From Sulfurovum sp. XGS-02 (GTDB lineage: Bacteria > Campylobacterota > Campylobacteria > Campylobacterales > Sulfurovaceae), in the NCBI RefSeq assembly GCF_023213175.1, contig NZ_CP093312.1, positions 744,001 through 808,000 on the forward strand: DNA of 64,000 nt, in the 5' to 3' direction. The notes below the pieces were generated by a model. It worked only from the letters and a program-made list of their open reading frames with translations. It made no database searches and was not told the DNA's origin. Shown here one piece after another: positions 1 through 64,000 of the stretch. How positions within the stretch are numbered: the stretch's first letter is position 1; each line of letters starts with the position of its first letter. Both the position numbers and the translations under genes were made by a program.

Positions 1-2
1 AA

Positions 3-599
3 TATGGTGAGAGACAATCTTACCTCTCTCTTGAACAGATGTTTGAAGAGACTGCAGTCTATGAAGCGGGACGTGCAGTCATCTCCAAGGTGTTAATGCC
101 TCATATTCATATAGAGCATGTAAGCATTACGCCTAAAGACAATAATGAGCATTTCATTTCGCACAACTACAGTGATGTGCAAGAGAACATGACGGTCAAA
201 GATTTTAAAGACAAGATATCTGTATCACTGGCGGGAAGAGCAGCCCAGATCAAACAGTTCGGTGATATAGAAGGCATGGACTCCGGTGCTTCAAATGACC
301 TGCAACAGGCCACACGTGATGCCTACGTAGCTATCGCACATTACGGAATGGATAAAGAGGTCGGATATATCAATATCAATGGTGTGATGGATGCACAACA
401 AAAATCTGTTGCCAATAAAGATACAGAACACTATCATGAGAAAATAGACTCGGCACTTGAACGCTGGATGACTGAAGGTCAACGCACAGTGGTTGATTTG
501 GTTAATGAGAATTGGAGTACGATAGAAAAACTCTCTAAAATTCTTCTTCAAAAAGAGATCATCTATGCAGATGAATTGGATGAGATCCTGGCAAGTTAA
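3..599 (+). CDS. FtsH-like M41 peptidase domain, C-terminal part, zinc motif degenerate
   Basis: The reading frame is open from the first bases, so only the C-terminal part of a longer protein is present; the AAA+ ATPase domain would lie before the window. The visible part matches the M41 domain of FtsH: an LAGRAAQ segment like the FtsH GGRAAE motif, then GASNDLQQAT, whose Asp is the third zinc ligand in FtsH, then HYGMDKEVGY. The HEAGH zinc/catalytic motif is replaced by YEAGR, so both zinc histidines are lost while the Glu stays. Proteolysis is therefore unlikely; an unfoldase, chaperone or regulatory role is an inference. Campylobacterota often carry a second FtsH-like protein in addition to the active one. 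Confidence 0.8.
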   Translation, partial: YGERQSYLSLEQMFEETAVYEAGRAVISKVLMPHIHIEHVSITPKDNNEHFISHNYSDVQENMTVKDFKDKISVSLAGRAAQIKQFGDIEGMDSGASNDLQQATRDAYVAIAHYGMDKEVGYININGVMDAQQKSVANKDTEHYHEKIDSALERWMTEGQRTVVDLVNENWSTIEKLSKILLQKEIIYADELDEILAS

Positions 600-613
600 T
601 ATGCTATGGGAGT

Positions 614-636
614 AGGGACTTTAAAATAAAGTCTCT
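614..636. terminator. Hairpin between convergent genes
   Basis: AGGGACTTTA and TAAAGTCTCT form a 10-bp stem (one G-T pair) around a 3-nt loop, in the gap between the FtsH-like gene and the convergent haemerythrin gene. There is no clear T-run, so a terminator role is inferred from position only. Confidence 0.35.
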
Positions 637-685
637 CCAAAGAACAGATTCATGTTAAAATGGAACTGTGCTTTAAGCGTACACC

Positions 686-1078
686 TTAGCCGATGTTCGG
701 CGCAGTTTGTGCATCCCATTTTGAGATGTGTTGTGTGTACCACTTTTTAAAGTCTTTTTCCAAAAAGCCCTGCAGCTCTTTTGGACCTTTGAGTACTTCC
801 CAACGTTTATGAAATTTTTCCAATTTCTTTCTTATGACATCATGATCGCTTTTATGCATCTGCATGTCGGAGTAAGCACTCTGCTCCATCATGTCTTCTT
901 CAGTTTTAAAGTGGTTCTCTATTTCAGTGAGGAATCCCGGGAAGAGTTCATCCACTTTTTCTACATCTTTGGCTTTCACAGCATCGTAAAAATTGTTGAT
1001 CACTTCCATCTCATCTTCATGCAGCATATTCATCATGGCATTTGCCACTTGTTGCACATCTTGTGGTTGAATTAGCAT
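686..1078 (-). CDS. Haemerythrin-like oxygen/iron-binding protein
   Basis: A 130-residue single-domain haemerythrin. From the chosen start the diiron ligands are visible: His20, His56, Glu60, His75, His79, His117 and Asp122, with the family's HxxxE and HxxxH spacing. The fold is a four-helix bundle with a non-haem diiron centre that binds O2 reversibly; roles in O2 sensing, scavenging or delivery are known in microaerophiles. The start at 1078 is preferred over an upstream in-frame codon at 1093 because GGAGG sits 4-5 nt before it and overlaps the longer reading. It lies near a truncated haemoglobin gene, which suggests an O2/NO-handling patch. Confidence 0.9.
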   Translation of the reverse strand: MLIQPQDVQQVANAMMNMLHEDEMEVINNFYDAVKAKDVEKVDELFPGFLTEIENHFKTEEDMMEQSAYSDMQMHKSDHDVIRKKLEKFHKRWEVLKGPKELQGFLEKDFKKWYTQHISKWDAQTAPNIG

Positions 1079-1210
1079 TTTACCTCCATACAATTGGTTT
1101 ACAAAAAAGATTATAGCTACAAAAGTTTATAGTTACTGAAAGATAGCAATATGTTTCAATATTTAAAGTCTAAATGAGTAGATGGAAACGTGAGATACGA
1201 TAGACTAAGA

Positions 1211-1522
1211 TTACACTTCTTCAATCAAGCACACTAGATCAAAACCTTCTTTTTTTGCTTTTTCTTCGATCATCTCTGCTTTGGTTTGCGCTATTTCAAA
1301 CATATATCCACCACAAAACCCTTCACCATTGGTGACGATCTCATGGGCAATAGCTTCTGCCTCTTCCTGATCTTTATGAAACACTTCTTTGAGCATTGTC
1401 ATACAAAATTCCCATGAAACATGCTTATCATTGATGATTGAAAGAAGACACATTTTAGGTGTATCGAACTCTGTTTTCAAGTAAGCTTTGAGTGTTTTGG
1501 GCTTTTTAATCGTTACTGGCAT
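1211..1522 (-). CDS. ClpS-like adaptor, divergent paralogue
   Basis: About 103 residues with the ClpS fold signature: a beta-strand then Asn-Asp (IINDK), a WEFCMTMLKEVFHK helix, EEAEAIAHEIV, GFCGGY (as in the CGVY/CGVF segment) and EIAQTKAEMI. ClpS delivers N-degron substrates to ClpA/ClpC. Compared with E. coli ClpS from memory, Asn34 and Asp35 are kept, but Asp36 is Lys, Met40 is Trp and the pocket His66 is Val, so specificity may differ or be lost. The start at 1522 has AGGAA 5 nt upstream; a TTG at 1570 in the same frame overlaps a TATAAT box and is unlikely. Confidence 0.75.
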   Translation of the reverse strand: MPVTIKKPKTLKAYLKTEFDTPKMCLLSIINDKHVSWEFCMTMLKEVFHKDQEEAEAIAHEIVTNGEGFCGGYMFEIAQTKAEMIEEKAKKEGFDLVCLIEEV

Positions 1523-1558
1523 AGTGTTCCTAACTGCTCTAGATAATTTATCGTTTAC

Positions 1559-1564
1559 TATTAT
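1559..1564 (-). promoter_or_regulatory. -10 box of the clpS-like gene
   Basis: TATAAT on the minus strand, about 37 bp before the preferred start at 1522. No good -35 is seen; the upstream stretch is T-rich, as is common in Campylobacterota promoters. Confidence 0.45.
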
Positions 1565-1661
1565 ACCCAAAAAACCTATAGGTTACTTCGAGGGGGTGTG
1601 ATGCTATCTATTGGATACAGCAGATAGAGAGGAAAGAAGTGTTCCGGTTTTTGATAAATCC

Positions 1662-1670
1662 TGCTATAAT
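1662..1670 (+). promoter_or_regulatory. Extended -10 box (TGCTATAAT) before the haemoglobin gene
   Basis: TGCTATAAT is a perfect extended -10. It lies 66 bp before the proposed non-ATG start of the truncated haemoglobin. Confidence 0.5.
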
Positions 1671-1735
1671 TCCATTTCAAAAAAACATCTTATTAGCGTG
1701 AGTGTTTACAGACGGTTTGTATAAAAGGATCAAGC

Positions 1736-2119
1736 ATAGAACTTCAAAGCAGTATTAACAGAGAAAACCTTCGGATCTTAATGACTTTGTTTTATGAGAA
1801 AGCGTTAGAAGATGAAGTCTTGGCTCCTTTTTTTATAGATGAGATCGGTGATGATCTAAGCAGTGAGGATTGGTTTGAACACATAGATCTTTTAGCAGAT
1901 TTCTGGTTGGCTAAAATGCTGGGAGAAGACACGTACTACGGAAATTTCGTAGGTGCACATGTCAAGATGCCTCATTTAAAACGAGAAACGTTTACGAGAT
2001 GGCTGGAGCTGTTCTCAAAAACAGCCGATGAAGTCTATGTTGCTGAAATCGCTGAAGGATTCAAGAAAAAAGGCGATCAGTTTGCTAAACAGTTTCTCAA
2101 CACCAAGAAAAAGATCTAA
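1736..2119 (+). CDS. Group III truncated haemoglobin, probable ATA start
   Basis: Single-domain 2-on-2 globin of the group III type (like Campylobacter Ctb), which binds O2/NO at haem. Visible: LMTLFYEKAL (helix B region), LAPFF, a HIDLLADFWLAKML helix, an AHVKMPHL segment carrying the likely proximal His, and the conserved Trp in TRWLELF. The first ATG (1781) has no ribosome binding site and would delete helix A, but the frame continues upstream as SSINRENLRILM, which matches the family N-terminus. No ATG, GTG or TTG lies between there and the in-frame TAG at 1694. AAAAGGA at 1723-1729 is 6 nt before ATA at 1736, so I place the start there. A sequencing error is the alternative. Confidence 0.8.
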   Translation: MELQSSINRENLRILMTLFYEKALEDEVLAPFFIDEIGDDLSSEDWFEHIDLLADFWLAKMLGEDTYYGNFVGAHVKMPHLKRETFTRWLELFSKTADEVYVAEIAEGFKKKGDQFAKQFLNTKKKI

Positions 2120-2162
2120 ATACGTTTTTCATAGTTGATATGTTTTGAATGAAAGGAAAAGA

Positions 2163-2543
2163 ATGAATAGAGATAAAAAACGGAATTTACTTTTCATACA
2201 GGATGAGAGGTCGGAGTTTGATGCAGAGACCAAAATGTTCAATACATTGTTCAATAGGGTCGATAAAGCGTTGGGAAAGGAAGAAGCATTAAGACTTTTT
2301 AATGCAAACGACTATGATATTGTGCTGAGTGATCTGAGTGTTGAACCTGAGGGTGCTGGGCTTTTAAAACAGATGAAAGACCTAAAATCTGAACAAATCA
2401 TATTCGCCTTGGTCTCACCCAAAGATACAGATAAACTTTATGGGATAGCTGACCTGGGTGTCAATGCCTTTGAATTGACACCAGAGTACTTTGATCAAGC
2501 CTTGGAGCAAATTGCACTGTTCGACCCTACTCAACAGCAATAA
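2163..2543 (+). CDS. Receiver-like (CheY-fold) protein, partly degenerate
   Basis: About 126 residues that read like a response-regulator receiver domain: an early strand with acidic residues (LLFIQDE), then YDIVLSDLSV with a candidate phospho-acceptor Asp57, then the IIFALVSP strand carrying Ser. The usual Lys near the end of strand 5 is not obvious (GVNAFELTP), so phosphorylation is uncertain. There is no output domain. Start 2163 follows AAAGGA; a TTG at 2145 lies within the ribosome-binding region and is less likely. It is 43 bp after the haemoglobin gene on the same strand and may be cotranscribed with it. Confidence 0.6.
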   Translation: MNRDKKRNLLFIQDERSEFDAETKMFNTLFNRVDKALGKEEALRLFNANDYDIVLSDLSVEPEGAGLLKQMKDLKSEQIIFALVSPKDTDKLYGIADLGVNAFELTPEYFDQALEQIALFDPTQQQ

Positions 2544-2596
2544 TCATTATTACGTTTCAACATAAGGCACAAGTCTTTCACTTGAGCGTAATCTAT

Positions 2597-2791
2597 TTAT
2601 CTGCAACCACACCTGCAACCGTGTATTTTTACCTGGTCTTCTTTAAAGATCTCACGCCAGATCTCTAACTCCATCTCCGTTGGTTTTAAGAGATTACTAT
2701 GTGGTCTTTTCTTTACATCTATCAAATCATTGTTGATCTTATTGAGCCCAGTCAGTACGTTTTCTGTCAGTGTCAAATCTAATTTACTCAT
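2597..2791 (-). CDS. Small protein with Cys-rich C-terminal tail
   Basis: A 64-residue protein of unknown function, mostly polar and helical (TENVLTGLNKINNDLIDVKK), ending in GCRCGCR. The three closely spaced Cys suggest metal or cluster binding, which is an inference. AAAGGA lies 6 nt before ATG 2791, so this start is preferred over 2809. Confidence 0.6.
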   Translation of the reverse strand: MSKLDLTLTENVLTGLNKINNDLIDVKKRPHSNLLKPTEMELEIWREIFKEDQVKIHGCRCGCR

Positions 2792-2967
2792 GTGTAATCC
2801 TTTCTTCATAGTTCTAAATATAGCATAGCATATTATTCTTTATTAAAAATTATATGGTTTATTTATCTCATTGCCCTTAAAAATGGTTTTAACCTGATGC
2901 GTTGATATCAAAGGGTATAAGTAAGTCTTCTTTCGCTAAGATGTCACATCTAAGATAAAGGCCAAAA

Positions 2968-3309
2968 ATGGAACAGATAAACAGCTTACTGGAGAAGTAC
3001 AACCACTTTAAAGATGCTCAGATCCGCTCAGTGCAATCACTGTCAGAGACTTCAAAAGTTGTGACGATTGTTGTACAGGATGATGAGGGGGAAGATCTTC
3101 ATACGATCAATATCGTGTGCAAAGATATTAAAGAGTCAAGAATCCTTCAAAACAGTGTCCTCTCTTTTCTTGATATGATGAGTGGTATCAGTATCATCAA
3201 AGAGCATGATCTCTATGGTTTTGCGGTCGGTAGCGGCACTGCTATGTTACATGTGCATAATGCACCTATGTATATCATAGCTTCAGATATCACTGTGGAA
3301 GAAAAATAA
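2968..3309 (+). CDS. Conserved-looking hypothetical protein, 113 aa
   Basis: Unrecognised. An acidic soluble protein with alternating strand-like segments (KVVTIVVQDDEGED, LHTINIVCKDI) and a Gly-rich C-terminal part (YGFAVGSGTAMLHV). It has no signal peptide or membrane segment. AAAGG precedes the ATG. The stretch between 2810 and 2967 is AT-rich and holds a perfect TTGATATCAA palindrome at 2902-2911, possibly an operator. Confidence 0.6.
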   Translation: MEQINSLLEKYNHFKDAQIRSVQSLSETSKVVTIVVQDDEGEDLHTINIVCKDIKESRILQNSVLSFLDMMSGISIIKEHDLYGFAVGSGTAMLHVHNAPMYIIASDITVEEK

Positions 3310-3313
3310 AAGA

Positions 3314-3338
3314 GGGTGGAGAGGAGAGGTCTCTACCC
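3314..3338. terminator. Hairpin between convergent genes
   Basis: GGGTGGAGA and TCTCTACCC pair at 8 of 9 positions around a 7-nt loop immediately after the 2968-3309 gene. No T-run follows, so it is a weak or factor-assisted terminator at best. Confidence 0.4.
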
Positions 3339-3393
3339 AGTGATGAAGCGTACTGCTTCTGAATAGACATGCCTCTTCAAATAAGCGCAGCGG

Positions 3394-3675
3394 CTATGAA
3401 CATCCGCATGAACCACCATCAGTACTACAGCTGCCTGCACTGCTAGTACCGCAAGAACCACCTGCATTAGGGTTCTCAGCTACTCTGATCAAAAACGCGT
3501 CATCTGCTGTCTTTTGTGCAAAAAAGTGGTGTTTTGAACAAAACTCCTCATTCATGAACTCTGCTACGATTTTTGAATAATTGTATGCATCCTGCTGAGT
3601 GTCAAATGTTTTTTCACTTGCATATTCACTTCTTTTAAAACATCCACATTCGTGTTCCATTTGTACTGTATACAT
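3394..3675 (-). CDS. Small ECGCFK-motif protein with Gly/Cys-rich tail
   Basis: A 93-residue protein that begins MYTVQMEHECGCFKRS and shares its first 55 or so residues with the next leftward gene at 3957-4274 (common pattern: ECGCFK, TF, D-YN, MN, FC, H-F). It ends in a Gly/Ser/Cys-rich tail (GSCGTSSAGSC, GGSCGCS) typical of metal- or cluster-binding tails. No signal peptide. Function unknown. AAAGGA lies upstream of the ATG, and a TGTATACT -10 box lies about 80 bp upstream. Confidence 0.65.
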   Translation of the reverse strand: MYTVQMEHECGCFKRSEYASEKTFDTQQDAYNYSKIVAEFMNEEFCSKHHFFAQKTADDAFLIRVAENPNAGGSCGTSSAGSCSTDGGSCGCS

Positions 3676-3752
3676 AAACTTTTTTCCTTTTGGTCATTTA
3701 TTTACGGGAGTATAGTTAGTAAAACTTTAAATAAGATAAAATTACTCCTAAA

Positions 3753-3760
3753 AGTATACA
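3753..3760 (-). promoter_or_regulatory. TGTATACT -10 box for the 3675 gene
   Basis: TGTATACT on the minus strand about 78 bp before the start at 3675; the same octamer recurs before other genes in this window (15591, 21916, 27068, 45924). Confidence 0.4.
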
Positions 3761-3956
3761 TTCTTTATAAAAGTCAAAAGAAGTACAAAAGTTTATAGAG
3801 GAGGGGTTCAAGCATTGGATTATATTACATATTTAAGATGGGATTCGAAATCTTGGTGATTCTTATTAGCAGTTGAGTCATTTTTTAGATTAGTCAAGGA
3901 GTGGTTTTTGTTCTACCTTGACTTAGAATAATAATTATTTATTACGCAGGACTTTA

Positions 3957-4274
3957 TTAGTTTGAGCCACTCTCTTTTGGAGGTACTTGGCTGCCGTCAA
4001 ATCCAATGGTGACATCACTTTTCTTTACGAGTGTATTCGCATCTTCGATGTCATCATCGTCCTCATCATCAGGTCTTACACTGCTATGTATGATGATCTT
4101 GTCACCATAATCTACGGCTTCAAAAAAGTGTGTCATACAAAACTGTTGATTCATCAGGCACTCTAGAACACGTGCTTTGTTATACATATCTTCTCTTGAT
4201 TCGAATGTCATAGTTTTTTCAAATCCGCTTTTTTTAAAGCAGCCACACTCTTTTTCAATTTCTAGGGTATACAT
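3957..4274 (-). CDS. Small ECGCFK-motif protein with acidic linker
   Basis: A 105-residue paralogue of the 3394-3675 gene: MYTLEIEKECGCFKKSG, then MTFESREDMYN, LMNQQFC and THFFEAV. Instead of a Cys-rich tail it has an acidic run (DDEDDDDIED) and a charged C-terminus. Function unknown; the shared Cys pair and later Cys/His suggest metal binding. AAGGA precedes the ATG. It lies 72 bp beyond the 3' end of dabA and may share its transcript direction. Confidence 0.65.
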   Translation of the reverse strand: MYTLEIEKECGCFKKSGFEKTMTFESREDMYNKARVLECLMNQQFCMTHFFEAVDYGDKIIIHSSVRPDDEDDDDIEDANTLVKKSDVTIGFDGSQVPPKESGSN

Positions 4275-4346
4275 ACTATTTCCTTTATTTATACGATTTA
4301 TAAGAGGTTTATATCATTTAAAACTTAAGATGTCATAAAAAGAGAG

Positions 4347-7229
4347 CTATGAGAGCTCTTTAATGACTTTAAAATCACCTGACTCATAAGAGTAGACTTT
4401 TTTAGCCTCTTTATCAATGATCACGGGACGAATCCACTCATTTAAAATAAACTCTTTTGCGATAGAGTTCTCTACGGCTTTCCCTACTTTTTCCAATGGT
4501 GCCTCCATAAATGTCAGCAGTCTTACCGGTTCATGATAGGCTTCACCTTCTAAAAGAACTGATTGCGTAGGAAGACCTATCTTTAGATCACTATAATTAC
4601 CATTATAGACACCCACTTTTGCAACCACATTATGATAGACTTTAGAACCGGCACCATAAACGGCGTTATCCACGGTAGAAAAATAGTGCTCCATGTTGAT
4701 CCATTCACCTACGATGAGCGGCCCGTTGAAGATACGTGTGAGGATATCAGCATTGTCATTATCTACCTTCCAGTCATAAGAATGCATAAAGAACCTATTG
4801 TGTAAGTTTACATGTTTTGTTGAACTTCTAGGTCCTGCAAAGGCTCCCATATTACCTGCCAGTCCCCATTCAGGTCTAGGTTCAGACCAGTCCATCGATT
4901 TGATCATGACATCTTCTTGTGTATGTGTATACGGAAGTGCTTCTATTCTCTCTCCTCTGGACATTTGAGATGCTTTGTTAAAGTCACGCATGATCTGGAA
5001 AAACCTAGGCATCTCTTCAGGCGTGAGGATATCAGTATCATAGTATTTGATCTCATCGGTTGTAGTAATGTGCAACCCTGGTATGAATTTTGTACTGTCA
5101 GGGATCTCAATTCCTTTTTCTTTGAGTGCTTCACGTACCTCTTTGGTATTGGCTATCATACAAAGTGCTCTTGTATTTGGTAGAGAGATATTCCCCCCGC
5201 ATGCACCGCAATCCAGTGCTGATTCAAATGGATTGTTGTCAGAAATACTTCCGTGACCGATGATCGTGACAAATTCAGGAAAGTTGTCCACTTGACCTAT
5301 CATTGTCAAGTAGTTATGAAGATAGTTTACTTTCTCTTCAAGTGTGAAACCGACCATAGAGAGCTTATGCTTTTGGAAGGTATAGTCCTCTTCTGTGATC
5401 TTGTACTCATTTTTGAGTTTTTCTATGAGTTCACTGGACAATTCTATTTTGAGTTCTTTACCTAGAACAAGGTGGTCTCTAATGGCTTGGATCTCTTCTG
5501 CTGTACACTCTTTAGGGCAGCTGGTTGACAAGACTTCACTGATGATATGTGTATGAAGTTTATTGACATACATCTCTATCTCTTCGGGTGAGAGCTTATC
5601 TAACGTATAGGTTGTTTTCGGTTTCTGAGGTTTCAGTTTTGAAAAAAGCTTCTGTGTTCTTCTTGGTGAAAATGTTTTTCCAAAAAGATTGATACCGAAG
5701 ATCCAGCCGATTGCCTCAACCATAATATAGGGTGTATATGGGTTGTTTTTAAGATCGCTTAGTACTTTTTTGGTCGTTTTGTTCATCCCTTTTTTTGAAC
5801 TATAGTCTTCATAACGCTCTTTTGGTATTTCAAATACGATATTTCCTGCTTTTACGATCGCCGGAGATAAAAAGAGTTCATGTGATTTATCAAACTCCAC
5901 AAATGCGATCGGAAGACCTAAAAATCCGCCCGCACCGTAGGTCTGGTATGGACCACTGTTTTCGATCTGTCTTCTGATCACTTCAGACCTTACATCCAAA
6001 CAGAATGTAGCAGAAGCGACCGCTTTTTCATTTTCCTCTTGCGGTATGGTGGTGAACTCATCGACATAAGAACGGATATAACTGTCTTCAAGTGATTTCA
6101 GCCAGACATATCCTTCTTCTTCTCTGAGTGTTTCCATGATCTTCGCAAGTTCAGTCAGTGGTATCTCTGTATTGCCAAGATGATCACTTGCAAGATGTAC
6201 TTGCTTTGCATCCAGTTGAAGTACGTATTGTGTATAGCTCTCTAGGATATCATCATAGTTCTTCTGATCTTCCATCGCATCGATGAATTTTCCAGGCAAA
6301 CTGCCTTTATGTTTAAGTATTTTGAGTAATACATAAGCGCTATGGTCTTGGATATAAGTTTCCAACTCTTTATAGTTACTGATCTTTCTATGTTTTAAAT
6401 ACTTCAGTTCATAGTAAAACCTGATAGCCAGATAATCCATCATAGAGGAAGGGTACTGTTGTTGCGAATAGTAGTTTGGGTCTTCAGAACGATACTTGAT
6501 AAACCCTGCCCAGCCATGAAGTTTTAGAATATGCTTTAGAAGGTTTCTCTCTATATCTTCCTCTGCAACCTGCAGCTTTTCAAGTGCCTCTTTGACAAAG
6601 GTTTCAGAATCATTGGCATACTCAAGGTTCTCATAGAGTTTAAACGTTTCAAACATCCCAAGATCTCTATTTGACATAGTGAGTGTCGTCTGTTCTTCAT
6701 CTAAAAAACGTGATACATATTCGATCACTTCTTTTTCGATCATCTCTTTATCATCCCTGTCGAAAAGGATGTCATTGATCTCATACAGTGTCATGTGCTT
6801 TGTCAGCTTTTTACGCCATTTCTCTTTATTATGATAGAAGAACTTTTCATCCAGATATGCCAAAAGCTCTTCATCAATCTCATGCTCAGTTATCGATGCA
6901 GAGCTTCTGAAACTGTTCCATTTCGGGTTGACTTCCAAGAGACATTTTTCAGCCAAGTCGTAATACTCTGCCAGGCCGTCGATCTCGAGAATTTTCTCCA
7001 GGTTTGATTTCAGGATGTCAGGATCGATCTTCCCTTCCTCATAGAGTTTCAAATAGTACGATGACTCCATATAGACTCTACCGCCAAAAATACTTTGGGC
7101 TTTATCCAGTCCCTCTTTAAAATTGAGATGTTCAAACCCTTTGAGCGGATTGTGATGAATGAATGAACCGATAGGCCAATAGTGCGGAACGGTATTTTTA
7201 ACGGCATTTAGTTTCTCTAATATACTCAT
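4347..7229 (-). CDS. dabA: Inorganic carbon transporter subunit DabA (DUF2309)
   Basis: A 960-residue protein of the UPF0753/DUF2309 family, the large cytoplasmic zinc-binding subunit of the DAB dissolved-inorganic-carbon accumulation system, with distant beta-carbonic-anhydrase likeness. The four zinc/active-site residues are visible: Cys410 and Asp412 in ATFCLDVRSE, His659 in IIGHGS, and Cys674 in ALDCGACGG. The 15-residue His-Cys spacing matches the characterised DabA, but the gap from Asp412 to His659 is longer, implying an insertion. The N-terminus HYWPIGSFIHHNPLKGFE is typical. The gene overlaps the upstream membrane gene by 4 bp, so translation is probably coupled. It would trap CO2 as bicarbonate using ion-motive energy from DabB. 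Confidence 0.95.
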   Translation of the reverse strand: MSILEKLNAVKNTVPHYWPIGSFIHHNPLKGFEHLNFKEGLDKAQSIFGGRVYMESSYYLKLYEEGKIDPDILKSNLEKILEIDGLAEYYDLAEKCLLEVNPKWNSFRSSASITEHEIDEELLAYLDEKFFYHNKEKWRKKLTKHMTLYEINDILFDRDDKEMIEKEVIEYVSRFLDEEQTTLTMSNRDLGMFETFKLYENLEYANDSETFVKEALEKLQVAEEDIERNLLKHILKLHGWAGFIKYRSEDPNYYSQQQYPSSMMDYLAIRFYYELKYLKHRKISNYKELETYIQDHSAYVLLKILKHKGSLPGKFIDAMEDQKNYDDILESYTQYVLQLDAKQVHLASDHLGNTEIPLTELAKIMETLREEEGYVWLKSLEDSYIRSYVDEFTTIPQEENEKAVASATFCLDVRSEVIRRQIENSGPYQTYGAGGFLGLPIAFVEFDKSHELFLSPAIVKAGNIVFEIPKERYEDYSSKKGMNKTTKKVLSDLKNNPYTPYIMVEAIGWIFGINLFGKTFSPRRTQKLFSKLKPQKPKTTYTLDKLSPEEIEMYVNKLHTHIISEVLSTSCPKECTAEEIQAIRDHLVLGKELKIELSSELIEKLKNEYKITEEDYTFQKHKLSMVGFTLEEKVNYLHNYLTMIGQVDNFPEFVTIIGHGSISDNNPFESALDCGACGGNISLPNTRALCMIANTKEVREALKEKGIEIPDSTKFIPGLHITTTDEIKYYDTDILTPEEMPRFFQIMRDFNKASQMSRGERIEALPYTHTQEDVMIKSMDWSEPRPEWGLAGNMGAFAGPRSSTKHVNLHNRFFMHSYDWKVDNDNADILTRIFNGPLIVGEWINMEHYFSTVDNAVYGAGSKVYHNVVAKVGVYNGNYSDLKIGLPTQSVLLEGEAYHEPVRLLTFMEAPLEKVGKAVENSIAKEFILNEWIRPVIIDKEAKKVYSYESGDFKVIKELS

Positions 7230-7966
7230 GCGATAGCCCCTTTAAATCCAATGAAACTTAAACTAAGTAGTGCGATAATTATGACAAAATGCATGACCTT
7301 CTCTTTTGATGTAAGATCCACATAGTGCAGATTGGTATTTGGTGTTCCAAATACAGTCCTTGGCATCACCCTCATCGCTATCATGAAGTTACCAAAAAAT
7401 ACTACCACGACCACGATATACCATAGCAGCGTAGTCTCCTCTTTGATCATATTACTCAATAAAAAGAGTGCATTGGGAAATGGGGGATAGAGCGCCAGTG
7501 TGATCAAATAGACGGTTAAAAAAGCCCCTACATAAGGTGTGGCCAAAGTTGTACCGCTGATCCCATGATAATTGGCACTTCCATAGTATTTGTCATAGTG
7601 TTTTGCTATGGAGTAGACACCTGCAAGTGTGATCAATAGCGACAGACTATAAAGTTCACCCTGTTCTCGTATGAACAACATAAAAAACGGTGCATTGATA
7701 AAGAGCAAATAGTAACCAAATTTATAAAAATTGGTTGTCTTTGTCGCTTTATAGATAGAAAATATCGCACTCAATAATGAAACGCTTACTAGCAGAGCAG
7801 AGTATTGACTCTCTACGAAGGTAGAGACCACAATGGCACAAAGCAGTAAAAAACCGCTTATCAAGAAGATCTTCTCACTGTTCAGTTTTTCATTCTTTTC
7901 CAAAATGAGATAATAAGGTACGCCTGCAGCTAATAGTAATAGAATAATGTTCATTAACATACTCAA
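7226..7966 (-). CDS. Polytopic membrane protein between dabB and dabA
   Basis: A 246-residue integral membrane protein with about seven or eight hydrophobic segments from residue 5 onward. Around residues 140-185 there is a segment (TTLATPYVGAFLTVYL, ALYPPFPNALF) that resembles parts of Mrp/Nuo antiporter-like subunits, so it could be a shortened relative of DabB/NuoL. It overlaps dabB by 4 bp upstream and dabA by 4 bp downstream, so the three are almost certainly translated together. The characterised DAB system has only DabA and DabB; this looks like an extra membrane subunit. Function inferred from context only. Confidence 0.8.
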   Translation of the reverse strand: MSMLMNIILLLLAAGVPYYLILEKNEKLNSEKIFLISGFLLLCAIVVSTFVESQYSALLVSVSLLSAIFSIYKATKTTNFYKFGYYLLFINAPFFMLFIREQGELYSLSLLITLAGVYSIAKHYDKYYGSANYHGISGTTLATPYVGAFLTVYLITLALYPPFPNALFLLSNMIKEETTLLWYIVVVVVFFGNFMIAMRVMPRTVFGTPNTNLHYVDLTSKEKVMHFVIIIALLSLSFIGFKGAIA

Positions 7967-9576
7967 CCCTTCTTGAAAATTTTAATGTATTTGATAAAGA
8001 AGTCAGAGACGTAGGCCTCTTTTGCCAAGAGTTTATAAAATAACCATCTTGATCTCTTCGGCATCTTGCTTTTTTGTATACCCACAAAGTGTTGCTTATA
8101 CATAAACAGCCACCCTATGATCATAATGGCAGCCAGTGCCACCATTGACATGATAATGGTTACATTAAGTGTTGCTGCACCATAGAAAAGCAGGGCATGC
8201 TCGCCATAGATAAAATGTTCCAATGCCAATCCGATAAACTCATAAGTAAACAGGATAATAATAAAAGAACTCACAAGCGCTAGGATCACTTTGATCGAGT
8301 CAGACCTTGAAACCTTAAAGAAGGACAAGAAGAGCTGAGTACCGGTGAGCCAACCGAATGCCAAGATCACAATCGCTGCGTTAAACTCAAAGAACTCTTC
8401 ACTAAGGACCATTTTTACTCCGATGAATATAAGAAGCGGCAAGATGGTAAAGAGTGCAATAAGATTAAACGTTTTGTTACTTTTATGTTCTGTTTTTTCT
8501 TCCCAGAACAACTTGTAAGAGAGACGTTGCGGAATGTTAGGGTCATGTCTCGCATACCGAATAAGTCCACCTGACTCCAAGAAGAGCGTTGCCTTAAAGA
8601 CACCGTGTACCATAAGGTGATAGATAGCAAGAGAGAATGCACCAAGACCGACCTCCATGATCATATATCCCATTTGTCCTGCTGTTGAATAACCAAGTGA
8701 ACGTTTGATATCCGGTACTACCAGCATCAACACGGATGCAAAAATGGCAGTAAAGAGTCCAATCACAAATGCAATATTGAGTACGGCGGGTGTCAGTAGA
8801 AGTAAAAAAGCCAATTTATTGAGAAGGATACCGCCTACATTGACCACACCCGCATGCATTAAAGCTGATACAGGGGTAGGTGCTTCAGAAGTATAAGGCA
8901 GCCAGATATGAAATGGTACGATCGCAGACTTCATCATGGCAGCGACTAAGAAGAGTAATCCGATCACAAAAATTGTAGGGTTGTCAATAGGATTTTTAGA
9001 CATCTCGAGCCATGTTTGACTCAGTTGTCCCAAATCAACACTGCCAAACGTCTGATAGGTCAATATCACTGCGAGTATAAAGAGTAGATCGGCCCCTTTA
9101 TGTATCAACATGGTCCAACTACCGTTTTTTACCGCACTTTTTGATGCCACATTAAAGGATACCAGTAGGTACAGACTGACACTCATAAGCTGCCAAGCAA
9201 GGGCAAGGATCACTAGGTTATTACTCATGACCAGCATATAGATGGCAGAGAAGATAAAATTCAATAGAATGAAAAATCTTTTATATCCCGGTTCATCCCA
9301 CATATATTTTGTAGCATATTTACGGATCACAAGACCTAAGATAGCAACATAGGGCACGAGTATGGCGGAGAGTTCATTGAATACAAATAAACCGCCAAGT
9401 CCATGTATGGGTTCATCGGTTGTGATCACATGATAGGTTCCATAGAGCCCTAACAATGCAATCATGCTTGACAACATGATACTCACTTTAGGAATATGTT
9501 CCTTTTTGCTAATAAAAGAGAGTATAAATGCTATAGCAAGCGGTATGCCTGGAATAAGCAATATAATTTTTTCCAC
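7963..9576 (-). CDS. dabB: Inorganic carbon transporter membrane subunit DabB (NuoL/MrpA family)
   Basis: A 537-residue proton-conducting membrane subunit related to NuoL/ND5. The family core is visible: AMMKSAIVPFHIWLPYTSEA (the conserved transmembrane Lys and HxWLP), then TPVSALMHAGVVN, PDIKRSLGYST and GQMGYM. It would couple H+ or Na+ flow to the DabA zinc subunit to drive bicarbonate accumulation. The start is GTG at 9576 with AGGAG 6 nt upstream. First gene of a leftward operon dabB-membrane gene-dabA with 4-bp overlaps. Confidence 0.93.
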   Translation of the reverse strand: MEKIILLIPGIPLAIAFILSFISKKEHIPKVSIMLSSMIALLGLYGTYHVITTDEPIHGLGGLFVFNELSAILVPYVAILGLVIRKYATKYMWDEPGYKRFFILLNFIFSAIYMLVMSNNLVILALAWQLMSVSLYLLVSFNVASKSAVKNGSWTMLIHKGADLLFILAVILTYQTFGSVDLGQLSQTWLEMSKNPIDNPTIFVIGLLFLVAAMMKSAIVPFHIWLPYTSEAPTPVSALMHAGVVNVGGILLNKLAFLLLLTPAVLNIAFVIGLFTAIFASVLMLVVPDIKRSLGYSTAGQMGYMIMEVGLGAFSLAIYHLMVHGVFKATLFLESGGLIRYARHDPNIPQRLSYKLFWEEKTEHKSNKTFNLIALFTILPLLIFIGVKMVLSEEFFEFNAAIVILAFGWLTGTQLFLSFFKVSRSDSIKVILALVSSFIIILFTYEFIGLALEHFIYGEHALLFYGAATLNVTIIMSMVALAAIMIIGWLFMYKQHFVGIQKSKMPKRSRWLFYKLLAKEAYVSDFFIKYIKIFKKG

Positions 9577-9719
9577 TGAAAACTCCTGTAATTCACTAAA
9601 TTCTTTCGTAAAACATTCTATTTACTGGGTCTAGAATCCACCATACTTTATGGTGAGAAAACTAAATCAAATATATTTGAATAAAGAAGGTTTGTAAATC
9701 ACCTTCTAAAACCTTAGCC

Positions 9720-9725
9720 ATTATA
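9720..9725 (-). promoter_or_regulatory. Candidate -10 box for dabB operon
   Basis: TATAAT on the minus strand, about 145 bp before the dabB GTG. No clear -35; the upstream stretch is A/T-rich. Confidence 0.35.
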
Positions 9726-10147
9726 GATGATTTTTTTAAAATATACTCTTTATTAAAAACAAACATGTATTAAAATGTAAATTTAACTGTCTATTGTTAC
9801 TATTTCACAATTTGACATTGATATGACTGATGAACCAATTGTATAACCTTTATGATACAGTAACTTTTTATTACTGAAGATATCAATGATAAATAGGTCC
9901 AATAATAAAGAAGTAAACCCATAGAGATGCAGTATATTTTCACCCTATATAATGTAATGGAGACAATTCTTTTGAAAGCAGTGATGTGAAGAAATGTAGG
10001 TGTAAATAGATCTAAACAGATTATAACTATAAATAACTGATTATTATATTACTCATATTTTCTATAAATTATAAGATAAGTCAAAGGTTTTTACAGTAAA
10101 CTCCCATTTGAAAACATATGAATGAAGTTGATAAAAAATTTATCATA

Positions 10148-10186
10148 AATATTACCTATATATAAATATTACTAATATGTAATATT
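10148..10186. promoter_or_regulatory. Repeated/inverted AATATTAC element upstream of porD
   Basis: AAATATTAC occurs twice in direct orientation 16 bp apart, and the second copy forms an 8-bp inverted repeat with GTAATATT across a 6-bp spacer (10165-10186). Such phasing suits a dimeric regulator, but the region is so AT-rich that chance is possible. Confidence 0.3.
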
Positions 10187-10273
10187 AAGGTTTTTTTGTG
10201 TAAAGTTTATTTGAAGTTCCATTTCTAATCTATTGGTTAGGATGATTGAATATGATCTTCTAATTGTAGATAT

Positions 10274-10285
10274 ATGTTTAAACAT
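10274..10285. promoter_or_regulatory. ATGTTTAAACAT palindrome before porD
   Basis: Perfect 12-bp palindrome about 20 bp before the porD start, next to the AAAGGAG ribosome binding site; possible operator or 5'-leader element. Confidence 0.3.
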
Positions 10286-10305
10286 CATGGAGTAAAGGAG
10301 TTAAA

Positions 10306-10530
10306 ATGTATTATGTAGCAAAAGTCGATGCAGACAAATGTGCTGAATATAAATGTAACACGTGTACACTATATTGTCCAGAAGCGAATACGCTTATGTT
10401 CGATAAAGACAGAAACACATCTTGGGTAGATGAAAACAGATGTAAAGGGTGTGCACTTTGTGTGTACGTTTGTTCTGATATGCTTGATCGTAATTGTATT
10501 ACGATGGAAATGGCTGGTCACGAAGAATAA
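10306..10530 (+). CDS. porD: Pyruvate:ferredoxin oxidoreductase delta (ferredoxin-like) subunit
   Basis: A 74-residue 2x[4Fe-4S] ferredoxin. The first cluster is bound by Cys12, 17, 20 and 24 (an unusual CAEYKC spacing of four residues between the first two Cys), the second by Cys46, 49, 52 and 56 (CKGCALCVYVC). It passes electrons from the TPP/cluster core to soluble ferredoxin. First gene of porDEABG; AAAGGAG lies 5 nt before the ATG. In an autotroph the complex probably runs in the reductive direction, fixing CO2 onto acetyl-CoA. Confidence 0.9.
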   Translation: MYYVAKVDADKCAEYKCNTCTLYCPEANTLMFDKDRNTSWVDENRCKGCALCVYVCSDMLDRNCITMEMAGHEE

Positions 10531-10574
10531 GTCTAGAGTCTAGATTTAATTTAAATTTTTAATTAGGAGAAGTT

Positions 10575-11144
10575 ATGGCAAACCAAGGTCCTGCGTATTA
10601 TTCACCGTATCCTGCGGCTACGTATGAAGGTGTAATCACACCACCAGAAGGAAAAGCACTTTTGTTGGAAGATGTGGTTGATGAAGAAACTGCAATGAGA
10701 GAAGTTGCAAGAGTGATGTTGACAAGTGAAAATGCAACTATTTTCCCTGGTCCACAAGTATTATATGGTTGGAATGAAGAAGCGAAGAAAAAAGCTACAC
10801 TTATCAAAGAGATGGCAGATGTTCTTAACGCTAAAATGATCCCAATGTATGATTACAGACCAAAGTATCCAAAAATCGATGCTGAAGTTGAGATCAACCC
10901 GAATCACCCGAACTTAACAATTTGGCATAATAACATTAAAGCAGCAATCTTCATTGGTGTTCATTGTCACTATGCAAACGTTGCATTAAAAATTGTAAGA
11001 GCAGAGACGGATTGTTATACGATCGCGATCTGTGGTTTGTCAGGGCATGAAGATGCAATGGCTACATTAAGAGACCAGCACTCTCACGAACTTGAAAAAT
11101 TCATCAAGATCGCTAAAGAAGTAAAAGCTGAGTTGGGAAAGTAG
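10575..11144 (+). CDS. porE: Probable POR epsilon-type subunit
   Basis: A 189-residue soluble protein between the ferredoxin and alpha-subunit genes of the POR operon. Recognisable features are few: a TIFPGPQVLYGW segment, then AAIFIGVHCHYANVAL and CGLSGHEDA, suggesting a Rossmann-like fold. It matches in size and place the fifth subunit (PorE/ForE) of the five-subunit oxidoreductases of Hydrogenobacter and other reductive-TCA bacteria. That family's biochemical role is not clear. The spacing (44 bp after porD, 9 bp before porA) supports one transcript. The subunit assignment is by context. Confidence 0.65.
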   Translation: MANQGPAYYSPYPAATYEGVITPPEGKALLLEDVVDEETAMREVARVMLTSENATIFPGPQVLYGWNEEAKKKATLIKEMADVLNAKMIPMYDYRPKYPKIDAEVEINPNHPNLTIWHNNIKAAIFIGVHCHYANVALKIVRAETDCYTIAICGLSGHEDAMATLRDQHSHELEKFIKIAKEVKAELGK

Positions 11145-11153
11145 GAGATAAGA

Positions 11154-12356
11154 ATGAGTAAAATTACTGATATGACTAAAACACACAACTGGTCTGGACA
11201 AAAACTAGTTTCTATAGACCATATGCTTTTTGAAGCTCCTAGAACTAAGCACTTTATGACTGGTTCTGAGGTTTTAAAAGAAGCTGTTAAACGTGCAACG
11301 GTTGATGCTTCTGTATCATACCCAATTACACCACAATCTGAAGCAGCGCACCTTATTGGTGAACTTTGGGCTGAAGGTTATGTTGGTGTTTATTTCCGTG
11401 GTGAAAATGAATTTGGTGTAATGTCTGAGGTTGCAGGTTGTTCAATGGCAGGTGCTAGAACAATTACAACTACTTCAGGTCCTGGTACACTTAGAGCAAT
11501 GGAAAACTTTGCACAGTGGTCAGGTACAAGAGCTCCAATGCAACTGGTACTGATGGCACGTGGTATTAACTCCCCACTTACTATTCAGCCAGACAACTTG
11601 GAAGTACAATACCTTTTAGAGACTGGATGTATGATCTGGTATGCTGAGAACGTACAAGAACTATTTGATATGTCATTGGCAGCGTTCACAGTTGCAGAGC
11701 AACCTGATGTTCACGTTCCAATTATTACAGCAGTAGACGGATTCTTTGTATCTCACACTCGTGAAGCTGTTGAACTACCAGAAGATGATATTGCACTTCA
11801 TCCATATGATCCATATGCGGCTCCACTACCTCCAATTGACTCTGAGATGCCTCCAGGAAGATTCCTAAGAGATCCATTTGTTATGAAGTCTAACTATATC
11901 TCTTATGCTACACATGCATCTTGGCAGTGGGAGATCAGATCTGCAGTTGAAAGATCTAAGAGATACGCTAGACACCTACTTAAAGGATTGGTACATGTTA
12001 CTGGTAACGAAGATGCTGAAATCGCATTTGTTACTTGTGGTACTGCTTCTAACCAAGCAAAAGAGGGTCAAAGAGAGCTAGAGAAACTTGGTATCAAATC
12101 TAAAGTTATCAAGCTAAGAACGATCAGACCTTTCCCAGAAGAAGAGCTCGAAGAAGCACTTAAAGGTGTTAAGCATGTATTTGTTCCAGAATTCAACGTT
12201 GTTGGTTGGTTAGCAAATGAAGTTAAAGCTAAGCTTTATGGAAAAGTTGATGTTAACATTCATGCAGGACCAAGAGTTGCGGGTGGTATGAGTTTACCTG
12301 CTGAAGCTATTATCCAAGAAGTTATGGAAGTAGTAAACCCAGGAAAAGGAGCATAA
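11154..12356 (+). CDS. porA: Pyruvate:ferredoxin oxidoreductase alpha subunit
   Basis: A 400-residue alpha subunit with the pyrimidine-binding domain (SYPITPQSEAAHLIGELW, FRGENEFGVMSEVAGCSMAGAR, TTTSGPGTLRAMEN) and the C-terminal domain II (AFVTCGTASNQAKEG, KLRTIRPFPEEELE). The PITPQS motif contacts substrate and TPP in this family. It forms the catalytic core with PorB and interconverts pyruvate + CoA with acetyl-CoA + CO2. GGAG 7 nt before the ATG; stop is 1 bp before porB. The pyruvate assignment rather than 2-oxoglutarate rests on operon type and sequence impression. Confidence 0.92.
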   Translation: MSKITDMTKTHNWSGQKLVSIDHMLFEAPRTKHFMTGSEVLKEAVKRATVDASVSYPITPQSEAAHLIGELWAEGYVGVYFRGENEFGVMSEVAGCSMAGARTITTTSGPGTLRAMENFAQWSGTRAPMQLVLMARGINSPLTIQPDNLEVQYLLETGCMIWYAENVQELFDMSLAAFTVAEQPDVHVPIITAVDGFFVSHTREAVELPEDDIALHPYDPYAAPLPPIDSEMPPGRFLRDPFVMKSNYISYATHASWQWEIRSAVERSKRYARHLLKGLVHVTGNEDAEIAFVTCGTASNQAKEGQRELEKLGIKSKVIKLRTIRPFPEEELEEALKGVKHVFVPEFNVVGWLANEVKAKLYGKVDVNIHAGPRVAGGMSLPAEAIIQEVMEVVNPGKGA

Positions 12357-12357
12357 T

Positions 12358-13227
12358 ATGGCATTAGATATTTATAAAATTAATCCTGAATTTAGAGACA
12401 TTATGCCACAAGAGATCATTGATCTTGAGGAAAATGCAACATGGGCTCAAAATCAAGAGAAACCACGTGGTATTAAAGAACTTCCTGAGACAAAAGAGTT
12501 GCTTGAAGAGCACTCTTTATGTGCGGGTTGTCCTGAAGCGGCTACATTAAGATATGTACTTTCTGCATTGCCTAAGCCTGAGGATACAGTTATCGTAAAC
12601 TCAACTGGTTGTACATCTTTGATGTTCCCACACATTGCACTTCATACAGTACACTCACTCTTTGGTAACCAAAATGCCGTTGCATCTGGTATCAAAAGAG
12701 TATTAGAGTGGAGATTCCCGGACACGCAAAAAGACGTTGTGGTTCTAGCGGGTGACGGTGCGACTGTTGATATCGGTCTTGACTATACACTTCAGTCATT
12801 CTTTAGACAAGAAAAGATCACAACGATCTGTTTTGATAACGAAGTTTATGCAAACACAGGTGGTCAAGAGTCTGGTATGACGGCTAAAGGTCAAGTATTT
12901 AAAATGGCACCGACTGGTAAAAAGTTTGAAAAAGTACCAATGTGGGAACTTGCTAAAACTTCTGGTTGTCACTACTCTGTAAACATGACTGGTTCTGCAC
13001 CAAAAGCAGTAGCTAAAGCAGTTAGAGAAGCGATCTTGGTTGCTAGAGAAATCGGACCGACTTACCTCAATATCTATACACCTTGTATTCTTGAGATTGG
13101 ACTAAGTGCAAATGAAGGACTTGGTGAAATGAAAGATCAAGATAAAGATAGATTTGCATCTTACAAACATGTTTCACCAGAAGCAGAAGAATACTTGAAA
13201 AAATGTAAAAAAGAGGGACTTTTATAA
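12358..13227 (+). CDS. porB: Pyruvate:ferredoxin oxidoreductase beta subunit
   Basis: A 289-residue TPP-binding beta subunit. The proximal [4Fe-4S] cluster ligands are Cys55 and Cys58 (LCAGCPE), Cys85 (NSTGC) and Cys243 (YTPCIL). The TPP/Mg motif runs from GDGATVDIG (132 onward) to DNEVYANTGGQ (160 onward). AAAGGAG lies inside the porA end, 6 nt before this ATG, and the stop overlaps the porG start by one base, so translation is coupled on both sides. Confidence 0.93.
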   Translation: MALDIYKINPEFRDIMPQEIIDLEENATWAQNQEKPRGIKELPETKELLEEHSLCAGCPEAATLRYVLSALPKPEDTVIVNSTGCTSLMFPHIALHTVHSLFGNQNAVASGIKRVLEWRFPDTQKDVVVLAGDGATVDIGLDYTLQSFFRQEKITTICFDNEVYANTGGQESGMTAKGQVFKMAPTGKKFEKVPMWELAKTSGCHYSVNMTGSAPKAVAKAVREAILVAREIGPTYLNIYTPCILEIGLSANEGLGEMKDQDKDRFASYKHVSPEAEEYLKKCKKEGLL

Positions 13228-13928
13228 TGGCAAAAGATTCAATTAAAATCAGAATGCCCGCTCTAGGTGGGCAAGGGGCAGTTACTGCGGCACATATCGC
13301 AGCTACTGCAGCGGACACAGAAGGTTACTATGCGGTATCTAACCCATTCTTTGGTGCTGAAAAACGTATGGCTCCATCTGAGAGTTATACAAGAATCGGT
13401 ACAGTGCCTATCTATGATAGAGGGGAAGTTATCTACCCTGATATCGTTATGATCTATCACCCACAAGTTATTACTATGGGTAAATCATATACTATGCCTT
13501 TTTACGCTGGTATTAAAGAGAATGGTCTTGTTATTATCAACTCTGATATAGATCTTTTAACTGATGAAGATAAACAGTACCTTGACTCTTTAAATGTAAA
13601 AGTTCTTACTAAAGACTTTACACAATTTGCTATCGATCAAGCTGGTACTGAGCTTGCTACAAACATGGCAATGCTAGGTGCACTGTTCGGTGCTCTAGGT
13701 ACTGTTAGTAAACCTGCTATTGAAGAAGGTATTAAAGACAGATTCCTTAAAAAGTATACAGCTTCAGGTGGTACAGCTACACTTGACTCAGTTATTGAGA
13801 AAAAGTTTAAAAAGAAAATGGATCTGATCCAGAAAAACCTTGACACTGCATCTGCAGCATTCGATTTGACTGCTGAATGGTGTAAAGAAGTAGGTTTCGA
13901 ACAAATGTTGGAAGCTCCAAAAAAATAA
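13227..13928 (+). CDS. porG: Pyruvate:ferredoxin oxidoreductase gamma subunit
   Basis: A 233-residue gamma subunit that binds CoA and helps release acetyl-CoA. The family's Gly-rich start ALGGQGAVTAAHIAA is followed by NPFFGAEKRMAPSESYTRI and PDIVMIYHPQVI. Last gene of the por operon; the TAATG junction with porB couples translation. A strong hairpin follows at 13940. Confidence 0.92.
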   Translation: MAKDSIKIRMPALGGQGAVTAAHIAATAADTEGYYAVSNPFFGAEKRMAPSESYTRIGTVPIYDRGEVIYPDIVMIYHPQVITMGKSYTMPFYAGIKENGLVIINSDIDLLTDEDKQYLDSLNVKVLTKDFTQFAIDQAGTELATNMAMLGALFGALGTVSKPAIEEGIKDRFLKKYTASGGTATLDSVIEKKFKKKMDLIQKNLDTASAAFDLTAEWCKEVGFEQMLEAPKK

Positions 13929-13939
13929 TACGAAATCTT

Positions 13940-13964
13940 ACAACTGTGCATTGCGCACAGTTGT
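13940..13964 (+). terminator. Hairpin terminator after the por operon
   Basis: ACAACTGTGC and GCACAGTTGT form a perfect 10-bp stem with loop ATTGC, 12 bp after the porG stop. The following tract is T-rich but broken (TACTTTAACT). Confidence 0.7.
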
Positions 13965-14044
13965 TACTTTAACTCTATTTACGATATCTTACGAATTTAC
14001 AAAACATCCACTCAATTACAATTTAATTTTTAAGGCACATAGAC

Positions 14045-15016
14045 ATGATACAATCATTTATACTTACGGGATTTTTAGGTGTTGGTAAAACCACCATGCT
14101 CACCAATACAGTCAAAGAACACTTTTCTGATAAAAAAGTGGCTATTATCGTAAATGAATTTGGCGATATCGGCGTCGATGGTAATATCTTGAAGAATGTA
14201 CACAGTGAAGTACTTGAAATTTCAGAAGGGTGCATCTGTTGTCAATTGGCACAAGAGTTTGAAAGCGGTGTGATCGAAATCATGAATAAATATAGTCCTG
14301 AGATCATATTTGTTGAGACCTCAGGGGCATCTGAGCCTTTTCCTATCTTTTTATCGCTTCAAAACCTTGGTATCTCTGTTGAGGGTGTCATTTGTGTTGT
14401 CGATGCTAAAAACTTTGATTCCTATAAAGAGAATTCAACGGCTAAATACCAAATCGGCGGGTCGAATATCCTTGTACTCAATAAGACCGACTTGGTGAAC
14501 GACGATGAATTGGAAGCCGTAAAGAAAGAAGTGATCGAGATCAAAGAAAAATACAATATCAAGAATACGCTTACAGGTAAAAAGATATTTAATAACTATG
14601 TGATCAATCATGCCCAACAGGGTATCGTCCATAAAGAAGTTTTTGAGGGTGTCTACAAAGTCGATGAGATCATCGGATTGGCAAAAGATTATGAACGTCT
14701 TGACCATACGGCACAAGATTCAATCACCCAAAAGGTGGTTTATTTAAAAGATGATATTGCATTTTCCGATGTCGATGCAGTGTTAAAATCACTTCCAAAA
14801 AGCATTTACAGGGTGAAAGGTGTCGTGAAAACAAAAGATGTTCCAAACCCTATCGTGATAAACTACTCATTCGGTAATGATTCATACGAAGAGCTAGAGA
14901 ACTATCCAGAACGGTCGATTATGATATTCATCGGTGAATCTATAGATGATGATGTCAATCTCTTATGTGAAAAGTTTGATTTTTTAAACCTGCCTAGATT
15001 TAGAATGACCAAATAG
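14045..15016 (+). CDS. G3E-family GTPase, CobW/COG0523 metallochaperone type
   Basis: A 323-residue P-loop GTPase. Walker A is GFLGVGKTT (residues 9-17), the metal-binding GCICC motif is at 62-66, FVETSGASEP is the switch/Walker B region and NKTD (146-149) gives guanine specificity. The C-terminal half holds a CobW_C-like domain. COG0523 proteins deliver metals, often zinc, to target enzymes. It follows the por operon by 116 bp beyond a hairpin, so it is likely a separate unit. The nearby zinc protein DabA is a possible client (inference). Confidence 0.88.
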   Translation: MIQSFILTGFLGVGKTTMLTNTVKEHFSDKKVAIIVNEFGDIGVDGNILKNVHSEVLEISEGCICCQLAQEFESGVIEIMNKYSPEIIFVETSGASEPFPIFLSLQNLGISVEGVICVVDAKNFDSYKENSTAKYQIGGSNILVLNKTDLVNDDELEAVKKEVIEIKEKYNIKNTLTGKKIFNNYVINHAQQGIVHKEVFEGVYKVDEIIGLAKDYERLDHTAQDSITQKVVYLKDDIAFSDVDAVLKSLPKSIYRVKGVVKTKDVPNPIVINYSFGNDSYEELENYPERSIMIFIGESIDDDVNLLCEKFDFLNLPRFRMTK

Positions 15017-15038
15017 CTTACCGCTAATCTTTCCTAAT

Positions 15039-15061
15039 CATTTGGCAGTTTCTGCCAAATG
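15039..15061. terminator. Perfect 10-bp hairpin after the GTPase gene
   Basis: CATTTGGCAG and CTGCCAAATG are perfect complements around a TTT loop, 23 bp after the GTPase stop. No T-run follows, so it may be a non-canonical terminator or an operator. Confidence 0.5.
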
Positions 15062-15198
15062 TGCACGTAATTCCCCTCTATATAATATTCTCCGCACGTT
15101 TTCAATATAGTGTTTTGGGATGTTCCCATGAAACGTCAGTTTGTAATTTTTGTGAGAATACGCTAGAATGAATAATTCATTCAATATTTGGAGTCACT

Positions 15199-15366
15199 AT
15201 GGACCTTTTTTCTGTTATATCATTCTCTCTTGTCGTTTTGTTTGTCGTGGTAGGCGGATATGTCTTTATGTTTCTTCATGTTATGAGATCCGATCCAAGA
15301 GAATTGGAGTTTAGAAAAAACGAGGGACAGGACTCAAGGCTGGTGCCGCATACTTACAAAGAATAG
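15199..15366 (+). CDS. Small single-pass membrane protein, 55 aa
   Basis: An open frame starting MDLFSVISFSLVVLFVVVGG with one strong hydrophobic helix (residues 4-30) and a charged tail (RSDPRELEFRKNEGQDSR). TTGGAG lies 6 nt before the ATG, and composition fits a real membrane peptide. It resembles small respiratory-complex subunits in shape, but I do not recognise a family. Confidence 0.55.
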   Translation: MDLFSVISFSLVVLFVVVGGYVFMFLHVMRSDPRELEFRKNEGQDSRLVPHTYKE

Positions 15367-15643
15367 CTCTCCACGCTATCACATATCATCTATAGACCCA
15401 TTCAATCCGTACGTTTACTAAAACACCGTTATCTGTACCAACGAAAAATTATGGGTCGTTTGCAGCACGGGTTCAGAAGAGTGTTGTGCCTTATAGGGTT
15501 CGAATAGCGTATAAAAACTCTCATAATGAAACGCTCAAAGCCTTAAAAGATGAATTCCTCTATGAAATTACACATTTATTACATTTAGAGTGTATACTAT
15601 GATAAATAATCCATACATTGATTAATGTAGAAAGGAATAGGTC
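15367..15643. other. Intergenic region without recognised gene
   Basis: No supported coding frame. It contains a TGTATACT -10 box at 15591-15598 and a TACATT-GATT-AATGTA palindrome at 15614-15629 in the leader of the next gene. Confidence 0.5.
15591..15598 (+). promoter_or_regulatory. TGTATACT -10 box for the lipoprotein gene
   Basis: TGTATACT lies 45 bp before the ATG at 15644 and just upstream of a 6-bp-arm palindrome (15614-15629) that could be an operator or leader hairpin. Confidence 0.45.
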
Positions 15644-16027
15644 ATGAAATATTTTTTCAAACTCTCTTTTTTGGCAATGGTATTCTTGTTCATGCAGGGG
15701 TGTGCCACACATCAGAATTTTGTCAACAAGTACAATGCGTGGGTAGGACAGGATATCAATGATTTAATTCAGAAAATAGGATATCCTGACAGTACTTATA
15801 TCCTGCCAAATAAAAACAAAGTCTATGTCTATGAAAGATCTAGGATATACAGTTATCCTTCAATGTCCATGGGGTATGGACATTGGCCATATTATCATGG
15901 TGGTTACGGTACGTTTGGTTATGGTACGGATGTTGTTCAGCGGACCTGTAAACTCTATCTTGAGACAGACAGACACGGCATCATCGTCAAATGGGGTTCA
16001 CGGGGAAATTCCTGTGTCTCCAACTAG
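15644..16027 (+). CDS. Outer-membrane-type lipoprotein, BamE/SmpA-like
   Basis: A 127-residue lipoprotein. Signal peptide residues 1-19 end in a lipobox (MQGC), so Cys20 would be lipidated. The mature part starts with WVGQDINDLIQKIGYPDSTY and KVYVYER, the helix-strand pattern seen in BamE-like small lipoproteins, and then has a Tyr/Gly/His-rich stretch (SMGYGHWPYYHGGYGTFGYG) and two more Cys. AAAGGA precedes the start. The cellular role is unknown. Confidence 0.75.
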   Translation: MKYFFKLSFLAMVFLFMQGCATHQNFVNKYNAWVGQDINDLIQKIGYPDSTYILPNKNKVYVYERSRIYSYPSMSMGYGHWPYYHGGYGTFGYGTDVVQRTCKLYLETDRHGIIVKWGSRGNSCVSN

Positions 16028-16065
16028 TAGAAGGATCTTGAAATTGATAGAGAAGGCTGCACTAT

Positions 16066-16665
16066 ATGTTTGAGATCGCGGAGTATATCGGTATTATCGC
16101 TTTTGCCAGTTCGGGTTTTTTTGTGGCTGTACGAAATCAACTTGATTTTCTGGGTACGTTGATCTCTGTATTTCTTACTGCACTGGGCGGGGGGATCATC
16201 AGAGATGTCGTTGTAGATAAAATGCCTTTTACCTTTACACACAATGTACCTGCACTTACCATCCTTATCGTCATGATCCTGCTGATCGTATTTAGATTCA
16301 ACAAAAGAGACAGTATAGAGAATAAACCGTTTTTTATACTGAGCGATTCCATAGGACTTATCTCTTTTAGCATTACGGGTGCACTGATAGCCATAGAAGC
16401 GGGACTGAATCTTACAGGTGTTTTGGCTTTAGCATTTGTAACGGCAGTAGGAGGAGGTATCATCAGAGATGTGATCATCAATGAGATCCCTTTTGTACTC
16501 AAGACAGGGTTTTACGGGACGATCGCACTTCTGATAGGCTTGACACTCTATATATTAAATCTTTACGAATTGATCTCTTATTATTCGATGATCATGGTGT
16601 TTATAGCGGGGATAGTACTTAGACTGGTCGCATACTACAAGAAATGGGCCATCCCGATGATATAG
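16066..16665 (+). CDS. TRIC-family cation channel (YadS/UPF0126)
   Basis: A 199-residue membrane protein with seven hydrophobic helices made of two repeats, each with the family's Gly-rich motif: ALGGGIIRDVVVDKMPF and AVGGGIIRDVIINEIPF. Prokaryotic TRIC proteins are trimeric K+/Na+ channels. It follows the lipoprotein by 38 bp and ends directly against a convergent gene (16665/16666). Confidence 0.9.
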   Translation: MFEIAEYIGIIAFASSGFFVAVRNQLDFLGTLISVFLTALGGGIIRDVVVDKMPFTFTHNVPALTILIVMILLIVFRFNKRDSIENKPFFILSDSIGLISFSITGALIAIEAGLNLTGVLALAFVTAVGGGIIRDVIINEIPFVLKTGFYGTIALLIGLTLYILNLYELISYYSMIMVFIAGIVLRLVAYYKKWAIPMI

Positions 16666-17157
16666 TTAATCTTGGGAAATGTATTTTTTCAGATACGCGT
16701 CAAGCTCTTTTTTCTGTGCTTCACTCATAGCACGGGCCGGAATCACATTGAATTGGCGGGGATTTGTATAGAGAAGGTAAAATCTCTCATCATTTTTCCA
16801 CTGAGAAAATGTATGCCACGGCATGGAAGCATTATTACTCTTTTTATCTAACTTGATACCTTTACCTGAGATATGCAGCGTGACCTCATTGGGAAGAGTC
16901 GTACTTTTTTGATAGATGCTTTTGGCCTGATACGCAGAAAGCATACGTACAAAAAGTATATAAAAAGAGATCGAAAAAAATGCAGCGATCATATTGGTGA
17001 TGATCTCACGGCTATTTGAAAAGTCGGTCCCGACAATTACAATGAGGGTAGCCAATATGACATACATGGCAAGCATGAAGAGCCTTTTGCCTTTTTTATG
17101 ATGTAAATTGACTGCCTGTAGGTATTCCTCTTGTGTGAGTTGGTAGGTGATATTCAT
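16666..17157 (-). CDS. YcxB-like membrane protein
   Basis: A 163-residue protein with two hydrophobic helices (about residues 25-42 and 55-72) followed by a soluble part with LHISGKGIKLDKKSNNASMPWHTFSQWKND and YLLYTNPRQFNVIPARAM. That layout matches the YcxB-like C-terminal domain seen in small bacterial membrane proteins. Function unknown. AAGGC lies 6 nt before the ATG. Confidence 0.65.
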   Translation of the reverse strand: MNITYQLTQEEYLQAVNLHHKKGKRLFMLAMYVILATLIVIVGTDFSNSREIITNMIAAFFSISFYILFVRMLSAYQAKSIYQKSTTLPNEVTLHISGKGIKLDKKSNNASMPWHTFSQWKNDERFYLLYTNPRQFNVIPARAMSEAQKKELDAYLKKYISQD

Positions 17158-17255
17158 GGTTTGCCTTAGGATAATGTGATGGCATTATACAATGATTACA
17201 TATATAGTACACAGTGCGCTTGATATGATACATAATTCAGGTGAAAGGAGCTGAG

Positions 17256-17588
17256 ATGTTATATAAGGTTAAAGCGAAGATCGATAAATTGAAAATGAAG
17301 GCTTTTTTTACGGCACTCACCGATGGCAGCATTGCCGATGTAGAGCCTGAGGGTTCGTATATCGTCAATGCGATGCAAAGAGCATTGATGACTGGTCCTG
17401 AGACACTGGAATGGTATCAGACATGTCATTGTGAGACACCGCTGAAGCATGAAAAAGAGACGGTCTATGATAGATATCTGAATGACATTGAAACCACTTT
17501 GGTCTATGAAGAAAAAAATGATATAAAAGGAAAACCATTCTGGGATTATTTAGAGGAGAGTTTCTTTGACGACTCATATAGCTACTGA
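17256..17588 (+). CDS. Conserved hypothetical protein, 110 aa
   Basis: A soluble acidic protein, MLYKVKAKIDKLKMKAFFTA, then DGSIADVEPEGSYIVNAMQRA and TGPETLEWYQTCHCETPLKHEK. The CHC and nearby His are possible metal ligands. I do not recognise the family. ATG 17256 has AAAGGAG 6 nt upstream; the in-frame GTG at 17241 is therefore not the start. The last 23 bp overlap the pirin gene, so the two are coupled. Confidence 0.65.
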   Translation: MLYKVKAKIDKLKMKAFFTALTDGSIADVEPEGSYIVNAMQRALMTGPETLEWYQTCHCETPLKHEKETVYDRYLNDIETTLVYEEKNDIKGKPFWDYLEESFFDDSYSY

Positions 17589-18264
17589 CAGACTTTATAC
17601 AGCGGATCATGGCTGGCTGAAAAGCAGGTTCCATTTTTCATTTTCAGAATATTATAATCGGAATAATATGCATTATGGTGTACTGCGTGTCATGAATGAT
17701 GACATTATCCAGCCCCATACAGGTTTTGGTACCCATCCGCACGAAGATATGGAGATCATCACGTATGTGATACGCGGAGAACTGACTCATCAAGACAGCA
17801 TGGGAAATAAAGAGAGTCTGGGACGCGGTTCTGTGCAGTATCTCAGCGCAGGTACCGGCATCACACACTCTGAAATGAATGAAGGCGATAGAGAAGTGCA
17901 TCTCATACAGACATGGATACTCCCACACTCTAAAGGTCTTCAGCCCCAGTATGGATCAAAGGTCTTTGACCCTGAAACACGTCATAATCAATGGCTACAT
18001 CTTATAGCCCCGACAGGTACGCCTGACATCATCAATATCTATCAGGATGCAAATATGTATGTTTCGGAGTTAGATCAAAACAAAACCCTTATCTTTGAAC
18101 TGGGCAAAGAGAGACAGCTCTATGTAAAACTCATGGAAGGTGACGCCAAGATCAATGGCATAGAGTGTAAAGAGGGGGATGCCGCCGAGGTTTCAGACGA
18201 AGATCTGCATGTTGAAGCATTGAGCGATGTACATATACTTTTGGTTGAGATGAAAAGAGCATAG
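17566..18264 (+). CDS. Pirin-family protein
   Basis: A 232-residue bicupin. The N-terminal cupin carries the four metal ligands His57, His59 (GTHPHEDMEI), His101 and Glu103 (AGTGITHSEMN). Pirins bind Fe and some oxidise quercetin; bacterial roles range from dioxygenase to metabolic regulator. The start is TTG, 7 nt after AGGAG, and no ATG occurs before conserved sequence. It overlaps the preceding gene. Confidence 0.9.
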   Translation: MTTHIATDRLYTADHGWLKSRFHFSFSEYYNRNNMHYGVLRVMNDDIIQPHTGFGTHPHEDMEIITYVIRGELTHQDSMGNKESLGRGSVQYLSAGTGITHSEMNEGDREVHLIQTWILPHSKGLQPQYGSKVFDPETRHNQWLHLIAPTGTPDIINIYQDANMYVSELDQNKTLIFELGKERQLYVKLMEGDAKINGIECKEGDAAEVSDEDLHVEALSDVHILLVEMKRA

Positions 18265-18268
18265 TAGG

Positions 18269-18291
18269 GCTACATCCCAAAGAGATGTAGC
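18269..18291. terminator. Hairpin between convergent pirin and MdaB-like genes
   Basis: GCTACATC and GATGTAGC form an 8-bp perfect stem with a 7-nt loop in the 39-bp gap. The flanking A/T runs are on the wrong side for a classic terminator in the plus direction. Confidence 0.4.
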
Positions 18292-18303
18292 AAAAAGAGA
18301 TAT

Positions 18304-18903
18304 CTATCTGCTGGTCATAAAATTTCTTTCCAGTGTATCTTTGAAGCGTTTGAGCGCAGCATCCACATCCAGATTTTCTTTAAATACATCATGTATCGCA
18401 TACGTTTCCAACGGTTCTGCACCGCAAAACTGAAAGAGCTTATGTGTGGCAACATTGGCTTCATCCAAAGAGAGGCCGTCAAAGAAACCCTCTTTGTTGT
18501 CAAATTCACTCTCCGGACAGTTATAGGTGAGACTTAACATATATTTTTTACCTTGCATCAGTCCGCCGCTGCCATACTTTTTAGAAGGATCATCTTTGCT
18601 TCTCCCATCACTGACATAGGTAACGGTATTCATACCTGCAGAGAAAACTTCATCGATGTATTTTTTAGTGATCCAGGGTACGCCCATCCAAAAAACAGGA
18701 TACTGAAATAGAATATAATCCGCCCAGGCAAGTTTATCAAGCTCATCCTGGACATCATAGGCACCTTCAACCATACTCTCTTTCACATTGAATCCATGTT
18801 GGGTAAAAAAATCGCCGGCAGTGTCTACAAAGAGTTTTGTCAACCTCCCTTCTGCAACCTTGTCATATCTTTGATGTCCGTTGATGATCAGTACATTTTT
18901 CAT
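18304..18903 (-). CDS. mdaB: MdaB-like NAD(P)H quinone reductase
   Basis: A 199-residue flavodoxin-fold oxidoreductase. Typical features: VLIINGHQRYDKVAEGRL at the N-terminus (phosphate-binding loop) and WADYILFQYPVFWMGVPWITKKYID around residue 60. MdaB enzymes reduce quinones by two electrons and protect against oxidative stress in Helicobacter. AAGGAG precedes the start; the gene downstream of 18917-19615 by 13 bp suggests cotranscription with that secreted protein. Confidence 0.82.
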   Translation of the reverse strand: MKNVLIINGHQRYDKVAEGRLTKLFVDTAGDFFTQHGFNVKESMVEGAYDVQDELDKLAWADYILFQYPVFWMGVPWITKKYIDEVFSAGMNTVTYVSDGRSKDDPSKKYGSGGLMQGKKYMLSLTYNCPESEFDNKEGFFDGLSLDEANVATHKLFQFCGAEPLETYAIHDVFKENLDVDAALKRFKDTLERNFMTSR

Positions 18904-18916
18904 AGTCTCTCTCCTT

Positions 18917-19615
18917 CTATTTTTGGGTGAAATTTTTCATCATCTCTTGCATTTGCTGCATTTGTTCAGGGGTCAATTGAGGCATTTGTGTAGGGTCGCC
19001 CTGTTGCATGATTTTGATCGGAAAATCAGGTAGTTTCAGATCTTCATCCGAAACAGGAATATTCATCTGAATAGTCATGGCTTCTGTTGTCTGTGTGAGC
19101 CCCATCATAGTGGTTACGGATTTCAGCATGATTCCTTTGTAGAGCCAGAGTTTTATCTGTTGTGTTTCCCATATTTCGCAATCATAGCCCAATACGGTCT
19201 CCTCACCGGTCTTTGCACCGCCCATGGAGCGTATCATCTCTTGAGCATTTTTGGCAATGTTTTTGTACTGAGAGTGATTTAAAGCCATAGGATTATACTG
19301 ATGGATAATTTTCTGTTCATAATCCACTATATAGACTCTATCATGGTCGATCTTTGTGGTCTGACGGGTATGTGCCTCTTTCCCCATGATAACGGATCTG
19401 GTTCTCTCTTCACGTAATTCTACCTTTCCCCACTCTTTGAAAACAATTTTGCTTTTGCCCTCTGTCTGGGTTTGTATCCCCATCATATTACCACTACTGC
19501 CGGTAGCATATTCAATGATAGCTGATTGGATCTCATAACGTTTTGTTTCTGCACCTAGTATATTTGTAGCCAACATCAGTACACATAATATACCCCATAT
19601 CTTTATCTGCTTCAT
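18917..19615 (-). CDS. Secreted hypothetical protein, DUF4412-like
   Basis: A 232-residue protein with a signal peptide (residues 1-21, cleavage near LGAET). The mature part has strand-rich LolA-like features (IIEYATGSSGNM, SKIVFKEWGKVELREE, YIVDYEQKIIHQYNP, LGYDCEIWETQQIKLWLYKGIMLKS). It ends in a Gln/Met-rich tail (TPEQMQQMQEMM). Likely periplasmic; no enzymatic motif. AAAGGAG lies upstream of the ATG. Confidence 0.65.
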   Translation of the reverse strand: MKQIKIWGILCVLMLATNILGAETKRYEIQSAIIEYATGSSGNMMGIQTQTEGKSKIVFKEWGKVELREERTRSVIMGKEAHTRQTTKIDHDRVYIVDYEQKIIHQYNPMALNHSQYKNIAKNAQEMIRSMGGAKTGEETVLGYDCEIWETQQIKLWLYKGIMLKSVTTMMGLTQTTEAMTIQMNIPVSDEDLKLPDFPIKIMQQGDPTQMPQLTPEQMQQMQEMMKNFTQK

Positions 19616-19725
19616 CGTGTCTCCTTTTTATCATTATAACTTATTCCGCTGCATATTTTGAATAAGAATCGTCTCATTGCTCTTTGTTTTAACTCTCTCT
19701 CATGATCATTGGTTACAATGACAAA

Positions 19726-20724
19726 ATGAAGAAAAAGAGAGTAGTGATCATCGGAGCAGGACTGAGTGGACTAACTAGTGCTGTGCTGCTTCAAGAGAGA
19801 TATGATGTGACGATCCTGGAAGCACGTGATCGTACAGGTGGACGTATCATGGGGATAGCGGGGCATGACATGGGACCATCGTGGGTCTGGCCCCATCAAA
19901 AGAACATTTTAAATCTGATAGAGACTTTGGGTTTGGAACTTTTTTCACAATATACCCAGGGGCTTGCCACGTATGATGCACCTGAAGGGGTACAACACTT
20001 TAGACCTTCACAAACTGCGCCTTCTTACCGTATCAAAGGCGGTATCAGTCAACTAGTCATGGCCTTGGAAAAGAGACTTGAAACCCCTGTCCACCTTCAT
20101 CAAAAGGTACACTCTTTAACACATTCGGATAAAAGGATCGTGGTTCAAACAGTAGATAAAGCCTATGAGGCGGATATAGTGATCTCAACACTTCCCCCGC
20201 GTTTAGCTGTAGAAAGCATCGCATACTCACCTGTATTACCCGATGCACTTCATACACAGCTGCAGAAGATACCCACATGGATGGGATATGCTGCCAAGTG
20301 TGTGATCGAGTATCCTGATGCATTCTGGAGAGAAGAGGGGTTAAGCGGTTTTGCTGTTTCACACCTGGGACCTTTGGGTGAGATACATGATGCCTGTACA
20401 CAGGACAAAGCAGCACTCTTTGGTTTTGTACACAGTTATGCAAAGTATGACAATTTTGAAGAAGAAGTCATACAACAACTTACACGACTTTATGGAAGCA
20501 AAGCTGCTCTGCCTTCCAACTTTCATCTTGTAGATTGGAAAAAAGAGCCCTATACATCAACACCTCTTGATACTGAGCCTCTGCGTGAGCACCCTGTGTA
20601 TGGATTCAGTGCAACACATTTTGGTGACAGGCTGATCTTTTCAGGTACAGAGAGTGCCTTAAGAGAAGGTGGGTACCTGGATGGTGCTGTCACTGCTGCG
20701 TTTGACCTGGTGAAACATGTGTAG
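19726..20724 (+). CDS. FAD-dependent amine oxidase-like protein
   Basis: A 332-residue flavoprotein. The FAD-binding motif VVIIGAGLSGLTSAVLL (about 6-22) is followed by the ILEARDRTGGR motif of the monoamine oxidase/phytoene desaturase group, and the C-terminal FAD contact SGTES-REGGYLDGAVTAA. Substrate is unknown; at about 330 residues it is shorter than most amine oxidases. No ribosome binding site is visible; I prefer ATG 19726 (MKKKRVVIIG) over 19702. TTACAAT just upstream may be a -10, giving a very short leader. Confidence 0.78.
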   Translation: MKKKRVVIIGAGLSGLTSAVLLQERYDVTILEARDRTGGRIMGIAGHDMGPSWVWPHQKNILNLIETLGLELFSQYTQGLATYDAPEGVQHFRPSQTAPSYRIKGGISQLVMALEKRLETPVHLHQKVHSLTHSDKRIVVQTVDKAYEADIVISTLPPRLAVESIAYSPVLPDALHTQLQKIPTWMGYAAKCVIEYPDAFWREEGLSGFAVSHLGPLGEIHDACTQDKAALFGFVHSYAKYDNFEEEVIQQLTRLYGSKAALPSNFHLVDWKKEPYTSTPLDTEPLREHPVYGFSATHFGDRLIFSGTESALREGGYLDGAVTAAFDLVKHV

Positions 20725-20742
20725 TGTCGTTTGATTATGGCT

Positions 20743-21213
20743 TTATAGTTTCACTACAAGCAGGCTGCCGAAAGTATCAATGCTTTTTACGTCTTGGATA
20801 GGGTTCTCTTTCATATCCAAATAGACAAGCTCAGGCAAGCATGCTAGAGTTTCAATATGCTGTATGCGATTGGTATGGGCAACTATTTTTTTGAGTCTCT
20901 TGAGGTGATGCAAAGATGTAATATCAGTAATGCGATTGTCCTGGATAAAAAGGAATTTCATTTTTTCATTGGACATCAAAGGACTAAGGTCAGAGATCTT
21001 GTTATGCGAGAGCGATAGTTTATGCAGTTTTGTCAGTGATGAAAGTAGGGTAATATCAGAGATATGGTTATGGGAGAGGGAAAGCGTTTCAAGCCAAGTG
21101 AGTGCAGCTATCTCTGAAGGGATCTCGGTCAGTCCAAGATGACTTAGGTCCAGGTATTTGAGTCTCTTTTTCTTGCATAAAGCTATTTTTTCTAACGCCT
21201 GTGTGTGCATCAT
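20743..21213 (-). CDS. Leucine-rich-repeat protein, SDS22/internalin type
   Basis: A 156-residue protein made of about five 22-residue LRRs with LxxLxLSHNxIxDIxxL consensus (for example LETLSLSHNHISDITLL and LHKLSLSHNKISDLSPL). No signal peptide, so it is cytoplasmic; such proteins bind other proteins. It lies 9 bp before the esterase gene's stop and shares its direction. Confidence 0.85.
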   Translation of the reverse strand: MMHTQALEKIALCKKKRLKYLDLSHLGLTEIPSEIAALTWLETLSLSHNHISDITLLSSLTKLHKLSLSHNKISDLSPLMSNEKMKFLFIQDNRITDITSLHHLKRLKKIVAHTNRIQHIETLACLPELVYLDMKENPIQDVKSIDTFGSLLVVKL

Positions 21214-21222
21214 GAGATCCTC

Positions 21223-21852
21223 TTATTTACTTTTTATCCATTCAGTTATCATTTTGAGTTCATCTTCGGAAATGGTGTGATCTTTGGGATAGCTTTTAAA
21301 CTCTACCTCAAACCCTGCATTCTGCAATGTCGTGATCTGTGATCTTGATGTATGAAAAGGGAGTACTTCATCATATGTTCCATGTGTACAGAGCCAATTG
21401 GAGCTGTTGACCCTTGGGTTCATCTCTTGTAAAAGGGTATCGGCATCATATATATACCCGCTTACCGCTATGTACCCAGCAAGCACTTTTTCATATCTGG
21501 CTCCAAATTCAAAGGTCAGTAATGCACCTTGGGAAAAGCCGAACAGAAAGCTTTCCTCAGCATTGAACTCTTCTTCAAAAAGCGTATCAAAGATCTCTGT
21601 TAGTATAGCCCTTGAATGTCTAATACCTTCTAACTGGTTGGGCGGCAGATCATACCATGAGTATCCTCCGTAGTAACTATAGGGAGCATTCAGCAAAAGG
21701 TAGTTCATATCGTCCATGTTGAGGTAGGGTGGCAAAAAGGTAAAGCCGCGAGCTGAATCCCCACGCCCATGCAGAATGATCATAAGTTTTTGAGAAGGGA
21801 CAATAGAAGGTATGAAGATATTATTCAGAGGTAAATGTTTATTTCTTGGCAT
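21223..21852 (-). CDS. Phospholipase/carboxylesterase-family alpha/beta hydrolase
   Basis: A 209-residue cytoplasmic hydrolase. Motifs: LHGRGDSARGF (oxyanion region), nucleophile Ser in GFSQGALL, Asp in GTYDEVLPF and the catalytic His in PKDHTIS. This is the AB hydrolase 2 family, which hydrolyses short acyl esters. ATG 21852 has AGGAG 7 nt upstream; an in-frame TTG at 21885 is not needed. Upstream lies a TGTATACT box. Confidence 0.85.
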   Translation of the reverse strand: MPRNKHLPLNNIFIPSIVPSQKLMIILHGRGDSARGFTFLPPYLNMDDMNYLLLNAPYSYYGGYSWYDLPPNQLEGIRHSRAILTEIFDTLFEEEFNAEESFLFGFSQGALLTFEFGARYEKVLAGYIAVSGYIYDADTLLQEMNPRVNSSNWLCTHGTYDEVLPFHTSRSQITTLQNAGFEVEFKSYPKDHTISEDELKMITEWIKSK

Positions 21853-21915
21853 AAGTGTCTCCTCTCGGTGAAGTATTGGTTCCAATGATGGTGTAGTATA
21901 CTAAGTTTATATTAG

Positions 21916-21923
21916 AGTATACA
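21916..21923 (-). promoter_or_regulatory. TGTATACT -10 box for esterase/LRR unit
   Basis: TGTATACT on the minus strand, 64 bp before the esterase start. A second GTATAC site (AGTATACT, 21895-21902) lies 21 bp away, two helical turns, so the pair could also be an operator. Confidence 0.4.
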
Positions 21924-22057
21924 TCTTACAATTTGATGTTAAAGGCCAGAATATATCGTACATTCAATCTCTATATCGATTTTATGGTATGATGCTGTCT
22001 CCTATGGACCACTGTCACGGGTGGTCAAGAGATACTAGAGGATTTAAGGTGAAGAGG

Positions 22058-22516
22058 ATGAAGTGTTATTGTAAAAGCGGATTAGATTTTTCGGAATGTT
22101 GTGAACCTATTTTAAGAGTGCAGAAGCCGGCAACGACGGCACTTAGTCTTATGCGCTCACGCTATAGTGCCTACTGTCTGGGTGATGTGAACTATCTTCA
22201 AGCGACAACGCATGATCACACATGGAGTGATGAAGAGCTCAAATTTATACAGGACTGGGCAGATAACAGTTTTTGGCAGCATTTGGATATCATCGAGTTC
22301 AGCGATGATATCGTTGAGTTTAAAGCCTACTATATCTTCGATCATGTACAACATGTCCATCATGAAAGATCCACTTTTATTAAAATCAATGATATGTATA
22401 AATATGTCGATGGTGAGATCTATGAAGATAAAGTAAAATTTACCAACAACGAAAAATGTATCTGTGGAAGCGGATTGAAGTATAAACGCTGCTGTTTGCC
22501 AAGATTGAGAAAATAG
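22058..22516 (+). CDS. YchJ-family protein with two SEC-C motifs
   Basis: A 152-residue UPF0225/YchJ protein with zinc-binding SEC-C motifs at both ends: CYCKSGLDFSECC at the N-terminus and CICGSGLKYKRCC at the C-terminus, enclosing the NTF2-like middle (ALSLMRSRYSAYCLGDVNYL). ATG 22058 puts the first motif at the very N-terminus, as usual in the family, and has AAGGTG upstream; the in-frame ATG at 21989 is too far. Confidence 0.85.
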   Translation: MKCYCKSGLDFSECCEPILRVQKPATTALSLMRSRYSAYCLGDVNYLQATTHDHTWSDEELKFIQDWADNSFWQHLDIIEFSDDIVEFKAYYIFDHVQHVHHERSTFIKINDMYKYVDGEIYEDKVKFTNNEKCICGSGLKYKRCCLPRLRK

Positions 22517-22591
22517 ATGATAACTTTATTATATAGTTATTACTTATAATAATTATAACTATATGTTTATTTTATCTTAAGATTCATTTGC

Positions 22592-22597
22592 TACAAT
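22592..22597 (+). promoter_or_regulatory. -10 box (TGCTACAAT) for the small secreted protein gene
   Basis: TACAAT with an extended TGC, 37 bp before the ATG at 22634. Confidence 0.4.
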
Positions 22598-22633
22598 TTC
22601 TATATTAACTAATAATTTATATAAGGGTGACAA

Positions 22634-22876
22634 ATGAAAAAATTAATACTGTTGGCTTTCATAAGCACGTTTGCTATGAGTGGTGGTTTTTTTACCAATG
22701 AGGCAGAGCTTCAAGCTGCTGAATCAAATGAAAATGCCAGACTCTGTAAAATGTTCACAGAGAAAGTAGAACATTATGAGTCTACCATGAGAAATGATGA
22801 ATTGGCAGCTGCGACACTTGAATCTTATAAGCAAAGGATGTCAACATTCTGTAGTAAGGTTTCGGTAAAATCATAA
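22634..22876 (+). CDS. Small secreted protein, 80 aa
   Basis: Signal peptide-like N-terminus (MKKLILLAFISTFAMSGGFF), then a charged helical part with two Cys (RLCKMFTEKVEHYESTMR, MSTFCSKV) that may form a disulfide in the periplasm. AAGGG lies 6 nt upstream. Function unknown. Confidence 0.7.
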   Translation: MKKLILLAFISTFAMSGGFFTNEAELQAAESNENARLCKMFTEKVEHYESTMRNDELAAATLESYKQRMSTFCSKVSVKS

Positions 22877-23234
22877 TATCTATCATAGGGGTCTGCTTAA
22901 AGTAGTAGCCTTCTCTATTTTAACTTCAAATTACTTTCAAGATAACTAAGTACAATCCCGGATGCTAAAAAAATTATTTATACTTGCAGGGCTGTGTATC
23001 GCTGTGAACCCGTTCATAGTATTGGGCGTAGTTTCTCTCTTTTACCTTACAAAACAACAGTAAACCCAGCAAAAAATAAAACCTCTCTAAAATGACTTTA
23101 TCGTATCTGATCGACACTTTTCAATCATACCAAAAAATGACTCTGACAACTTTTTTATAATGTAGGTATACTATACTAGGAAGTGTACATTGTTATCTGG
23201 TAATATATGAGGTCATAGTTGGGAAAGGATAGAT
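22877..23234. other. Intergenic region with a possible 33-aa membrane peptide
   Basis: Apart from the small frame at 22962-23063, nothing is recognised. The TATACTATACTA stretch at 23168-23179 may be the promoter of the Cache gene. Confidence 0.4.
22962..23063 (+). CDS. Possible 33-aa membrane peptide
   Basis: A short frame with two basic residues and then a hydrophobic helix (KKLFILAGLCIAVNPFIVL) ending in YLTKQQ. No ribosome binding site is visible; TACAAT lies 5 bp before the ATG, which would make the message leaderless or the frame spurious. Confidence 0.3.
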   Translation: MLKKLFILAGLCIAVNPFIVLGVVSLFYLTKQQ

Positions 23235-24098
23235 ATGCATCATTTTATAGTACGTATTATGAAGTTCATAGTGTTGATAGGTATGGTTGGAAGTGTCATG
23301 CATGCAAAAGAAGCAGTAACAATTGAAGCGTTTGTAAATAGTGCTGCTGCTCTGATAGAAGAAAAAGGGGATAAAGCCTTTCATGCATTCAGACAAAAGG
23401 GAACAAAGTGGTTCCATGATGATCAATATATCTATGTCTGGGATATGAATGGATTACGGTATGTCTATCCGCCTAATGTACAAGGTGAGGGTAAAAATGT
23501 GCGTGACCTTAAAGATGTTGATGAAAAACCGATTGGCGAACTGATGATTGAAGTTGCTTCATCCAAAGCGGGAAGAGGGTGGATACATTACCGTTGGCCA
23601 AAACCCGGTGAGTTGGAACCAAGTTGGAAAAGTACCTATGTCATGCAGGTAAAAAGCCCTTCTGGACAACTATTTCTTATCGGAAGCGGTGCCTATGATA
23701 TGCCTGTACAAAGGTCTTTTATTGTAGATGCAGTTGATTCGGCTTCGAAGCTGATCGAACAGGATGGTCTTAAGGCATTTGATACGCTAAGAAGCAAAAG
23801 AAGCCAGTATAGTTATCAGGATACCTATGTCTTTGTCATAGATGAAAATGGTGTAGAGTTAATGAATGCAGCTTTTCCAAAGTTAGAAGGGCGCAATGTG
23901 ATCGACTATAAGGATACCAAGGGAAACTATTTTGTAAGGGAATTTATCAACGTGGCCAAAACAGAAGGCAGTGGCTGGGTTGATTATCCATGGCCAAAAC
24001 CAGGTGACGTAGAGAAATCACATAAGTCTGCATATGTCAAAAGAGTGATGGTTGATGGGAAAATGATCATTGTGTGTGCAGGATTGTATCTGGATTAA
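23235..24098 (+). CDS. Periplasmic protein with two tandem Cache domains
   Basis: A 287-residue protein: signal peptide/anchor (about 1-24), then two copies of a single-Cache_2 domain, near residues 25-155 and 160-287. Each copy has the AF-x-xR start, a YVWDMNG or VFVIDENG strand, GKNVRDLKD or GRNVIDYKD, and GWIHYRWPKPG or GWVDYPWPKPG. Cache domains bind small metabolites and normally sit on chemoreceptors or kinases; here no transmembrane output domain follows, so it would be a stand-alone binding protein. AAAGGA before the ATG. Confidence 0.85.
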   Translation: MHHFIVRIMKFIVLIGMVGSVMHAKEAVTIEAFVNSAAALIEEKGDKAFHAFRQKGTKWFHDDQYIYVWDMNGLRYVYPPNVQGEGKNVRDLKDVDEKPIGELMIEVASSKAGRGWIHYRWPKPGELEPSWKSTYVMQVKSPSGQLFLIGSGAYDMPVQRSFIVDAVDSASKLIEQDGLKAFDTLRSKRSQYSYQDTYVFVIDENGVELMNAAFPKLEGRNVIDYKDTKGNYFVREFINVAKTEGSGWVDYPWPKPGDVEKSHKSAYVKRVMVDGKMIIVCAGLYLD

Positions 24099-24131
24099 AA
24101 TTGTAAGGTTTTAAGTCTAGGAGGTACTTAA

Positions 24132-24157
24132 GGGGTTTAACTTAGTGTTCAAACCCT
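24132..24157. terminator. Possible terminator between convergent genes
   Basis: GGGGTTT pairs with AAACCCT across a 12-nt loop, followed on the plus strand by CTGTTTTAAAA. Confidence 0.35.
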
Positions 24158-24169
24158 CTGTTTTAAAAG

Positions 24170-24607
24170 CTAGTCCTCATCATCTTCTTCACCAAATGTT
24201 GCTGCAAGCCCTTTCATGAACTCTTTTGTTTCACTTTCCGATAATTTGGCATCAGGGTGGGCAATAATGTAGAACCAAGGCGGCATCTCTCCCTCTTGGA
24301 ACTCTTCTTTTGCTTCGTCTCCCTCATTCTTCTTTTGTACACCCCACATAGAGACATTAAAATGTTCACGGCCTTCCTCTACATCATATTGGTTTAACCA
24401 GGATATCGGAGCGATATTGCTGTACCAGGGCCATTTTGTTTTGTGACTATGGCAATCTGCACACGCTCGAACAAAGTACTCTTTTGTTTTGGGGCTGTCC
24501 CATTTCGGTTCCGCAACTACCGGTGGATTAGAATGGTCTTTACCGTAGGGTACAAATTGTATCGCTATCGTAACTAGAATAACAATGCCTAAGATTTTAT
24601 ATTTCAT
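24170..24607 (-). CDS. Membrane-anchored haem-binding protein
   Basis: A 145-residue protein with an N-terminal anchor (residues 3-19), one c-type haem motif CADCH, then [16 protein letters not shown] and [17 protein letters not shown]. This pattern fits the haem-binding domain family (PF14376). It is exported, with a probable axial Met or His in the EGEMPPW region. The C-terminus is acidic. Electron-transfer role inferred. Confidence 0.82.
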
Positions 24608-24680
24608 ATCTGTCTCCTATGTAGCAAAGGAAGAAAATACTCTTTTATTGCATATCTCACTATTTAAAGTATATCAAAGC

Positions 24681-25829
24681 CTACAATGCTTTTTCAAGAA
24701 TCTCTTTTAGTACCTCTTTGGTATACGTTTCTGCCAACCCGAAAGCTTGAGCATGTTCGCAAGCATTCTCCACGATTGCATCAATATCACTCTCTTTGAT
24801 CGAGAGTTGTGAAAGTCTGGTCGGTGTACCAACTTTGTTGAACCATGACTCCAGTGCTGCTATGCCCTCCATAGCACTGGAACATCCAAACAATTTCTGG
24901 GCAAAACGTTCGAACTGCCCTTCATTTTGTGAGACGTACCATTTCATCCATGCGGGCATGACGACAGAAAGACCCGCACCATGAGGCACATTGAAGAGTG
25001 CAGAAAGCGTATGCTCGATCATATGGTTTGGAAAACTGTACCCTTCTACTCCCAGATATGTTGTACCATTTAAAGCCTGGGTCGCTGCCCATGCAAACTC
25101 CCCGCGTGCGTTATAGTCATCCTGATCTGCCAGAAGTGTTTCTGTGGTTTTCATGACGGTGGCAATGTTCGCTTCGATATAAGCAGCAATGATATCCGGA
25201 TGTGACGAGGCAGTAAAGTAGCCCTCGATAGAGTGAGCGATGACGTCTGAAGCAGAGTAGACCAGGTACTCTTTAGAGACCGATTTTTGAAGTTCAGGAT
25301 TGATGACGGATACTTTTGGATAGAGGTAGGGTGAAGCAATAGAGAATTTCTGCTTTGTTGCTTCATTCGTAACCACGGCATAAGTGTTCATTTCACTTCC
25401 CGTTGCCGCAAGCGTAATAATGTCAAAGACAGGCAGTGCCTTTTGAATCACACTTTTTCCGATAAAGAAGTCCCATACATCTCCGTCATAAAGACTACCG
25501 GCCGCTATAGCCTTGGAACTGTCCAGTACAGAACCGCCACCGACACTGAGTATGGCTTCAACACTGTGTTCTTTTGCCAGATCTACTGCCTCATACACTT
25601 TTGAGAGTACCGGGTTGCTGACGATCCCTCCCAGCTCTACAAATGAGATACCATTTGCTTCAAGGTTGGCTACAACAGTGTCGAAAAGACCCTCTTTTTT
25701 GATACGGTCACTACCATAGGTAAGAAGCACTTTTTTGATATTCTCTGCAGCGATATACGCACCGATCTCTTTTTCTTTGCCTCTTCCAAACTCGATTCGT
25801 GTGGGATTTTGATAAGTGAAATTGACCAT
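24681..25829 (-). CDS. Iron-containing alcohol dehydrogenase, YqhD/BdhA type
   Basis: A 382-residue group III alcohol dehydrogenase. NAD(P) motif VGGGSVLDSSKAIAAG; metal ligands Asp and His in SASDVIAHSIEGYF, and His residues in MIEHTLSALFNVPHGAG. The length and ATGSEMNTYAVVTN segment fit the NADPH-dependent butanol/aldehyde reductases. Likely reduces aldehydes. AGGAG before the ATG. Monocistronic by spacing. Confidence 0.9.
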   Translation of the reverse strand: MVNFTYQNPTRIEFGRGKEKEIGAYIAAENIKKVLLTYGSDRIKKEGLFDTVVANLEANGISFVELGGIVSNPVLSKVYEAVDLAKEHSVEAILSVGGGSVLDSSKAIAAGSLYDGDVWDFFIGKSVIQKALPVFDIITLAATGSEMNTYAVVTNEATKQKFSIASPYLYPKVSVINPELQKSVSKEYLVYSASDVIAHSIEGYFTASSHPDIIAAYIEANIATVMKTTETLLADQDDYNARGEFAWAATQALNGTTYLGVEGYSFPNHMIEHTLSALFNVPHGAGLSVVMPAWMKWYVSQNEGQFERFAQKLFGCSSAMEGIAALESWFNKVGTPTRLSQLSIKESDIDAIVENACEHAQAFGLAETYTKEVLKEILEKAL

Positions 25830-25900
25830 TTCTAATCTCCTTGTTAATATATGACATATTATAGCTTATCATCCACAAAACTCTGTGCCTCACACTACTT

Positions 25901-26938
25901 TTATCCTACTAAAGATAGGGTTATAACCCCTCCGAAATATAGAAGAAGTAAAACGACACTTTCTAAACCAATGTTCCCTGGCCCGTGGCGTTCACGATAT
26001 ATTAGTCCCATAAGAAGTACACCAGTCATCAACATAGAATTGGCAAGCCAGAACTGCTCTGAAGATGAGATATCAGCATAGATCGGTCCCTCCCGGTAAG
26101 CGATATCGGATGCAGCAATAAAAAGTGTGTCAAAGGCATTGCCGCCGATAATGTCCCCCACGGCTAGATTCAGTGCACCCATACGCACGGCAGTAATGGC
26201 GACGACAAGTTCAGGAATAGATGTTGAGACAGCTGTAAATATACCACCGACGATCCCATTGGATAATTCTGCTTTTGCTCCAAGAGGTATGGCTAGTTGG
26301 GCAAGTGACCAACCGGCTAAAGCAACTATGGTACCATAGATGGTAAATCGTATCCAAAGTTTCCAGATGTGACGTCCATGACGACTGCTTTTCTCTTCGG
26401 GTTCTGATGAAGTATCTCTTGTTTTTTTGGGAAGCCACATCGGGGTTTCATGTGTGCGAGCCAGAAGATGTACTCCAAAGATATAGATCATGATCAGAAT
26501 AATGGTAGCCGGATGGACGCCGAAGATACTAAATGATGGTACTGATAGTGCTAATGCATGTATGGCCAACAGTGTAAGAAGGAAGGCGGACATAAAAAGG
26601 TTTTCAGCTGATGCAGCTGCATGTTCAAGGTTCGCACGTCTATAGGTGATATCTGCCAGGGCAAGAAATGCAGTTTGCGCAGCAATACCTCCCAACCCAT
26701 TACTCACTGCAAGCTCTGCATAACCTGAAGCCGCAGCGGAGACAGATGTGGTTATGCCTGACAATGATGTGGATGCGCCAATAAAGAGTGCACCCATGAG
26801 TGCTTCACCTAATCCGGTATTTTGAGCCAGATCACGGGCAATTTTGGTCATTTTGATACCGAACCACCCTATAATGAGCACCACGACAGTGAAAGCAGAT
26901 ACTATCCATGGCAATGTCCAACTACCAAAATCTGTCAA
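25901..26938 (-). CDS. CaCA-family cation exchanger with an altered alpha-1 repeat
   Basis: A 345-residue membrane antiporter with about ten helices in two halves separated by a charged cytoplasmic loop (KKTRDTSSEPEEKSSRHGR). The second alpha repeat is canonical (STSIPELVVAITAV, then AVGDIIGGNAFDT). In the first, STSLSGITTSVSAA has Gly where calcium-binding Glu normally sits, while the later Asn (AVSNGLGG) remains. This predicts changed ion selectivity or stoichiometry. The start is TTG 26938 with AGGAGG 6 nt upstream. A TGTATACT box lies about 130 bp upstream. Confidence 0.85.
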   Translation of the reverse strand: MTDFGSWTLPWIVSAFTVVVLIIGWFGIKMTKIARDLAQNTGLGEALMGALFIGASTSLSGITTSVSAAASGYAELAVSNGLGGIAAQTAFLALADITYRRANLEHAAASAENLFMSAFLLTLLAIHALALSVPSFSIFGVHPATIILIMIYIFGVHLLARTHETPMWLPKKTRDTSSEPEEKSSRHGRHIWKLWIRFTIYGTIVALAGWSLAQLAIPLGAKAELSNGIVGGIFTAVSTSIPELVVAITAVRMGALNLAVGDIIGGNAFDTLFIAASDIAYREGPIYADISSSEQFWLANSMLMTGVLLMGLIYRERHGPGNIGLESVVLLLLYFGGVITLSLVG

Positions 26939-27067
26939 CTTATCCTCCTGGGATAATGCGAGATGCTTTCAAACTTTTCTTAAATTGATGATCTGCATCA
27001 CATAGATACGAATGACTGGTATGACTCACATTTGACTTTATATATAGTGCTTACAAATGCATTATTT

Positions 27068-27075
27068 AGTATACA
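27068..27075 (-). promoter_or_regulatory. TGTATACT -10 box upstream of the exchanger gene
   Basis: TGTATACT on the minus strand, 130 bp before the TTG start at 26938 and just after the patatin gene end. Confidence 0.35.
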
Positions 27076-27109
27076 ATATTTTAGACTAAATACAAAAAAG
27101 GCTTGATAT

Positions 27110-28285
27110 TCAAAATTTAAGTGTTGTTTGCCAAGCCGACTTTGAACGTCCCTTTTCATACCCAACTTGATACAATGCTCTCATATACTTTTGGTCAAAA
27201 AAATCTTCTAAAGGTAGATCAAAACTTTTTGGTACATTGGTAATATGTACATGAAATCCATCACGTTTGGCCAATGAGGTGATATTGACCAGGTCACCCA
27301 GACCATGGTATTTTGTCAAAGTATAAAATGACCGCTCTGCAATATCAGAGAGTGAAAGAGAAACAGGTTTATACTCAGGGTCTACTTTGGTATTGCGTAT
27401 CAGCCACATATTTTTTCGAGGATTCATATGTAACATACGCTGCAGTTTTCGAATATCCAGATCACGAGGGTAGACAAATATCTGTCTGGTTACACCACCG
27501 TCCACATGTACTTCCTGATGTCTTTTTCCATTGATCACTACATCTATGAGTACCGGTGGAAAAGCTCCCGGAATGGAAGCTGAAGCCAACATGATATCTC
27601 TGATAAGTTTTGGTGCATCCGGACGGCCACTTAAAGCAATTTCAGTGATCTCCCAAACCACCGGACGCTGCGCATCAAGATTGGTGGTACCGATCTGTAG
27701 CAAACGTCCCTTTTTTGCCTCTTTTGCCAACTCTGCTACGAAAGTCTCATTGATCTCTTCAGCAAGGATCTTTTTAAGTGGTGCTGTATCACCAATAGAA
27801 GCACCGAAGAGTGCTTCTATTGGTGATAATAAGACGATGTTTTTTTGAGAGGATTCTGTATAGAGCTTTTGTATTACCTTATCATACTTTGGTCCCAAGA
27901 ATGCAAAAGGAGCGATTATTGCACCGGTCGAAATACCGGTTACCACAGTAAACTCAGGTCTGTCACCGCGTTCACTCCATCCCTTCAAAAAACCTGCACC
28001 ATACGCACCGTCCTCAGCACCGCCAGAAAGAGCAAGTATATCTATTCTTTTACGAAAACTTTTATTGGCCCCGAGTCTTTTGATATTTGCTCTTGTATAG
28101 GTATATTGTGCTGTCTTGTCACCCCAGTAGCGTATATGTTTATACCCTGCAACTTTTGCATATTGATACTCTTCAATACTTGGAGCTTCATAGGTACGGG
28201 ACTTAACGGAACAGGCAGTTAGTAGCAGTAACAATGCAGTGAAACCAATAAGCCTGACAAATATGAGAGGAAACAGACGGAACAA
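27110..28285 (-). CDS. Patatin-like phospholipase lipoprotein
   Basis: A 391-residue lipoprotein: signal peptide with lipobox LLTAC (Cys25), then the patatin domain with oxyanion segment LALSGGAEDGAYGAGFL, nucleophile Ser in GISTG, and the catalytic Asp in VDGGVTR. This is a Ser/Asp-dyad acyl hydrolase probably attached to the outer membrane and acting on phospholipids. TTG start with AGGAG 5 nt upstream. Confidence 0.88.
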   Translation of the reverse strand: MFRLFPLIFVRLIGFTALLLLLTACSVKSRTYEAPSIEEYQYAKVAGYKHIRYWGDKTAQYTYTRANIKRLGANKSFRKRIDILALSGGAEDGAYGAGFLKGWSERGDRPEFTVVTGISTGAIIAPFAFLGPKYDKVIQKLYTESSQKNIVLLSPIEALFGASIGDTAPLKKILAEEINETFVAELAKEAKKGRLLQIGTTNLDAQRPVVWEITEIALSGRPDAPKLIRDIMLASASIPGAFPPVLIDVVINGKRHQEVHVDGGVTRQIFVYPRDLDIRKLQRMLHMNPRKNMWLIRNTKVDPEYKPVSLSLSDIAERSFYTLTKYHGLGDLVNITSLAKRDGFHVHITNVPKSFDLPLEDFFDQKYMRALYQVGYEKGRSKSAWQTTLKF

Positions 28286-28490
28286 TAGAACTCCTTTTCG
28301 TTACACTATACTACAACATTTTTGTTTTAGTATCTCTTCTCATCTGTTTTGAGAGATGACCATGAATCTCATATTGGATGAATACTTAGTGTGGTTTGAA
28401 AAGTTAATAGTGACAATACTCTTGATTGAAAGTTCAGTCGCACACTCTTGTTTACTCTCTTGAGGTATGTATAGAATGGGATCAAGAGAT

Positions 28491-28946
28491 CTATTCTTTA
28501 GTCTCTTTGATCACTTCAAAAGCATCGATAGGCTCTTCAAATGCGATGAAGAGTACACACGGCTCCTCACCTTTTTCACAATAGGCTGTATGTGGATGTT
28601 TGGATGGACCATAGGCATACATACCTTTTGTGAGCAGTTCACTCTCCTGGTTGTCATAGGTAACCGTCATCTTCCCTGATACCAGTATCATGCGTTCTGC
28701 TGAGGTATGCCAGTGATGCGGGATTGCATAATCAGCTGGTACTTTAAAGAAAATATCCAGGTTCTCTTTGGCAGGATCACCATGTAGTACGGCGATCTGG
28801 CATGCTTCACCGAGAAATGCAGGGCAGGGTCCCCATGCTAGGGATGTATCGTTATATGAAAAGCTAAGTGCCTTATTACTTGTAACTTCGTCACTCATAG
28901 AGAGTGATGTTAGAACAAACAAACTTAATAGTATTTTTCTCAACAT
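28491..28946 (-). CDS. Secreted cupin-domain protein
   Basis: A 151-residue protein with signal peptide (1-18) and a single cupin domain. Metal ligands are visible in PHHWHTSAERMILVSG (His-x-His and Glu) and the later His in KHPHTAYC. Three Cys (GPCPAFLGEAC, EPC) could form a disulfide. Periplasmic; substrate unknown. Confidence 0.75.
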   Translation of the reverse strand: MLRKILLSLFVLTSLSMSDEVTSNKALSFSYNDTSLAWGPCPAFLGEACQIAVLHGDPAKENLDIFFKVPADYAIPHHWHTSAERMILVSGKMTVTYDNQESELLTKGMYAYGPSKHPHTAYCEKGEEPCVLFIAFEEPIDAFEVIKETKE

Positions 28947-29021
28947 AATAACTCTTTTTTATTTGGTATGATTTACAATACACAAGCTATGTGTACTGTA
29001 TGTGTAAAAGTAAAATGGTAC

Positions 29022-30413
29022 TTATAAAACTGAAGATTTTATCACCATCAATTTCTCTTTACTCATCTCTTCCATTGAATAAGGGATGCCACCCAGTCCC
29101 AAACCTGATACTTTAGCCCCACCAAACGGCATCCAATCGACCCTGAATGCCGTATGGTCATTTACCATCACTGTAGTACCGTTGAGACGTTTAACCGCCA
29201 GCAAGGCAGTATCAATATTTTTAGTAAATACTGCTGCTTGAAAAGAGTATTCAAGGCTATTGGCTTTTTTAAAAGCATCTTCAATATTACTATAGGGGTA
29301 AATACAGACAATCGGACCAAAAATTTCTGAAGTACTTACCTTGGCATCATGCGGTGGATCTAAAAGTACTGTGGGTTCAAAACAGCTTTTAGAAATACAT
29401 TTACCTCCACAAAGTACTTTTGCCCCTCCGGAAATCGCCTCATTTACCCAAGACTCTATTCGATTGACTTCAGTGTGTGAAATGAGTGGTCCTACCTCTG
29501 TTTTGGGATCCAGAGGATCACCAACGATCAGCTTTTGCGCTGCCTGTGCTAATTTTAAACCCACTTCATCACAGATATCTTCATGGACATAGATACGTTG
29601 CACGGAGACACAGACTTGGCCTGCATGATAAAATCCACCTTTGGCCAAAGCGGGGATCAATTCATCCATATCGGCATCAGCTTCTACGATAACAGGTGCG
29701 ACACCTCCATGTTCGAGGCCCACACGCGTACCTGGAGAGACTTTTGAATTAAGGTACCATCCAACAGTACCTGAACCAATAAAGGTTAAATAGTCTATCT
29801 TTGGGCTTGTAGCGAGATATTGCGCTGCTTCTCTGTGACAGACCACGACTTGACACCACGCTTTAGGTAATCCTGCTTCATATAAAATTTTGACAAAATT
29901 AATGGCGGACATAGGGGTAGACTCTGATGGCTTAATAATAACAGGCGATCCAACTGCTATAGCTGGAACTGTTTGATGTACAGCAAGATTTAAAGGATGG
30001 TTAAATGCTGAAATTGCGGCAACCACACCAATAGGCTCTTTCATAGTATAGGCAATACGATTCACAGAACTTGCTGTGTGACCCATGGCTATCTCTTTCC
30101 CCTCAAAAACACCTATATGTTCAATAGCAAGTTTTACACCATTAATGGCACGTTCTACTTCAACTTTTGAATCCATATAGGGTTTACCGCCTTCACTGGC
30201 TGCTATAAGAGTGAGTTCTTCTATGCGGCGGCTCATGATTTCGACCGTTTTCTCTAAAATAGCGATACGTTCATATTTAGGCAACCACATCTCCTGGCTT
30301 TCATACACTTTTCGTGCACGATCTAAAGCCAGATCAATATCTTCCTCATTTGAAAGGGATATCTCATCTAATACCTTTCCGTCAAATGGTGACTTTACTT
30401 TAATACTATTCAT
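29022..30413 (-). CDS. NAD(P)+-dependent aldehyde dehydrogenase
   Basis: A 463-residue ALDH-superfamily enzyme. SAFNHPLNLAVHQ (the active-site Asn region), IKPSESTPMSA for cofactor, GSGTVGWYL, the catalytic Glu in LEHGG, the nucleophile in GQVCVSVQRIY, and EIFGPIVCIYPY. The class is near lactaldehyde/succinate-semialdehyde dehydrogenases. ATG 30413 follows AGGAG by 8 nt; the in-frame GTG at 30422 overlaps the ribosome binding site. It lies 44 bp after the TPP-enzyme gene, so the two form an operon. Confidence 0.9.
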   Translation of the reverse strand: MNSIKVKSPFDGKVLDEISLSNEEDIDLALDRARKVYESQEMWLPKYERIAILEKTVEIMSRRIEELTLIAASEGGKPYMDSKVEVERAINGVKLAIEHIGVFEGKEIAMGHTASSVNRIAYTMKEPIGVVAAISAFNHPLNLAVHQTVPAIAVGSPVIIKPSESTPMSAINFVKILYEAGLPKAWCQVVVCHREAAQYLATSPKIDYLTFIGSGTVGWYLNSKVSPGTRVGLEHGGVAPVIVEADADMDELIPALAKGGFYHAGQVCVSVQRIYVHEDICDEVGLKLAQAAQKLIVGDPLDPKTEVGPLISHTEVNRIESWVNEAISGGAKVLCGGKCISKSCFEPTVLLDPPHDAKVSTSEIFGPIVCIYPYSNIEDAFKKANSLEYSFQAAVFTKNIDTALLAVKRLNGTTVMVNDHTAFRVDWMPFGGAKVSGLGLGGIPYSMEEMSKEKLMVIKSSVL

Positions 30414-30457
30414 ACTAACCACTCCTAAAATTATTGATCTATTTTATGGTTTACAAC

Positions 30458-32098
30458 TTATGTCAAACACGTTTTATTTTTGAGTAATTCATTTAAAATG
30501 GCATGATTCAAACTATAGTCTACCGCCAGATCGATCAGATGTACACCTTTACGGTCGATCACATCATTTAAAATGGAACCGAATTCATCACAGGAGGTCG
30601 GTCTGTACCCCATGGCACCATACGCTTTGGCATATTGGACAAAGTCTGGATTTTTAAAATCCAATCCAAAATGATCAAATCCCATCCCTTCCTGTTTCCA
30701 TTTGATCATCCCATAGGCACTGTCATTTAAAATGATGACGACAAGATCCAACTCCAGTCGTACAGCAGTTTCCAACTCTTGGGCATTCATCATAAAACCA
30801 CCGTCTCCACAGACTGCTATTACTTTCTTGTCAGGATGAACGATCTTGGCAGCCATTGCAGAAGCCAGCCCTGCACCCATCGTGGCCAATGCATTATCGA
30901 GCAAGAGCGTATGGGGTAAATAGCATTTATAATTGCGTGCGAACCATATTTTATAAATACCGTTGTCTAAAGTTAAAATACCGTCTTTGGGTAAAACATC
31001 TCTAATATCCTTAAGTGCTCGTTGCGGCAGGATCGGAAATCTTTCATCTTTAAAATATTTCACAATATGTGCTTGTGATTGATCTTTTATGCGCATAAAG
31101 TATGTAAAATCCCAGTGTTCTTGTTTTTGGGTAAGTTGTGTCAAAGAGTTTAAATTACGAGCCACATCTCCGGTCACATCAAGCTGAGGAAAGTAGGTAT
31201 CATCTACACTGGAAGGTGAAAAATTGATATGTATGACCTTTGTGCCTCCTTGTCTCATTATAAATGGCGGTTTTTCGATGATATCATGTCCGACATTGAT
31301 GATCAGGTCCGCTCTGTCTATCGCACAGTGGAGATAATCATTCTCAGAGAGTGCCGCTGTTCCCAGGTATAAAGGATGGAACTCGCTCACCACCCCTTTC
31401 CCCATCTGGGTCATAAAAAACGGTATACCGAGTTTGTCAATAAACTCTTTCATCGCAGAACCGATGCACCTACGGTTTGCTCCTGCCCCGATGAGGACCA
31501 GCGGCATTTTTGCCTCATATAACATCTTTAAAGCGTTTTGTAAACTTTCATTTCTGGCGATCGGATAATAGGTTTTGCGAACAGGAAAGAGTTGTTCATC
31601 CACTTCTTCTCTTGCAATATCCTCAGGCAGCTCAATATGTACTGCGCCCGGTCTCTCCTGTACAGCTAATTTAAAGCTCTGACGAAGCACGGCAGCGATG
31701 TTGTTGCCATTGACCACCTGTTTGGAACATTTTGTAATGGGTTCCATCATGTGCACAACATCTATGATCTGAAAACGCCCTTGCTTGCTTTTTTTGATCG
31801 GTTTCTGACCTGTGATCATCAACATGGGGATACCTCCGAGGTTGGCATACGCTGCAGGCGTTACGAGATTGGTTGCACCCGGTCCGAGTGTAGCCATACA
31901 TACACCGACTTTCCCCGTGAGTCGTCCATAGGTCGCAGCCATAAAACCTGCACCCTGTTCATGACGGGTCAAAATAAATTGAATACTGGAGTCCTGCAAG
32001 GAATTTAAAAGGTCCAGGTTCTCCTCTCCGGGAATACCAAATATATATTCAACACCCTCATTTTCCAATGCTTTGATAAATAGATCTGATGCTTTCAT
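30458..32098 (-). CDS. Acetolactate synthase-like TPP enzyme
   Basis: A 546-residue enzyme of the acetohydroxyacid synthase/AlsS family. TPP-activating Glu in LTRHEQGAGFMA (near residue 47), LGPGATNLVTPAAYAN, the central domain, and the TPP/Mg motif GDGGFMMNAQELETA ... LNDSAYGMIKW. A single polypeptide with no small-subunit gene nearby and an aldehyde dehydrogenase partner suggest a catabolic or specialised carboligase rather than the branched-chain biosynthetic enzyme. Other TPP decarboxylases cannot be excluded by eye. Confidence 0.8.
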   Translation of the reverse strand: MKASDLFIKALENEGVEYIFGIPGEENLDLLNSLQDSSIQFILTRHEQGAGFMAATYGRLTGKVGVCMATLGPGATNLVTPAAYANLGGIPMLMITGQKPIKKSKQGRFQIIDVVHMMEPITKCSKQVVNGNNIAAVLRQSFKLAVQERPGAVHIELPEDIAREEVDEQLFPVRKTYYPIARNESLQNALKMLYEAKMPLVLIGAGANRRCIGSAMKEFIDKLGIPFFMTQMGKGVVSEFHPLYLGTAALSENDYLHCAIDRADLIINVGHDIIEKPPFIMRQGGTKVIHINFSPSSVDDTYFPQLDVTGDVARNLNSLTQLTQKQEHWDFTYFMRIKDQSQAHIVKYFKDERFPILPQRALKDIRDVLPKDGILTLDNGIYKIWFARNYKCYLPHTLLLDNALATMGAGLASAMAAKIVHPDKKVIAVCGDGGFMMNAQELETAVRLELDLVVIILNDSAYGMIKWKQEGMGFDHFGLDFKNPDFVQYAKAYGAMGYRPTSCDEFGSILNDVIDRKGVHLIDLAVDYSLNHAILNELLKNKTCLT

Positions 32099-32339
32099 AA
32101 CATATCGTCCTTGTCACTTTTATCATAAAAAATTGTATGTCTCTCTTTTCTCATAATTAAAGATTCCATTTAAAATAGTATAAAATGAATGTGTGTATTC
32201 AGTGTGGACTATAGATTCTTCTTCATCTACAGAGAGAAATATAGAATTATAATAAAATCTTTTTAGCGTATTAGAGGTGCTTTTAGAAGCTTATGTATGC
32301 AATAATTAGTATGAATTTTATAAAAGAAAGCAGGGTATT

Positions 32340-33443
32340 GTGTTTAAGAATTTTTTTTTAAAACATATGCAAGAGACTGGCGGGGAACCCGAAGAGATGG
32401 GCCGTTTTCTGGATATACTGAAACAGCTTATACGAACCCCTTCTGTTGTAGGTGCTGAACACTCTTTTTTTCTCTACTTGAAAAGAGAACTGGAAGAGAG
32501 AGGGATCAGTGCAACACTCTATGAAGGCTTACTTGTAGCAGAAGGAACTGAACCTGATGAGGGTATGATCTCTGCGCATATTGACCGTCATGGTCTTATC
32601 TGTACCGGTCCCAATGAATTCCAGTATGCAGCGTTTATCGCACAGAACAGAGGGGATCTGACAGGTGACTCTGTGGCTGAAAAAACCTATAAAGATATTA
32701 TAGGACGCTTTATGAACCAGCGTGTTCAAGCCTATGATCCATGGTCCGGGGCTTACCTGGGGTTAGGAGAGATAGACAGCGCTTATATGTGCGAACGCAG
32801 ACTGAACCTTCTTTTTAAAGTAAAAGGTCTGGAACATTTGTATGCCGGTACACCTGTAGCCTATGTGGATACACTGAGCTATGAGGATGGGTATCTATCT
32901 GCACAATTGGATAATGTACTCAGTGCTGCGATCATACTTTTTTTATATGAGAGAGGATACCAGGGACGCGCTTTCTTCACTGCACAAGAAGAGGTAGGTA
33001 AAAGCTGGCGTTTTTTACTTGAGTGGTTCAGAGGACATGATCTCTCGACCGATTCCCTGCTGGTGCTTGATACCAGCCCTTATCCTGGGAGGGTAGCGGC
33101 AGAGGCACAGCATATCGTGTTGAGAAATAAAGATGCAAATGCCACCTTTGTTTCGCCATTGACCAAACAGATCGAAACCATTTGTGATCAATTCTCGATA
33201 AAATATGGATATAAAGATGCATTTATAGAGGATCTCAACAGAGAGTTCCTAGCTCAAGGAAAGCCTCTTTATTCTCTAGGGAGTACGGAGATGGGACGTT
33301 TGGCAAAGGCGAGTGACGGCTCGATACAGGGAACAACATTTCAGCTTCCTACGACCGGGTATCACACGACGGCAGAAACAGTCTCTTTGGAATCCATTGA
33401 GAAGGCACTAAAAGTATTGGAAACACTTTATTTGAAAGTATAA
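32340..33443 (+). CDS. M42/M20-type metallopeptidase-like protein
   Basis: A 367-residue dinuclear zinc peptidase. Ligands visible in order: His-Asp in SAHIDRHGL, Asp in AQLDNVLSA, Glu-Glu in TAQEEVGK, Asp in LDTSPYPG, and His in TTGYHTTAE. Family members are aminopeptidases or deacylases. The start is GTG 32340 with AGGG upstream. First gene of an operon with the DTGA protease-fold protein, RimK ligase and AstE-like deacylase, which suggests processing of a glutamylated or acylated peptide. Confidence 0.8.
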   Translation: MFKNFFLKHMQETGGEPEEMGRFLDILKQLIRTPSVVGAEHSFFLYLKRELEERGISATLYEGLLVAEGTEPDEGMISAHIDRHGLICTGPNEFQYAAFIAQNRGDLTGDSVAEKTYKDIIGRFMNQRVQAYDPWSGAYLGLGEIDSAYMCERRLNLLFKVKGLEHLYAGTPVAYVDTLSYEDGYLSAQLDNVLSAAIILFLYERGYQGRAFFTAQEEVGKSWRFLLEWFRGHDLSTDSLLVLDTSPYPGRVAAEAQHIVLRNKDANATFVSPLTKQIETICDQFSIKYGYKDAFIEDLNREFLAQGKPLYSLGSTEMGRLAKASDGSIQGTTFQLPTTGYHTTAETVSLESIEKALKVLETLYLKV

Positions 33444-33458
33444 AGAGAAGGAAAGAAA

Positions 33459-33869
33459 ATGGAAGTAATAGGATATATAGAGAGAGTGGATCTTCCGGGA
33501 CTGGATCTTTTTGCATTGGATGCTAAGATCGATACAGGTGCGGATTCTTGTTCTATGCACTGTGACGACATTGAAGTAGAGGGTGAGAATGTTATTTTCA
33601 CCCTACATGATGAAGTACACCCTGCCTATCATGGTAAAAGGCTTACGTTGCCGATATTTAAGATCAAAAATGTAAAAAGTTCTAATGGAAAAAGTGAAGA
33701 GAGAGTATTCGTCAAATCGATGGTGAAATTGGGTTGTAAAACGTACGAAGCAGAGATTTCACTGACCAATCGAGAAAATATGAAGTACCCAATGCTGATA
33801 GGAAGACGTTTCCTGTCACATCACTATCTGATAGATGTTTCCCATAAATATATTACAAAGGATAAATAA
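33459..33869 (+). CDS. Zn_protease/RimB-like protein with retropepsin-type DTGA motif
   Basis: A 136-residue protein of the 'putative ATP-dependent zinc protease' family (PF05618), whose core resembles retropepsins: [19 protein letters not shown] carries the Asp-Thr-Gly-Ala motif, followed by [16 protein letters not shown]. In Pseudomonas-type clusters such proteins (RimB) travel with RimK. AAGGAAAG before ATG; its TAA overlaps the rimK ATG by one base. Confidence 0.82.
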
Positions 33870-34795
33870 TGACCGTTTACATACTTTCTAGAAATACAAA
33901 TCTCTATTCAACACAAAGATTGATAGAGGCAGCTGAAGCAAAAGGATGGAATGTACGTGTCATAGATTATTTGATGTGTAGTATCGAAATTATGAAGGGA
34001 GAGTTGTTAGTGGTGTATGATGGTGAAATACTACCGGTACCAGATGCTATCATCCCTCGTATCGGTGCAAGTCGAACGTTTTATGGAACAGCAATGGTGC
34101 GTCACTTTGAAATGATGGGAGCTTTCAGTGTCGCAGGAAACCTTGCGATAGCAAGATCCAGAGACAAGCTCAGAAGCCTTCAGGTTTTATCTACACACGA
34201 TGTCGATATGCCAAAAACAGTCTTTGCATCCAACAAGGCCAATGCCAAAGATGTGATCAAACTGATCGGAGGGACACCGTTGGTACTTAAGATCCTTGAA
34301 GGGACACAGGGTGTCGGTGTGGTACTTGCAGAGACACAAAAAGCAGCACAATCTGTCCTGGATGCTTTTTATGGCATGGATGTGAGTCTCTTGGTGCAGG
34401 AATTCATCAAAGAAGCCGGCGGTGCCGATATCCGTGCCTTGGTGATCAATGGACAGGTGGTCGGTGCCATGAAGCGCCAAGGGGCAGAAGGTGATTTCCG
34501 GTCCAACCTTCATCAGGGTGGAAGTGCTTCTGCACATAAACTCAGCCGCAAGGAAAAATCTACGGCGATCGCTGCTGCAAAGGCAATGGGGCTGGGTGTA
34601 TGCGGTGTAGATATGATCCCTTCTGATCGCGGTCCACTGGTGATGGAGGTCAACTCATCTCCTGGACTTGAAGGTATTGAGAAAGCGACTAATGCGGATA
34701 TTGCAGGGAAGATCATGGATTATATTGAAGCCAATATCAAGCCTACGGATAATAAAAAACCGCCTCGTCGCAGGAAAGATAATATTGGGGCATAA
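33869..34795 (+). CDS. rimK: RimK-family alpha-L-glutamate ligase (ATP-grasp)
   Basis: A 308-residue ATP-grasp ligase. ATP-binding segment around residues 130-185 ([41 protein letters not shown]) and metal-binding end [13 protein letters not shown]. RimK adds Glu residues to a peptide C-terminus; in E. coli the target is ribosomal protein S6. Context (protease-fold partner, AstE-like deacylase, M42-like peptidase) suggests a different or additional substrate. Basic C-terminal tail (KKPPRRRKD). Directly followed by the next start. Confidence 0.88.
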
Positions 34796-35836
34796 ATGAG
34801 ACACAATCCTTTTATCTTAGGTGGCAAGGAGATACCTAGAGGCGTACAGAGACGGGTAGAGATAGAGTTGCCAAGCTTTTACGGTACACCGACCTCTCTT
34901 ACGGCCTATGTGATCCGTGGCAAAAAAGCAGGCCCAACGGTTTTCATCAGTGCAGCCATTCATGGAGATGAACTCAACGGTATAGAGATCATCCGTCGTC
35001 TGCGCCAGCTACATCTGCTGACGAAACTCAAAGGTACACTGATACTTGTTCCTATAGTGAACATTTACGGAGCCATAAACCTTTCGAGGTATTTGCCTGA
35101 CAGACGTGACCTGAACAGAAGTTTCCCCGGACATTCCAAGGGAGCACTTGCCTCACGTCTGGCAAAGACTTTTTTTGATGAGATCGTATCCAAGTGTGAC
35201 TTGGGGATCGATCTGCATACGGCCAGTATCCACAAGGACAATCTTCCCCAAGTACGTACCAATGTCAACAATGAATATACTTTGAGACTTGCCTATGCAT
35301 TCGAAGCACCTGTAATACTACATTCGGAGTTAAGGGATGGATCTTTGCGTGCTGTAGCACAGGACAAAGGGATACCGATCTTACTCTATGAGGCAGGTGA
35401 AGCACTGAGACTGGATGAAAAATCCATTAAGATCGGGGTGAAAGGCATCATTAATGTACTCAGAGCCAATGAGATGTTGCCGACGCGTATCAAAAAAAGC
35501 AGTCGTATCAAACCGGTTTTGACAAAAAACAGCAAATGGATACGTGCACACGAAAGTGGCATGATACAAACCATTAAACAATTAGGTGATGTGGTGGAAG
35601 AGGGGGATGTCATTGCACGTATTCATTCACTCTTTGAGGATCAAAGCTATGAAGTGATAGCGCCGTTTGATGGTATTATCATAGGGAAAACACAAATTCC
35701 CCTTATTCATGAGGGGGATGCAGCGTTTCATATCGCAGCACTGAAAGATATTCAAATCGCTGAAGAGCGCATGGAGCCATTCCATCAGGATGAGACCTTA
35801 ATGGAAATTCCGATGGTAGATGAGAGGATCGTATAA
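34796..35836 (+). CDS. AstE/aspartoacylase-like deacylase (M14 family)
   Basis: A 346-residue zinc hydrolase. Zinc ligands in SAAIHGDELNGIE (His, Glu), then RRDLNRSFPG for substrate, and the third ligand in DLGIDLHTAS. The C-terminal part (SGMIQTIKQLGDVVEEGDVI) has a biotinyl/lipoyl-like fold common in this group. Such enzymes hydrolyse N-acyl amino acids or peptides. It starts immediately after rimK, so coupling is clear. Confidence 0.85.
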   Translation: MRHNPFILGGKEIPRGVQRRVEIELPSFYGTPTSLTAYVIRGKKAGPTVFISAAIHGDELNGIEIIRRLRQLHLLTKLKGTLILVPIVNIYGAINLSRYLPDRRDLNRSFPGHSKGALASRLAKTFFDEIVSKCDLGIDLHTASIHKDNLPQVRTNVNNEYTLRLAYAFEAPVILHSELRDGSLRAVAQDKGIPILLYEAGEALRLDEKSIKIGVKGIINVLRANEMLPTRIKKSSRIKPVLTKNSKWIRAHESGMIQTIKQLGDVVEEGDVIARIHSLFEDQSYEVIAPFDGIIIGKTQIPLIHEGDAAFHIAALKDIQIAEERMEPFHQDETLMEIPMVDERIV

Positions 35837-35867
35837 AAATGACAATATTTATACTAGGGAATGTGAG

Positions 35868-36680
35868 ATGTATGAAGAAATCATAGAACAACTGCGTAAA
35901 GAGAATGAACTCTTGCGCCAAACGCATAGGGAAGCAGATCTCTATTATGCCAAGATGAAAGAGTTGGAAAACTATCAGGCGCAATTGGTGAAACTGCTCA
36001 CACAAATAGAAGAAAAATCCCAAAAAGTGATCGTTCTCTTTGAAGGAAGAGATGCGGCGGGAAAAGGAAGCCTTATCGGGAGTATAGCCCAGTATCTGAA
36101 CCCAAAGCACTGTCGTACTGTTGCACTTGGCAAACCTACGGATGAAGAGAGATCACAATGGTATTTCCAGAAATATATCAAGCATTTCCCGCGCGGGGGA
36201 GAGCTGGTACTTTTTGATCGTAGTTGGTATAATCGTGCAATGGTCGAACCGGTATTTGGATTTTGTACGCAGAATGAGTATGAACTCTTTTTAGATACAG
36301 TGACCACTTTTGAAGATTCGTTTACGAAGCATGGTACGCGTTTGATCAAGATCTATTTGAGCGTTTCAAAAGAGATACAGAATGAACGTTTTGAAAAACG
36401 TCGGACCGATCCTTTGAGACAGTGGAAACTTAGTGAAATAGATATGCAAGCACAGGCCATGTGGAATGAGTTCACGCAAAAAAAGAGAATTATGCTTGAA
36501 CGTACACATACCCCTGAGTCTCCCTGGCATATCATTCGGTCAAATGATAAACACAAAGCACGTATAGAAGCGATGAAGCTGATATTGAGAGAACTTGATT
36601 TCCAAGAAGAAGATTCTATGGTTGATCTGAAGGCTGATGAGGATATTTTAGTCTCTGTCGAGGCTGAAATATTAGGTTGA
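35868..36680 (+). CDS. ppk2: Polyphosphate kinase 2 family protein
   Basis: A 270-residue PPK2-domain kinase. Walker A GRDAAGKGSLIGSI, lid region and Walker B LVLFDRSWYNRAMVEPVFGF, and the KRRTDPLRQWKLSEID segment typical of the family. PPK2 uses polyphosphate to phosphorylate nucleotides (GDP or ADP/AMP) or the reverse. ATG 35868 follows AGGGA; the upstream ATG at 35820 lies within the preceding gene's end and is less likely. Spacing of 31 bp suggests it belongs to the same operon. Confidence 0.9.
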   Translation: MYEEIIEQLRKENELLRQTHREADLYYAKMKELENYQAQLVKLLTQIEEKSQKVIVLFEGRDAAGKGSLIGSIAQYLNPKHCRTVALGKPTDEERSQWYFQKYIKHFPRGGELVLFDRSWYNRAMVEPVFGFCTQNEYELFLDTVTTFEDSFTKHGTRLIKIYLSVSKEIQNERFEKRRTDPLRQWKLSEIDMQAQAMWNEFTQKKRIMLERTHTPESPWHIIRSNDKHKARIEAMKLILRELDFQEEDSMVDLKADEDILVSVEAEILG

Positions 36681-36716
36681 CAGTATGATCTGAAATTGCA
36701 TCTAAAAGGTAAAATT

Positions 36717-37514
36717 ATGGCACACGTAGAACATCTGGTCGATACACTGCACCTGGAAGACTTACAAAACCCTCTGCACCCCTCTATTTTTGATGAAAAT
36801 GATGAATATGATATGCTTATTGTACGTCTCCCTGTTATTACAGAGAAGCTTGAAGCGGTCTCATTGGGGTTTATCATTACGAAGGATGCCAGTTATCTCT
36901 TCAATGCCGCAAAGAGCAGACTAGAGGAGCTGGAGAGTCGATTTGAGGGGCCGCATGAAAAGATAGACACACTGCTGGACCATCTGCTTAAATCCTTTCA
37001 CTCCTACCAGGATCAGATCTCTGATATGGAAGAGACACTCTATGAAGGCACCGTAAAAACGAACTTTATGATGCAGTGGCTGACGTTAAAAAGAGATATT
37101 TTACGGGTAGAACGTATTATGCACCGTACTTCAGCCGTCATGCAGGATGCGATCCAGTATTATGAGACGGATGGGAGTTTTCCGATGAATCATTATATAG
37201 ATATCCATGAGCATTGTGAACGTATTTTACGCTCCGCAACACTGCAACTTTCAAAACTGGATTATCTTTATAATTTTTACAATACACGCACCAATGAAAA
37301 AATGAATCGTCTTATTTTTCTTTTGACTATCATTTCAGCGGTCTTTCTTCCGCTTAATCTGATCGTTGGTTTTTTTGGTATGAATACGAGCGGTCTGCCG
37401 TTCACAGAGGGATCGCACGGTACCTTCAGTGTGGTTATGGGGTTGGTCTTCCTGCTCGTCATTACCTCATTGGGTGTGCTTGTTTGGAGACGTAAAATAG
37501 AGTATTCAGAATAG
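36717..37514 (+). CDS. CorA-like divalent cation transporter
   Basis: A 265-residue protein with an N-terminal soluble domain, a long helical region and two C-terminal membrane helices. The signature GMN is present in GFFGMNTSG at the end of TM1. CorA pentamers carry Mg2+ or, in related forms, Co2+/Ni2+/Zn2+. ATG 36717 follows AAAGGT; the in-frame TTG at 36696 is not needed. The N-terminal domain is shorter than in E. coli CorA. Confidence 0.88.
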   Translation: MAHVEHLVDTLHLEDLQNPLHPSIFDENDEYDMLIVRLPVITEKLEAVSLGFIITKDASYLFNAAKSRLEELESRFEGPHEKIDTLLDHLLKSFHSYQDQISDMEETLYEGTVKTNFMMQWLTLKRDILRVERIMHRTSAVMQDAIQYYETDGSFPMNHYIDIHEHCERILRSATLQLSKLDYLYNFYNTRTNEKMNRLIFLLTIISAVFLPLNLIVGFFGMNTSGLPFTEGSHGTFSVVMGLVFLLVITSLGVLVWRRKIEYSE

Positions 37515-37564
37515 GTGACAGGAGTGTCACCAGGGTAGGTACTCTACAGCCTTGAGGGCTGTAG
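37514..37564. terminator. Two hairpins between convergent corA-like and proA genes
   Basis: GGTGACA-GGAG-TGTCACC (37514-37531) overlaps the CorA-like stop codon, and CTACAGCC-TTGAG-GGCTGTAG (37544-37564) follows. Both stems are perfect, but no T-run follows either; position suits transcription stop for both operons. Confidence 0.5.
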
Positions 37565-37587
37565 TCAAATGCAGCTAAAGAGGTAGG

Positions 37588-38823
37588 CTATTTACGTATT
37601 TGTCCACTGCCGTAAATTTTAAATTTATAAGTCGTAAGTCCCTCTATCCCCATCGGTCCTCTGGCATGGAGTTTGTTGGTACTGATCCCCACTTCTGCAC
37701 CAAACCCGAATGCACCTCCATCGGTAAAGCGTGTCGAGGCATTGACATAGACTGCTGCAGCATCGATGGCATTTAAAAAGAGTTCAGCCGTTGTGATGTT
37801 CTCTGTGATGATGGCTTCAGAATGCCCTGAACCAAATCTAACAATGTGTTCGATCGCGCCTTCCACACCATCTACGACTTTGATATTTAAAATATTCGCC
37901 AAATACTCTGTATCATAATCTTCATCTGTAGCATGTGAGATGTCTATGATATTTTGTGTTCTACTGTCACCTTTGAGTTCGGTATGTGCTTCATCAAATG
38001 CCGCTTTGAGCTGAGGTAAGGCCTCTTCTGCTATCGCCGTATCGACCAAGAGTGTCTCCATGGCATTACATACTCCCGGACGTTGTACTTTTGCATTGAG
38101 CGCGATGGCAATGGCATTGTCCAGTTTTGCATCTTTGTCGATGTAGGTATGACACTGTCCTTTATCGTGTTTAACCACAGCGACAGTCGCATTTTCAGTG
38201 ACATGTTTGATGAGTCCTGCCCCACCTCTTGGAATGATCAGGTCCACATATTTATCCATCTTGATCAGTTTGTCAACTCCCTCTCTTGAAGCGTCTGGGA
38301 TGAGTGAGATCAGTGCACGTGGAAGATCATTCGCCTCTAATACATCTTGAAGTATCTTTGCGATCTCTTCATTGGAGTTCTGTGCTTCTTTCCCTCCTTT
38401 GAGTACACACACATTAGAGCTTTTGAAACAGAGTGCTGCCGTGTCTGACGTTACATTGGGACGAGACTCGTAGATGATCCCTATCACACCGATAGGGATA
38501 GAAACCTTCTGCATATTTAAGCCATCTTCTGTGATCCAGCCATCCAAGACACGGCCTACAGGATCTTTCAGTGCTGCGATCTCTTCTATCGCCACTGCCA
38601 TGGCATCGATGCGGCCCTCATCTAACAAAAGCCTGTCCATCAGTGCAGAAGAGAGTTGGTTTTTTTCTCCCTCTTCCATATCTTTTTTGTTTCGTGCTAT
38701 GAGGTTGCTGCTGTTATCTCTAAGGGCTTGTGCCATTTCCTTCAGAATTCTGTTTTTTTCGCGGCCGCTGATAGTCGCTAGAACCCTGCTTGAATTTTTG
38801 GCTTCTTGTAGAAAATCTTCCAT
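37588..38823 (-). CDS. proA: Gamma-glutamyl phosphate reductase
   Basis: A 411-residue ProA, second enzyme of proline synthesis, making glutamate-5-semialdehyde from glutamyl phosphate with NADPH. Visible: IPIGVIGIIYESRPNVTSD, LKGGKEAQNSN, LIIPRGGAGLI, the catalytic Cys in QRPGVCNAMETLLVD and FGSGHSEAIIT. Last gene of the proB-proC-ppnP-proA block, 2 bp after ppnP. AAGGC before the ATG. Confidence 0.96.
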   Translation of the reverse strand: MEDFLQEAKNSSRVLATISGREKNRILKEMAQALRDNSSNLIARNKKDMEEGEKNQLSSALMDRLLLDEGRIDAMAVAIEEIAALKDPVGRVLDGWITEDGLNMQKVSIPIGVIGIIYESRPNVTSDTAALCFKSSNVCVLKGGKEAQNSNEEIAKILQDVLEANDLPRALISLIPDASREGVDKLIKMDKYVDLIIPRGGAGLIKHVTENATVAVVKHDKGQCHTYIDKDAKLDNAIAIALNAKVQRPGVCNAMETLLVDTAIAEEALPQLKAAFDEAHTELKGDSRTQNIIDISHATDEDYDTEYLANILNIKVVDGVEGAIEHIVRFGSGHSEAIITENITTAELFLNAIDAAAVYVNASTRFTDGGAFGFGAEVGISTNKLHARGPMGIEGLTTYKFKIYGSGQIRK

Positions 38824-38825
38824 TT

Positions 38826-39143
38826 TTATGCCTTTATATAGCTACAGCAGTAGTCAGTAACCGTTTTGATCTTTAGATCAAAAGATGAGTTGGCCGGGAC
38901 ATTGAAACTCTCAGGTGTATTTAATTTTCTAAATTCTGTTTCACCCGGAAGTCGGATCTCCAAGTCGCCACTCATCATCTCCATGATCTCTGCTTCATTC
39001 GTGTCAAATGTATATTCACCCGGCTGCATCACACCCAAGGTCTGTCTATCTCCATTAGGTAAAAAAATAGTTCTACTGACTACTTTCCCATCAAAATATA
39101 CATTGGCTTCTTTGATCATCGATATGTTTTCTAGTTTTGTCAT
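38826..39143 (-). CDS. ppnP: Pyrimidine/purine nucleoside phosphorylase (DUF1255)
   Basis: A 105-residue cupin-like PpnP (YaiE) protein. Family segments: ANVYFDGKVVSRTIFLPNGDRQTLGVMQPGEY and ESFNVPANSSFDLKI ending in DYCCSYI. It phosphorolyses nucleosides. Its place between proC and proA is unusual. ATG 39143 follows AAGGA; the upstream in-frame codon at 39203 lies inside proC. Confidence 0.9.
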   Translation of the reverse strand: MTKLENISMIKEANVYFDGKVVSRTIFLPNGDRQTLGVMQPGEYTFDTNEAEIMEMMSGDLEIRLPGETEFRKLNTPESFNVPANSSFDLKIKTVTDYCCSYIKA

Positions 39144-39159
39144 TTTATTTCCTTGTTTG

Positions 39160-39927
39160 TTAGTTTTTCTCTTTAAGCTCTTTGGCTTTTGCATAGGCAT
39201 CACTGACCGCTTCCATCATCCCGTTACGTACATTACAACGTTCCAGAGCTGCATATCCGGCTGCAGTTGTTCCTCCGGGACTCATCACACCGTCTTTTAT
39301 GATCGCCGGGTTTTCATGTGCCAAAAGGGATGTAAATCCTTCAAAAAGACCTTGTACCAGTACCTGTGCGTCTGCACGCTTCAGTCCTTGATTGACCGCA
39401 CCATCTGCAAGACTCTCCGCGATCAGCGCCAAGTATGCAGGCCCGCTGCCTGCTACACCGGTTGCGATGTCCAGCTCGTTTTCGCTGTTGAGCCATAGAC
39501 TTCTCCCAATGGAGTTAAAGATGCTTAATGCACTCTCCTTGAGATCCTCATCTCCTGTGATCGTTGTCATAGATTTAAGATGACTCGCCCCTAGGTTTGG
39601 CATCGTTCTTATGTACTTTTTTGCTTTGATCTGTGCGCTGAGGCTCTCTATGGATGTGCCTGCCAGAACAGAATAGATGGCGTCTGCTTCACCTGTTAGT
39701 TTGGGGGCCAGATCAGGGAGAGAGTAGGGTTTGACACAAAGAACTATATTTTTACCTGATATATCCTCTTTCTCTTCCATTACCTTGGTTGAAATTTGAG
39801 GAAGCTTTTCTTGAAGCGCTTGTAATGATTTTTGATTTCTTCCCAGAACCTCTATCTCATAATTTTCAACTAACCCTTCAATAAGGGCCTTAGCCATATT
39901 ACCATTGCCAATAAATGTTAACTTCAT
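39160..39927 (-). CDS. proC: Pyrroline-5-carboxylate reductase
   Basis: A 255-residue ProC, last step of proline synthesis. N-terminal NADPH motif FIGNGNMAKALIEGL, then VLCVKPYSL and RTMPNLGASHLKSM, and the C-terminal signature VAGSGPAYLALIAESLADGAV ... SPGGTTAAGYAALE. It starts within the proB stop (TAATG), so the two are coupled. Confidence 0.95.
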   Translation of the reverse strand: MKLTFIGNGNMAKALIEGLVENYEIEVLGRNQKSLQALQEKLPQISTKVMEEKEDISGKNIVLCVKPYSLPDLAPKLTGEADAIYSVLAGTSIESLSAQIKAKKYIRTMPNLGASHLKSMTTITGDEDLKESALSIFNSIGRSLWLNSENELDIATGVAGSGPAYLALIAESLADGAVNQGLKRADAQVLVQGLFEGFTSLLAHENPAIIKDGVMSPGGTTAAGYAALERCNVRNGMMEAVSDAYAKAKELKEKN

Positions 39928-40706
39928 TATTTATCTTTCTTCTCTTTTTGTGTTGTAAATAGTGTACCTTTATTATGTACACCCTCTATTAAAAACTCTC
40001 TTGCACTTGTCAGGTCATACCCATTACACAAGAACATCTCTCTTTTTTTACTGATAATATAGTCAGCTGCTTTGAGTTTGGTCACGATACCGCCTGTGGC
40101 AAATTGTGAGTTTGGTGTATATTCCTGCTCAAGCTCTTCTTTTTTTATCTCAGTAACCACTTTCCTGATCTTTGCATCTGGATTATCTTTGGGGTTAGAG
40201 TCATAATACCCATCAATATCACTTAAGATCACAAGTAGGTCAGCACCGGTATAGTAGGTGATATGTGCAGAGAGTTGATCGTTATCTCCAAAGAGTTGAT
40301 CCGGCGTTGTGGAAATATCATTTTCATTGACGATAGGCAAAATGTCATTTTTCAATGTTCTGTCTATAATATCCTGAAAGATCTTTGTATGGACTCTTGA
40401 GTCAAAATCTTCTTCCGTTAAAAGTATCTGGGAAATAGGGACATCATAAATATCAAACTTGTTTTTATAAGAACTCATAAGGATCGGTTGTCCGACAGAA
40501 GCCAACACTTTTTTACTGGTAGGCACATTTCTGTTCAATTTAACAGCTGTATATCCTGCAGCGACTGCCCCAGACGTTACAAGAATCACCTCATATTGTT
40601 TTCTGGCTTCGGCAATTAAAGAGGCCAGGTTCAGCATCCTCTCTTTTGCGATACTTGTTGTCTCTGTCAAGACACTGCTTCCTACTTTAATGACTATCCT
40701 TTTCAC
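39927..40706 (-). CDS. proB: Glutamate 5-kinase without PUA domain
   Basis: A 259-residue ProB, first step of proline synthesis and usual feedback target. Visible: RIVIKVGSSVLTE, ILVTSGAVAAGY, LPIVNENDISTT, FGDNDQLSAHI and ATGGIVTKLKAAD. It lacks the C-terminal PUA domain of E. coli ProB, as is common in this phylum. I prefer GTG 40706 (giving the family start MKRIVIKVG with AGGA upstream) to ATG 40727, which has no ribosome binding site. Confidence 0.93.
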   Translation of the reverse strand: MKRIVIKVGSSVLTETTSIAKERMLNLASLIAEARKQYEVILVTSGAVAAGYTAVKLNRNVPTSKKVLASVGQPILMSSYKNKFDIYDVPISQILLTEEDFDSRVHTKIFQDIIDRTLKNDILPIVNENDISTTPDQLFGDNDQLSAHITYYTGADLLVILSDIDGYYDSNPKDNPDAKIRKVVTEIKKEELEQEYTPNSQFATGGIVTKLKAADYIISKKREMFLCNGYDLTSAREFLIEGVHNKGTLFTTQKEKKDK

Positions 40707-40825
40707 TTTTTTATTCCTTTTTTTCATTTATTATCATAGTTTTTACTCTTATTGTACTGAAACATTGACCATTTTGTAAAACTTTTATGTTTTTAAAGAT
40801 CTATTGTCACCATCCATATGGCGTA

Positions 40826-42298
40826 TTATGTATATTTTAATCGGCTTTGCACTTCATCAAACTTCTCAGATATAGAATCCGGGTTGGCTGCTCCATATCG
40901 ACTAAAGAGCAAAATCGCTATCCATGAAAAAACAAATCCAGGAAGCAATTCAAAGATCTCAAATACTCCACCCTCCAACTCTTTCCAAATGATGACAGTT
41001 AAAGCACCTACTACCATACCTGCTATCGCACCGAACTTCGTGATGTTACGGCTGTATAGACTTAAGATGATAAGCGGTCCGAATGCCGCACCGAATCCTG
41101 CCCAGGCATACGATACAAGTTTGAGGACACTGGAGTTCTCATCTGTGGATAAATACCATGCGATAACGGCGATCAGGATCACGGTGGCACGCCCGATCCA
41201 GACAAGCTCTTTGTCACTGGCCTCCTTATGCAGGATCGCATGGTAGACATCTCTGGTCAGTACAGAAGAAGATACAAGCAGTTGAGAGTCGATCGTACTC
41301 ATAATGGCCGCAAGAATCGCAGCGAGTAAAAAACCTGCGATCCAAGGGTTAAAAACAAGCTGAGAGAGTAAGATAAAGATCTTTTCACTGTCAGCTAGAT
41401 CAATACTGTTTGCTGCCACATAGGCAAAGCCGAAAAAACCGACGCTGAGAGAACCAATAATGGATAGGATCATCCAGCTCATTCCAATGGTTTTGGCCTT
41501 ATGTGTCTCGTTTTCATCTCTAATAGACATAAATCTCACAAGAATATGAGGCTGTCCGAAATAGCCCAGTCCCCATGCAAGCAGTGATATTACAGAGATA
41601 AGAGAGACACCGCTGACCATGTTTAGATGTGACGGCTCTAAAGATGCTATGGCTGTGACGGCACTGGTTATCCCGCCAAGTTCAGAAACCACCACAATCG
41701 GTGTGATCACAAGTGCAAGCATCATTAAAATACCCTGAATAAAGTCTGTCCAGCTTACTGCATTATATCCTCCCAGAAAAGTATAGGAAACAATAACAAA
41801 ACTTCCTATAAGCAGTGCATCTGAGTAGGTGATGTTGAAGGTTGCTTCAAAAAGTTTCGCTCCCCCTACAAGCCCAGATGATGTATAAAGCGTATAAAAG
41901 ATCAAGATCACAACTGCAGTGACAACCCTGAGTATATGTCCGTTGTCTTCAAAACGGTTTGCAAGATAATCAGGGATCGTAATAGAATCGTTGAGATGAT
42001 GCGTGTATACTCTAAGCGGCTTGGCCACATAGTGCCAATTGAGATAGGCACCTGCAATAAGCCCCACTGCGATCCAACTGCCTACGATACCATCGCTGTA
42101 CATCATACCCGGAAGCCCAAGAAGCAGCCATCCGCTCATATCTGATGCACCTGCACTCAGAGCAGTTACACTGGGGTTGAGACCGCGTCCACCTAAAACA
42201 TAGTCACTCAGATCATTGGTTTTAAAATAAAAATAAAACCCTATAGCCAGCATCACCAGCATATAGCCTATAAATGATATGATTATCTCTATTTGCAT
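40826..42298 (-). CDS. putP: Sodium/proline symporter
   Basis: A 490-residue SSS-family transporter with about 13 helices. Features: YVLGGRGLNPSVTALSAGASDMSGWLLLGLPG at TM1-2, SYTFLGGYNAVSWTDFIQG, and GWAGFGAAFGP-like SYAWAGFGAAFGPLI near TM10. PutP imports proline with Na+. It starts 2 bp after the putA stop, so the two are cotranscribed; proline imported would feed PutA. Confidence 0.93.
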   Translation of the reverse strand: MQIEIIISFIGYMLVMLAIGFYFYFKTNDLSDYVLGGRGLNPSVTALSAGASDMSGWLLLGLPGMMYSDGIVGSWIAVGLIAGAYLNWHYVAKPLRVYTHHLNDSITIPDYLANRFEDNGHILRVVTAVVILIFYTLYTSSGLVGGAKLFEATFNITYSDALLIGSFVIVSYTFLGGYNAVSWTDFIQGILMMLALVITPIVVVSELGGITSAVTAIASLEPSHLNMVSGVSLISVISLLAWGLGYFGQPHILVRFMSIRDENETHKAKTIGMSWMILSIIGSLSVGFFGFAYVAANSIDLADSEKIFILLSQLVFNPWIAGFLLAAILAAIMSTIDSQLLVSSSVLTRDVYHAILHKEASDKELVWIGRATVILIAVIAWYLSTDENSSVLKLVSYAWAGFGAAFGPLIILSLYSRNITKFGAIAGMVVGALTVIIWKELEGGVFEIFELLPGFVFSWIAILLFSRYGAANPDSISEKFDEVQSRLKYT

Positions 42299-42300
42299 AT

Positions 42301-45300
42301 TTAAATCTCCTCGAATTTGATACTTTGAATACCAAGATTTCCGTATCTGTGGTAAGAGTTAGAGATACTTTGCTCTATGAAGTAGTGCATGAGCTCAAGT
42401 TTGCCATGCGAGACAAAGTTCTCACTGGCTATATAGATCGCTTTATCAGCGATCGCTTTGTAGATATTGTCGCTTACATTGTCCGGATGCAGGAACCTTA
42501 CTCTTTGTACATTTGGTATCTTCTCGATCAATCCATCTTCATCATCTCTGGCAAACGTGTCCTCCTGCCCGATGAAAGCGTTCTGTTTGGATTCAAGCCA
42601 GATCAGTTCGGCTTTACGGGATTTTTTCGGGATAGAGATATGAAGCTTCGCACCTATCATTTTGATTGCCATGATCGTTGTCAGAATCTCATCAAGTTCA
42701 TCCTTCTCTTCCAGTCTAAGAAGTACACTCTTCACTGGAAGATAACGGATGATATTGCTCTCTCCCCGAATATGTGCATAGTCATGCTCTTTTAAGAATT
42801 CAACCTCGTACCAGTGTGTAAAGTGGCACATATGTCTCAGTGCCGCTTCACATTCATCATTGAAAACTGTATCTCTTGTGAGAAGTACTCTCATTTGATC
42901 CAAAAACCGGCTTGAACATGATTCGTAAAGGTTGGTCTCTTGATATGTCAGATTCATAAATTGACTGACATAGTTGAAACCGCCTGCTTTTTTACCGCTT
43001 CCTATGGCAGATTTTCTCATACCGCCAAAAGGCTGGCGTGTGACGATCGCACCTGTAGTGACACGGTTTATATAGAGGTTTCCTGCAATGATACGTTCTT
43101 TCCAGTAATCCTGTTCCCTTTTATCCAAAGATTCTATACCGGAGGTCAAACCGTAGCCTGTTACGTTAACGATATCGATGGCATCGTCCAGGTCTTCTGC
43201 GCACATGACGCTCAGAACAGGGCCGAAAAGCTCATTCATATGACAAAAATCATTTCTCTTGGTTCCCCATCGGACTGACGGTGTAAGCATATAGGGATTG
43301 CCCTGGTCAGCGTAATCCGGTCTGACAAGCCACTCTTCGCCTTCATCAAGATAGGTGAGTGCTTCTTTGAGTTCACCTGAGGGAAGATTGGATAAGGTTC
43401 CGATCCGGTTGGAAAAATCCCAAACAGAGCCCGTTTGAAGTGATTCGACGGCTTCTTTGATCGTCTGTTTGAATGCTACATCTTCAAATAGCTCTTTTTC
43501 AAGTACCAGCAGAGAGGTGGCTGAACACTTTTGTCCTGAGTTATGAAAGGCCGATACGACCACATTTTTGATCGTTTGGTCCCGATCAGCCAATGCGGTG
43601 ACGATCGTCGCATCTTTACCGCCGGTCTCAGCACTCAGTGCGATATCCGGACGGGACTTGATGATGTTATAAGCCGTCTTTTCACCCCCTGTAAAAATGG
43701 TAAAATCGATATCTCTGCTAGGGATCATATGCTCCCCTACAACAGAACCGCGACCCGGGATGAACTGCAGGGTGTTTTTACTGATACCTGCATCCCAAAA
43801 ACATTGACACAAACGGTACCCGCACAGGATAGAGTCTTCTGCCGGTTTTAATATAACGGTATTCCCCGCTGCAAGAGATGCGGCGACCCCACCCACCGGA
43901 ATAGCGATAGGAAAGTTCCATGGGCTGATAACCAGACCCACGCCTTTACCCGTGGCTTCAACACCTGTAAGGGACGATATCTTCGACACGCTGTAAGGGT
44001 AGAAGTTTGCAAAGTCTATCGCTTCACTGACCTCGACATCTGTTTCTGTAAAGACTTTACCCACTTCTGCAGCAGCCACTCCTATAAGGTCCGCTCTTGC
44101 TACCCTTAGCTCATGCGCTACATCCATCAGGATCGTTTGTCTTTGCTCTACTGTCAGTTCTCTCCAGCCATCCGGGTCCTCTTTTGCTGTTGTAATGGCT
44201 CTTTGCATATCCTCGGGTGTTGCTTCAGCATAGCGTCCTGCCAGCTTTTTCTCATGGTACTGGCTCTTATCTATCACACCAACATGCAGATCTCGTTGAA
44301 CGATCTCTCCGCCTACGACCGGATAGGCGTTAAATCCGCCCACTTCACCGATATTCTGCCACTTGTCACGGATCTTTTCTGCCCACTTTCTGTTTGGCTC
44401 CAAAACAAAGTCTGTATCCGGTTCATTCTCAAAATGGTAACGTTTCAGATCGATCGTCTCTTTGATGATCTCTTTGTTTCTATCTTGTGTTCTGTAAGAC
44501 TCCTGATCCACGGTCGGCATGAGTGCCAGTGCATCATCGTAACTTTTGACCAATATCTCCCATGCAGGCGTATCGACCTCAAGACCGAAACTGTGCCGTA
44601 AAAAGTTCTGTTCGGCTGTGTTCTCATCAAATCTTCTTACCAGATAGGCTATGGCATTTGTAAAGGTCTCTTTGGTTGCGGTCGGAGCATAAAGGATCAC
44701 GTTCAAGCCCTGGTCTTTGAGTACATGATAGGCTGCTTCACTCATCCCCTCAAGCATCTCTGCAGTGACATATTTTTCTACTTTTCTCTCTTTTGCCAAA
44801 AGCATGGCCAGTGCATGGTCAAAAAGATTATGCGATGCGACACCGGTATGTACATAAGGTGCCACGTCCGGGTCAAGTAAAAAGTTCATCGCTATTTTAT
44901 AGTTTGCATCGGTTTCTGCTTTTGAGGCGTAAGTGACATTCGGCCAGCCTCTGAGAGATGCTTCGGTCATCTCCATCTCTTGGTTCGCTCCTTTAACGAT
45001 ACGGATCTTGATAGGTGCACCACCGCTCTGGACTCTTTTTTTAGCCCAAGCGTACAGATCTTTTATATGCATCATAGCATCAGGCATATAGGTTTGGATC
45101 ACGATCCCGGCATGAAGGTTCTTATAGGCATCCATCTCTAAAACCGTTTTAAATGAATCGATGGTCATCTCAATATCTCTATACTCTTCCATATCAAGAT
45201 TGACAAACTTATAGTGTTCCTTGCCGTCTTTATCCTGGTACCTGTTTTCCATGGCTGCACTATAGACTTTTTGTAACTGCTCGGATATGTGACGAATATT

Positions 45301-45885
45301 GTTCTCATGGGCATGGGGGATGATCTGAGAAAAGAGATTAGATATTTTGATGGAAAGATAATCCACATCAGGATTTTGCAAGAGTTGGATATATTTCTCC
45401 ACTCTTTTCTCCGCTTCTTCCTTGCTTAAAACGATCTCTCCGATCACATTGATGTTGACTCTGGTACCCTCTTTTTTTCTTTTGTGCATATGCTTTGAAA
45501 GCACAGGGTCTTCTCCCTGGATGACAATGGCACTGATATCGTTTCTGAGGTATTTGACAAAAAGGGGAATGGAGATGGAAGTAAGATAGATCCCGACATC
45601 ACGAAAGAGCCAGATCAATATCTGTTCAAACTGGGAAAAAAAGTCTGTGCTTTTGTATTTCTCAAAGATGTACTCCAATTGATCTGCAACCCTGTCGGGG
45701 TTGCTGGAGCGAAAGCTTTGGTCCAGTAGTTCGATAAGAAAAATTTTGTTGACCGGGTTTTTCAACATTTTTAACATCATCTCGTGAAAATCCTGCTCCT
45801 GACCCTTACGTGAAACCTGTATTTTCTTTTGCCACTCATAGGCTACTGCTTTCACATCCTGTGCTATATTTGTTGGTATAGTCAA
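42301..45885 (-). CDS. putA: Bifunctional proline dehydrogenase / P5C dehydrogenase
   Basis: A 1194-residue PutA that oxidises proline to glutamate. The first half is the FAD proline dehydrogenase barrel ([34 protein letters not shown]). The second is an aldehyde dehydrogenase ([41 protein letters not shown], nucleophile in [15 protein letters not shown], then [21 protein letters not shown]). No ribbon-helix-helix DNA-binding domain is seen at the N-terminus, so it should not self-regulate. About 150 extra residues follow the dehydrogenase domain. TTG start 45885 with AGGG upstream. Confidence 0.95.
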   Translation of the reverse strand: [1194 protein letters not shown]

Positions 45886-45923
45886 GTCGTTGCCCTCCCT
45901 TTTTTCGAATCATTTTTAACTGT

Positions 45924-45931
45924 AGTATACA
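45924..45931 (-). promoter_or_regulatory. TGTATACT -10 box for putA
   Basis: TGTATACT on the minus strand, 38 bp before the putA TTG start. Confidence 0.45.
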
Positions 45932-46041
45932 AAGTTAATATATCAAAATGCTTCCCCGTTTTATTCGTGGTATCAAAGCATACATTGCACCTTTGAGTTT
46001 TTTATATCAATAAACTATACTTTTGATTATTCATCATAATA

Positions 46042-46082
46042 TATGTAAATATTTGACAAATAATAGGTTAAATATTTACATA
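46042..46082. promoter_or_regulatory. Long inverted repeat, probable operator for put/merR
   Basis: TATGTAAATATTT (46042-46054) and AAATATTTACATA (46070-46082) are perfect 13-bp inverted arms around a 15-bp spacer. It sits between divergent putA and the merR-type gene. A TTGACA (46053-46058) lies within it, so a bound regulator would cover a promoter. Candidate site for the MerR protein. Confidence 0.55.
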
Positions 46083-46208
46083 AAATTGGTATCATTTTAA
46101 CATATTTAAATTACTCATGACTTAAATAATGTGTCATAATATATGATATCAAGCATGCTGTTTAATTCTAAATAGTGTAAAATATTATAAAGAAGAAAAG
46201 GGGAAACA

Positions 46209-46547
46209 TTGGCATTAGTAGACAATAAAAAAGATATATTGCCATTGAGCAGTATCGCAGAACTCTTGACCACAAAAATTAGAACACTGAAAATGTACGA
46301 AGAGAAAGGTTTGCTTCCTCCTAAAGAGGAGAATAAAAAGCTCTATTCTATTGATGATGTCAAACTGATCGCTTTTACACACTATTTGGCCAGTGTTAAA
46401 AAGATCAATGCAAACGGTATTAAATATATATTGGAGATGCTTCATACCAATATGGATGAACAAAACAGAGATACCTTTTTAGACCTGGTGGAAAAAAAGA
46501 TGGAACAACTGTCGGGTATCGACATCAAAGATGTAGAGACGATGTAG
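46209..46547 (+). CDS. MerR-family transcriptional regulator
   Basis: A 112-residue regulator with a MerR/HspR-type winged helix: LPLSSIAELLTTKIRTLKMYEEKGLLPP followed by LYSIDDVKLIAFTHYLASVKKINANGIKYILEML. It has a short helical C-terminus and no Cys metal site. Start TTG 46209 has AAGGGG 5 nt upstream. It is divergent from putA across 323 bp, so control of proline use is the likely job (inference from position). Confidence 0.85.
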   Translation: MALVDNKKDILPLSSIAELLTTKIRTLKMYEEKGLLPPKEENKKLYSIDDVKLIAFTHYLASVKKINANGIKYILEMLHTNMDEQNRDTFLDLVEKKMEQLSGIDIKDVETM

Positions 46548-46558
46548 AACTATAGCGA

Positions 46559-46609
46559 ACTGCTTGTATCTTTGATAGGGTACCACTCTGAAGAGAGTGG
46601 CAAAGCAGT
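46559..46609. terminator. Nested hairpin between convergent merR and nitroreductase genes
   Basis: Inner stem CCACTCT-GAAG-AGAGTGG (46583-46600) is nested in an outer ACTGCTT/AAGCAGT pair. It fills the convergent gap; no long T-run. Confidence 0.5.
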
Positions 46610-46617
46610 ATGTCTAC

Positions 46618-47247
46618 TTACTTTATAAATTCGACGACTTCATCAAAAGGAAGTCTTAGCTGAGAGGATTGTGCATTGAGCCTGTAGCCAAATGGTACGA
46701 TAACAGCGACCTGGTACTTACTTGTATCAAGACCTAACACCTCTTCGACATTCTCTTTTTCAAACCCTTCTATAGGACAGGAGTCTATACCTACAAAAGC
46801 AGCAGCAGTCATCATATTTCCTAATGCAATGTAGCTTTGTTTGGATGTCCATGCATAGATGTTCTCATCAGTGCTCAGTGTTTTTTCCAAGTGTTTGGCA
46901 TAGATATCCATATAGAAATCCAACTGTTCCTGAGGCATTTCACGTCTCATAAATCTCTTTTTAGGCATACCGCTCTCAACCTTGGCATTCTCTATGCCCG
47001 CAAGTACAATGACCAGGTGTGAACAGGAGGTGATCTGTACCTGGTTCCAGCAGAAAGGTCTCAGTTTAGCTTTCAAGTCTTCATTCGTGATGACAAGAAA
47101 TTTCCATGCTTCCATACCGAATGAAGAGGGTGATCTTCTTCCTGCTTCTAAAATATAGCGCATCTCTTCATCACTGATCTTTTTCTTTTCGTCAAATACT
47201 TTACAGGCGTGCCTGAAATCCATTGCTTTGCTAAAATCATTTTGCAT
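46618..47247 (-). CDS. NAD(P)H-dependent nitroreductase-family oxidoreductase
   Basis: A 209-residue FMN enzyme. RHACKVFDEKKKIS (FMN-contacting Arg), EAGRRSPSSFGMEAWKFLVI, ALGNMMTAAAFVGIDSCPIEGF and VIVPFGYRL are family hallmarks. Similar to NfsB/YfkO-type reductases that use nitroaromatics or quinones. ATG 47247 follows AAAAGGA, preferred to 47268. Confidence 0.9.
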   Translation of the reverse strand: MQNDFSKAMDFRHACKVFDEKKKISDEEMRYILEAGRRSPSSFGMEAWKFLVITNEDLKAKLRPFCWNQVQITSCSHLVIVLAGIENAKVESGMPKKRFMRREMPQEQLDFYMDIYAKHLEKTLSTDENIYAWTSKQSYIALGNMMTAAAFVGIDSCPIEGFEKENVEEVLGLDTSKYQVAVIVPFGYRLNAQSSQLRLPFDEVVEFIK

Positions 47248-47382
47248 TGTGTATCCTTTTCTATACATATTGTGAGTGATAGATTGTTTTATAGTTCATA
47301 TGGTAGCAGGATTTCTCTTGAAAGATATAAATACTATTCTAATCTAAATTACCCTATGATATGTAAAAAACAAGGAGAAAAG

Positions 47383-47913
47383 ATGCGATATCTATGGATA
47401 GTGATGATAGTAGGCTCATTTTTACAGGCCGAGAGTTTTACATTGGAAAGTGAGACGCTCAAAGGACAGCTGGTGAAAGCCCAGGAGTTTGATGGTTTCG
47501 GGTGTAATGGACAAAATATCTCCCCGGAACTGCACTGGAGTCATGCACCAAAAGGTACAAAAAGTTTTGCTGTCACTGTGTATGATCCTGATGCACCTAC
47601 GGGCAGCGGATGGTGGCACTGGCTGATCGTGAACATTCCAGCAGATACACATAAGATCGTTGCAGATGCTTCAGCGAAAAAAACACTGCCAAAAGGTGCA
47701 TTGGAAACAACGACAGATTACGGCCATGCAGGGTTTGGCGGTGCCTGTCCTCCACAAGGAGACAAAGCACACCGTTATATCTTTACAGTACATGCACTGG
47801 ATGTCGAGAGTTTGCCTCTTAATGCAGAGAGTAAAAGTGCAGTGGTAGGCTTTATGATCAACAAACATACGATCCAAAAAGCTTCGATGATCTCTTATTA
47901 TCAAAGAGATTAA
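47383..47913 (+). CDS. YbhB/YbcL-type PEBP, secreted
   Basis: A 176-residue phosphatidylethanolamine-binding-protein fold. Signal peptide residues 1-16 (LQAES cleavage), then CNGQNISPELHW, VTVYDPDAPTGSGWWHWLIVNIP and GGACPPQGDKAHRYIFTVHAL, the Raf-kinase-inhibitor-like signature. Periplasmic, ligand unknown. ATG 47383 follows AAGGAG; the same frame is open far upstream but that part is not coding. Its stop overlaps the convergent cutA stop by 4 bp. Confidence 0.88.
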   Translation: MRYLWIVMIVGSFLQAESFTLESETLKGQLVKAQEFDGFGCNGQNISPELHWSHAPKGTKSFAVTVYDPDAPTGSGWWHWLIVNIPADTHKIVADASAKKTLPKGALETTTDYGHAGFGGACPPQGDKAHRYIFTVHALDVESLPLNAESKSAVVGFMINKHTIQKASMISYYQRD

Positions 47914-48236
47914 GTGTTGGCGGTTTCCTCTTTGATCCATTGAAGGTAGTCTTGGTTCGCACCGGCCATGGGTACCATGATAATCTCAGGTACATCATAG
48001 GTATGCAGCTGCTCGATTTCTCTTTGAACCGTTTCAAAGAGAGACCTTTTGGTCTTCATCTCAAGGCGTATCTCTTCAGAGTGTATAATCTTTTCTTCCC
48101 AATGATACGCACTCTGTATGGTTGTGGATTGGATACAGGCAGCCAGTTTCTTTGCCAAGAGTATTTGAGTGATGAGATCGGCATTCTCTTTTGAATCGGT
48201 AGTAGTCGTAATGATGCAGTAATCAGAGGCTTCCAT
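47910..48236 (-). CDS. cutA: Divalent-cation tolerance protein CutA
   Basis: A 108-residue CutA1-family trimeric protein: CIITTTTDSKENADLI, LAACIQSTTIQSAYHWEEKI, EIRLEMKTKRSLF, and YDVPEIIMVPMAGANQDYLQWI. Linked to copper tolerance in E. coli though the mechanism is unclear. It overlaps the upstream phosphatase gene by 14 bp and follows AAGGG. Confidence 0.92.
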   Translation of the reverse strand: MEASDYCIITTTTDSKENADLITQILLAKKLAACIQSTTIQSAYHWEEKIIHSEEIRLEMKTKRSLFETVQREIEQLHTYDVPEIIMVPMAGANQDYLQWIKEETANT

Positions 48237-48678
48237 TCTTTACCCTTTGCATAAAATCTTCTACACAGAGTGAGATCATCGTATAGACTTTGTCAAATCC
48301 TTCAAAGCCATCAAAAAAGTAAGGGTCAGGAACATCTTCCCCCTGATAGTTTCCAAAATCACCTATAAGATAGACCTGTTCAAATCCAAAGGCTTCCAGG
48401 TCGGCTTTATTTTGCCGGTCCATGGCAACAACATATTTAAACAGTGAGATATCCTCTTTTGAAACAGGACGAGAGCGTTGTTGGGAGATGTCTACATGGT
48501 ACTGGTCTGCGATCTCGATAGAGTGTTGACAGGGTGATTCCCCCTTATGCCAGTCGCTTGTCCCGGCTGAATCGATGAAAAGTCCAAGTTTTTCAGTGTT
48601 GACGATATGCTCTGCCACACCATGAGCCAGAGGGCTACGGCAGATGTTCCCCAAGCATACAAATAATATACTGTCCAT
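48223..48678 (-). CDS. Low-molecular-weight protein-tyrosine phosphatase
   Basis: A 151-residue LMW-PTP. The P-loop CLGNICRS is near the N-terminus (FVCLGNICRSPLA), and the general acid Asp lies in VPDPYF. Arsenate reductases of the same fold lack this DPYF pattern. ATG 48678 follows AAAAGGA; the frame extends further upstream but into the divergent promoter region. Coupled with cutA. Confidence 0.92.
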   Translation of the reverse strand: MDSILFVCLGNICRSPLAHGVAEHIVNTEKLGLFIDSAGTSDWHKGESPCQHSIEIADQYHVDISQQRSRPVSKEDISLFKYVVAMDRQNKADLEAFGFEQVYLIGDFGNYQGEDVPDPYFFDGFEGFDKVYTMISLCVEDFMQRVKNGSL

Positions 48679-48703
48679 TATTTTCCTTTTATATCTATAG
48701 TGT

Positions 48704-48709
48704 ACAATA
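48704..48709 (+). promoter_or_regulatory. -10 box for rlmH
   Basis: TACAAT preceded by TG (TGTACAAT), 46 bp before the rlmH ATG. Confidence 0.35.
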
Positions 48710-48754
48710 CCAAAATTATTATGAAAAACATATCTAGAATGAAAGAGTATTCGT

Positions 48755-49216
48755 ATGAAGATCAATGTAATCATTATCGATAAAAAAGGGAAAGACAATT
48801 TATATGCCGGCTTGATAGATCATTATAAAAAGATAGCAAAACCTTTTGCAAAAGTAGAGATCATCGAAGTTTTTGACAAAGAAATTGCCAAAGCACAGGA
48901 CATTTCACCTGAAGCTGCTCAAAAATCATACACCAAAGCATTAGAAAAGTATTTGGATTCTGGTATAAATATAGCGTTAGATCCTTCTTCTAAAGAAGTA
49001 GACAGCCATGAATTCGCAAATTTGCTTAAGGATAGCGTTCAGGTAAATCTCTTTATTGGCGGTGCATACGGCTTTGAGAGGAGTTTTTTAACTAAATGTA
49101 ATAATGCTATATCATTTGGTAAAATTACGCTTTCACATAAACTTGTGAAAGTTGTGTTGATGGAACAGATCTTTAGAGGTTTGACCATTAATCATAATCA
49201 CCCATATCATAAATAG
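48755..49216 (+). CDS. rlmH: 23S rRNA pseudouridine-1915 N3-methyltransferase
   Basis: A 153-residue SPOUT methyltransferase. SAM-knot features NLFIGGAYGFERSF and ISFGKITLSHKLVKVVLMEQIFRGLTI, with the invariant C-terminal HPYHK. It methylates pseudouridine 1915 in helix 69 of 23S rRNA. It lies 10 bp before the DksA-like gene, so they are probably cotranscribed. Confidence 0.96.
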   Translation: MKINVIIIDKKGKDNLYAGLIDHYKKIAKPFAKVEIIEVFDKEIAKAQDISPEAAQKSYTKALEKYLDSGINIALDPSSKEVDSHEFANLLKDSVQVNLFIGGAYGFERSFLTKCNNAISFGKITLSHKLVKVVLMEQIFRGLTINHNHPYHK

Positions 49217-49226
49217 GAAAACATTG

Positions 49227-49583
49227 ATGTTAACGGAAACAGAGTTAAATGAATTTCAAAACAAATTACTCGACAGAAGAGTACAGATAGAAAAAAATCT
49301 TAGAGGTACCAGCCTTGAGTTAGAGGGAATGAGAGAACTTGAGTTGAATGATGAAGGTGATTTTGCAGCAGCTTCTGCAGAAGCGGTGATAGATAGTGCA
49401 ATTTTAGTGCAACAGCGTAAAGAATTAAACGAAATTGAACTTGCTTTAGATAAAATAAAAGGAGGAGTTTTCGGTATATGTGAAATGTGTGAAGAGCCTA
49501 TAGGCAGAAAACGTCTAGAAGTAAAGAACTTTGCACGTTTTTGTATCACATGTCGTGAGATCACTGAAAAAGAGACCAAATAG
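49227..49583 (+). CDS. dksA: DksA/TraR-family zinc-finger protein
   Basis: A 118-residue DksA-like protein with an N-terminal coiled coil carrying the tip motif DEGDFA (DxxDxA) and a C-terminal C4 zinc finger (CEMCEEPIGRKRLEVKNFARFCITC). DksA binds the RNA polymerase secondary channel with ppGpp. ATG 49227 follows TAGGA; a TTG one codon upstream is possible. Confidence 0.9.
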   Translation: MLTETELNEFQNKLLDRRVQIEKNLRGTSLELEGMRELELNDEGDFAAASAEAVIDSAILVQQRKELNEIELALDKIKGGVFGICEMCEEPIGRKRLEVKNFARFCITCREITEKETK

Positions 49584-49694
49584 ATTTTCTATTTTAAAGC
49601 AACAGCTTAGGTGAACGCTCTAATAAAGGGAATAGAGCCTTTACGTGGATATATAGTCACTCTATTTGCGTCGCTTATACAATAAGGGGATAAA

Positions 49695-50741
49695 ATGAGA
49701 CTTGCTCTGTATATTTTTGTTACTTTTGCGCTTATGGCACTGGTTGCTGCGTTTACCTATACGATAAACCCGGACCATTACGTGATAGAGTTGATGGGAA
49801 TTAATTTTAATTTCCCTGTATCAGTATGGATAGTGCTGCCTATGCTGCTTTTATTTATCTTTACCCTGCTGCATATGTTTATTTATGGTTTAAAAAATTA
49901 TTTTATACTTAAAAAATGGCAAAAAGATGCCAGTACTTTAGAAGACGCACTGTACTGGTCACTGATCAATGAGCCAAAAGAACAAAAGTACGGGTTGGAT
50001 GTCGTGAGAAGCTCTGCATCACTTTTAGGGAAAGCATCTTTCGATATTACTGACAATATAGAGGGGTTGACACCAAGACTTACACGTGTTGTCAATATCA
50101 TACAGAAAATAAAAAATGGTGAGTATGTTGACTTTAAAGAAGAAAAGATGAGTAAAGTCTTTCATGCGAATAACCCGATTTTGACACAGAACTATCTGAA
50201 CCGTCTGCAATCCGATGATAAATTCATTGAAGATGTACTCAAGGCTGCATCCCAATACCCTGAGGTCGTAAAGTCTGAAGCACTTGATCTTTTTGCCCGT
50301 AAAGAGAACTTTGCAAAAGCCCGAAAATATGTAAAGGTTTTTGATACAAAAAGCTTTTTTACCATGCTTGAGAGAGTGACTGAAGAGAACAAACTTGAAC
50401 TTACACCTGAAATACTTTCAGAGTTTGTAGAGGTACTTGATATGGGGTGCCAAGACTTTATTCAAATCGCTGCAGTGACGAAGAAATATTTCAATCCGGA
50501 TGAGAACCTGGCACTTTTCAGAAGTTACCAGCTTGAAAACCCTAAGGCACAAAATGCCTATCTTTATCTTCTGTTCGAATATGAACTATTGGATCAGGTT
50601 GCAAACTATTTGAGTGAACAAGAAGACCATGAATTTATAAAGTTCAGAGCACTTTGGGAATTGAAACAAGAGCATACGAAATATACTTTAGAAGATATTA
50701 TCGATATACAAACCATTTGTAATGAAACTAGACTTTACTAA
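49695..50741 (+). CDS. Inner-membrane protein with two N-terminal helices
   Basis: A 348-residue protein: two membrane helices (about 4-20 and 42-66) resembling the LapA-type hairpin (DHYVIELMGINFNFPVSVWIVLPML), then a long soluble cytoplasmic helical part with no repeats I recognise. It is probably a lineage-specific conserved protein. Its last 20 bp overlap dusB, so translation is coupled. AAGGGG before the ATG. Confidence 0.75.
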   Translation: MRLALYIFVTFALMALVAAFTYTINPDHYVIELMGINFNFPVSVWIVLPMLLLFIFTLLHMFIYGLKNYFILKKWQKDASTLEDALYWSLINEPKEQKYGLDVVRSSASLLGKASFDITDNIEGLTPRLTRVVNIIQKIKNGEYVDFKEEKMSKVFHANNPILTQNYLNRLQSDDKFIEDVLKAASQYPEVVKSEALDLFARKENFAKARKYVKVFDTKSFFTMLERVTEENKLELTPEILSEFVEVLDMGCQDFIQIAAVTKKYFNPDENLALFRSYQLENPKAQNAYLYLLFEYELLDQVANYLSEQEDHEFIKFRALWELKQEHTKYTLEDIIDIQTICNETRLY

Positions 50742-51675
50742 ACCCCTTTACGTCTTAGCCCCTCTTGCGGGCTTTACCGATCTTCCTTTTCGTTCTGTAG
50801 TGAAGAAATTTGGTGTCGACTTGACCGTTTCAGAGATGATAAGTTCCAATGCACTGGTCCACAACTCCAAGAAAACCCATCGTATGCTGGAGAAAAGTCC
50901 TATAGAAGACCCCTATGCTATCCAGATAGCGGGTTCTGATCTGGATGTCATTAAGCGTGCAGTGGAGATCATCAATGAAATAGATGGTATTACGGCGATA
51001 GATCTCAATTGCGGCTGTCCCGCACCAAAAGTAGTGAATAATCTTCAGGGGTCATCACTACTTACAGATCTGCCTCAAATGGGTAGGGTGATAGAGACGA
51101 TTAAAAAATACTCCAACAAAGAATACACTTCAGTAAAATTCCGTTTGGGCTTTAACGAAAAAAACCATGAAGAGATAGCTCGCATATGCGAAGGGTCCGG
51201 AGCAGATTACATCGCTGTACACGGAAGAACAAGAGCAGGGAGATATAAAGCTGCTGTAGATTATGATGCGATCGCAGAGGTAAAACAGACCGTATCCATA
51301 CCGGTCATTGCCAACGGCGATATAGACTCTCCTGCCAAAGCGAAATGGGTACTGGAACATACAGGTGCAGACGGTATCATGATAGGGCGTGCAGCAGTAG
51401 GCAAACCATGGATATTCAAACAGATCAAAGAGGGCATGGAAGCACCCACTTCCGAACTCATCAAAGAAGTTGTTTTAGAACATTTTGACCAGATGCTAAA
51501 ACATTATGACAAGTATGGAGCGATCATTTTCAGAAAAAATCTTCACTCCTACTCTAAAGCAGGGTATCAAGGTGCTTCTGCATTTAGAAATGATGTGAAT
51601 CGCATAGAAGACCCAGATGAGATGAGAGCAGTGATAGAGGCATTTTTTTCTCAGCCTCTTTTAGATGAAGTTTGA
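50722..51675 (+). CDS. dusB: tRNA-dihydrouridine synthase
   Basis: A 317-residue FMN TIM-barrel Dus. LAPLAGFTDLPFR, DLNCGCPAPKVV (catalytic Cys), IAVHGRTRAGRYK and IMIGRAAVGKPWIF are visible. It reduces uridine in tRNA D-loops. The DusB subfamily is my best call. It starts inside the preceding membrane-protein gene and has no ribosome binding site of its own. Confidence 0.93.
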   Translation: MKLDFTKPLYVLAPLAGFTDLPFRSVVKKFGVDLTVSEMISSNALVHNSKKTHRMLEKSPIEDPYAIQIAGSDLDVIKRAVEIINEIDGITAIDLNCGCPAPKVVNNLQGSSLLTDLPQMGRVIETIKKYSNKEYTSVKFRLGFNEKNHEEIARICEGSGADYIAVHGRTRAGRYKAAVDYDAIAEVKQTVSIPVIANGDIDSPAKAKWVLEHTGADGIMIGRAAVGKPWIFKQIKEGMEAPTSELIKEVVLEHFDQMLKHYDKYGAIIFRKNLHSYSKAGYQGASAFRNDVNRIEDPDEMRAVIEAFFSQPLLDEV

Positions 51676-51749
51676 TAAAACATCAAGCATCTGTGGTGAT
51701 CGTTACTGTACTCTGAGTATAGCCAGTTTAGTGTAAACATGAAGAAAGA

Positions 51750-51758
51750 TGTTATACT
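51750..51758 (+). promoter_or_regulatory. Extended -10 box before tauE-like gene
   Basis: TGTTATACT (TGn plus TATACT), 28 bp before the preferred ATG. Confidence 0.45.
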
Positions 51759-51785
51759 TCCAACTTAATTTTTGGAGCGGTGGAA

Positions 51786-52526
51786 ATGATAACAGAACTT
51801 ATACTTGTTGGTATCTTTATCGGTACGATGTCAGGCTTTTTTGGTATCGGTGGCGGTATGATCCTTGTACCTATACTTTTGGTACTTGGTTTTGATACGA
51901 AAGATGCCATCGGTATTTCCATCATTCAAATGGTCTTTAGCTCTATTTACGGTTCATTTCTTAATTTTAAAAAAGGGTCTCTTGTTATCGGCGAAGGGAT
52001 CTTTGTCGGTTTCGGAGGCTTTATCGGTGGATATATCGGTGGATATGTCACGCACTATATCTCAGATATCATCCTACAGTTTCTCTTTCTTGGGCTATTG
52101 ATATTTGCTCTGTTTCGACTTTTTTTCTCTCAACATCATGAGGATAATGAAAAGACCAAAACCTTAAATAAAGCCTTGCTTTTTAGTATCGGTCTTGGGA
52201 TCGGAATATTCTCTATTACACTTGGTATCGGCGGTTCTATTATACTCACTCCTCTTTTGGTGGGAGTATTGCATTACCCTATAAAAAAAGCGGTGAGTGC
52301 AGGGTTGTTCTTTGTAGTCTTCTCTTCAGTAGCTGGAATGATAAGCCGACTGAGTACCGGGACGATAGATTTTAACAATGGTTTGATAGTTGCTGTAGCT
52401 TCACTGGTAGGTGTGGCACTGGGTATCTGGCTCAAAGACCATGTCACTTCCAAACATCATAAGATGGCACTTTTAGCACTTTATATGTTCGCTTTGATCA
52501 TTTTGATCAAAAAAATGTGGTTCTGA
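51786..52526 (+). CDS. TauE/SafE-family sulfite/anion exporter
   Basis: A 246-residue membrane protein with about eight helices in two halves, each beginning with the family motif: MSGFFGIGGGMILVPILL and SITLGIGGSIILTPLLV. The family exports sulfite, sulfoacetate or related anions; in a sulfur-oxidising relative sulfite export would fit (inference). ATG 51786 is preferred to GTG 51780, which sits too close to GGAG. Confidence 0.9.
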   Translation: MITELILVGIFIGTMSGFFGIGGGMILVPILLVLGFDTKDAIGISIIQMVFSSIYGSFLNFKKGSLVIGEGIFVGFGGFIGGYIGGYVTHYISDIILQFLFLGLLIFALFRLFFSQHHEDNEKTKTLNKALLFSIGLGIGIFSITLGIGGSIILTPLLVGVLHYPIKKAVSAGLFFVVFSSVAGMISRLSTGTIDFNNGLIVAVASLVGVALGIWLKDHVTSKHHKMALLALYMFALIILIKKMWF

Positions 52527-52954
52527 GTCAAGTCAGTTACACCAACAGACGACTTAAAGAGTCCATTTTATCGTTATTTTTCATATAATTTCTTCTCAAG
52601 ATTGATACTTTAAAGACGCTTTAAATCATATGTTATATCATCATTATAATTTATGTTTATGATCACTTATTCTAAATATCATGACTTACATTAAATTCAC
52701 TCAATTTTTCCAAAATGTCGTCATTTTTAAGTGTTTGAAAAGATTGCTGGATATATACTTCGCGCCCTATATACCTTCATTGAAAAAGCTAAACCTATCG
52801 TGAGGCAGGGGCAGAAAGCCATGGGTCTTTATTTCTTGAGATCGCCAGGTTACCATAGAGATTCTTACTATTCTTTTTCATTCTGATATATATTGTTTTC
52901 AAACCAAAGGTGCCATTATGGTCAAAATTATGTTTTTACAGGGAGTTATCTTAT
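52527..52954. other. Leader region of the PAS signalling operon
   Basis: 428 bp with no large gene. TATACT at 52754-52759 is a possible -10, then the riboswitch-like element at 52784-52856, then about 98 nt to the PAS ATG. A short frame (ATG 52918, AAAGGT upstream) overlaps the PAS start and could be a leader peptide. Confidence 0.55.
52784..52856 (+). promoter_or_regulatory. Cyclic-di-GMP-I (GEMM) riboswitch aptamer candidate
   Basis: Lines up without gaps with the class I c-di-GMP aptamer (Vc2 type) for about 40 nt from AAACC. Elements in order: GCTAAACC (52788-52795); stem CCTATC, GNRA tetraloop GTGA, GGCAGG (52794-52809); GGCAGAAAGCC at the core (52810-52820, canonical ACGCAAAGCC); GGGTCT (52823-52828) as the receptor helix; AGATCGCC (52839-52846); and AGGTTACC (52847-52854), which closes on TAAACC. 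The two core differences and a short P2 make it a variant. It precedes a PAS/roadblock signalling operon. Switch mode unclear; no terminator is seen, so translation control is possible. Confidence 0.75.
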
Positions 52955-53473
52955 ATGGGAATTACACCAATAGATCTAGAACACGAAGTGAAAAGTGTTG
53001 ATATCGTTGTTTCAAAAGGAGATGCAGAAGGTAATATCACCTATGCAAACCCGATCTTTTTTAAATTAGCCGGCTATACACAAGCAGAACTTTTAGACCA
53101 ACCGCATTCAATTGTGCGTCATCCAGAAATGCCAAAGATCATTTTCAAATATTTATGGGATAGTCTCAAAGCCGGGAATGATGTCAAAGCTTTTGTGAAA
53201 AACCTCTCTAAAGATGGTGGTTTTTATTGGGTATTTGCACATGTAAAAGTCGCTACAAACCCAGATAAGTCATTTAGAAATTATGTTTCAACCAGAAGAG
53301 GAATGTCTGCATCTGCAAGATCGCTGATAGAACCTTTATATAAAGAGTTACTTGCTGCAGAAAAAGACGGTGGTACTGATGCATCTTTGGCACTCTTGGA
53401 ATCTTTTTTAAAAGAGCAGGGTGGAAGCTTGGATACATTTAATGAAACAATGCAAAAAATTCAAAACAGTTAA
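52955..53473 (+). CDS. Stand-alone PAS-domain protein, CetB/Aer-like
   Basis: A 172-residue cytoplasmic protein with one PAS domain (about 20-125): ITYANPIFFKLAGYTQAELLDQPHSIVRHPEMPKIIF, then KNLSKDGGFYWVFAHVKVATN. The IVRHPEMP and YWVFAHV signature is that of FAD-binding Aer-type redox sensors; in Campylobacter CetB is a similar stand-alone PAS partner of CetA in energy taxis. No CetA is nearby. ATG 52955 is chosen (GGGAG 9 nt upstream); an in-frame ATG at 52910 is less likely. Confidence 0.85.
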   Translation: MGITPIDLEHEVKSVDIVVSKGDAEGNITYANPIFFKLAGYTQAELLDQPHSIVRHPEMPKIIFKYLWDSLKAGNDVKAFVKNLSKDGGFYWVFAHVKVATNPDKSFRNYVSTRRGMSASARSLIEPLYKELLAAEKDGGTDASLALLESFLKEQGGSLDTFNETMQKIQNS

Positions 53474-53487
53474 TAGAAGGATAGAAA

Positions 53488-53877
53488 ATGATCGAATTTG
53501 ACCAATCAATGAAAAAGCTACGCTCTGTAAACGGATATTTAGGATCTGCAGTATTGAACTTTTCTGGTGAAACACTTTATATGGATGAAGAAAATACAAG
53601 TGTGGATATCGCCTATTCGGCAAGTATCTTTAACGATGCATTCAGAATGATTTCTGAATCTTCTTTGGACGTAGGTTTTGCTGATGCTTCTTTGGTAGAG
53701 TCTAGAACAGAGGACGGGCATGTATTCCTTATCAATAGTTCCGGTGATGCAGGCGGAGACAATTTTTCAAAGCTTACAACATTTGCTATTTTCAGAGATG
53801 ACGGGAATGTTGCCCTAGGAAAGATGATTATGGAGAAGACTGTACAAAATATGTCTAAAGCTATGAATGAGCTGTAA
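53488..53877 (+). CDS. Roadblock/LC7-like domain protein
   Basis: A 129-residue single-domain protein. Its pattern (VNGYLGSAVLNFSGETLYMDEENTSVDIAYSASIFND, then VFLINSSGDAG and FTTFAIFRDDGNVALGKMIMEK) resembles the roadblock/LC7 fold, which forms dimers and regulates small GTPases or signalling complexes. No GTPase lies here; the PAS protein 14 bp upstream is the likely partner. AAGGA before the ATG. Fold call is by eye. Confidence 0.65.
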   Translation: MIEFDQSMKKLRSVNGYLGSAVLNFSGETLYMDEENTSVDIAYSASIFNDAFRMISESSLDVGFADASLVESRTEDGHVFLINSSGDAGGDNFSKLTTFAIFRDDGNVALGKMIMEKTVQNMSKAMNEL

Positions 53878-53967
53878 GCTCATTCGTGGTCTATAGCTTC
53901 CTAATACTAAATCAAGTCTAAACAGGTTTAGGTTTGGTTTACTATTAAAATAGCAGAGGAGTGGAGT

Positions 53968-54504
53968 ATCAAAACATTATATCTTATACGGCATGCAAAA
54001 TCAGACTGGAGTGATGGATCGCTTAGTGACTTTGAGAGAGGCTTGAAAAAAAGAGGTCATAAAGATCTTAATACGATCAGTTCATATATGTCTCTTCAGA
54101 AGTTAAAGCCGGATCTTATTTTGTCAAGTTTGGCACTGAGAGCACAGACTACGGCTGATCAGTTAGGCAAAAAGATTGGTTATGAAGGCAGGATCCATTA
54201 TATGGAGGAGCTTTACAGTGCTCGTCCTGAAACACTTATGAATATATTGACACTTCAAGATGACAGTTATGAGACTATATTTTTAGTGGGTCATAACCCG
54301 GAGTTGACTGAATTCGCAAATTTTTTGATCGAGACAAACTTCTCTAAACTTCCTACCTTAGGAGTGTTAGCAATTAACCTAAACATAGACTCTTGGAATG
54401 ATATTACTGAAAAGTGCGGTGAAATAGATTTTTTCATACAACCTAAACAGTTTAAATACTATATGCCAAAACAGATAAGAACAACACTGCCTCAAGAGAA
54501 CTAG
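53968..54504 (+). CDS. SixA-type phosphohistidine phosphatase, probable ATC start
   Basis: A 178-residue histidine-phosphatase. Catalytic RHA in YLIRHAKSDWSDG, Arg in SLALRAQTTAD and His in VGHNPELTEF. SixA removes phosphate from His on kinases/phosphotransfer proteins. The conserved start KTLYLIRHAKS lies before any ATG, GTG or TTG: the frame is open back to TAG 53929, and only ATT, ATA or ATC are available. AGAGGAG is 6 nt before ATC 53968, so I put the start there. TTG 54043 would remove the catalytic His. Sequencing error is possible. Confidence 0.8.
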   Translation: MKTLYLIRHAKSDWSDGSLSDFERGLKKRGHKDLNTISSYMSLQKLKPDLILSSLALRAQTTADQLGKKIGYEGRIHYMEELYSARPETLMNILTLQDDSYETIFLVGHNPELTEFANFLIETNFSKLPTLGVLAINLNIDSWNDITEKCGEIDFFIQPKQFKYYMPKQIRTTLPQEN

Positions 54505-54526
54505 AATAAAGCGTATAAGGAATAGA

Positions 54527-56119
54527 ATGCAAGGTGATGTAAAATCGAACTTGAAAACGATGGCTAATACTTTAAATAAATATGTTGAGTCAAAAGATCT
54601 AAATGAGATAGAAAAGATAGAAAACCAATTTGAAGCACTTTTCAATGCCGAGGTTGTCAAACTTTGGGCATATGATGATAAGAATGAAACGTTGCAGTTA
54701 ATTGAAAATGGCAATCAAGAAGCTGTTTCTTTACTTCCAAGTTTAACAAAACAAGCTATCACTGATAAGTCTTCTGTTATTTCAAATCATAGTACCAGTG
54801 ATAAATACTATACCCCTGAAATAGATAATCCCCTCGAGTTAAAAGTGAAAGCTTTAATGATCTTCCCAATTATAAAGGGTCAGCAGGTCATAGGGGTATT
54901 ACGTATATGGAGAGGCTTAAAGCAAAAAAAGATTTTTACCAGAAAAGATGAATCTATACTGAAATCATTTATGCCGATATTGATTAAATTGATAGTGTGT
55001 GAAAAGATGGAAAAAGAAGAGATCATAGTACTTACAGATGATACTACAGAGAATAAAGTTGTCACTGATACCAAGCCTGCTGCAACTCCAAAGGCGAAAG
55101 ATCTACCAAGTAAAGTGAGCGATGAATTTACAGCACTGCAAAAGAAACTTGATGAGACTTTGGAAGAACTGGAGTCCTATAGAAAAAATGAAGCTGTATA
55201 CAAAATCCAAATAGACAAATCTCAAAGTGAGCTAAAGAAATCAAAAGAAAACTGTAAGCAAATAGAAACATCTGCATTAGAACTTTCTTCTGAAATAGAA
55301 GCCTATCAGTCACAGATAAACGAGTTAACCACACAACTCGAGATACTTAAAGAAGATCATGAACATGTTAAGCATGCTCTTAAGGAAGCAAATAAGAATA
55401 ATAATGTTCAAAACATCAAAGAGGAAAAATTAAAGAGATCTTTGATAGAGAATAAGAGATTAGGAAAACTTGATCAAAATATCGAATTGATACTTGACGA
55501 AGTGTATCACCTTTTTGAAAAAAATGAATATTCATATATGTTGTTTGAGCTATTGGTTTTTTCAATTTCATCCAAAAAGGGAATGGACTATTTGGAAGAA
55601 ACATTAAGAAAAACCAAATTGGTACCCGACATGATAGAGGGGTATTATTTTAATGGAAATCTTAAGGTCCATAATGAAAAATGTCTTATTCAAGATTTTA
55701 TAAAGCGTATCGAAAAGTATAAAAATAACATTTTCCCTGAGATGATGGATTTTAATGTTGTAGTAGAGAATGAAGTTCCTGCATCTTTAGTATTTGATGC
55801 ACCTAAAATACAGACTATACTTCTACATCTTCTAATGGACCTCAATCAGTTTGCTGAACATAGCAAACCCGTCAATATACATTTTGCCTATAAGAATAAA
55901 TTTCTGACCATTGAGATTGGCACTTCTGTGTACCAAAAAAACAGTTTGCTCAAGTCTGTGTTAAAGCAAATAAAGTTAACAGGAAATGAAAAAGAGAGAC
56001 ATGGATTGCAATTAAGTATAAAGTTAATAAAACGATTGAAAGGTGAAATAGAATCTGTTTATGAAGATGAATATTACAAATTTGTCTTTTCTGTTCCTGC
56101 TCAAGTAATAAAGATATGA
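54527..56119 (+). CDS. GAF domain, coiled coil and degenerate histidine-kinase ATPase protein
   Basis: A 530-residue protein: GAF domain near residues 30-160 (LWAYDDKNETLQLIENG, LKVKALMIFPIIKGQQVIGVLRIW), a Pro/Thr-rich linker, a coiled coil around 200-310, a helical region, and a HATPase-like end (LLHLLMDLNQFAEHSKPVNIHF, LTIEIGTSV, then HGLQLSIKLIKRLKGEIE). The N-box and DxGxG motif are eroded, so ATP use is doubtful; it reads as a pseudo-kinase. No phospho-accepting H-box seen. Last gene of the PAS/roadblock/SixA group, 22 bp after SixA. Confidence 0.75.
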   Translation: MQGDVKSNLKTMANTLNKYVESKDLNEIEKIENQFEALFNAEVVKLWAYDDKNETLQLIENGNQEAVSLLPSLTKQAITDKSSVISNHSTSDKYYTPEIDNPLELKVKALMIFPIIKGQQVIGVLRIWRGLKQKKIFTRKDESILKSFMPILIKLIVCEKMEKEEIIVLTDDTTENKVVTDTKPAATPKAKDLPSKVSDEFTALQKKLDETLEELESYRKNEAVYKIQIDKSQSELKKSKENCKQIETSALELSSEIEAYQSQINELTTQLEILKEDHEHVKHALKEANKNNNVQNIKEEKLKRSLIENKRLGKLDQNIELILDEVYHLFEKNEYSYMLFELLVFSISSKKGMDYLEETLRKTKLVPDMIEGYYFNGNLKVHNEKCLIQDFIKRIEKYKNNIFPEMMDFNVVVENEVPASLVFDAPKIQTILLHLLMDLNQFAEHSKPVNIHFAYKNKFLTIEIGTSVYQKNSLLKSVLKQIKLTGNEKERHGLQLSIKLIKRLKGEIESVYEDEYYKFVFSVPAQVIKI

Positions 56120-56213
56120 TATTCTCTATTGACTTTATGGGTATCAATGATACTTTGTTGTAAAATAACTTTTTTAATAGCCATCTATTAGGTGAAGTCA
56201 AACAGGGATAATT

Positions 56214-59042
56214 ATGAAGAAAGATATGATACACGTTTACGGTGCAAAAGAGAATAATTTAAAAAATATAAATCTGAGCATCCCTAAAAACCAACTGGTA
56301 GTAGTTACCGGGATTTCAGGAAGTGGTAAGTCTACCTTGGCCTTTTCCACCTTGTATGCGGAAGGTCAAAGACGTTATATCGAGTCACTCTCTTCGTATG
56401 CACGACAGTTTTTGGGACGTGTAGGGAAACCTGATGTCGATAAGATAGAGGGGTTGACACCTGCGATCGCTATAGACCAGAAGACCACATCTAAAAACCC
56501 TCGTTCTACGGTCGGAACGATCACGGAGATCTATGATTACCTTAGATTGCTTTTTTCCCGTGTGGGAGAGCAGCATTGTCATGAATGTGGGAAGCCTATC
56601 TCTTCGATGTCCGCTTCAGACATCATTGAAGAGGTTTTGAAACTGCCTGACGGGGCGAAACTTGTGATCATGGCTCCACTGGTCAAAGAGAAAAAAGGTA
56701 CCTTTGCAGACATGCTGGAGTCACTGCGCCACAAAGGATACGTACGTGCGATGATCGATGGTGTCATGGTACGTTTGGATGATGAGATTGAACTTTCCAA
56801 AACCAAAAAACACACTATTAAAGTGGTGATTGACAGGGTGGTTGTCAAAGAAGAGAGTCGTGACCGTATAGGGCAGGATGTGGAAAAAGCACTCAAAGAG
56901 AGTTACGGAGAGATGGAGATCGAAGTACTCAACTATGAAGAGTTAGAACTAGATAGACAGCATATCCACTACTCTGAACACTTGGCCTGCTTTGACTGTA
57001 AACTGAGTTTCGAACCTTTGGAACCGGTGAGTTTCTCTTTTAACTCGCCCAAGGGTGCCTGTCCGGCCTGTGATGGTCTCGGGATCCGTTATGCGATCGA
57101 TCTCAAGAAGGTGATAGACCCTGAGCTTGGCATTGACAAAGGTGCAGTAAAGATCATGTATGGTTTTAACAAGAGCTATTACACCAAATTCCTCAATGCC
57201 TTCTGTGAACAAAATGAGATAGACATACAAATCCCTTATGGTGAACTGGAACCACACCAGCAAAAAGCCATACTTTACGGAAATGGGAGTACGATAGATT
57301 TCGTATGGAAGCGCCATAAGCTCAAACGTGAGTGGCCTGGAGTGGTGAAGTTCGCACATGACATGTTCAAAGAAGAAAAAGACCTCTCTGAATATATGAC
57401 TGAAAAGGTGTGTGACAAGTGTAACGGGCATAGACTGAGACCACGCTCTTTAGCAGTGAAGATAGAAGGGAAAAATATCGCAGATGTCATCGATATGCCT
57501 ATTGAGAAATCCTATGCCTATTTCGCAGATGAAAAGAGTTTTTCTCATCTGAATGAGCAGCAGAAGATGATAGCAGAGTCCATACTCAAAGAGTTGTATG
57601 AAAGACTCTATTTCTTGCATGATGTGGGGTTAGGCTACATTACTCTGAGCCGTGATGCAAGAAGTATCTCAGGTGGAGAAGCACAACGTATACGTATCGC
57701 TTCCCAGATAGGTTCTGGACTTACGGGAGTCATGTATGTACTGGATGAACCGAGTATAGGACTGCATGAGCGTGATACGATGAAGCTCATACGTACACTG
57801 AACTCTTTGCGAGACAAAGGGAATTCCGTGATCGTAGTGGAACATGATAAAGAGACCATTCATGCGGCAGATTATATTATAGATATCGGACCTGGAGCAG
57901 GTGCATATGGGGGTGAAGTGGTATTTGCCGGCGATGCAAAGAAATTGGCCAAAGCCAAGACCCTGACAGCAGACTATATGTATGGGAAGAAAGATATCTC
58001 TTATTCGCACGATAAACCTCAAAATGAGTGGATAGAGATCAAAAATGTTACCATTAACAATATCGAAAAACTTGATGCGAAGATCCCTTTGGAGAATTTC
58101 GTATGTATCACGGGTGTCAGTGGTAGCGGTAAGAGTTCCTTGATCCTTCAGACGTTGCTGCCTGTGGCAAGAGAGATACTCAACCATGCCAAAAAGGTCA
58201 ATAAGGTAGACGGCGTAGAGATCACAGGACTGGAAAAACTGGATAAAGTGATCTATCTAGATCAAAGCCCGATAGGAAGAACACCGCGTTCCAACCCCGC
58301 AACCTATACAGGTATCATGGATGAGATACGTAAACTTTTTGCACAGACCAAAGAGGCAGAACTTAGAGGGTACAAGATAGGACGTTTTTCGTTCAATGTC
58401 AAAGGCGGGCGTTGTGAGAAGTGCCAGGGAGACGGTCAGATCAAGATAGAGATGCACTTTTTACCGGATGTTCTGGTCTCTTGTGACGCCTGTGACGGGA
58501 CACGCTACAATGCACAGACACGTGAAGTACTCTATAAAGGGAAGTCCATCTCGGATGTCCTCGGTATGAGTGTGGGTGAGGCACTGGAGTTCTTCAAGGC
58601 GATCCCGGCTATTGCGGTCAAGCTGAAGACATTGACAGATGTAGGACTTGATTACATTACCCTGGGACAAAATGCTACCACACTGTCAGGAGGAGAGGCA
58701 CAGCGTATCAAGCTGAGTAAAGAGTTGAGCCGTAAAGATACGGGGCAAACCCTCTATGTGTTGGATGAACCTACAACAGGGCTTCATTTTGCCGATGTGG
58801 ACAGACTGACAGGTGTACTGCACCATCTCGTTGAACTGGGTAATTCGGTCGTTGTCATCGAACACAACCTGGATATGATCAAAAATGCAGATTATATCGT
58901 AGACATGGGACCTGAAGGTGGAAATAAAGGCGGACTGGTCATCGCAACAGGCTCACCTGAGAAGCTGGCAAAAGAGTATAAAGAATCAGGGTCATATACT
59001 GGTGAGTATTTGGCTAAAGAATTAGAAGGAAAAACAGTATGA
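56214..59042 (+). CDS. uvrA: Excinuclease ABC subunit A
   Basis: A 942-residue UvrA for nucleotide-excision repair. Two ABC ATPase modules with Walker A GISGSGKSTLAF and GVSGSGKSSLIL, signature SGGEAQRI twice, and zinc modules (CHECGKPIS, CFDCKLS ... CPAC; CEKCQGDGQIK ... CDAC). Normal length. It shares ATGA with polA, so repair and gap-filling genes are translationally coupled. Confidence 0.97.
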   Translation: MKKDMIHVYGAKENNLKNINLSIPKNQLVVVTGISGSGKSTLAFSTLYAEGQRRYIESLSSYARQFLGRVGKPDVDKIEGLTPAIAIDQKTTSKNPRSTVGTITEIYDYLRLLFSRVGEQHCHECGKPISSMSASDIIEEVLKLPDGAKLVIMAPLVKEKKGTFADMLESLRHKGYVRAMIDGVMVRLDDEIELSKTKKHTIKVVIDRVVVKEESRDRIGQDVEKALKESYGEMEIEVLNYEELELDRQHIHYSEHLACFDCKLSFEPLEPVSFSFNSPKGACPACDGLGIRYAIDLKKVIDPELGIDKGAVKIMYGFNKSYYTKFLNAFCEQNEIDIQIPYGELEPHQQKAILYGNGSTIDFVWKRHKLKREWPGVVKFAHDMFKEEKDLSEYMTEKVCDKCNGHRLRPRSLAVKIEGKNIADVIDMPIEKSYAYFADEKSFSHLNEQQKMIAESILKELYERLYFLHDVGLGYITLSRDARSISGGEAQRIRIASQIGSGLTGVMYVLDEPSIGLHERDTMKLIRTLNSLRDKGNSVIVVEHDKETIHAADYIIDIGPGAGAYGGEVVFAGDAKKLAKAKTLTADYMYGKKDISYSHDKPQNEWIEIKNVTINNIEKLDAKIPLENFVCITGVSGSGKSSLILQTLLPVAREILNHAKKVNKVDGVEITGLEKLDKVIYLDQSPIGRTPRSNPATYTGIMDEIRKLFAQTKEAELRGYKIGRFSFNVKGGRCEKCQGDGQIKIEMHFLPDVLVSCDACDGTRYNAQTREVLYKGKSISDVLGMSVGEALEFFKAIPAIAVKLKTLTDVGLDYITLGQNATTLSGGEAQRIKLSKELSRKDTGQTLYVLDEPTTGLHFADVDRLTGVLHHLVELGNSVVVIEHNLDMIKNADYIVDMGPEGGNKGGLVIATGSPEKLAKEYKESGSYTGEYLAKELEGKTV

Positions 59043-61729
59043 AAACGATCACAATTATAGACACATTCGGATTTTTCTTTCGTTCCTATTTCGCGCTCCC
59101 TCCTTTGCGTAACTCGGAAGGTTTTCCCACAGGACTCTTGACCGGTTTTGCTAACCTAGTGGATACTTTGCACCGTGATCACAGTACGGATTACCTGGTG
59201 TTTGCACTGGATGCAAAAGGGAGAACATTCCGTAATGACCTCTATCCGGAGTACAAAGCCCACCGTGAAGCACCTCCTGAAGATTTGATTAAACAGCTTC
59301 CTGTTGCCATAGAGTGGATAGAACAAATGGGCTTTGCCAACCTCTCTTGTGAAGGGTTTGAAGCGGATGATGTGATCACGACAGTTACAAAATTTGCCCG
59401 AGAACAGGGGCTGAAAGTACGTATCGTGTCTCACGATAAAGATCTCTACCAAATGATCGATGACGGCGTAGTGGTCATGTATGACTCTGTAAAGAAACAG
59501 GAAGTGGATGAACAGGCATGTGTGGATAAGTTTGGGGTACGTCCTAAAGACTTCATCAACTTCCAAGCCATACTGGGAGACAGTTCGGACAACATTCCCG
59601 GTGTAAAAGGTATAGGAAAAGTAGGTGCAGCAAAATTGATCAATGAGTATCATACACTTGAGGCGATCTATGATGACATAGAGAACTGCGGAACACCGCG
59701 TATACAGAAACTTCTTTTGGAAAGTAAAGAGAATGCTTTCTTGTCCCGTGAACTGGTGACAATGCGATCAGATGTCTTTAAAGATCTGGATGTGGAAAGT
59801 TTTGTCTTTGAAGACAAGAACTATCTCTCCTGTCTGCTTGAAGAGTTTGAGAAATATGAGATGAAACAAGCCATCAAAAAAGCAAAAGTAGGCTTGGAAG
59901 AGGCTGACTGCCCTGCAGTGGAAAAACCGCAAACCCAAGGACTCAGTTTTGAAGCCATTACACTGGACAGTAAAGAGAAGTTAAACAGTGTGATCGAGAG
60001 TATCGAAAAAGATGCTATCGTTGCTTTTGATACAGAGACAACAGGTTTGGACACAAAAGTAGCCAAAATGGTAGGGTTCAGTTTCTGTTTGGAGTCAGGT
60101 AAAGCCTACTATGTGCCCGTAGGCCATAACTATCTCGGTGTCGAAGAGCAGGTAAGTCTGGATGATGCTGTTGCCGCACTCAAAAAACTTTTCACCTATA
60201 ATATTGTGGGGCAAAATCTAAAGTTTGATCTTTCATTGCTTTATAACCAGTTTAATATGGAACCGATCATTCCCTATGCAGATACGATGATCATGGCATG
60301 GCTTTCAAACCCCGGAACCAAAGTAGGGCTTGATACACTGGCCAAGACCTTTTTCAAGTATGAAATGAAGCCTTTTAAAGAGATGGTGAAGAAGGGAGAG
60401 GATTTCTCAGCTGTAAATATCGGCGATGCTACGTTTTACGCGGCAGAAGATGCATGGATGACCTATCTGCTCTATGGGGCTATCAAAAAGAAAATGGAAC
60501 TCTCTTCACTGACGCATCTTCTCAAAGAGGCGAAAAATGTCGAGTATCCGTTTATCAACGTACTGATAGGTATGGAAAACCTGGGGATTAAAATCGATCC
60601 TGGCAAACTCGAAGCACTACAGAAAAACCTGAGTGAAACGTTGTCGACCCTCACTGCTGAGATCTATGAACTCAGCGGTTCTGAGTTTAATATCAAATCT
60701 ACGCAACAGTTGGGAAATGTACTCTTTCAACAATTGGGACTCAAAGGCGGCAAGAAAACCAAAACAGGTTACAGTACCAATGAAGCAGTATTAAGTGCAT
60801 TGGTAGGCGAACATCCGATCATAGAGAAAATTCTTGCATACCGTGAACATCAGAAGATACTCTCTACCTATGTGGACCCTTTATTGAAACTTGCAAACGC
60901 AGATGAGAACAGCCGCATCTATACCTCTTTTGGTCAAACGGGTACAGCGACAGGACGTTTAAGTTCACGTGATCCCAACTTGCAGAACATCCCGGTACGT
61001 TCAGCACTCGGACGCTCGGTAAGGGAAGCTTTTGTGGCCAAAGAGGGGTATAAACTGGTCAGTATAGACTACTCCCAGATAGAACTTCGGCTACTTGCAC
61101 ACTTTTCACAAGATGCCGCTTTGATGGATGCCTTCAACCAGGGAGCAGATATTCACCTTGCAACTGCCATTAAACTCTTTGGAGAAGAGGAAGCGAAAGA
61201 GAAACGTAACCTGGCAAAATCGGTGAACTTCGGGCTTCTTTATGGTATGGGACCCAAAAAACTCTCTGAGGATGTGGGCATAGCGCAAGCAGAAGCCAAA
61301 GAGATCATTAAGAACTATTTTGCATCTTTCCCTACAGTGAAAAGTTTTCTTGAAGGGATACAGGAACGGGTCAAGATAGACGGTTATGTGGAAACCATAC
61401 TGAAAAGAAGACGTATCTTTGACTATGAAAATGCCAACGGTATGCAAAAAGCAGCCTACATGCGTGAGTCGGTGAACACTGTTTTCCAGGGAAGTGCCGC
61501 TGACCTTATCAAACTCTCTATGAACCAGATAGACACAATGATACGAGAAGAGAACCTGGATGCCTTTATGCTTCTGCAGATACATGATGAACTTATCTTT
61601 GAGGTGAAAGAAGAGGAGGTTGAAGAGATCTCCAAACGTTTTGTGCATACGATGGAGAATGTACTGGAGCTGAATGTGCCACTGGAGTGTTCGGTCAGTG
61701 TAGGCGACAGCTGGGGAGAGTTAAAGTAA
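59039..61729 (+). CDS. polA: DNA polymerase I
   Basis: An 896-residue PolA with 5' nuclease (IIDTFGFFFRSYFALPPLR, VFALDAKGRTFRNDLYPEYKAHR), an apparently intact 3'-5' exonuclease (FDTETTGL, VGQNLKFDLSLLY, YAAEDAWM), and the polymerase domain (SIDYSQIELRLLAHFS, RNLAKSVNFGLLYGMG, LLQIHDELIFEV). It overlaps uvrA by 4 bp and ends 1 bp before the SUMF1 gene. Confidence 0.97.
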   Translation: MKTITIIDTFGFFFRSYFALPPLRNSEGFPTGLLTGFANLVDTLHRDHSTDYLVFALDAKGRTFRNDLYPEYKAHREAPPEDLIKQLPVAIEWIEQMGFANLSCEGFEADDVITTVTKFAREQGLKVRIVSHDKDLYQMIDDGVVVMYDSVKKQEVDEQACVDKFGVRPKDFINFQAILGDSSDNIPGVKGIGKVGAAKLINEYHTLEAIYDDIENCGTPRIQKLLLESKENAFLSRELVTMRSDVFKDLDVESFVFEDKNYLSCLLEEFEKYEMKQAIKKAKVGLEEADCPAVEKPQTQGLSFEAITLDSKEKLNSVIESIEKDAIVAFDTETTGLDTKVAKMVGFSFCLESGKAYYVPVGHNYLGVEEQVSLDDAVAALKKLFTYNIVGQNLKFDLSLLYNQFNMEPIIPYADTMIMAWLSNPGTKVGLDTLAKTFFKYEMKPFKEMVKKGEDFSAVNIGDATFYAAEDAWMTYLLYGAIKKKMELSSLTHLLKEAKNVEYPFINVLIGMENLGIKIDPGKLEALQKNLSETLSTLTAEIYELSGSEFNIKSTQQLGNVLFQQLGLKGGKKTKTGYSTNEAVLSALVGEHPIIEKILAYREHQKILSTYVDPLLKLANADENSRIYTSFGQTGTATGRLSSRDPNLQNIPVRSALGRSVREAFVAKEGYKLVSIDYSQIELRLLAHFSQDAALMDAFNQGADIHLATAIKLFGEEEAKEKRNLAKSVNFGLLYGMGPKKLSEDVGIAQAEAKEIIKNYFASFPTVKSFLEGIQERVKIDGYVETILKRRRIFDYENANGMQKAAYMRESVNTVFQGSAADLIKLSMNQIDTMIREENLDAFMLLQIHDELIFEVKEEEVEEISKRFVHTMENVLELNVPLECSVSVGDSWGELK

Positions 61730-61730
61730 C

Positions 61731-62438
61731 ATGTTGCAATCATACTTTGATGAGAATTTTGTACAGCTTCCCCGAGGCTCTTTTCTTATGGGTTCTGATG
61801 ATCCACTGGCCAAAGAGAGAGAAAAACCTCTGCATGAAGTACATATCAACTATGATATCGCTATGGCCAAGCGACCGGTGACGGTGGAAGAGTATATGCT
61901 CTTTGCACAGGCTACAGGAGCAGAAGTGCCTGAAGAGAGACATGAACATCTTGGGGTGGATGTACCCGTACGGCGTGTACGTTATCATGATGCCAAGGCG
62001 TATTGTGCATGGAAAACGCAAAGAGAGGGTGTGACCTACCGTCTTCCTACCGAAGCTGAATGGGAATATGCCTGTCGGGCCGGAAGTACCGGTAAGTTTT
62101 GTTTTGGGGATGATGAGGGTGAATTTGGTGCGTATGCCTGGTATGCGAACAACGCTGAAGGTGTGACCCATAATGTCGGTACCAAAAGACCCAATGCATG
62201 GGGATTGTACGATATGCACGGAAATGTATGGGAGTGGTGTGCAGACTGGTACAGTGAAACCTATGACAATACACCTACGGACGGATCAGCCTATAAAGTA
62301 CCCAATGAGAAGGGTAGAGTCCTGCGTGGAGGTTCCTGGAACGGGAGTGCTGAGAACAGCCGCTGTGCTTCACGTATCAATCTGGGTTCCGGCGGTCGCA
62401 ACTATTTTATAGGATTTCGTGTACTGATAGAACTATAG
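61731..62438 (+). CDS. SUMF1/FGE-sulfatase-domain protein
   Basis: A 235-residue single-domain protein: FVQLPRGSFLMGSDDPLAKEREKPLHEV, YRLPTEAEWEYACRAGSTG, WGLYDMHGNVWEWCADWY, GRVLRGGSWNGSAENSRCASRIN and FIGFRVL are classic FGE-fold motifs. The catalytic Cys pair of aerobic formylglycine-generating enzyme is not present (only SRCASR), so it is unlikely to activate sulfatases; no sulfatase gene is nearby. No signal peptide. It starts 1 bp after polA. Confidence 0.85.
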   Translation: MLQSYFDENFVQLPRGSFLMGSDDPLAKEREKPLHEVHINYDIAMAKRPVTVEEYMLFAQATGAEVPEERHEHLGVDVPVRRVRYHDAKAYCAWKTQREGVTYRLPTEAEWEYACRAGSTGKFCFGDDEGEFGAYAWYANNAEGVTHNVGTKRPNAWGLYDMHGNVWEWCADWYSETYDNTPTDGSAYKVPNEKGRVLRGGSWNGSAENSRCASRINLGSGGRNYFIGFRVLIEL

Positions 62439-62516
62439 TTTCGTTCTCTAATGCAACAATAATCAAATAATAAGAGTAAAATTATATTAATTAACAAATG
62501 GTTAACATACATCCGT

Positions 62517-62522
62517 TATAAT
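62517..62522 (+). promoter_or_regulatory. -10 box for ccsBA
   Basis: TATAAT, 32 bp before the ATG at 62555. Confidence 0.5.
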
Positions 62523-62554
62523 CCTTTTACTTAATTGACAAGGGGATATGAGAG

Positions 62555-64000
62555 ATGAAGTATATTTTTTCCATGAAGATGGCTGTGTTTGTGTTGTTTG
62601 CTTTTGGTGCGCTGATCGGTATAGCAACATTTATTGAAAATGATTACGGCACGCAAACGGCTAAGGCGCTGATCTATAAAACGCAATGGTTCGAAGTCTT
62701 CTTGGGCTATTTTATTGCTATCCTCATCTACAATATCATCAAATACAAAAGTTATAAAACAAAACCCGCTGTTTTTCTTTTTCACTTCTCTTTCCTCGTG
62801 ATTGCACTGGGTGCAGTTGTCACACGTTACATAGGTTATGAAGGTATCATGCATATACGTGAAGGCGAATCAAGCCATACTATGGTTTCAGATGCAAAGG
62901 TTCTGCAGCTTCATGCCACAGAGGGTAAGAAGAGCGCTACACTTGAAAAAGAGCTTTACTTCTCGACGATGACCGAGAATAGTGTAAACCAGAGTCTCAT
63001 GGTCGGAGATAAAGAAGTAAAAGTTGAACTGCTCAAGTATTTACCGACAGCACAGGAAAAAGCGGTGCCGTCTGAAAAAGGGAAAAAGCTTTTAGAACTG
63101 AAGATCTCAACAGGCCAAAAAGGTGAGATCTACTATATCGCCAAAGGCGAGAGAAAAGATTTCGGCGGTTTTTATCTGGGGTATGATATCGAGCCAACAA
63201 CCGATAAACCAACATTCCTTATCAAGGAAGATGGTGCAGGATATAAAGTTGAGTTCCCGTTTACACTCCAAACACTCAATATGAACGATAGAAGTTCAGG
63301 TGAATTAAAAGCAGGTGAAAATGAGTTCAAGAACAGAATGCTCTACCGATTTGGATCTAATGCGATAGTTTTAAAAGATGTACATGAAAAAGCGATCGTA
63401 AAGTTGGAGTCTCATGATCTTAAAACACAAAAAGGTCAGGCAGAGTATATGCAATGGAAAGTCAGTGTCGGAGATGACAGCAAGATCATTACCACACGCC
63501 CATATCAAGGAAAAATGGGAAAAATAAAGCAGATGGATCTCAATGGTGTACATATCGATATGCGTGTTGGAGCAAAATTGATCGACTTGCCGTTCTCTAT
63601 CAAGCTGGAGAACTTCGATCTAGAACGTTATCCGGGTTCTATGACGCCTGCATCATATTCAAGTGACGTCGTACTGATCGACAAAGAACAAAATATCAAT
63701 ATGCCCTATAAGATCTATATGAACCACGTGCTTGACCATAGAAACTACCGCTTCTTCCAGTCCTCCTATGACCAGGATGAAAAAGGTACCGTACTTTCGG
63801 TGAACCATGACCCAGGAACTCTGCCTACCTATATCGGATATATCTTACTCACGATCGGAATGATATGGTCACTCTTTACACCTAGCGGAAGATTTCAAAA
63901 GCTTCTTAAGGGAGCAAGAAAACTACAGACATCTGCAGCAGCAGTAGCTTTTGTGGCACTGTTGGCACTGAACCCGCAACAGCTGAATGCCGCATCACCG
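62555..64000 (+). CDS. ccsBA: Cytochrome c biogenesis protein CcsBA, N-terminal (ResB) part
   Basis: An open frame to the window edge, 482 codons present. Four ResB-type hydrophobic segments: MKMAVFVLFAFGALIGIATFIE, WFEVFLGYFIAILIYNII, AVFLFHFSFLVIALGAVVTRY, and later YIGYILLTIGMIWSLF after a large periplasmic loop with MNHVLDHRNYRFFQSSYDQDE and VNHDPGTLPTY. The CcsA haem-handling half would follow beyond 64000, giving the fused CcsBA known in Campylobacterota. It transports haem and attaches it to c-type apocytochromes. AAGGGG before the ATG. Confidence 0.9.
   Translation, partial: MKYIFSMKMAVFVLFAFGALIGIATFIENDYGTQTAKALIYKTQWFEVFLGYFIAILIYNIIKYKSYKTKPAVFLFHFSFLVIALGAVVTRYIGYEGIMHIREGESSHTMVSDAKVLQLHATEGKKSATLEKELYFSTMTENSVNQSLMVGDKEVKVELLKYLPTAQEKAVPSEKGKKLLELKISTGQKGEIYYIAKGERKDFGGFYLGYDIEPTTDKPTFLIKEDGAGYKVEFPFTLQTLNMNDRSSGELKAGENEFKNRMLYRFGSNAIVLKDVHEKAIVKLESHDLKTQKGQAEYMQWKVSVGDDSKIITTRPYQGKMGKIKQMDLNGVHIDMRVGAKLIDLPFSIKLENFDLERYPGSMTPASYSSDVVLIDKEQNINMPYKIYMNHVLDHRNYRFFQSSYDQDEKGTVLSVNHDPGTLPTYIGYILLTIGMIWSLFTPSGRFQKLLKGARKLQTSAAAVAFVALLALNPQQLNAASP

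Follow-up and report, generated by a model that had tools for sequence, protein, structure and literature searches.

The window, a 64-kb stretch of the Sulfurovum sp. XGS-02 genome, contains an operon whose 5′ leader carries a predicted class I c-di-GMP (GEMM-I) riboswitch aptamer (Table 1). The first gene encodes a PAS-domain protein with an RHPxMP motif; two further PAS genes that stand behind a riboswitch in this genome share the motif. Alignment with its orthologues places the true start at ATG 52955, as against the listed GTG 52910; the longer reading frame from that GTG lacks a Shine–Dalgarno sequence, and a GGGAG or AGGAG motif is found at the Shine–Dalgarno place in 4/4 orthologues. 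The protein encoded by the second gene gives no Pfam match at E 5 and no convincing NCBIfam or PDB match, and structure prediction returns a low-confidence fold. An initial sequence-only reading had described a PAS/roadblock operon. Its PAS assignment is borne out by the Pfam match, whereas the roadblock assignment is plausible by eye and was not confirmed by the searches or the predicted fold.

Table 1. Features of the riboswitch leader and the operon. Positions are those of the window; counts refer to the 21 aptamers of this genome (own) and to 81 aptamers sampled from Sulfurovum and other Campylobacterota (sampled).
Feature	Position	Strand	Evidence
Class I c-di-GMP (GEMM-I) aptamer, entire domain (predicted)	52779..52858	+	cmscan RF03167, RF01051, own model
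Candidate competing helix, GAAAAAG 52782-52788 (J1/2 and G20) with CUUUUUC 52873-52879	52782..52879	+	part of free MFE fold
G20, ligand contact; A in cGAMP-type aptamers	52788	+	21/21 own, 81/81 sampled; role PMC3764141, PMC4744006
P2 pairs 21-46 and 22-45: C52789-G52814, U52790-A52813	52789..52814	+	compensated; replace usual G21-C46, C22-G45
P2 upper stem 52794-52799/52804-52809 with GNRA loop GUGA 52800-52803	52794..52809	+	model alignment, covariation
C44, pairs with G83 (52844), interhelical	52812	+	both residues 21/21 own, 81/81 sampled
A47, stacked between the two ligand guanines; G in RF03167 consensus	52815	+	21/21 own, 81/81 sampled
P3: 52817-52820 and 52822-52828 paired with 52839-52842 and 52845-52851	52817..52851	+	model alignment, covariation
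C92, ligand contact	52853	+	21/21 own, 79/81 sampled
Shine–Dalgarno AGGGAG, nine bases before start codon	52940..52945	+	direct reading
PAS-domain protein, 172 aa, Aer-like RHPxMP motif	52955..53473	+	Pfam PAS_3 9.7e-12; orthologue alignment
Second operon gene, 129 aa, roadblock-like by eye	53488..53877	+	conserved with PAS gene in genus

A cmscan search of the whole window against Rfam, with the lower-scoring match of the same clan suppressed, returned a single match at gathering level, RF03167 (c-di-GMP-I-GGC) at 52779-52858 on the forward strand (61.6 bits, E 4.2e-12; gathering score 59). RF01051 (c-di-GMP-I) scores 57.9 bits at 52778-52857, well in excess of its gathering score of 35, and our own covariance model gives 83.6 bits, a value that is partly high by construction. 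No match to c-di-GMP-II (RF01786) was obtained up to E 1 on 52600-53000. The class I aptamer that the sequence-only reading had placed in this leader is thereby upheld: the elements that it described are present, and the Rfam models that it had named as a check gave a significant hit for RF01051 and none for RF01786. The extent that it gave, 52784-52856, was correct as to place, the cmscan domain being slightly wider. The leader folds no better than its shuffles (z +1.6); folding energy by itself is therefore uninformative here, and the signal lies in sequence and covariation.

The upper stem of P2 contains one A.C mismatch among its six positions, so that the 6-bp stem with a GTGA tetraloop originally described is right in its loop but not in its full pairing. 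A GNRA loop caps P2 in 21/21 copies of the genome. The GGTTACC sequence, first taken for a closing stem, consists of the 3′ end of P3 together with J3/1 and forms no separate stem. P1 of the window copy consists of 2 bp (UG/CA) together with mismatches and scattered pairs.

The genome (2.19 Mb, one contig) contains 21 class I aptamer matches, found by covariance-model searches and distributed over approximately 15 operons. When these copies are aligned, 98.0% of cells are paired and nine pairs have changed on both sides; the 42 double-change cells compare with a shuffled mean of 11.9, none of 500 shuffles being as good, and sliding the partners abolishes the pairing. P1, whose register is variable, was tested separately from P2 and P3, and complementarity to its own partner (87.5) exceeds that of partner swaps (64.3 ± 5.7; 0/2000) over the same 21 copies. 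With 21 paralogous copies and strong covariation, the window element is more than a chance match. On the basis of its sequence and alignment, 52779-52858 on the forward strand is very probably a complete class I c-di-GMP riboswitch aptamer, for which ligand binding is predicted.

Tandem aptamer pairs are located at genome positions 1209352/1209506, 1210723/1210871, 1418241/1418463 and 1909478/1909626. The tandem pairs L013 8845-9092(-) and 10216-10456(-), L019 4472-4714(+) and L016 4235-4562(+) precede DUF4382 lipoproteins, a subtilase and another lipoprotein, and a strong terminator-like hairpin lies behind the first aptamer of the pair at 1210871. In the aptamer at genome 246571 (L009 3565-3698(+)) the 3′ half can be read in two ways, as AGTCGGGTTGC or as GATAGCCGGGTTACC; a partial duplication of the 3′ strand of P3 may account for this.

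As the window copy scores highest in Rfam with RF03167 and exceeds the gathering score of that family, the aptamer could be taken for a c-di-GMP-I-GGC variant with a changed ligand preference, a reading that we consider improbable. From the Rfam consensus we infer that ‘GGC’ denotes G20/G47/C92. The RF03167 and RF01051 consensus sequences differ at position 47, reading GACGCGAA and GACGCAAA, respectively (G47 versus A47), and A47 is present in 102/102 aptamers checked without selection for this base (21 own and 81 sampled), the window copy included. Furthermore, members of one 21-copy set divide between the two families by score, with 4/21 reaching the RF03167 gathering score. Given A47 in the window and in every other aptamer checked, the RF03167 label rests on score. 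The higher score is probably an effect of the A-rich J1/2, a feature that the window copy shares with RF03167 despite the difference at position 47.

The second gene has a match in 25/61 genomes of the genus, and about 24 related operons were examined, of which only four carry a riboswitch before the PAS gene. The association of the riboswitch with the PAS operon is therefore lineage-specific, and most simply represents a local gain. A different PAS gene is preceded by an aptamer in several Sulfurovum genomes. The window aptamer might instead be in decay, with switching of the PAS gene already lost: its P1 is weak, the terminator and Shine–Dalgarno analyses (see below) identified no expression platform in the leader, and the element is absent from most orthologous PAS operons. 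However, in the four orthologous leaders the flanks have diverged while the aptamer between them is conserved; its changes are compensated and it keeps every ligand contact, which makes decay an unlikely account. The paired bases are thus maintained in the orthologous leaders that carry the aptamer, as the sequence-only reading had anticipated for a genuine element.

The key conserved residues for ligand recognition in this class are G20, C92, A47 and A48, with C44-G83 as the conserved interhelical pair (PMC3764141); G20, A47 and C92 are also named as ligand contacts elsewhere (PMC4744006). A48 and A49 are present in 21/21 own and 81/81 sampled aptamers. The core of the window copy differs from the usual arrangement in two base pairs, both of them compensated, C21-G46 standing in place of G21-C46 and U22-A45 in place of the usually conserved C22-G45. 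The former is found in 21/21 own copies and 78/81 sampled Campylobacterota aptamers, the latter in 8/21 and 5/81, respectively. Among the matches listed from GTDB genomes, the C21-G46 pattern occurs in Desulfobacterota, Gammaproteobacteria, Campylobacterota and other groups, and nearly all of these listed matches fall within full aptamers as judged by our own model. Altered specificity via C21-G46 was rejected because the pattern is spread over many lineages inside full aptamers; it is therefore regarded as ordinary natural variation. The earlier proposal that the core differences signal altered specificity, possibly for cGAMP, is not supported: the pairs are compensated, the first is found across many lineages, G20, A47 and C92 are all kept, and none of the 14 readable GGDEF motifs is of the Hypr type.

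Aptamers of the cGAMP type carry A20. Although the window aptamer shares its fold with the GEMM-Ib riboswitches for 3′,3′-cGAMP, lies in a PAS/energy-sensing context and belongs to a multi-copy GEMM-I set of the kind known from cGAMP-using Geobacter (PMC8835794), a cGAMP riboswitch is highly improbable here, as every copy has G20 and none A20 (21 own and 81 sampled) and the Hypr serine occurs in 0/14 readable GGDEF motifs of the genome. The GGDEF selectivity residue, which is Ser in Hypr enzymes, has been described along with the background to GEMM-Ib (PMC6456294). The genome encodes 18 GGDEF domains, and the 14 readable motifs all have the canonical Asp, the remaining four domains being divergent and unreadable. 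G20, together with the lack of a Hypr Ser in the readable motifs, makes c-di-GMP the expected ligand by prediction.

Natural C92U aptamers, with G20, A47 and U92, were observed at L235 1485-1579(-) (identical in sequence to L042), L165 1492-1581(-) and L031 4809-4913(+), the Sulfurovum cases preceding an outer-membrane protein gene and a PAS gene. As position 92 pairs with one ligand base, altered specificity is more plausible for these aptamers than for the window copy.

The closest described counterparts are Vc2 and Vc1 of Vibrio cholerae (RF01051), which share with the window aptamer the two-helix fold, the GNRA loop and its receptor, C44-G83, G20, A47 and C92, and whose targets are likewise signalling and surface genes. 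Vc1, like the window leader, has no apparent terminator or anti-Shine–Dalgarno (PMC4744006). The window copy differs from both in having C21-G46 for G21-C46, in U22-A45 and in its short P1, and the J1/2 of the copies described here is A-rich or U/G-rich, unlike that of Vc2/Vc1. Geobacter sulfurreducens has 17 GEMM-I riboswitches, most of them for cGAMP (PMC8835794, PMC6456294). The Geobacter GEMM-Ib set resembles that of the present genome in its high copy number, its tandems and the formation of a single-genome regulon from one aptamer fold, but differs in that G20 is kept in the copies described here and no Hypr motif was found among the 14 readable GGDEF motifs.

The 5′ leader of the PAS operon is proposed to fold into the two-helix GEMM-I aptamer, in which the GNRA loop of P2 would dock on P3 and the C44-G83 pair would hold the helices. 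c-di-GMP would be bound between G20, A47 and C92. Once bound, the ligand would favour the aptamer and P1 over competing helices that involve the ~100 nt of following leader, and would thereby alter how strongly the PAS gene and the second gene are expressed.

The form of the expression platform was approached in several ways. For aptamers in general the summed score of intrinsic terminators downstream is no better than that of dinucleotide shuffles (54/200 as good), clear terminators being seen only in the leaders at genome 1210871 and 1218227, and no intrinsic terminator follows the aptamer in the window leader. Masking of the Shine–Dalgarno sequence in the window leader was rejected, as its unpaired probabilities are nearly equal with and without the aptamer constraint, and pairing of J1/2 with the downstream leader was rejected as a general platform (permutation 1836/5000, no general trend over the 21 leaders). 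The competing helix of GAAAAAG with CUUUUUC (Table 1) ranks first for the window copy when the 21 leaders are compared as partners, and by inspection is kept in 3/4 orthologues. This helix, which would bury G20, may be the best platform candidate for the window leader, and is put forward as a tentative hypothesis. Good terminators in two other leaders, and start codons that in some cases lie just 30-45 nt after the aptamer, suggest that platforms probably differ between copies.

The targets in this genome are three PAS proteins, a hybrid kinase, a GGDEF-EAL protein, DUF4382 lipoproteins, a subtilase, an L,D-transpeptidase, an outer-membrane barrel and an ABC exporter with RiPP-type genes. In relatives they include HD-domain proteins with an HHEWWDGGGYP motif, PilJ, CAP, LysM/NlpC, DUF11 and DUF4382 surface proteins. 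Such targets, c-di-GMP enzymes and surface proteins, are typical of GEMM regulons. The aptamer L020 7258-7369(-) precedes genes for an ABC exporter, Transglut_core3 (McjB-like), an HPr-kinase-like protein and two asparagine synthases (genes 1911265-1918220); a PqqD gene lies nearby, and a homologous exporter stands behind an aptamer in another genome (L229). These genes apparently constitute a lasso-peptide-like cluster under riboswitch control. An unexpected target is the threonine synthase gene approximately 250 nt downstream of the aptamer L011 3221-3310(+), and the intervening stretch may hold something else.

In the sample of the genus Sulfurovum 56/61 genomes contain the aptamer, with up to 21 copies. 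Across the phylum sample it was found in at least 25/298 genomes, a lower bound as 14 candidates per genome were scored, and most copies are in Sulfurovum. The effector search, which covered PilZ, found no such domain in the genome by Pfam, despite the 18 GGDEF domains and 21 aptamers. A literature search on c-di-GMP riboswitches with Sulfurovum or Epsilonproteobacteria found no paper on the subject, which does not disprove that one exists.

Within its known riboswitch class the window element is ordinary; a modest surprise lies in the multi-copy Sulfurovum regulon, in a genome with no PilZ match. The analysis brings to light an extensive riboswitch regulon in a phylum for which no c-di-GMP riboswitch paper was located. 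It also traces the unusual core to a compensated base-pair swap, which does not point to a new ligand, and shows that a high score can earn an aptamer an Rfam variant label although the signature nucleotide of that variant is missing. We propose that through the 21 copies a single second messenger is linked to PAS sensors, to a GGDEF-EAL enzyme, and to surface and exported proteins. It is quite possible, although we would stop just short of calling it probable, that the little-studied Sulfurovum-type Campylobacterota, as the size of the set suggests, run c-di-GMP signalling mainly via RNA, with up to 21 aptamers per genome and no detectable PilZ, the switches feeding back on c-di-GMP enzymes and gating redox-type PAS sensors, surface proteins and a peptide-biosynthesis cluster. 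If this RNA-centred reading is true, the window leader would couple energy sensing to c-di-GMP.
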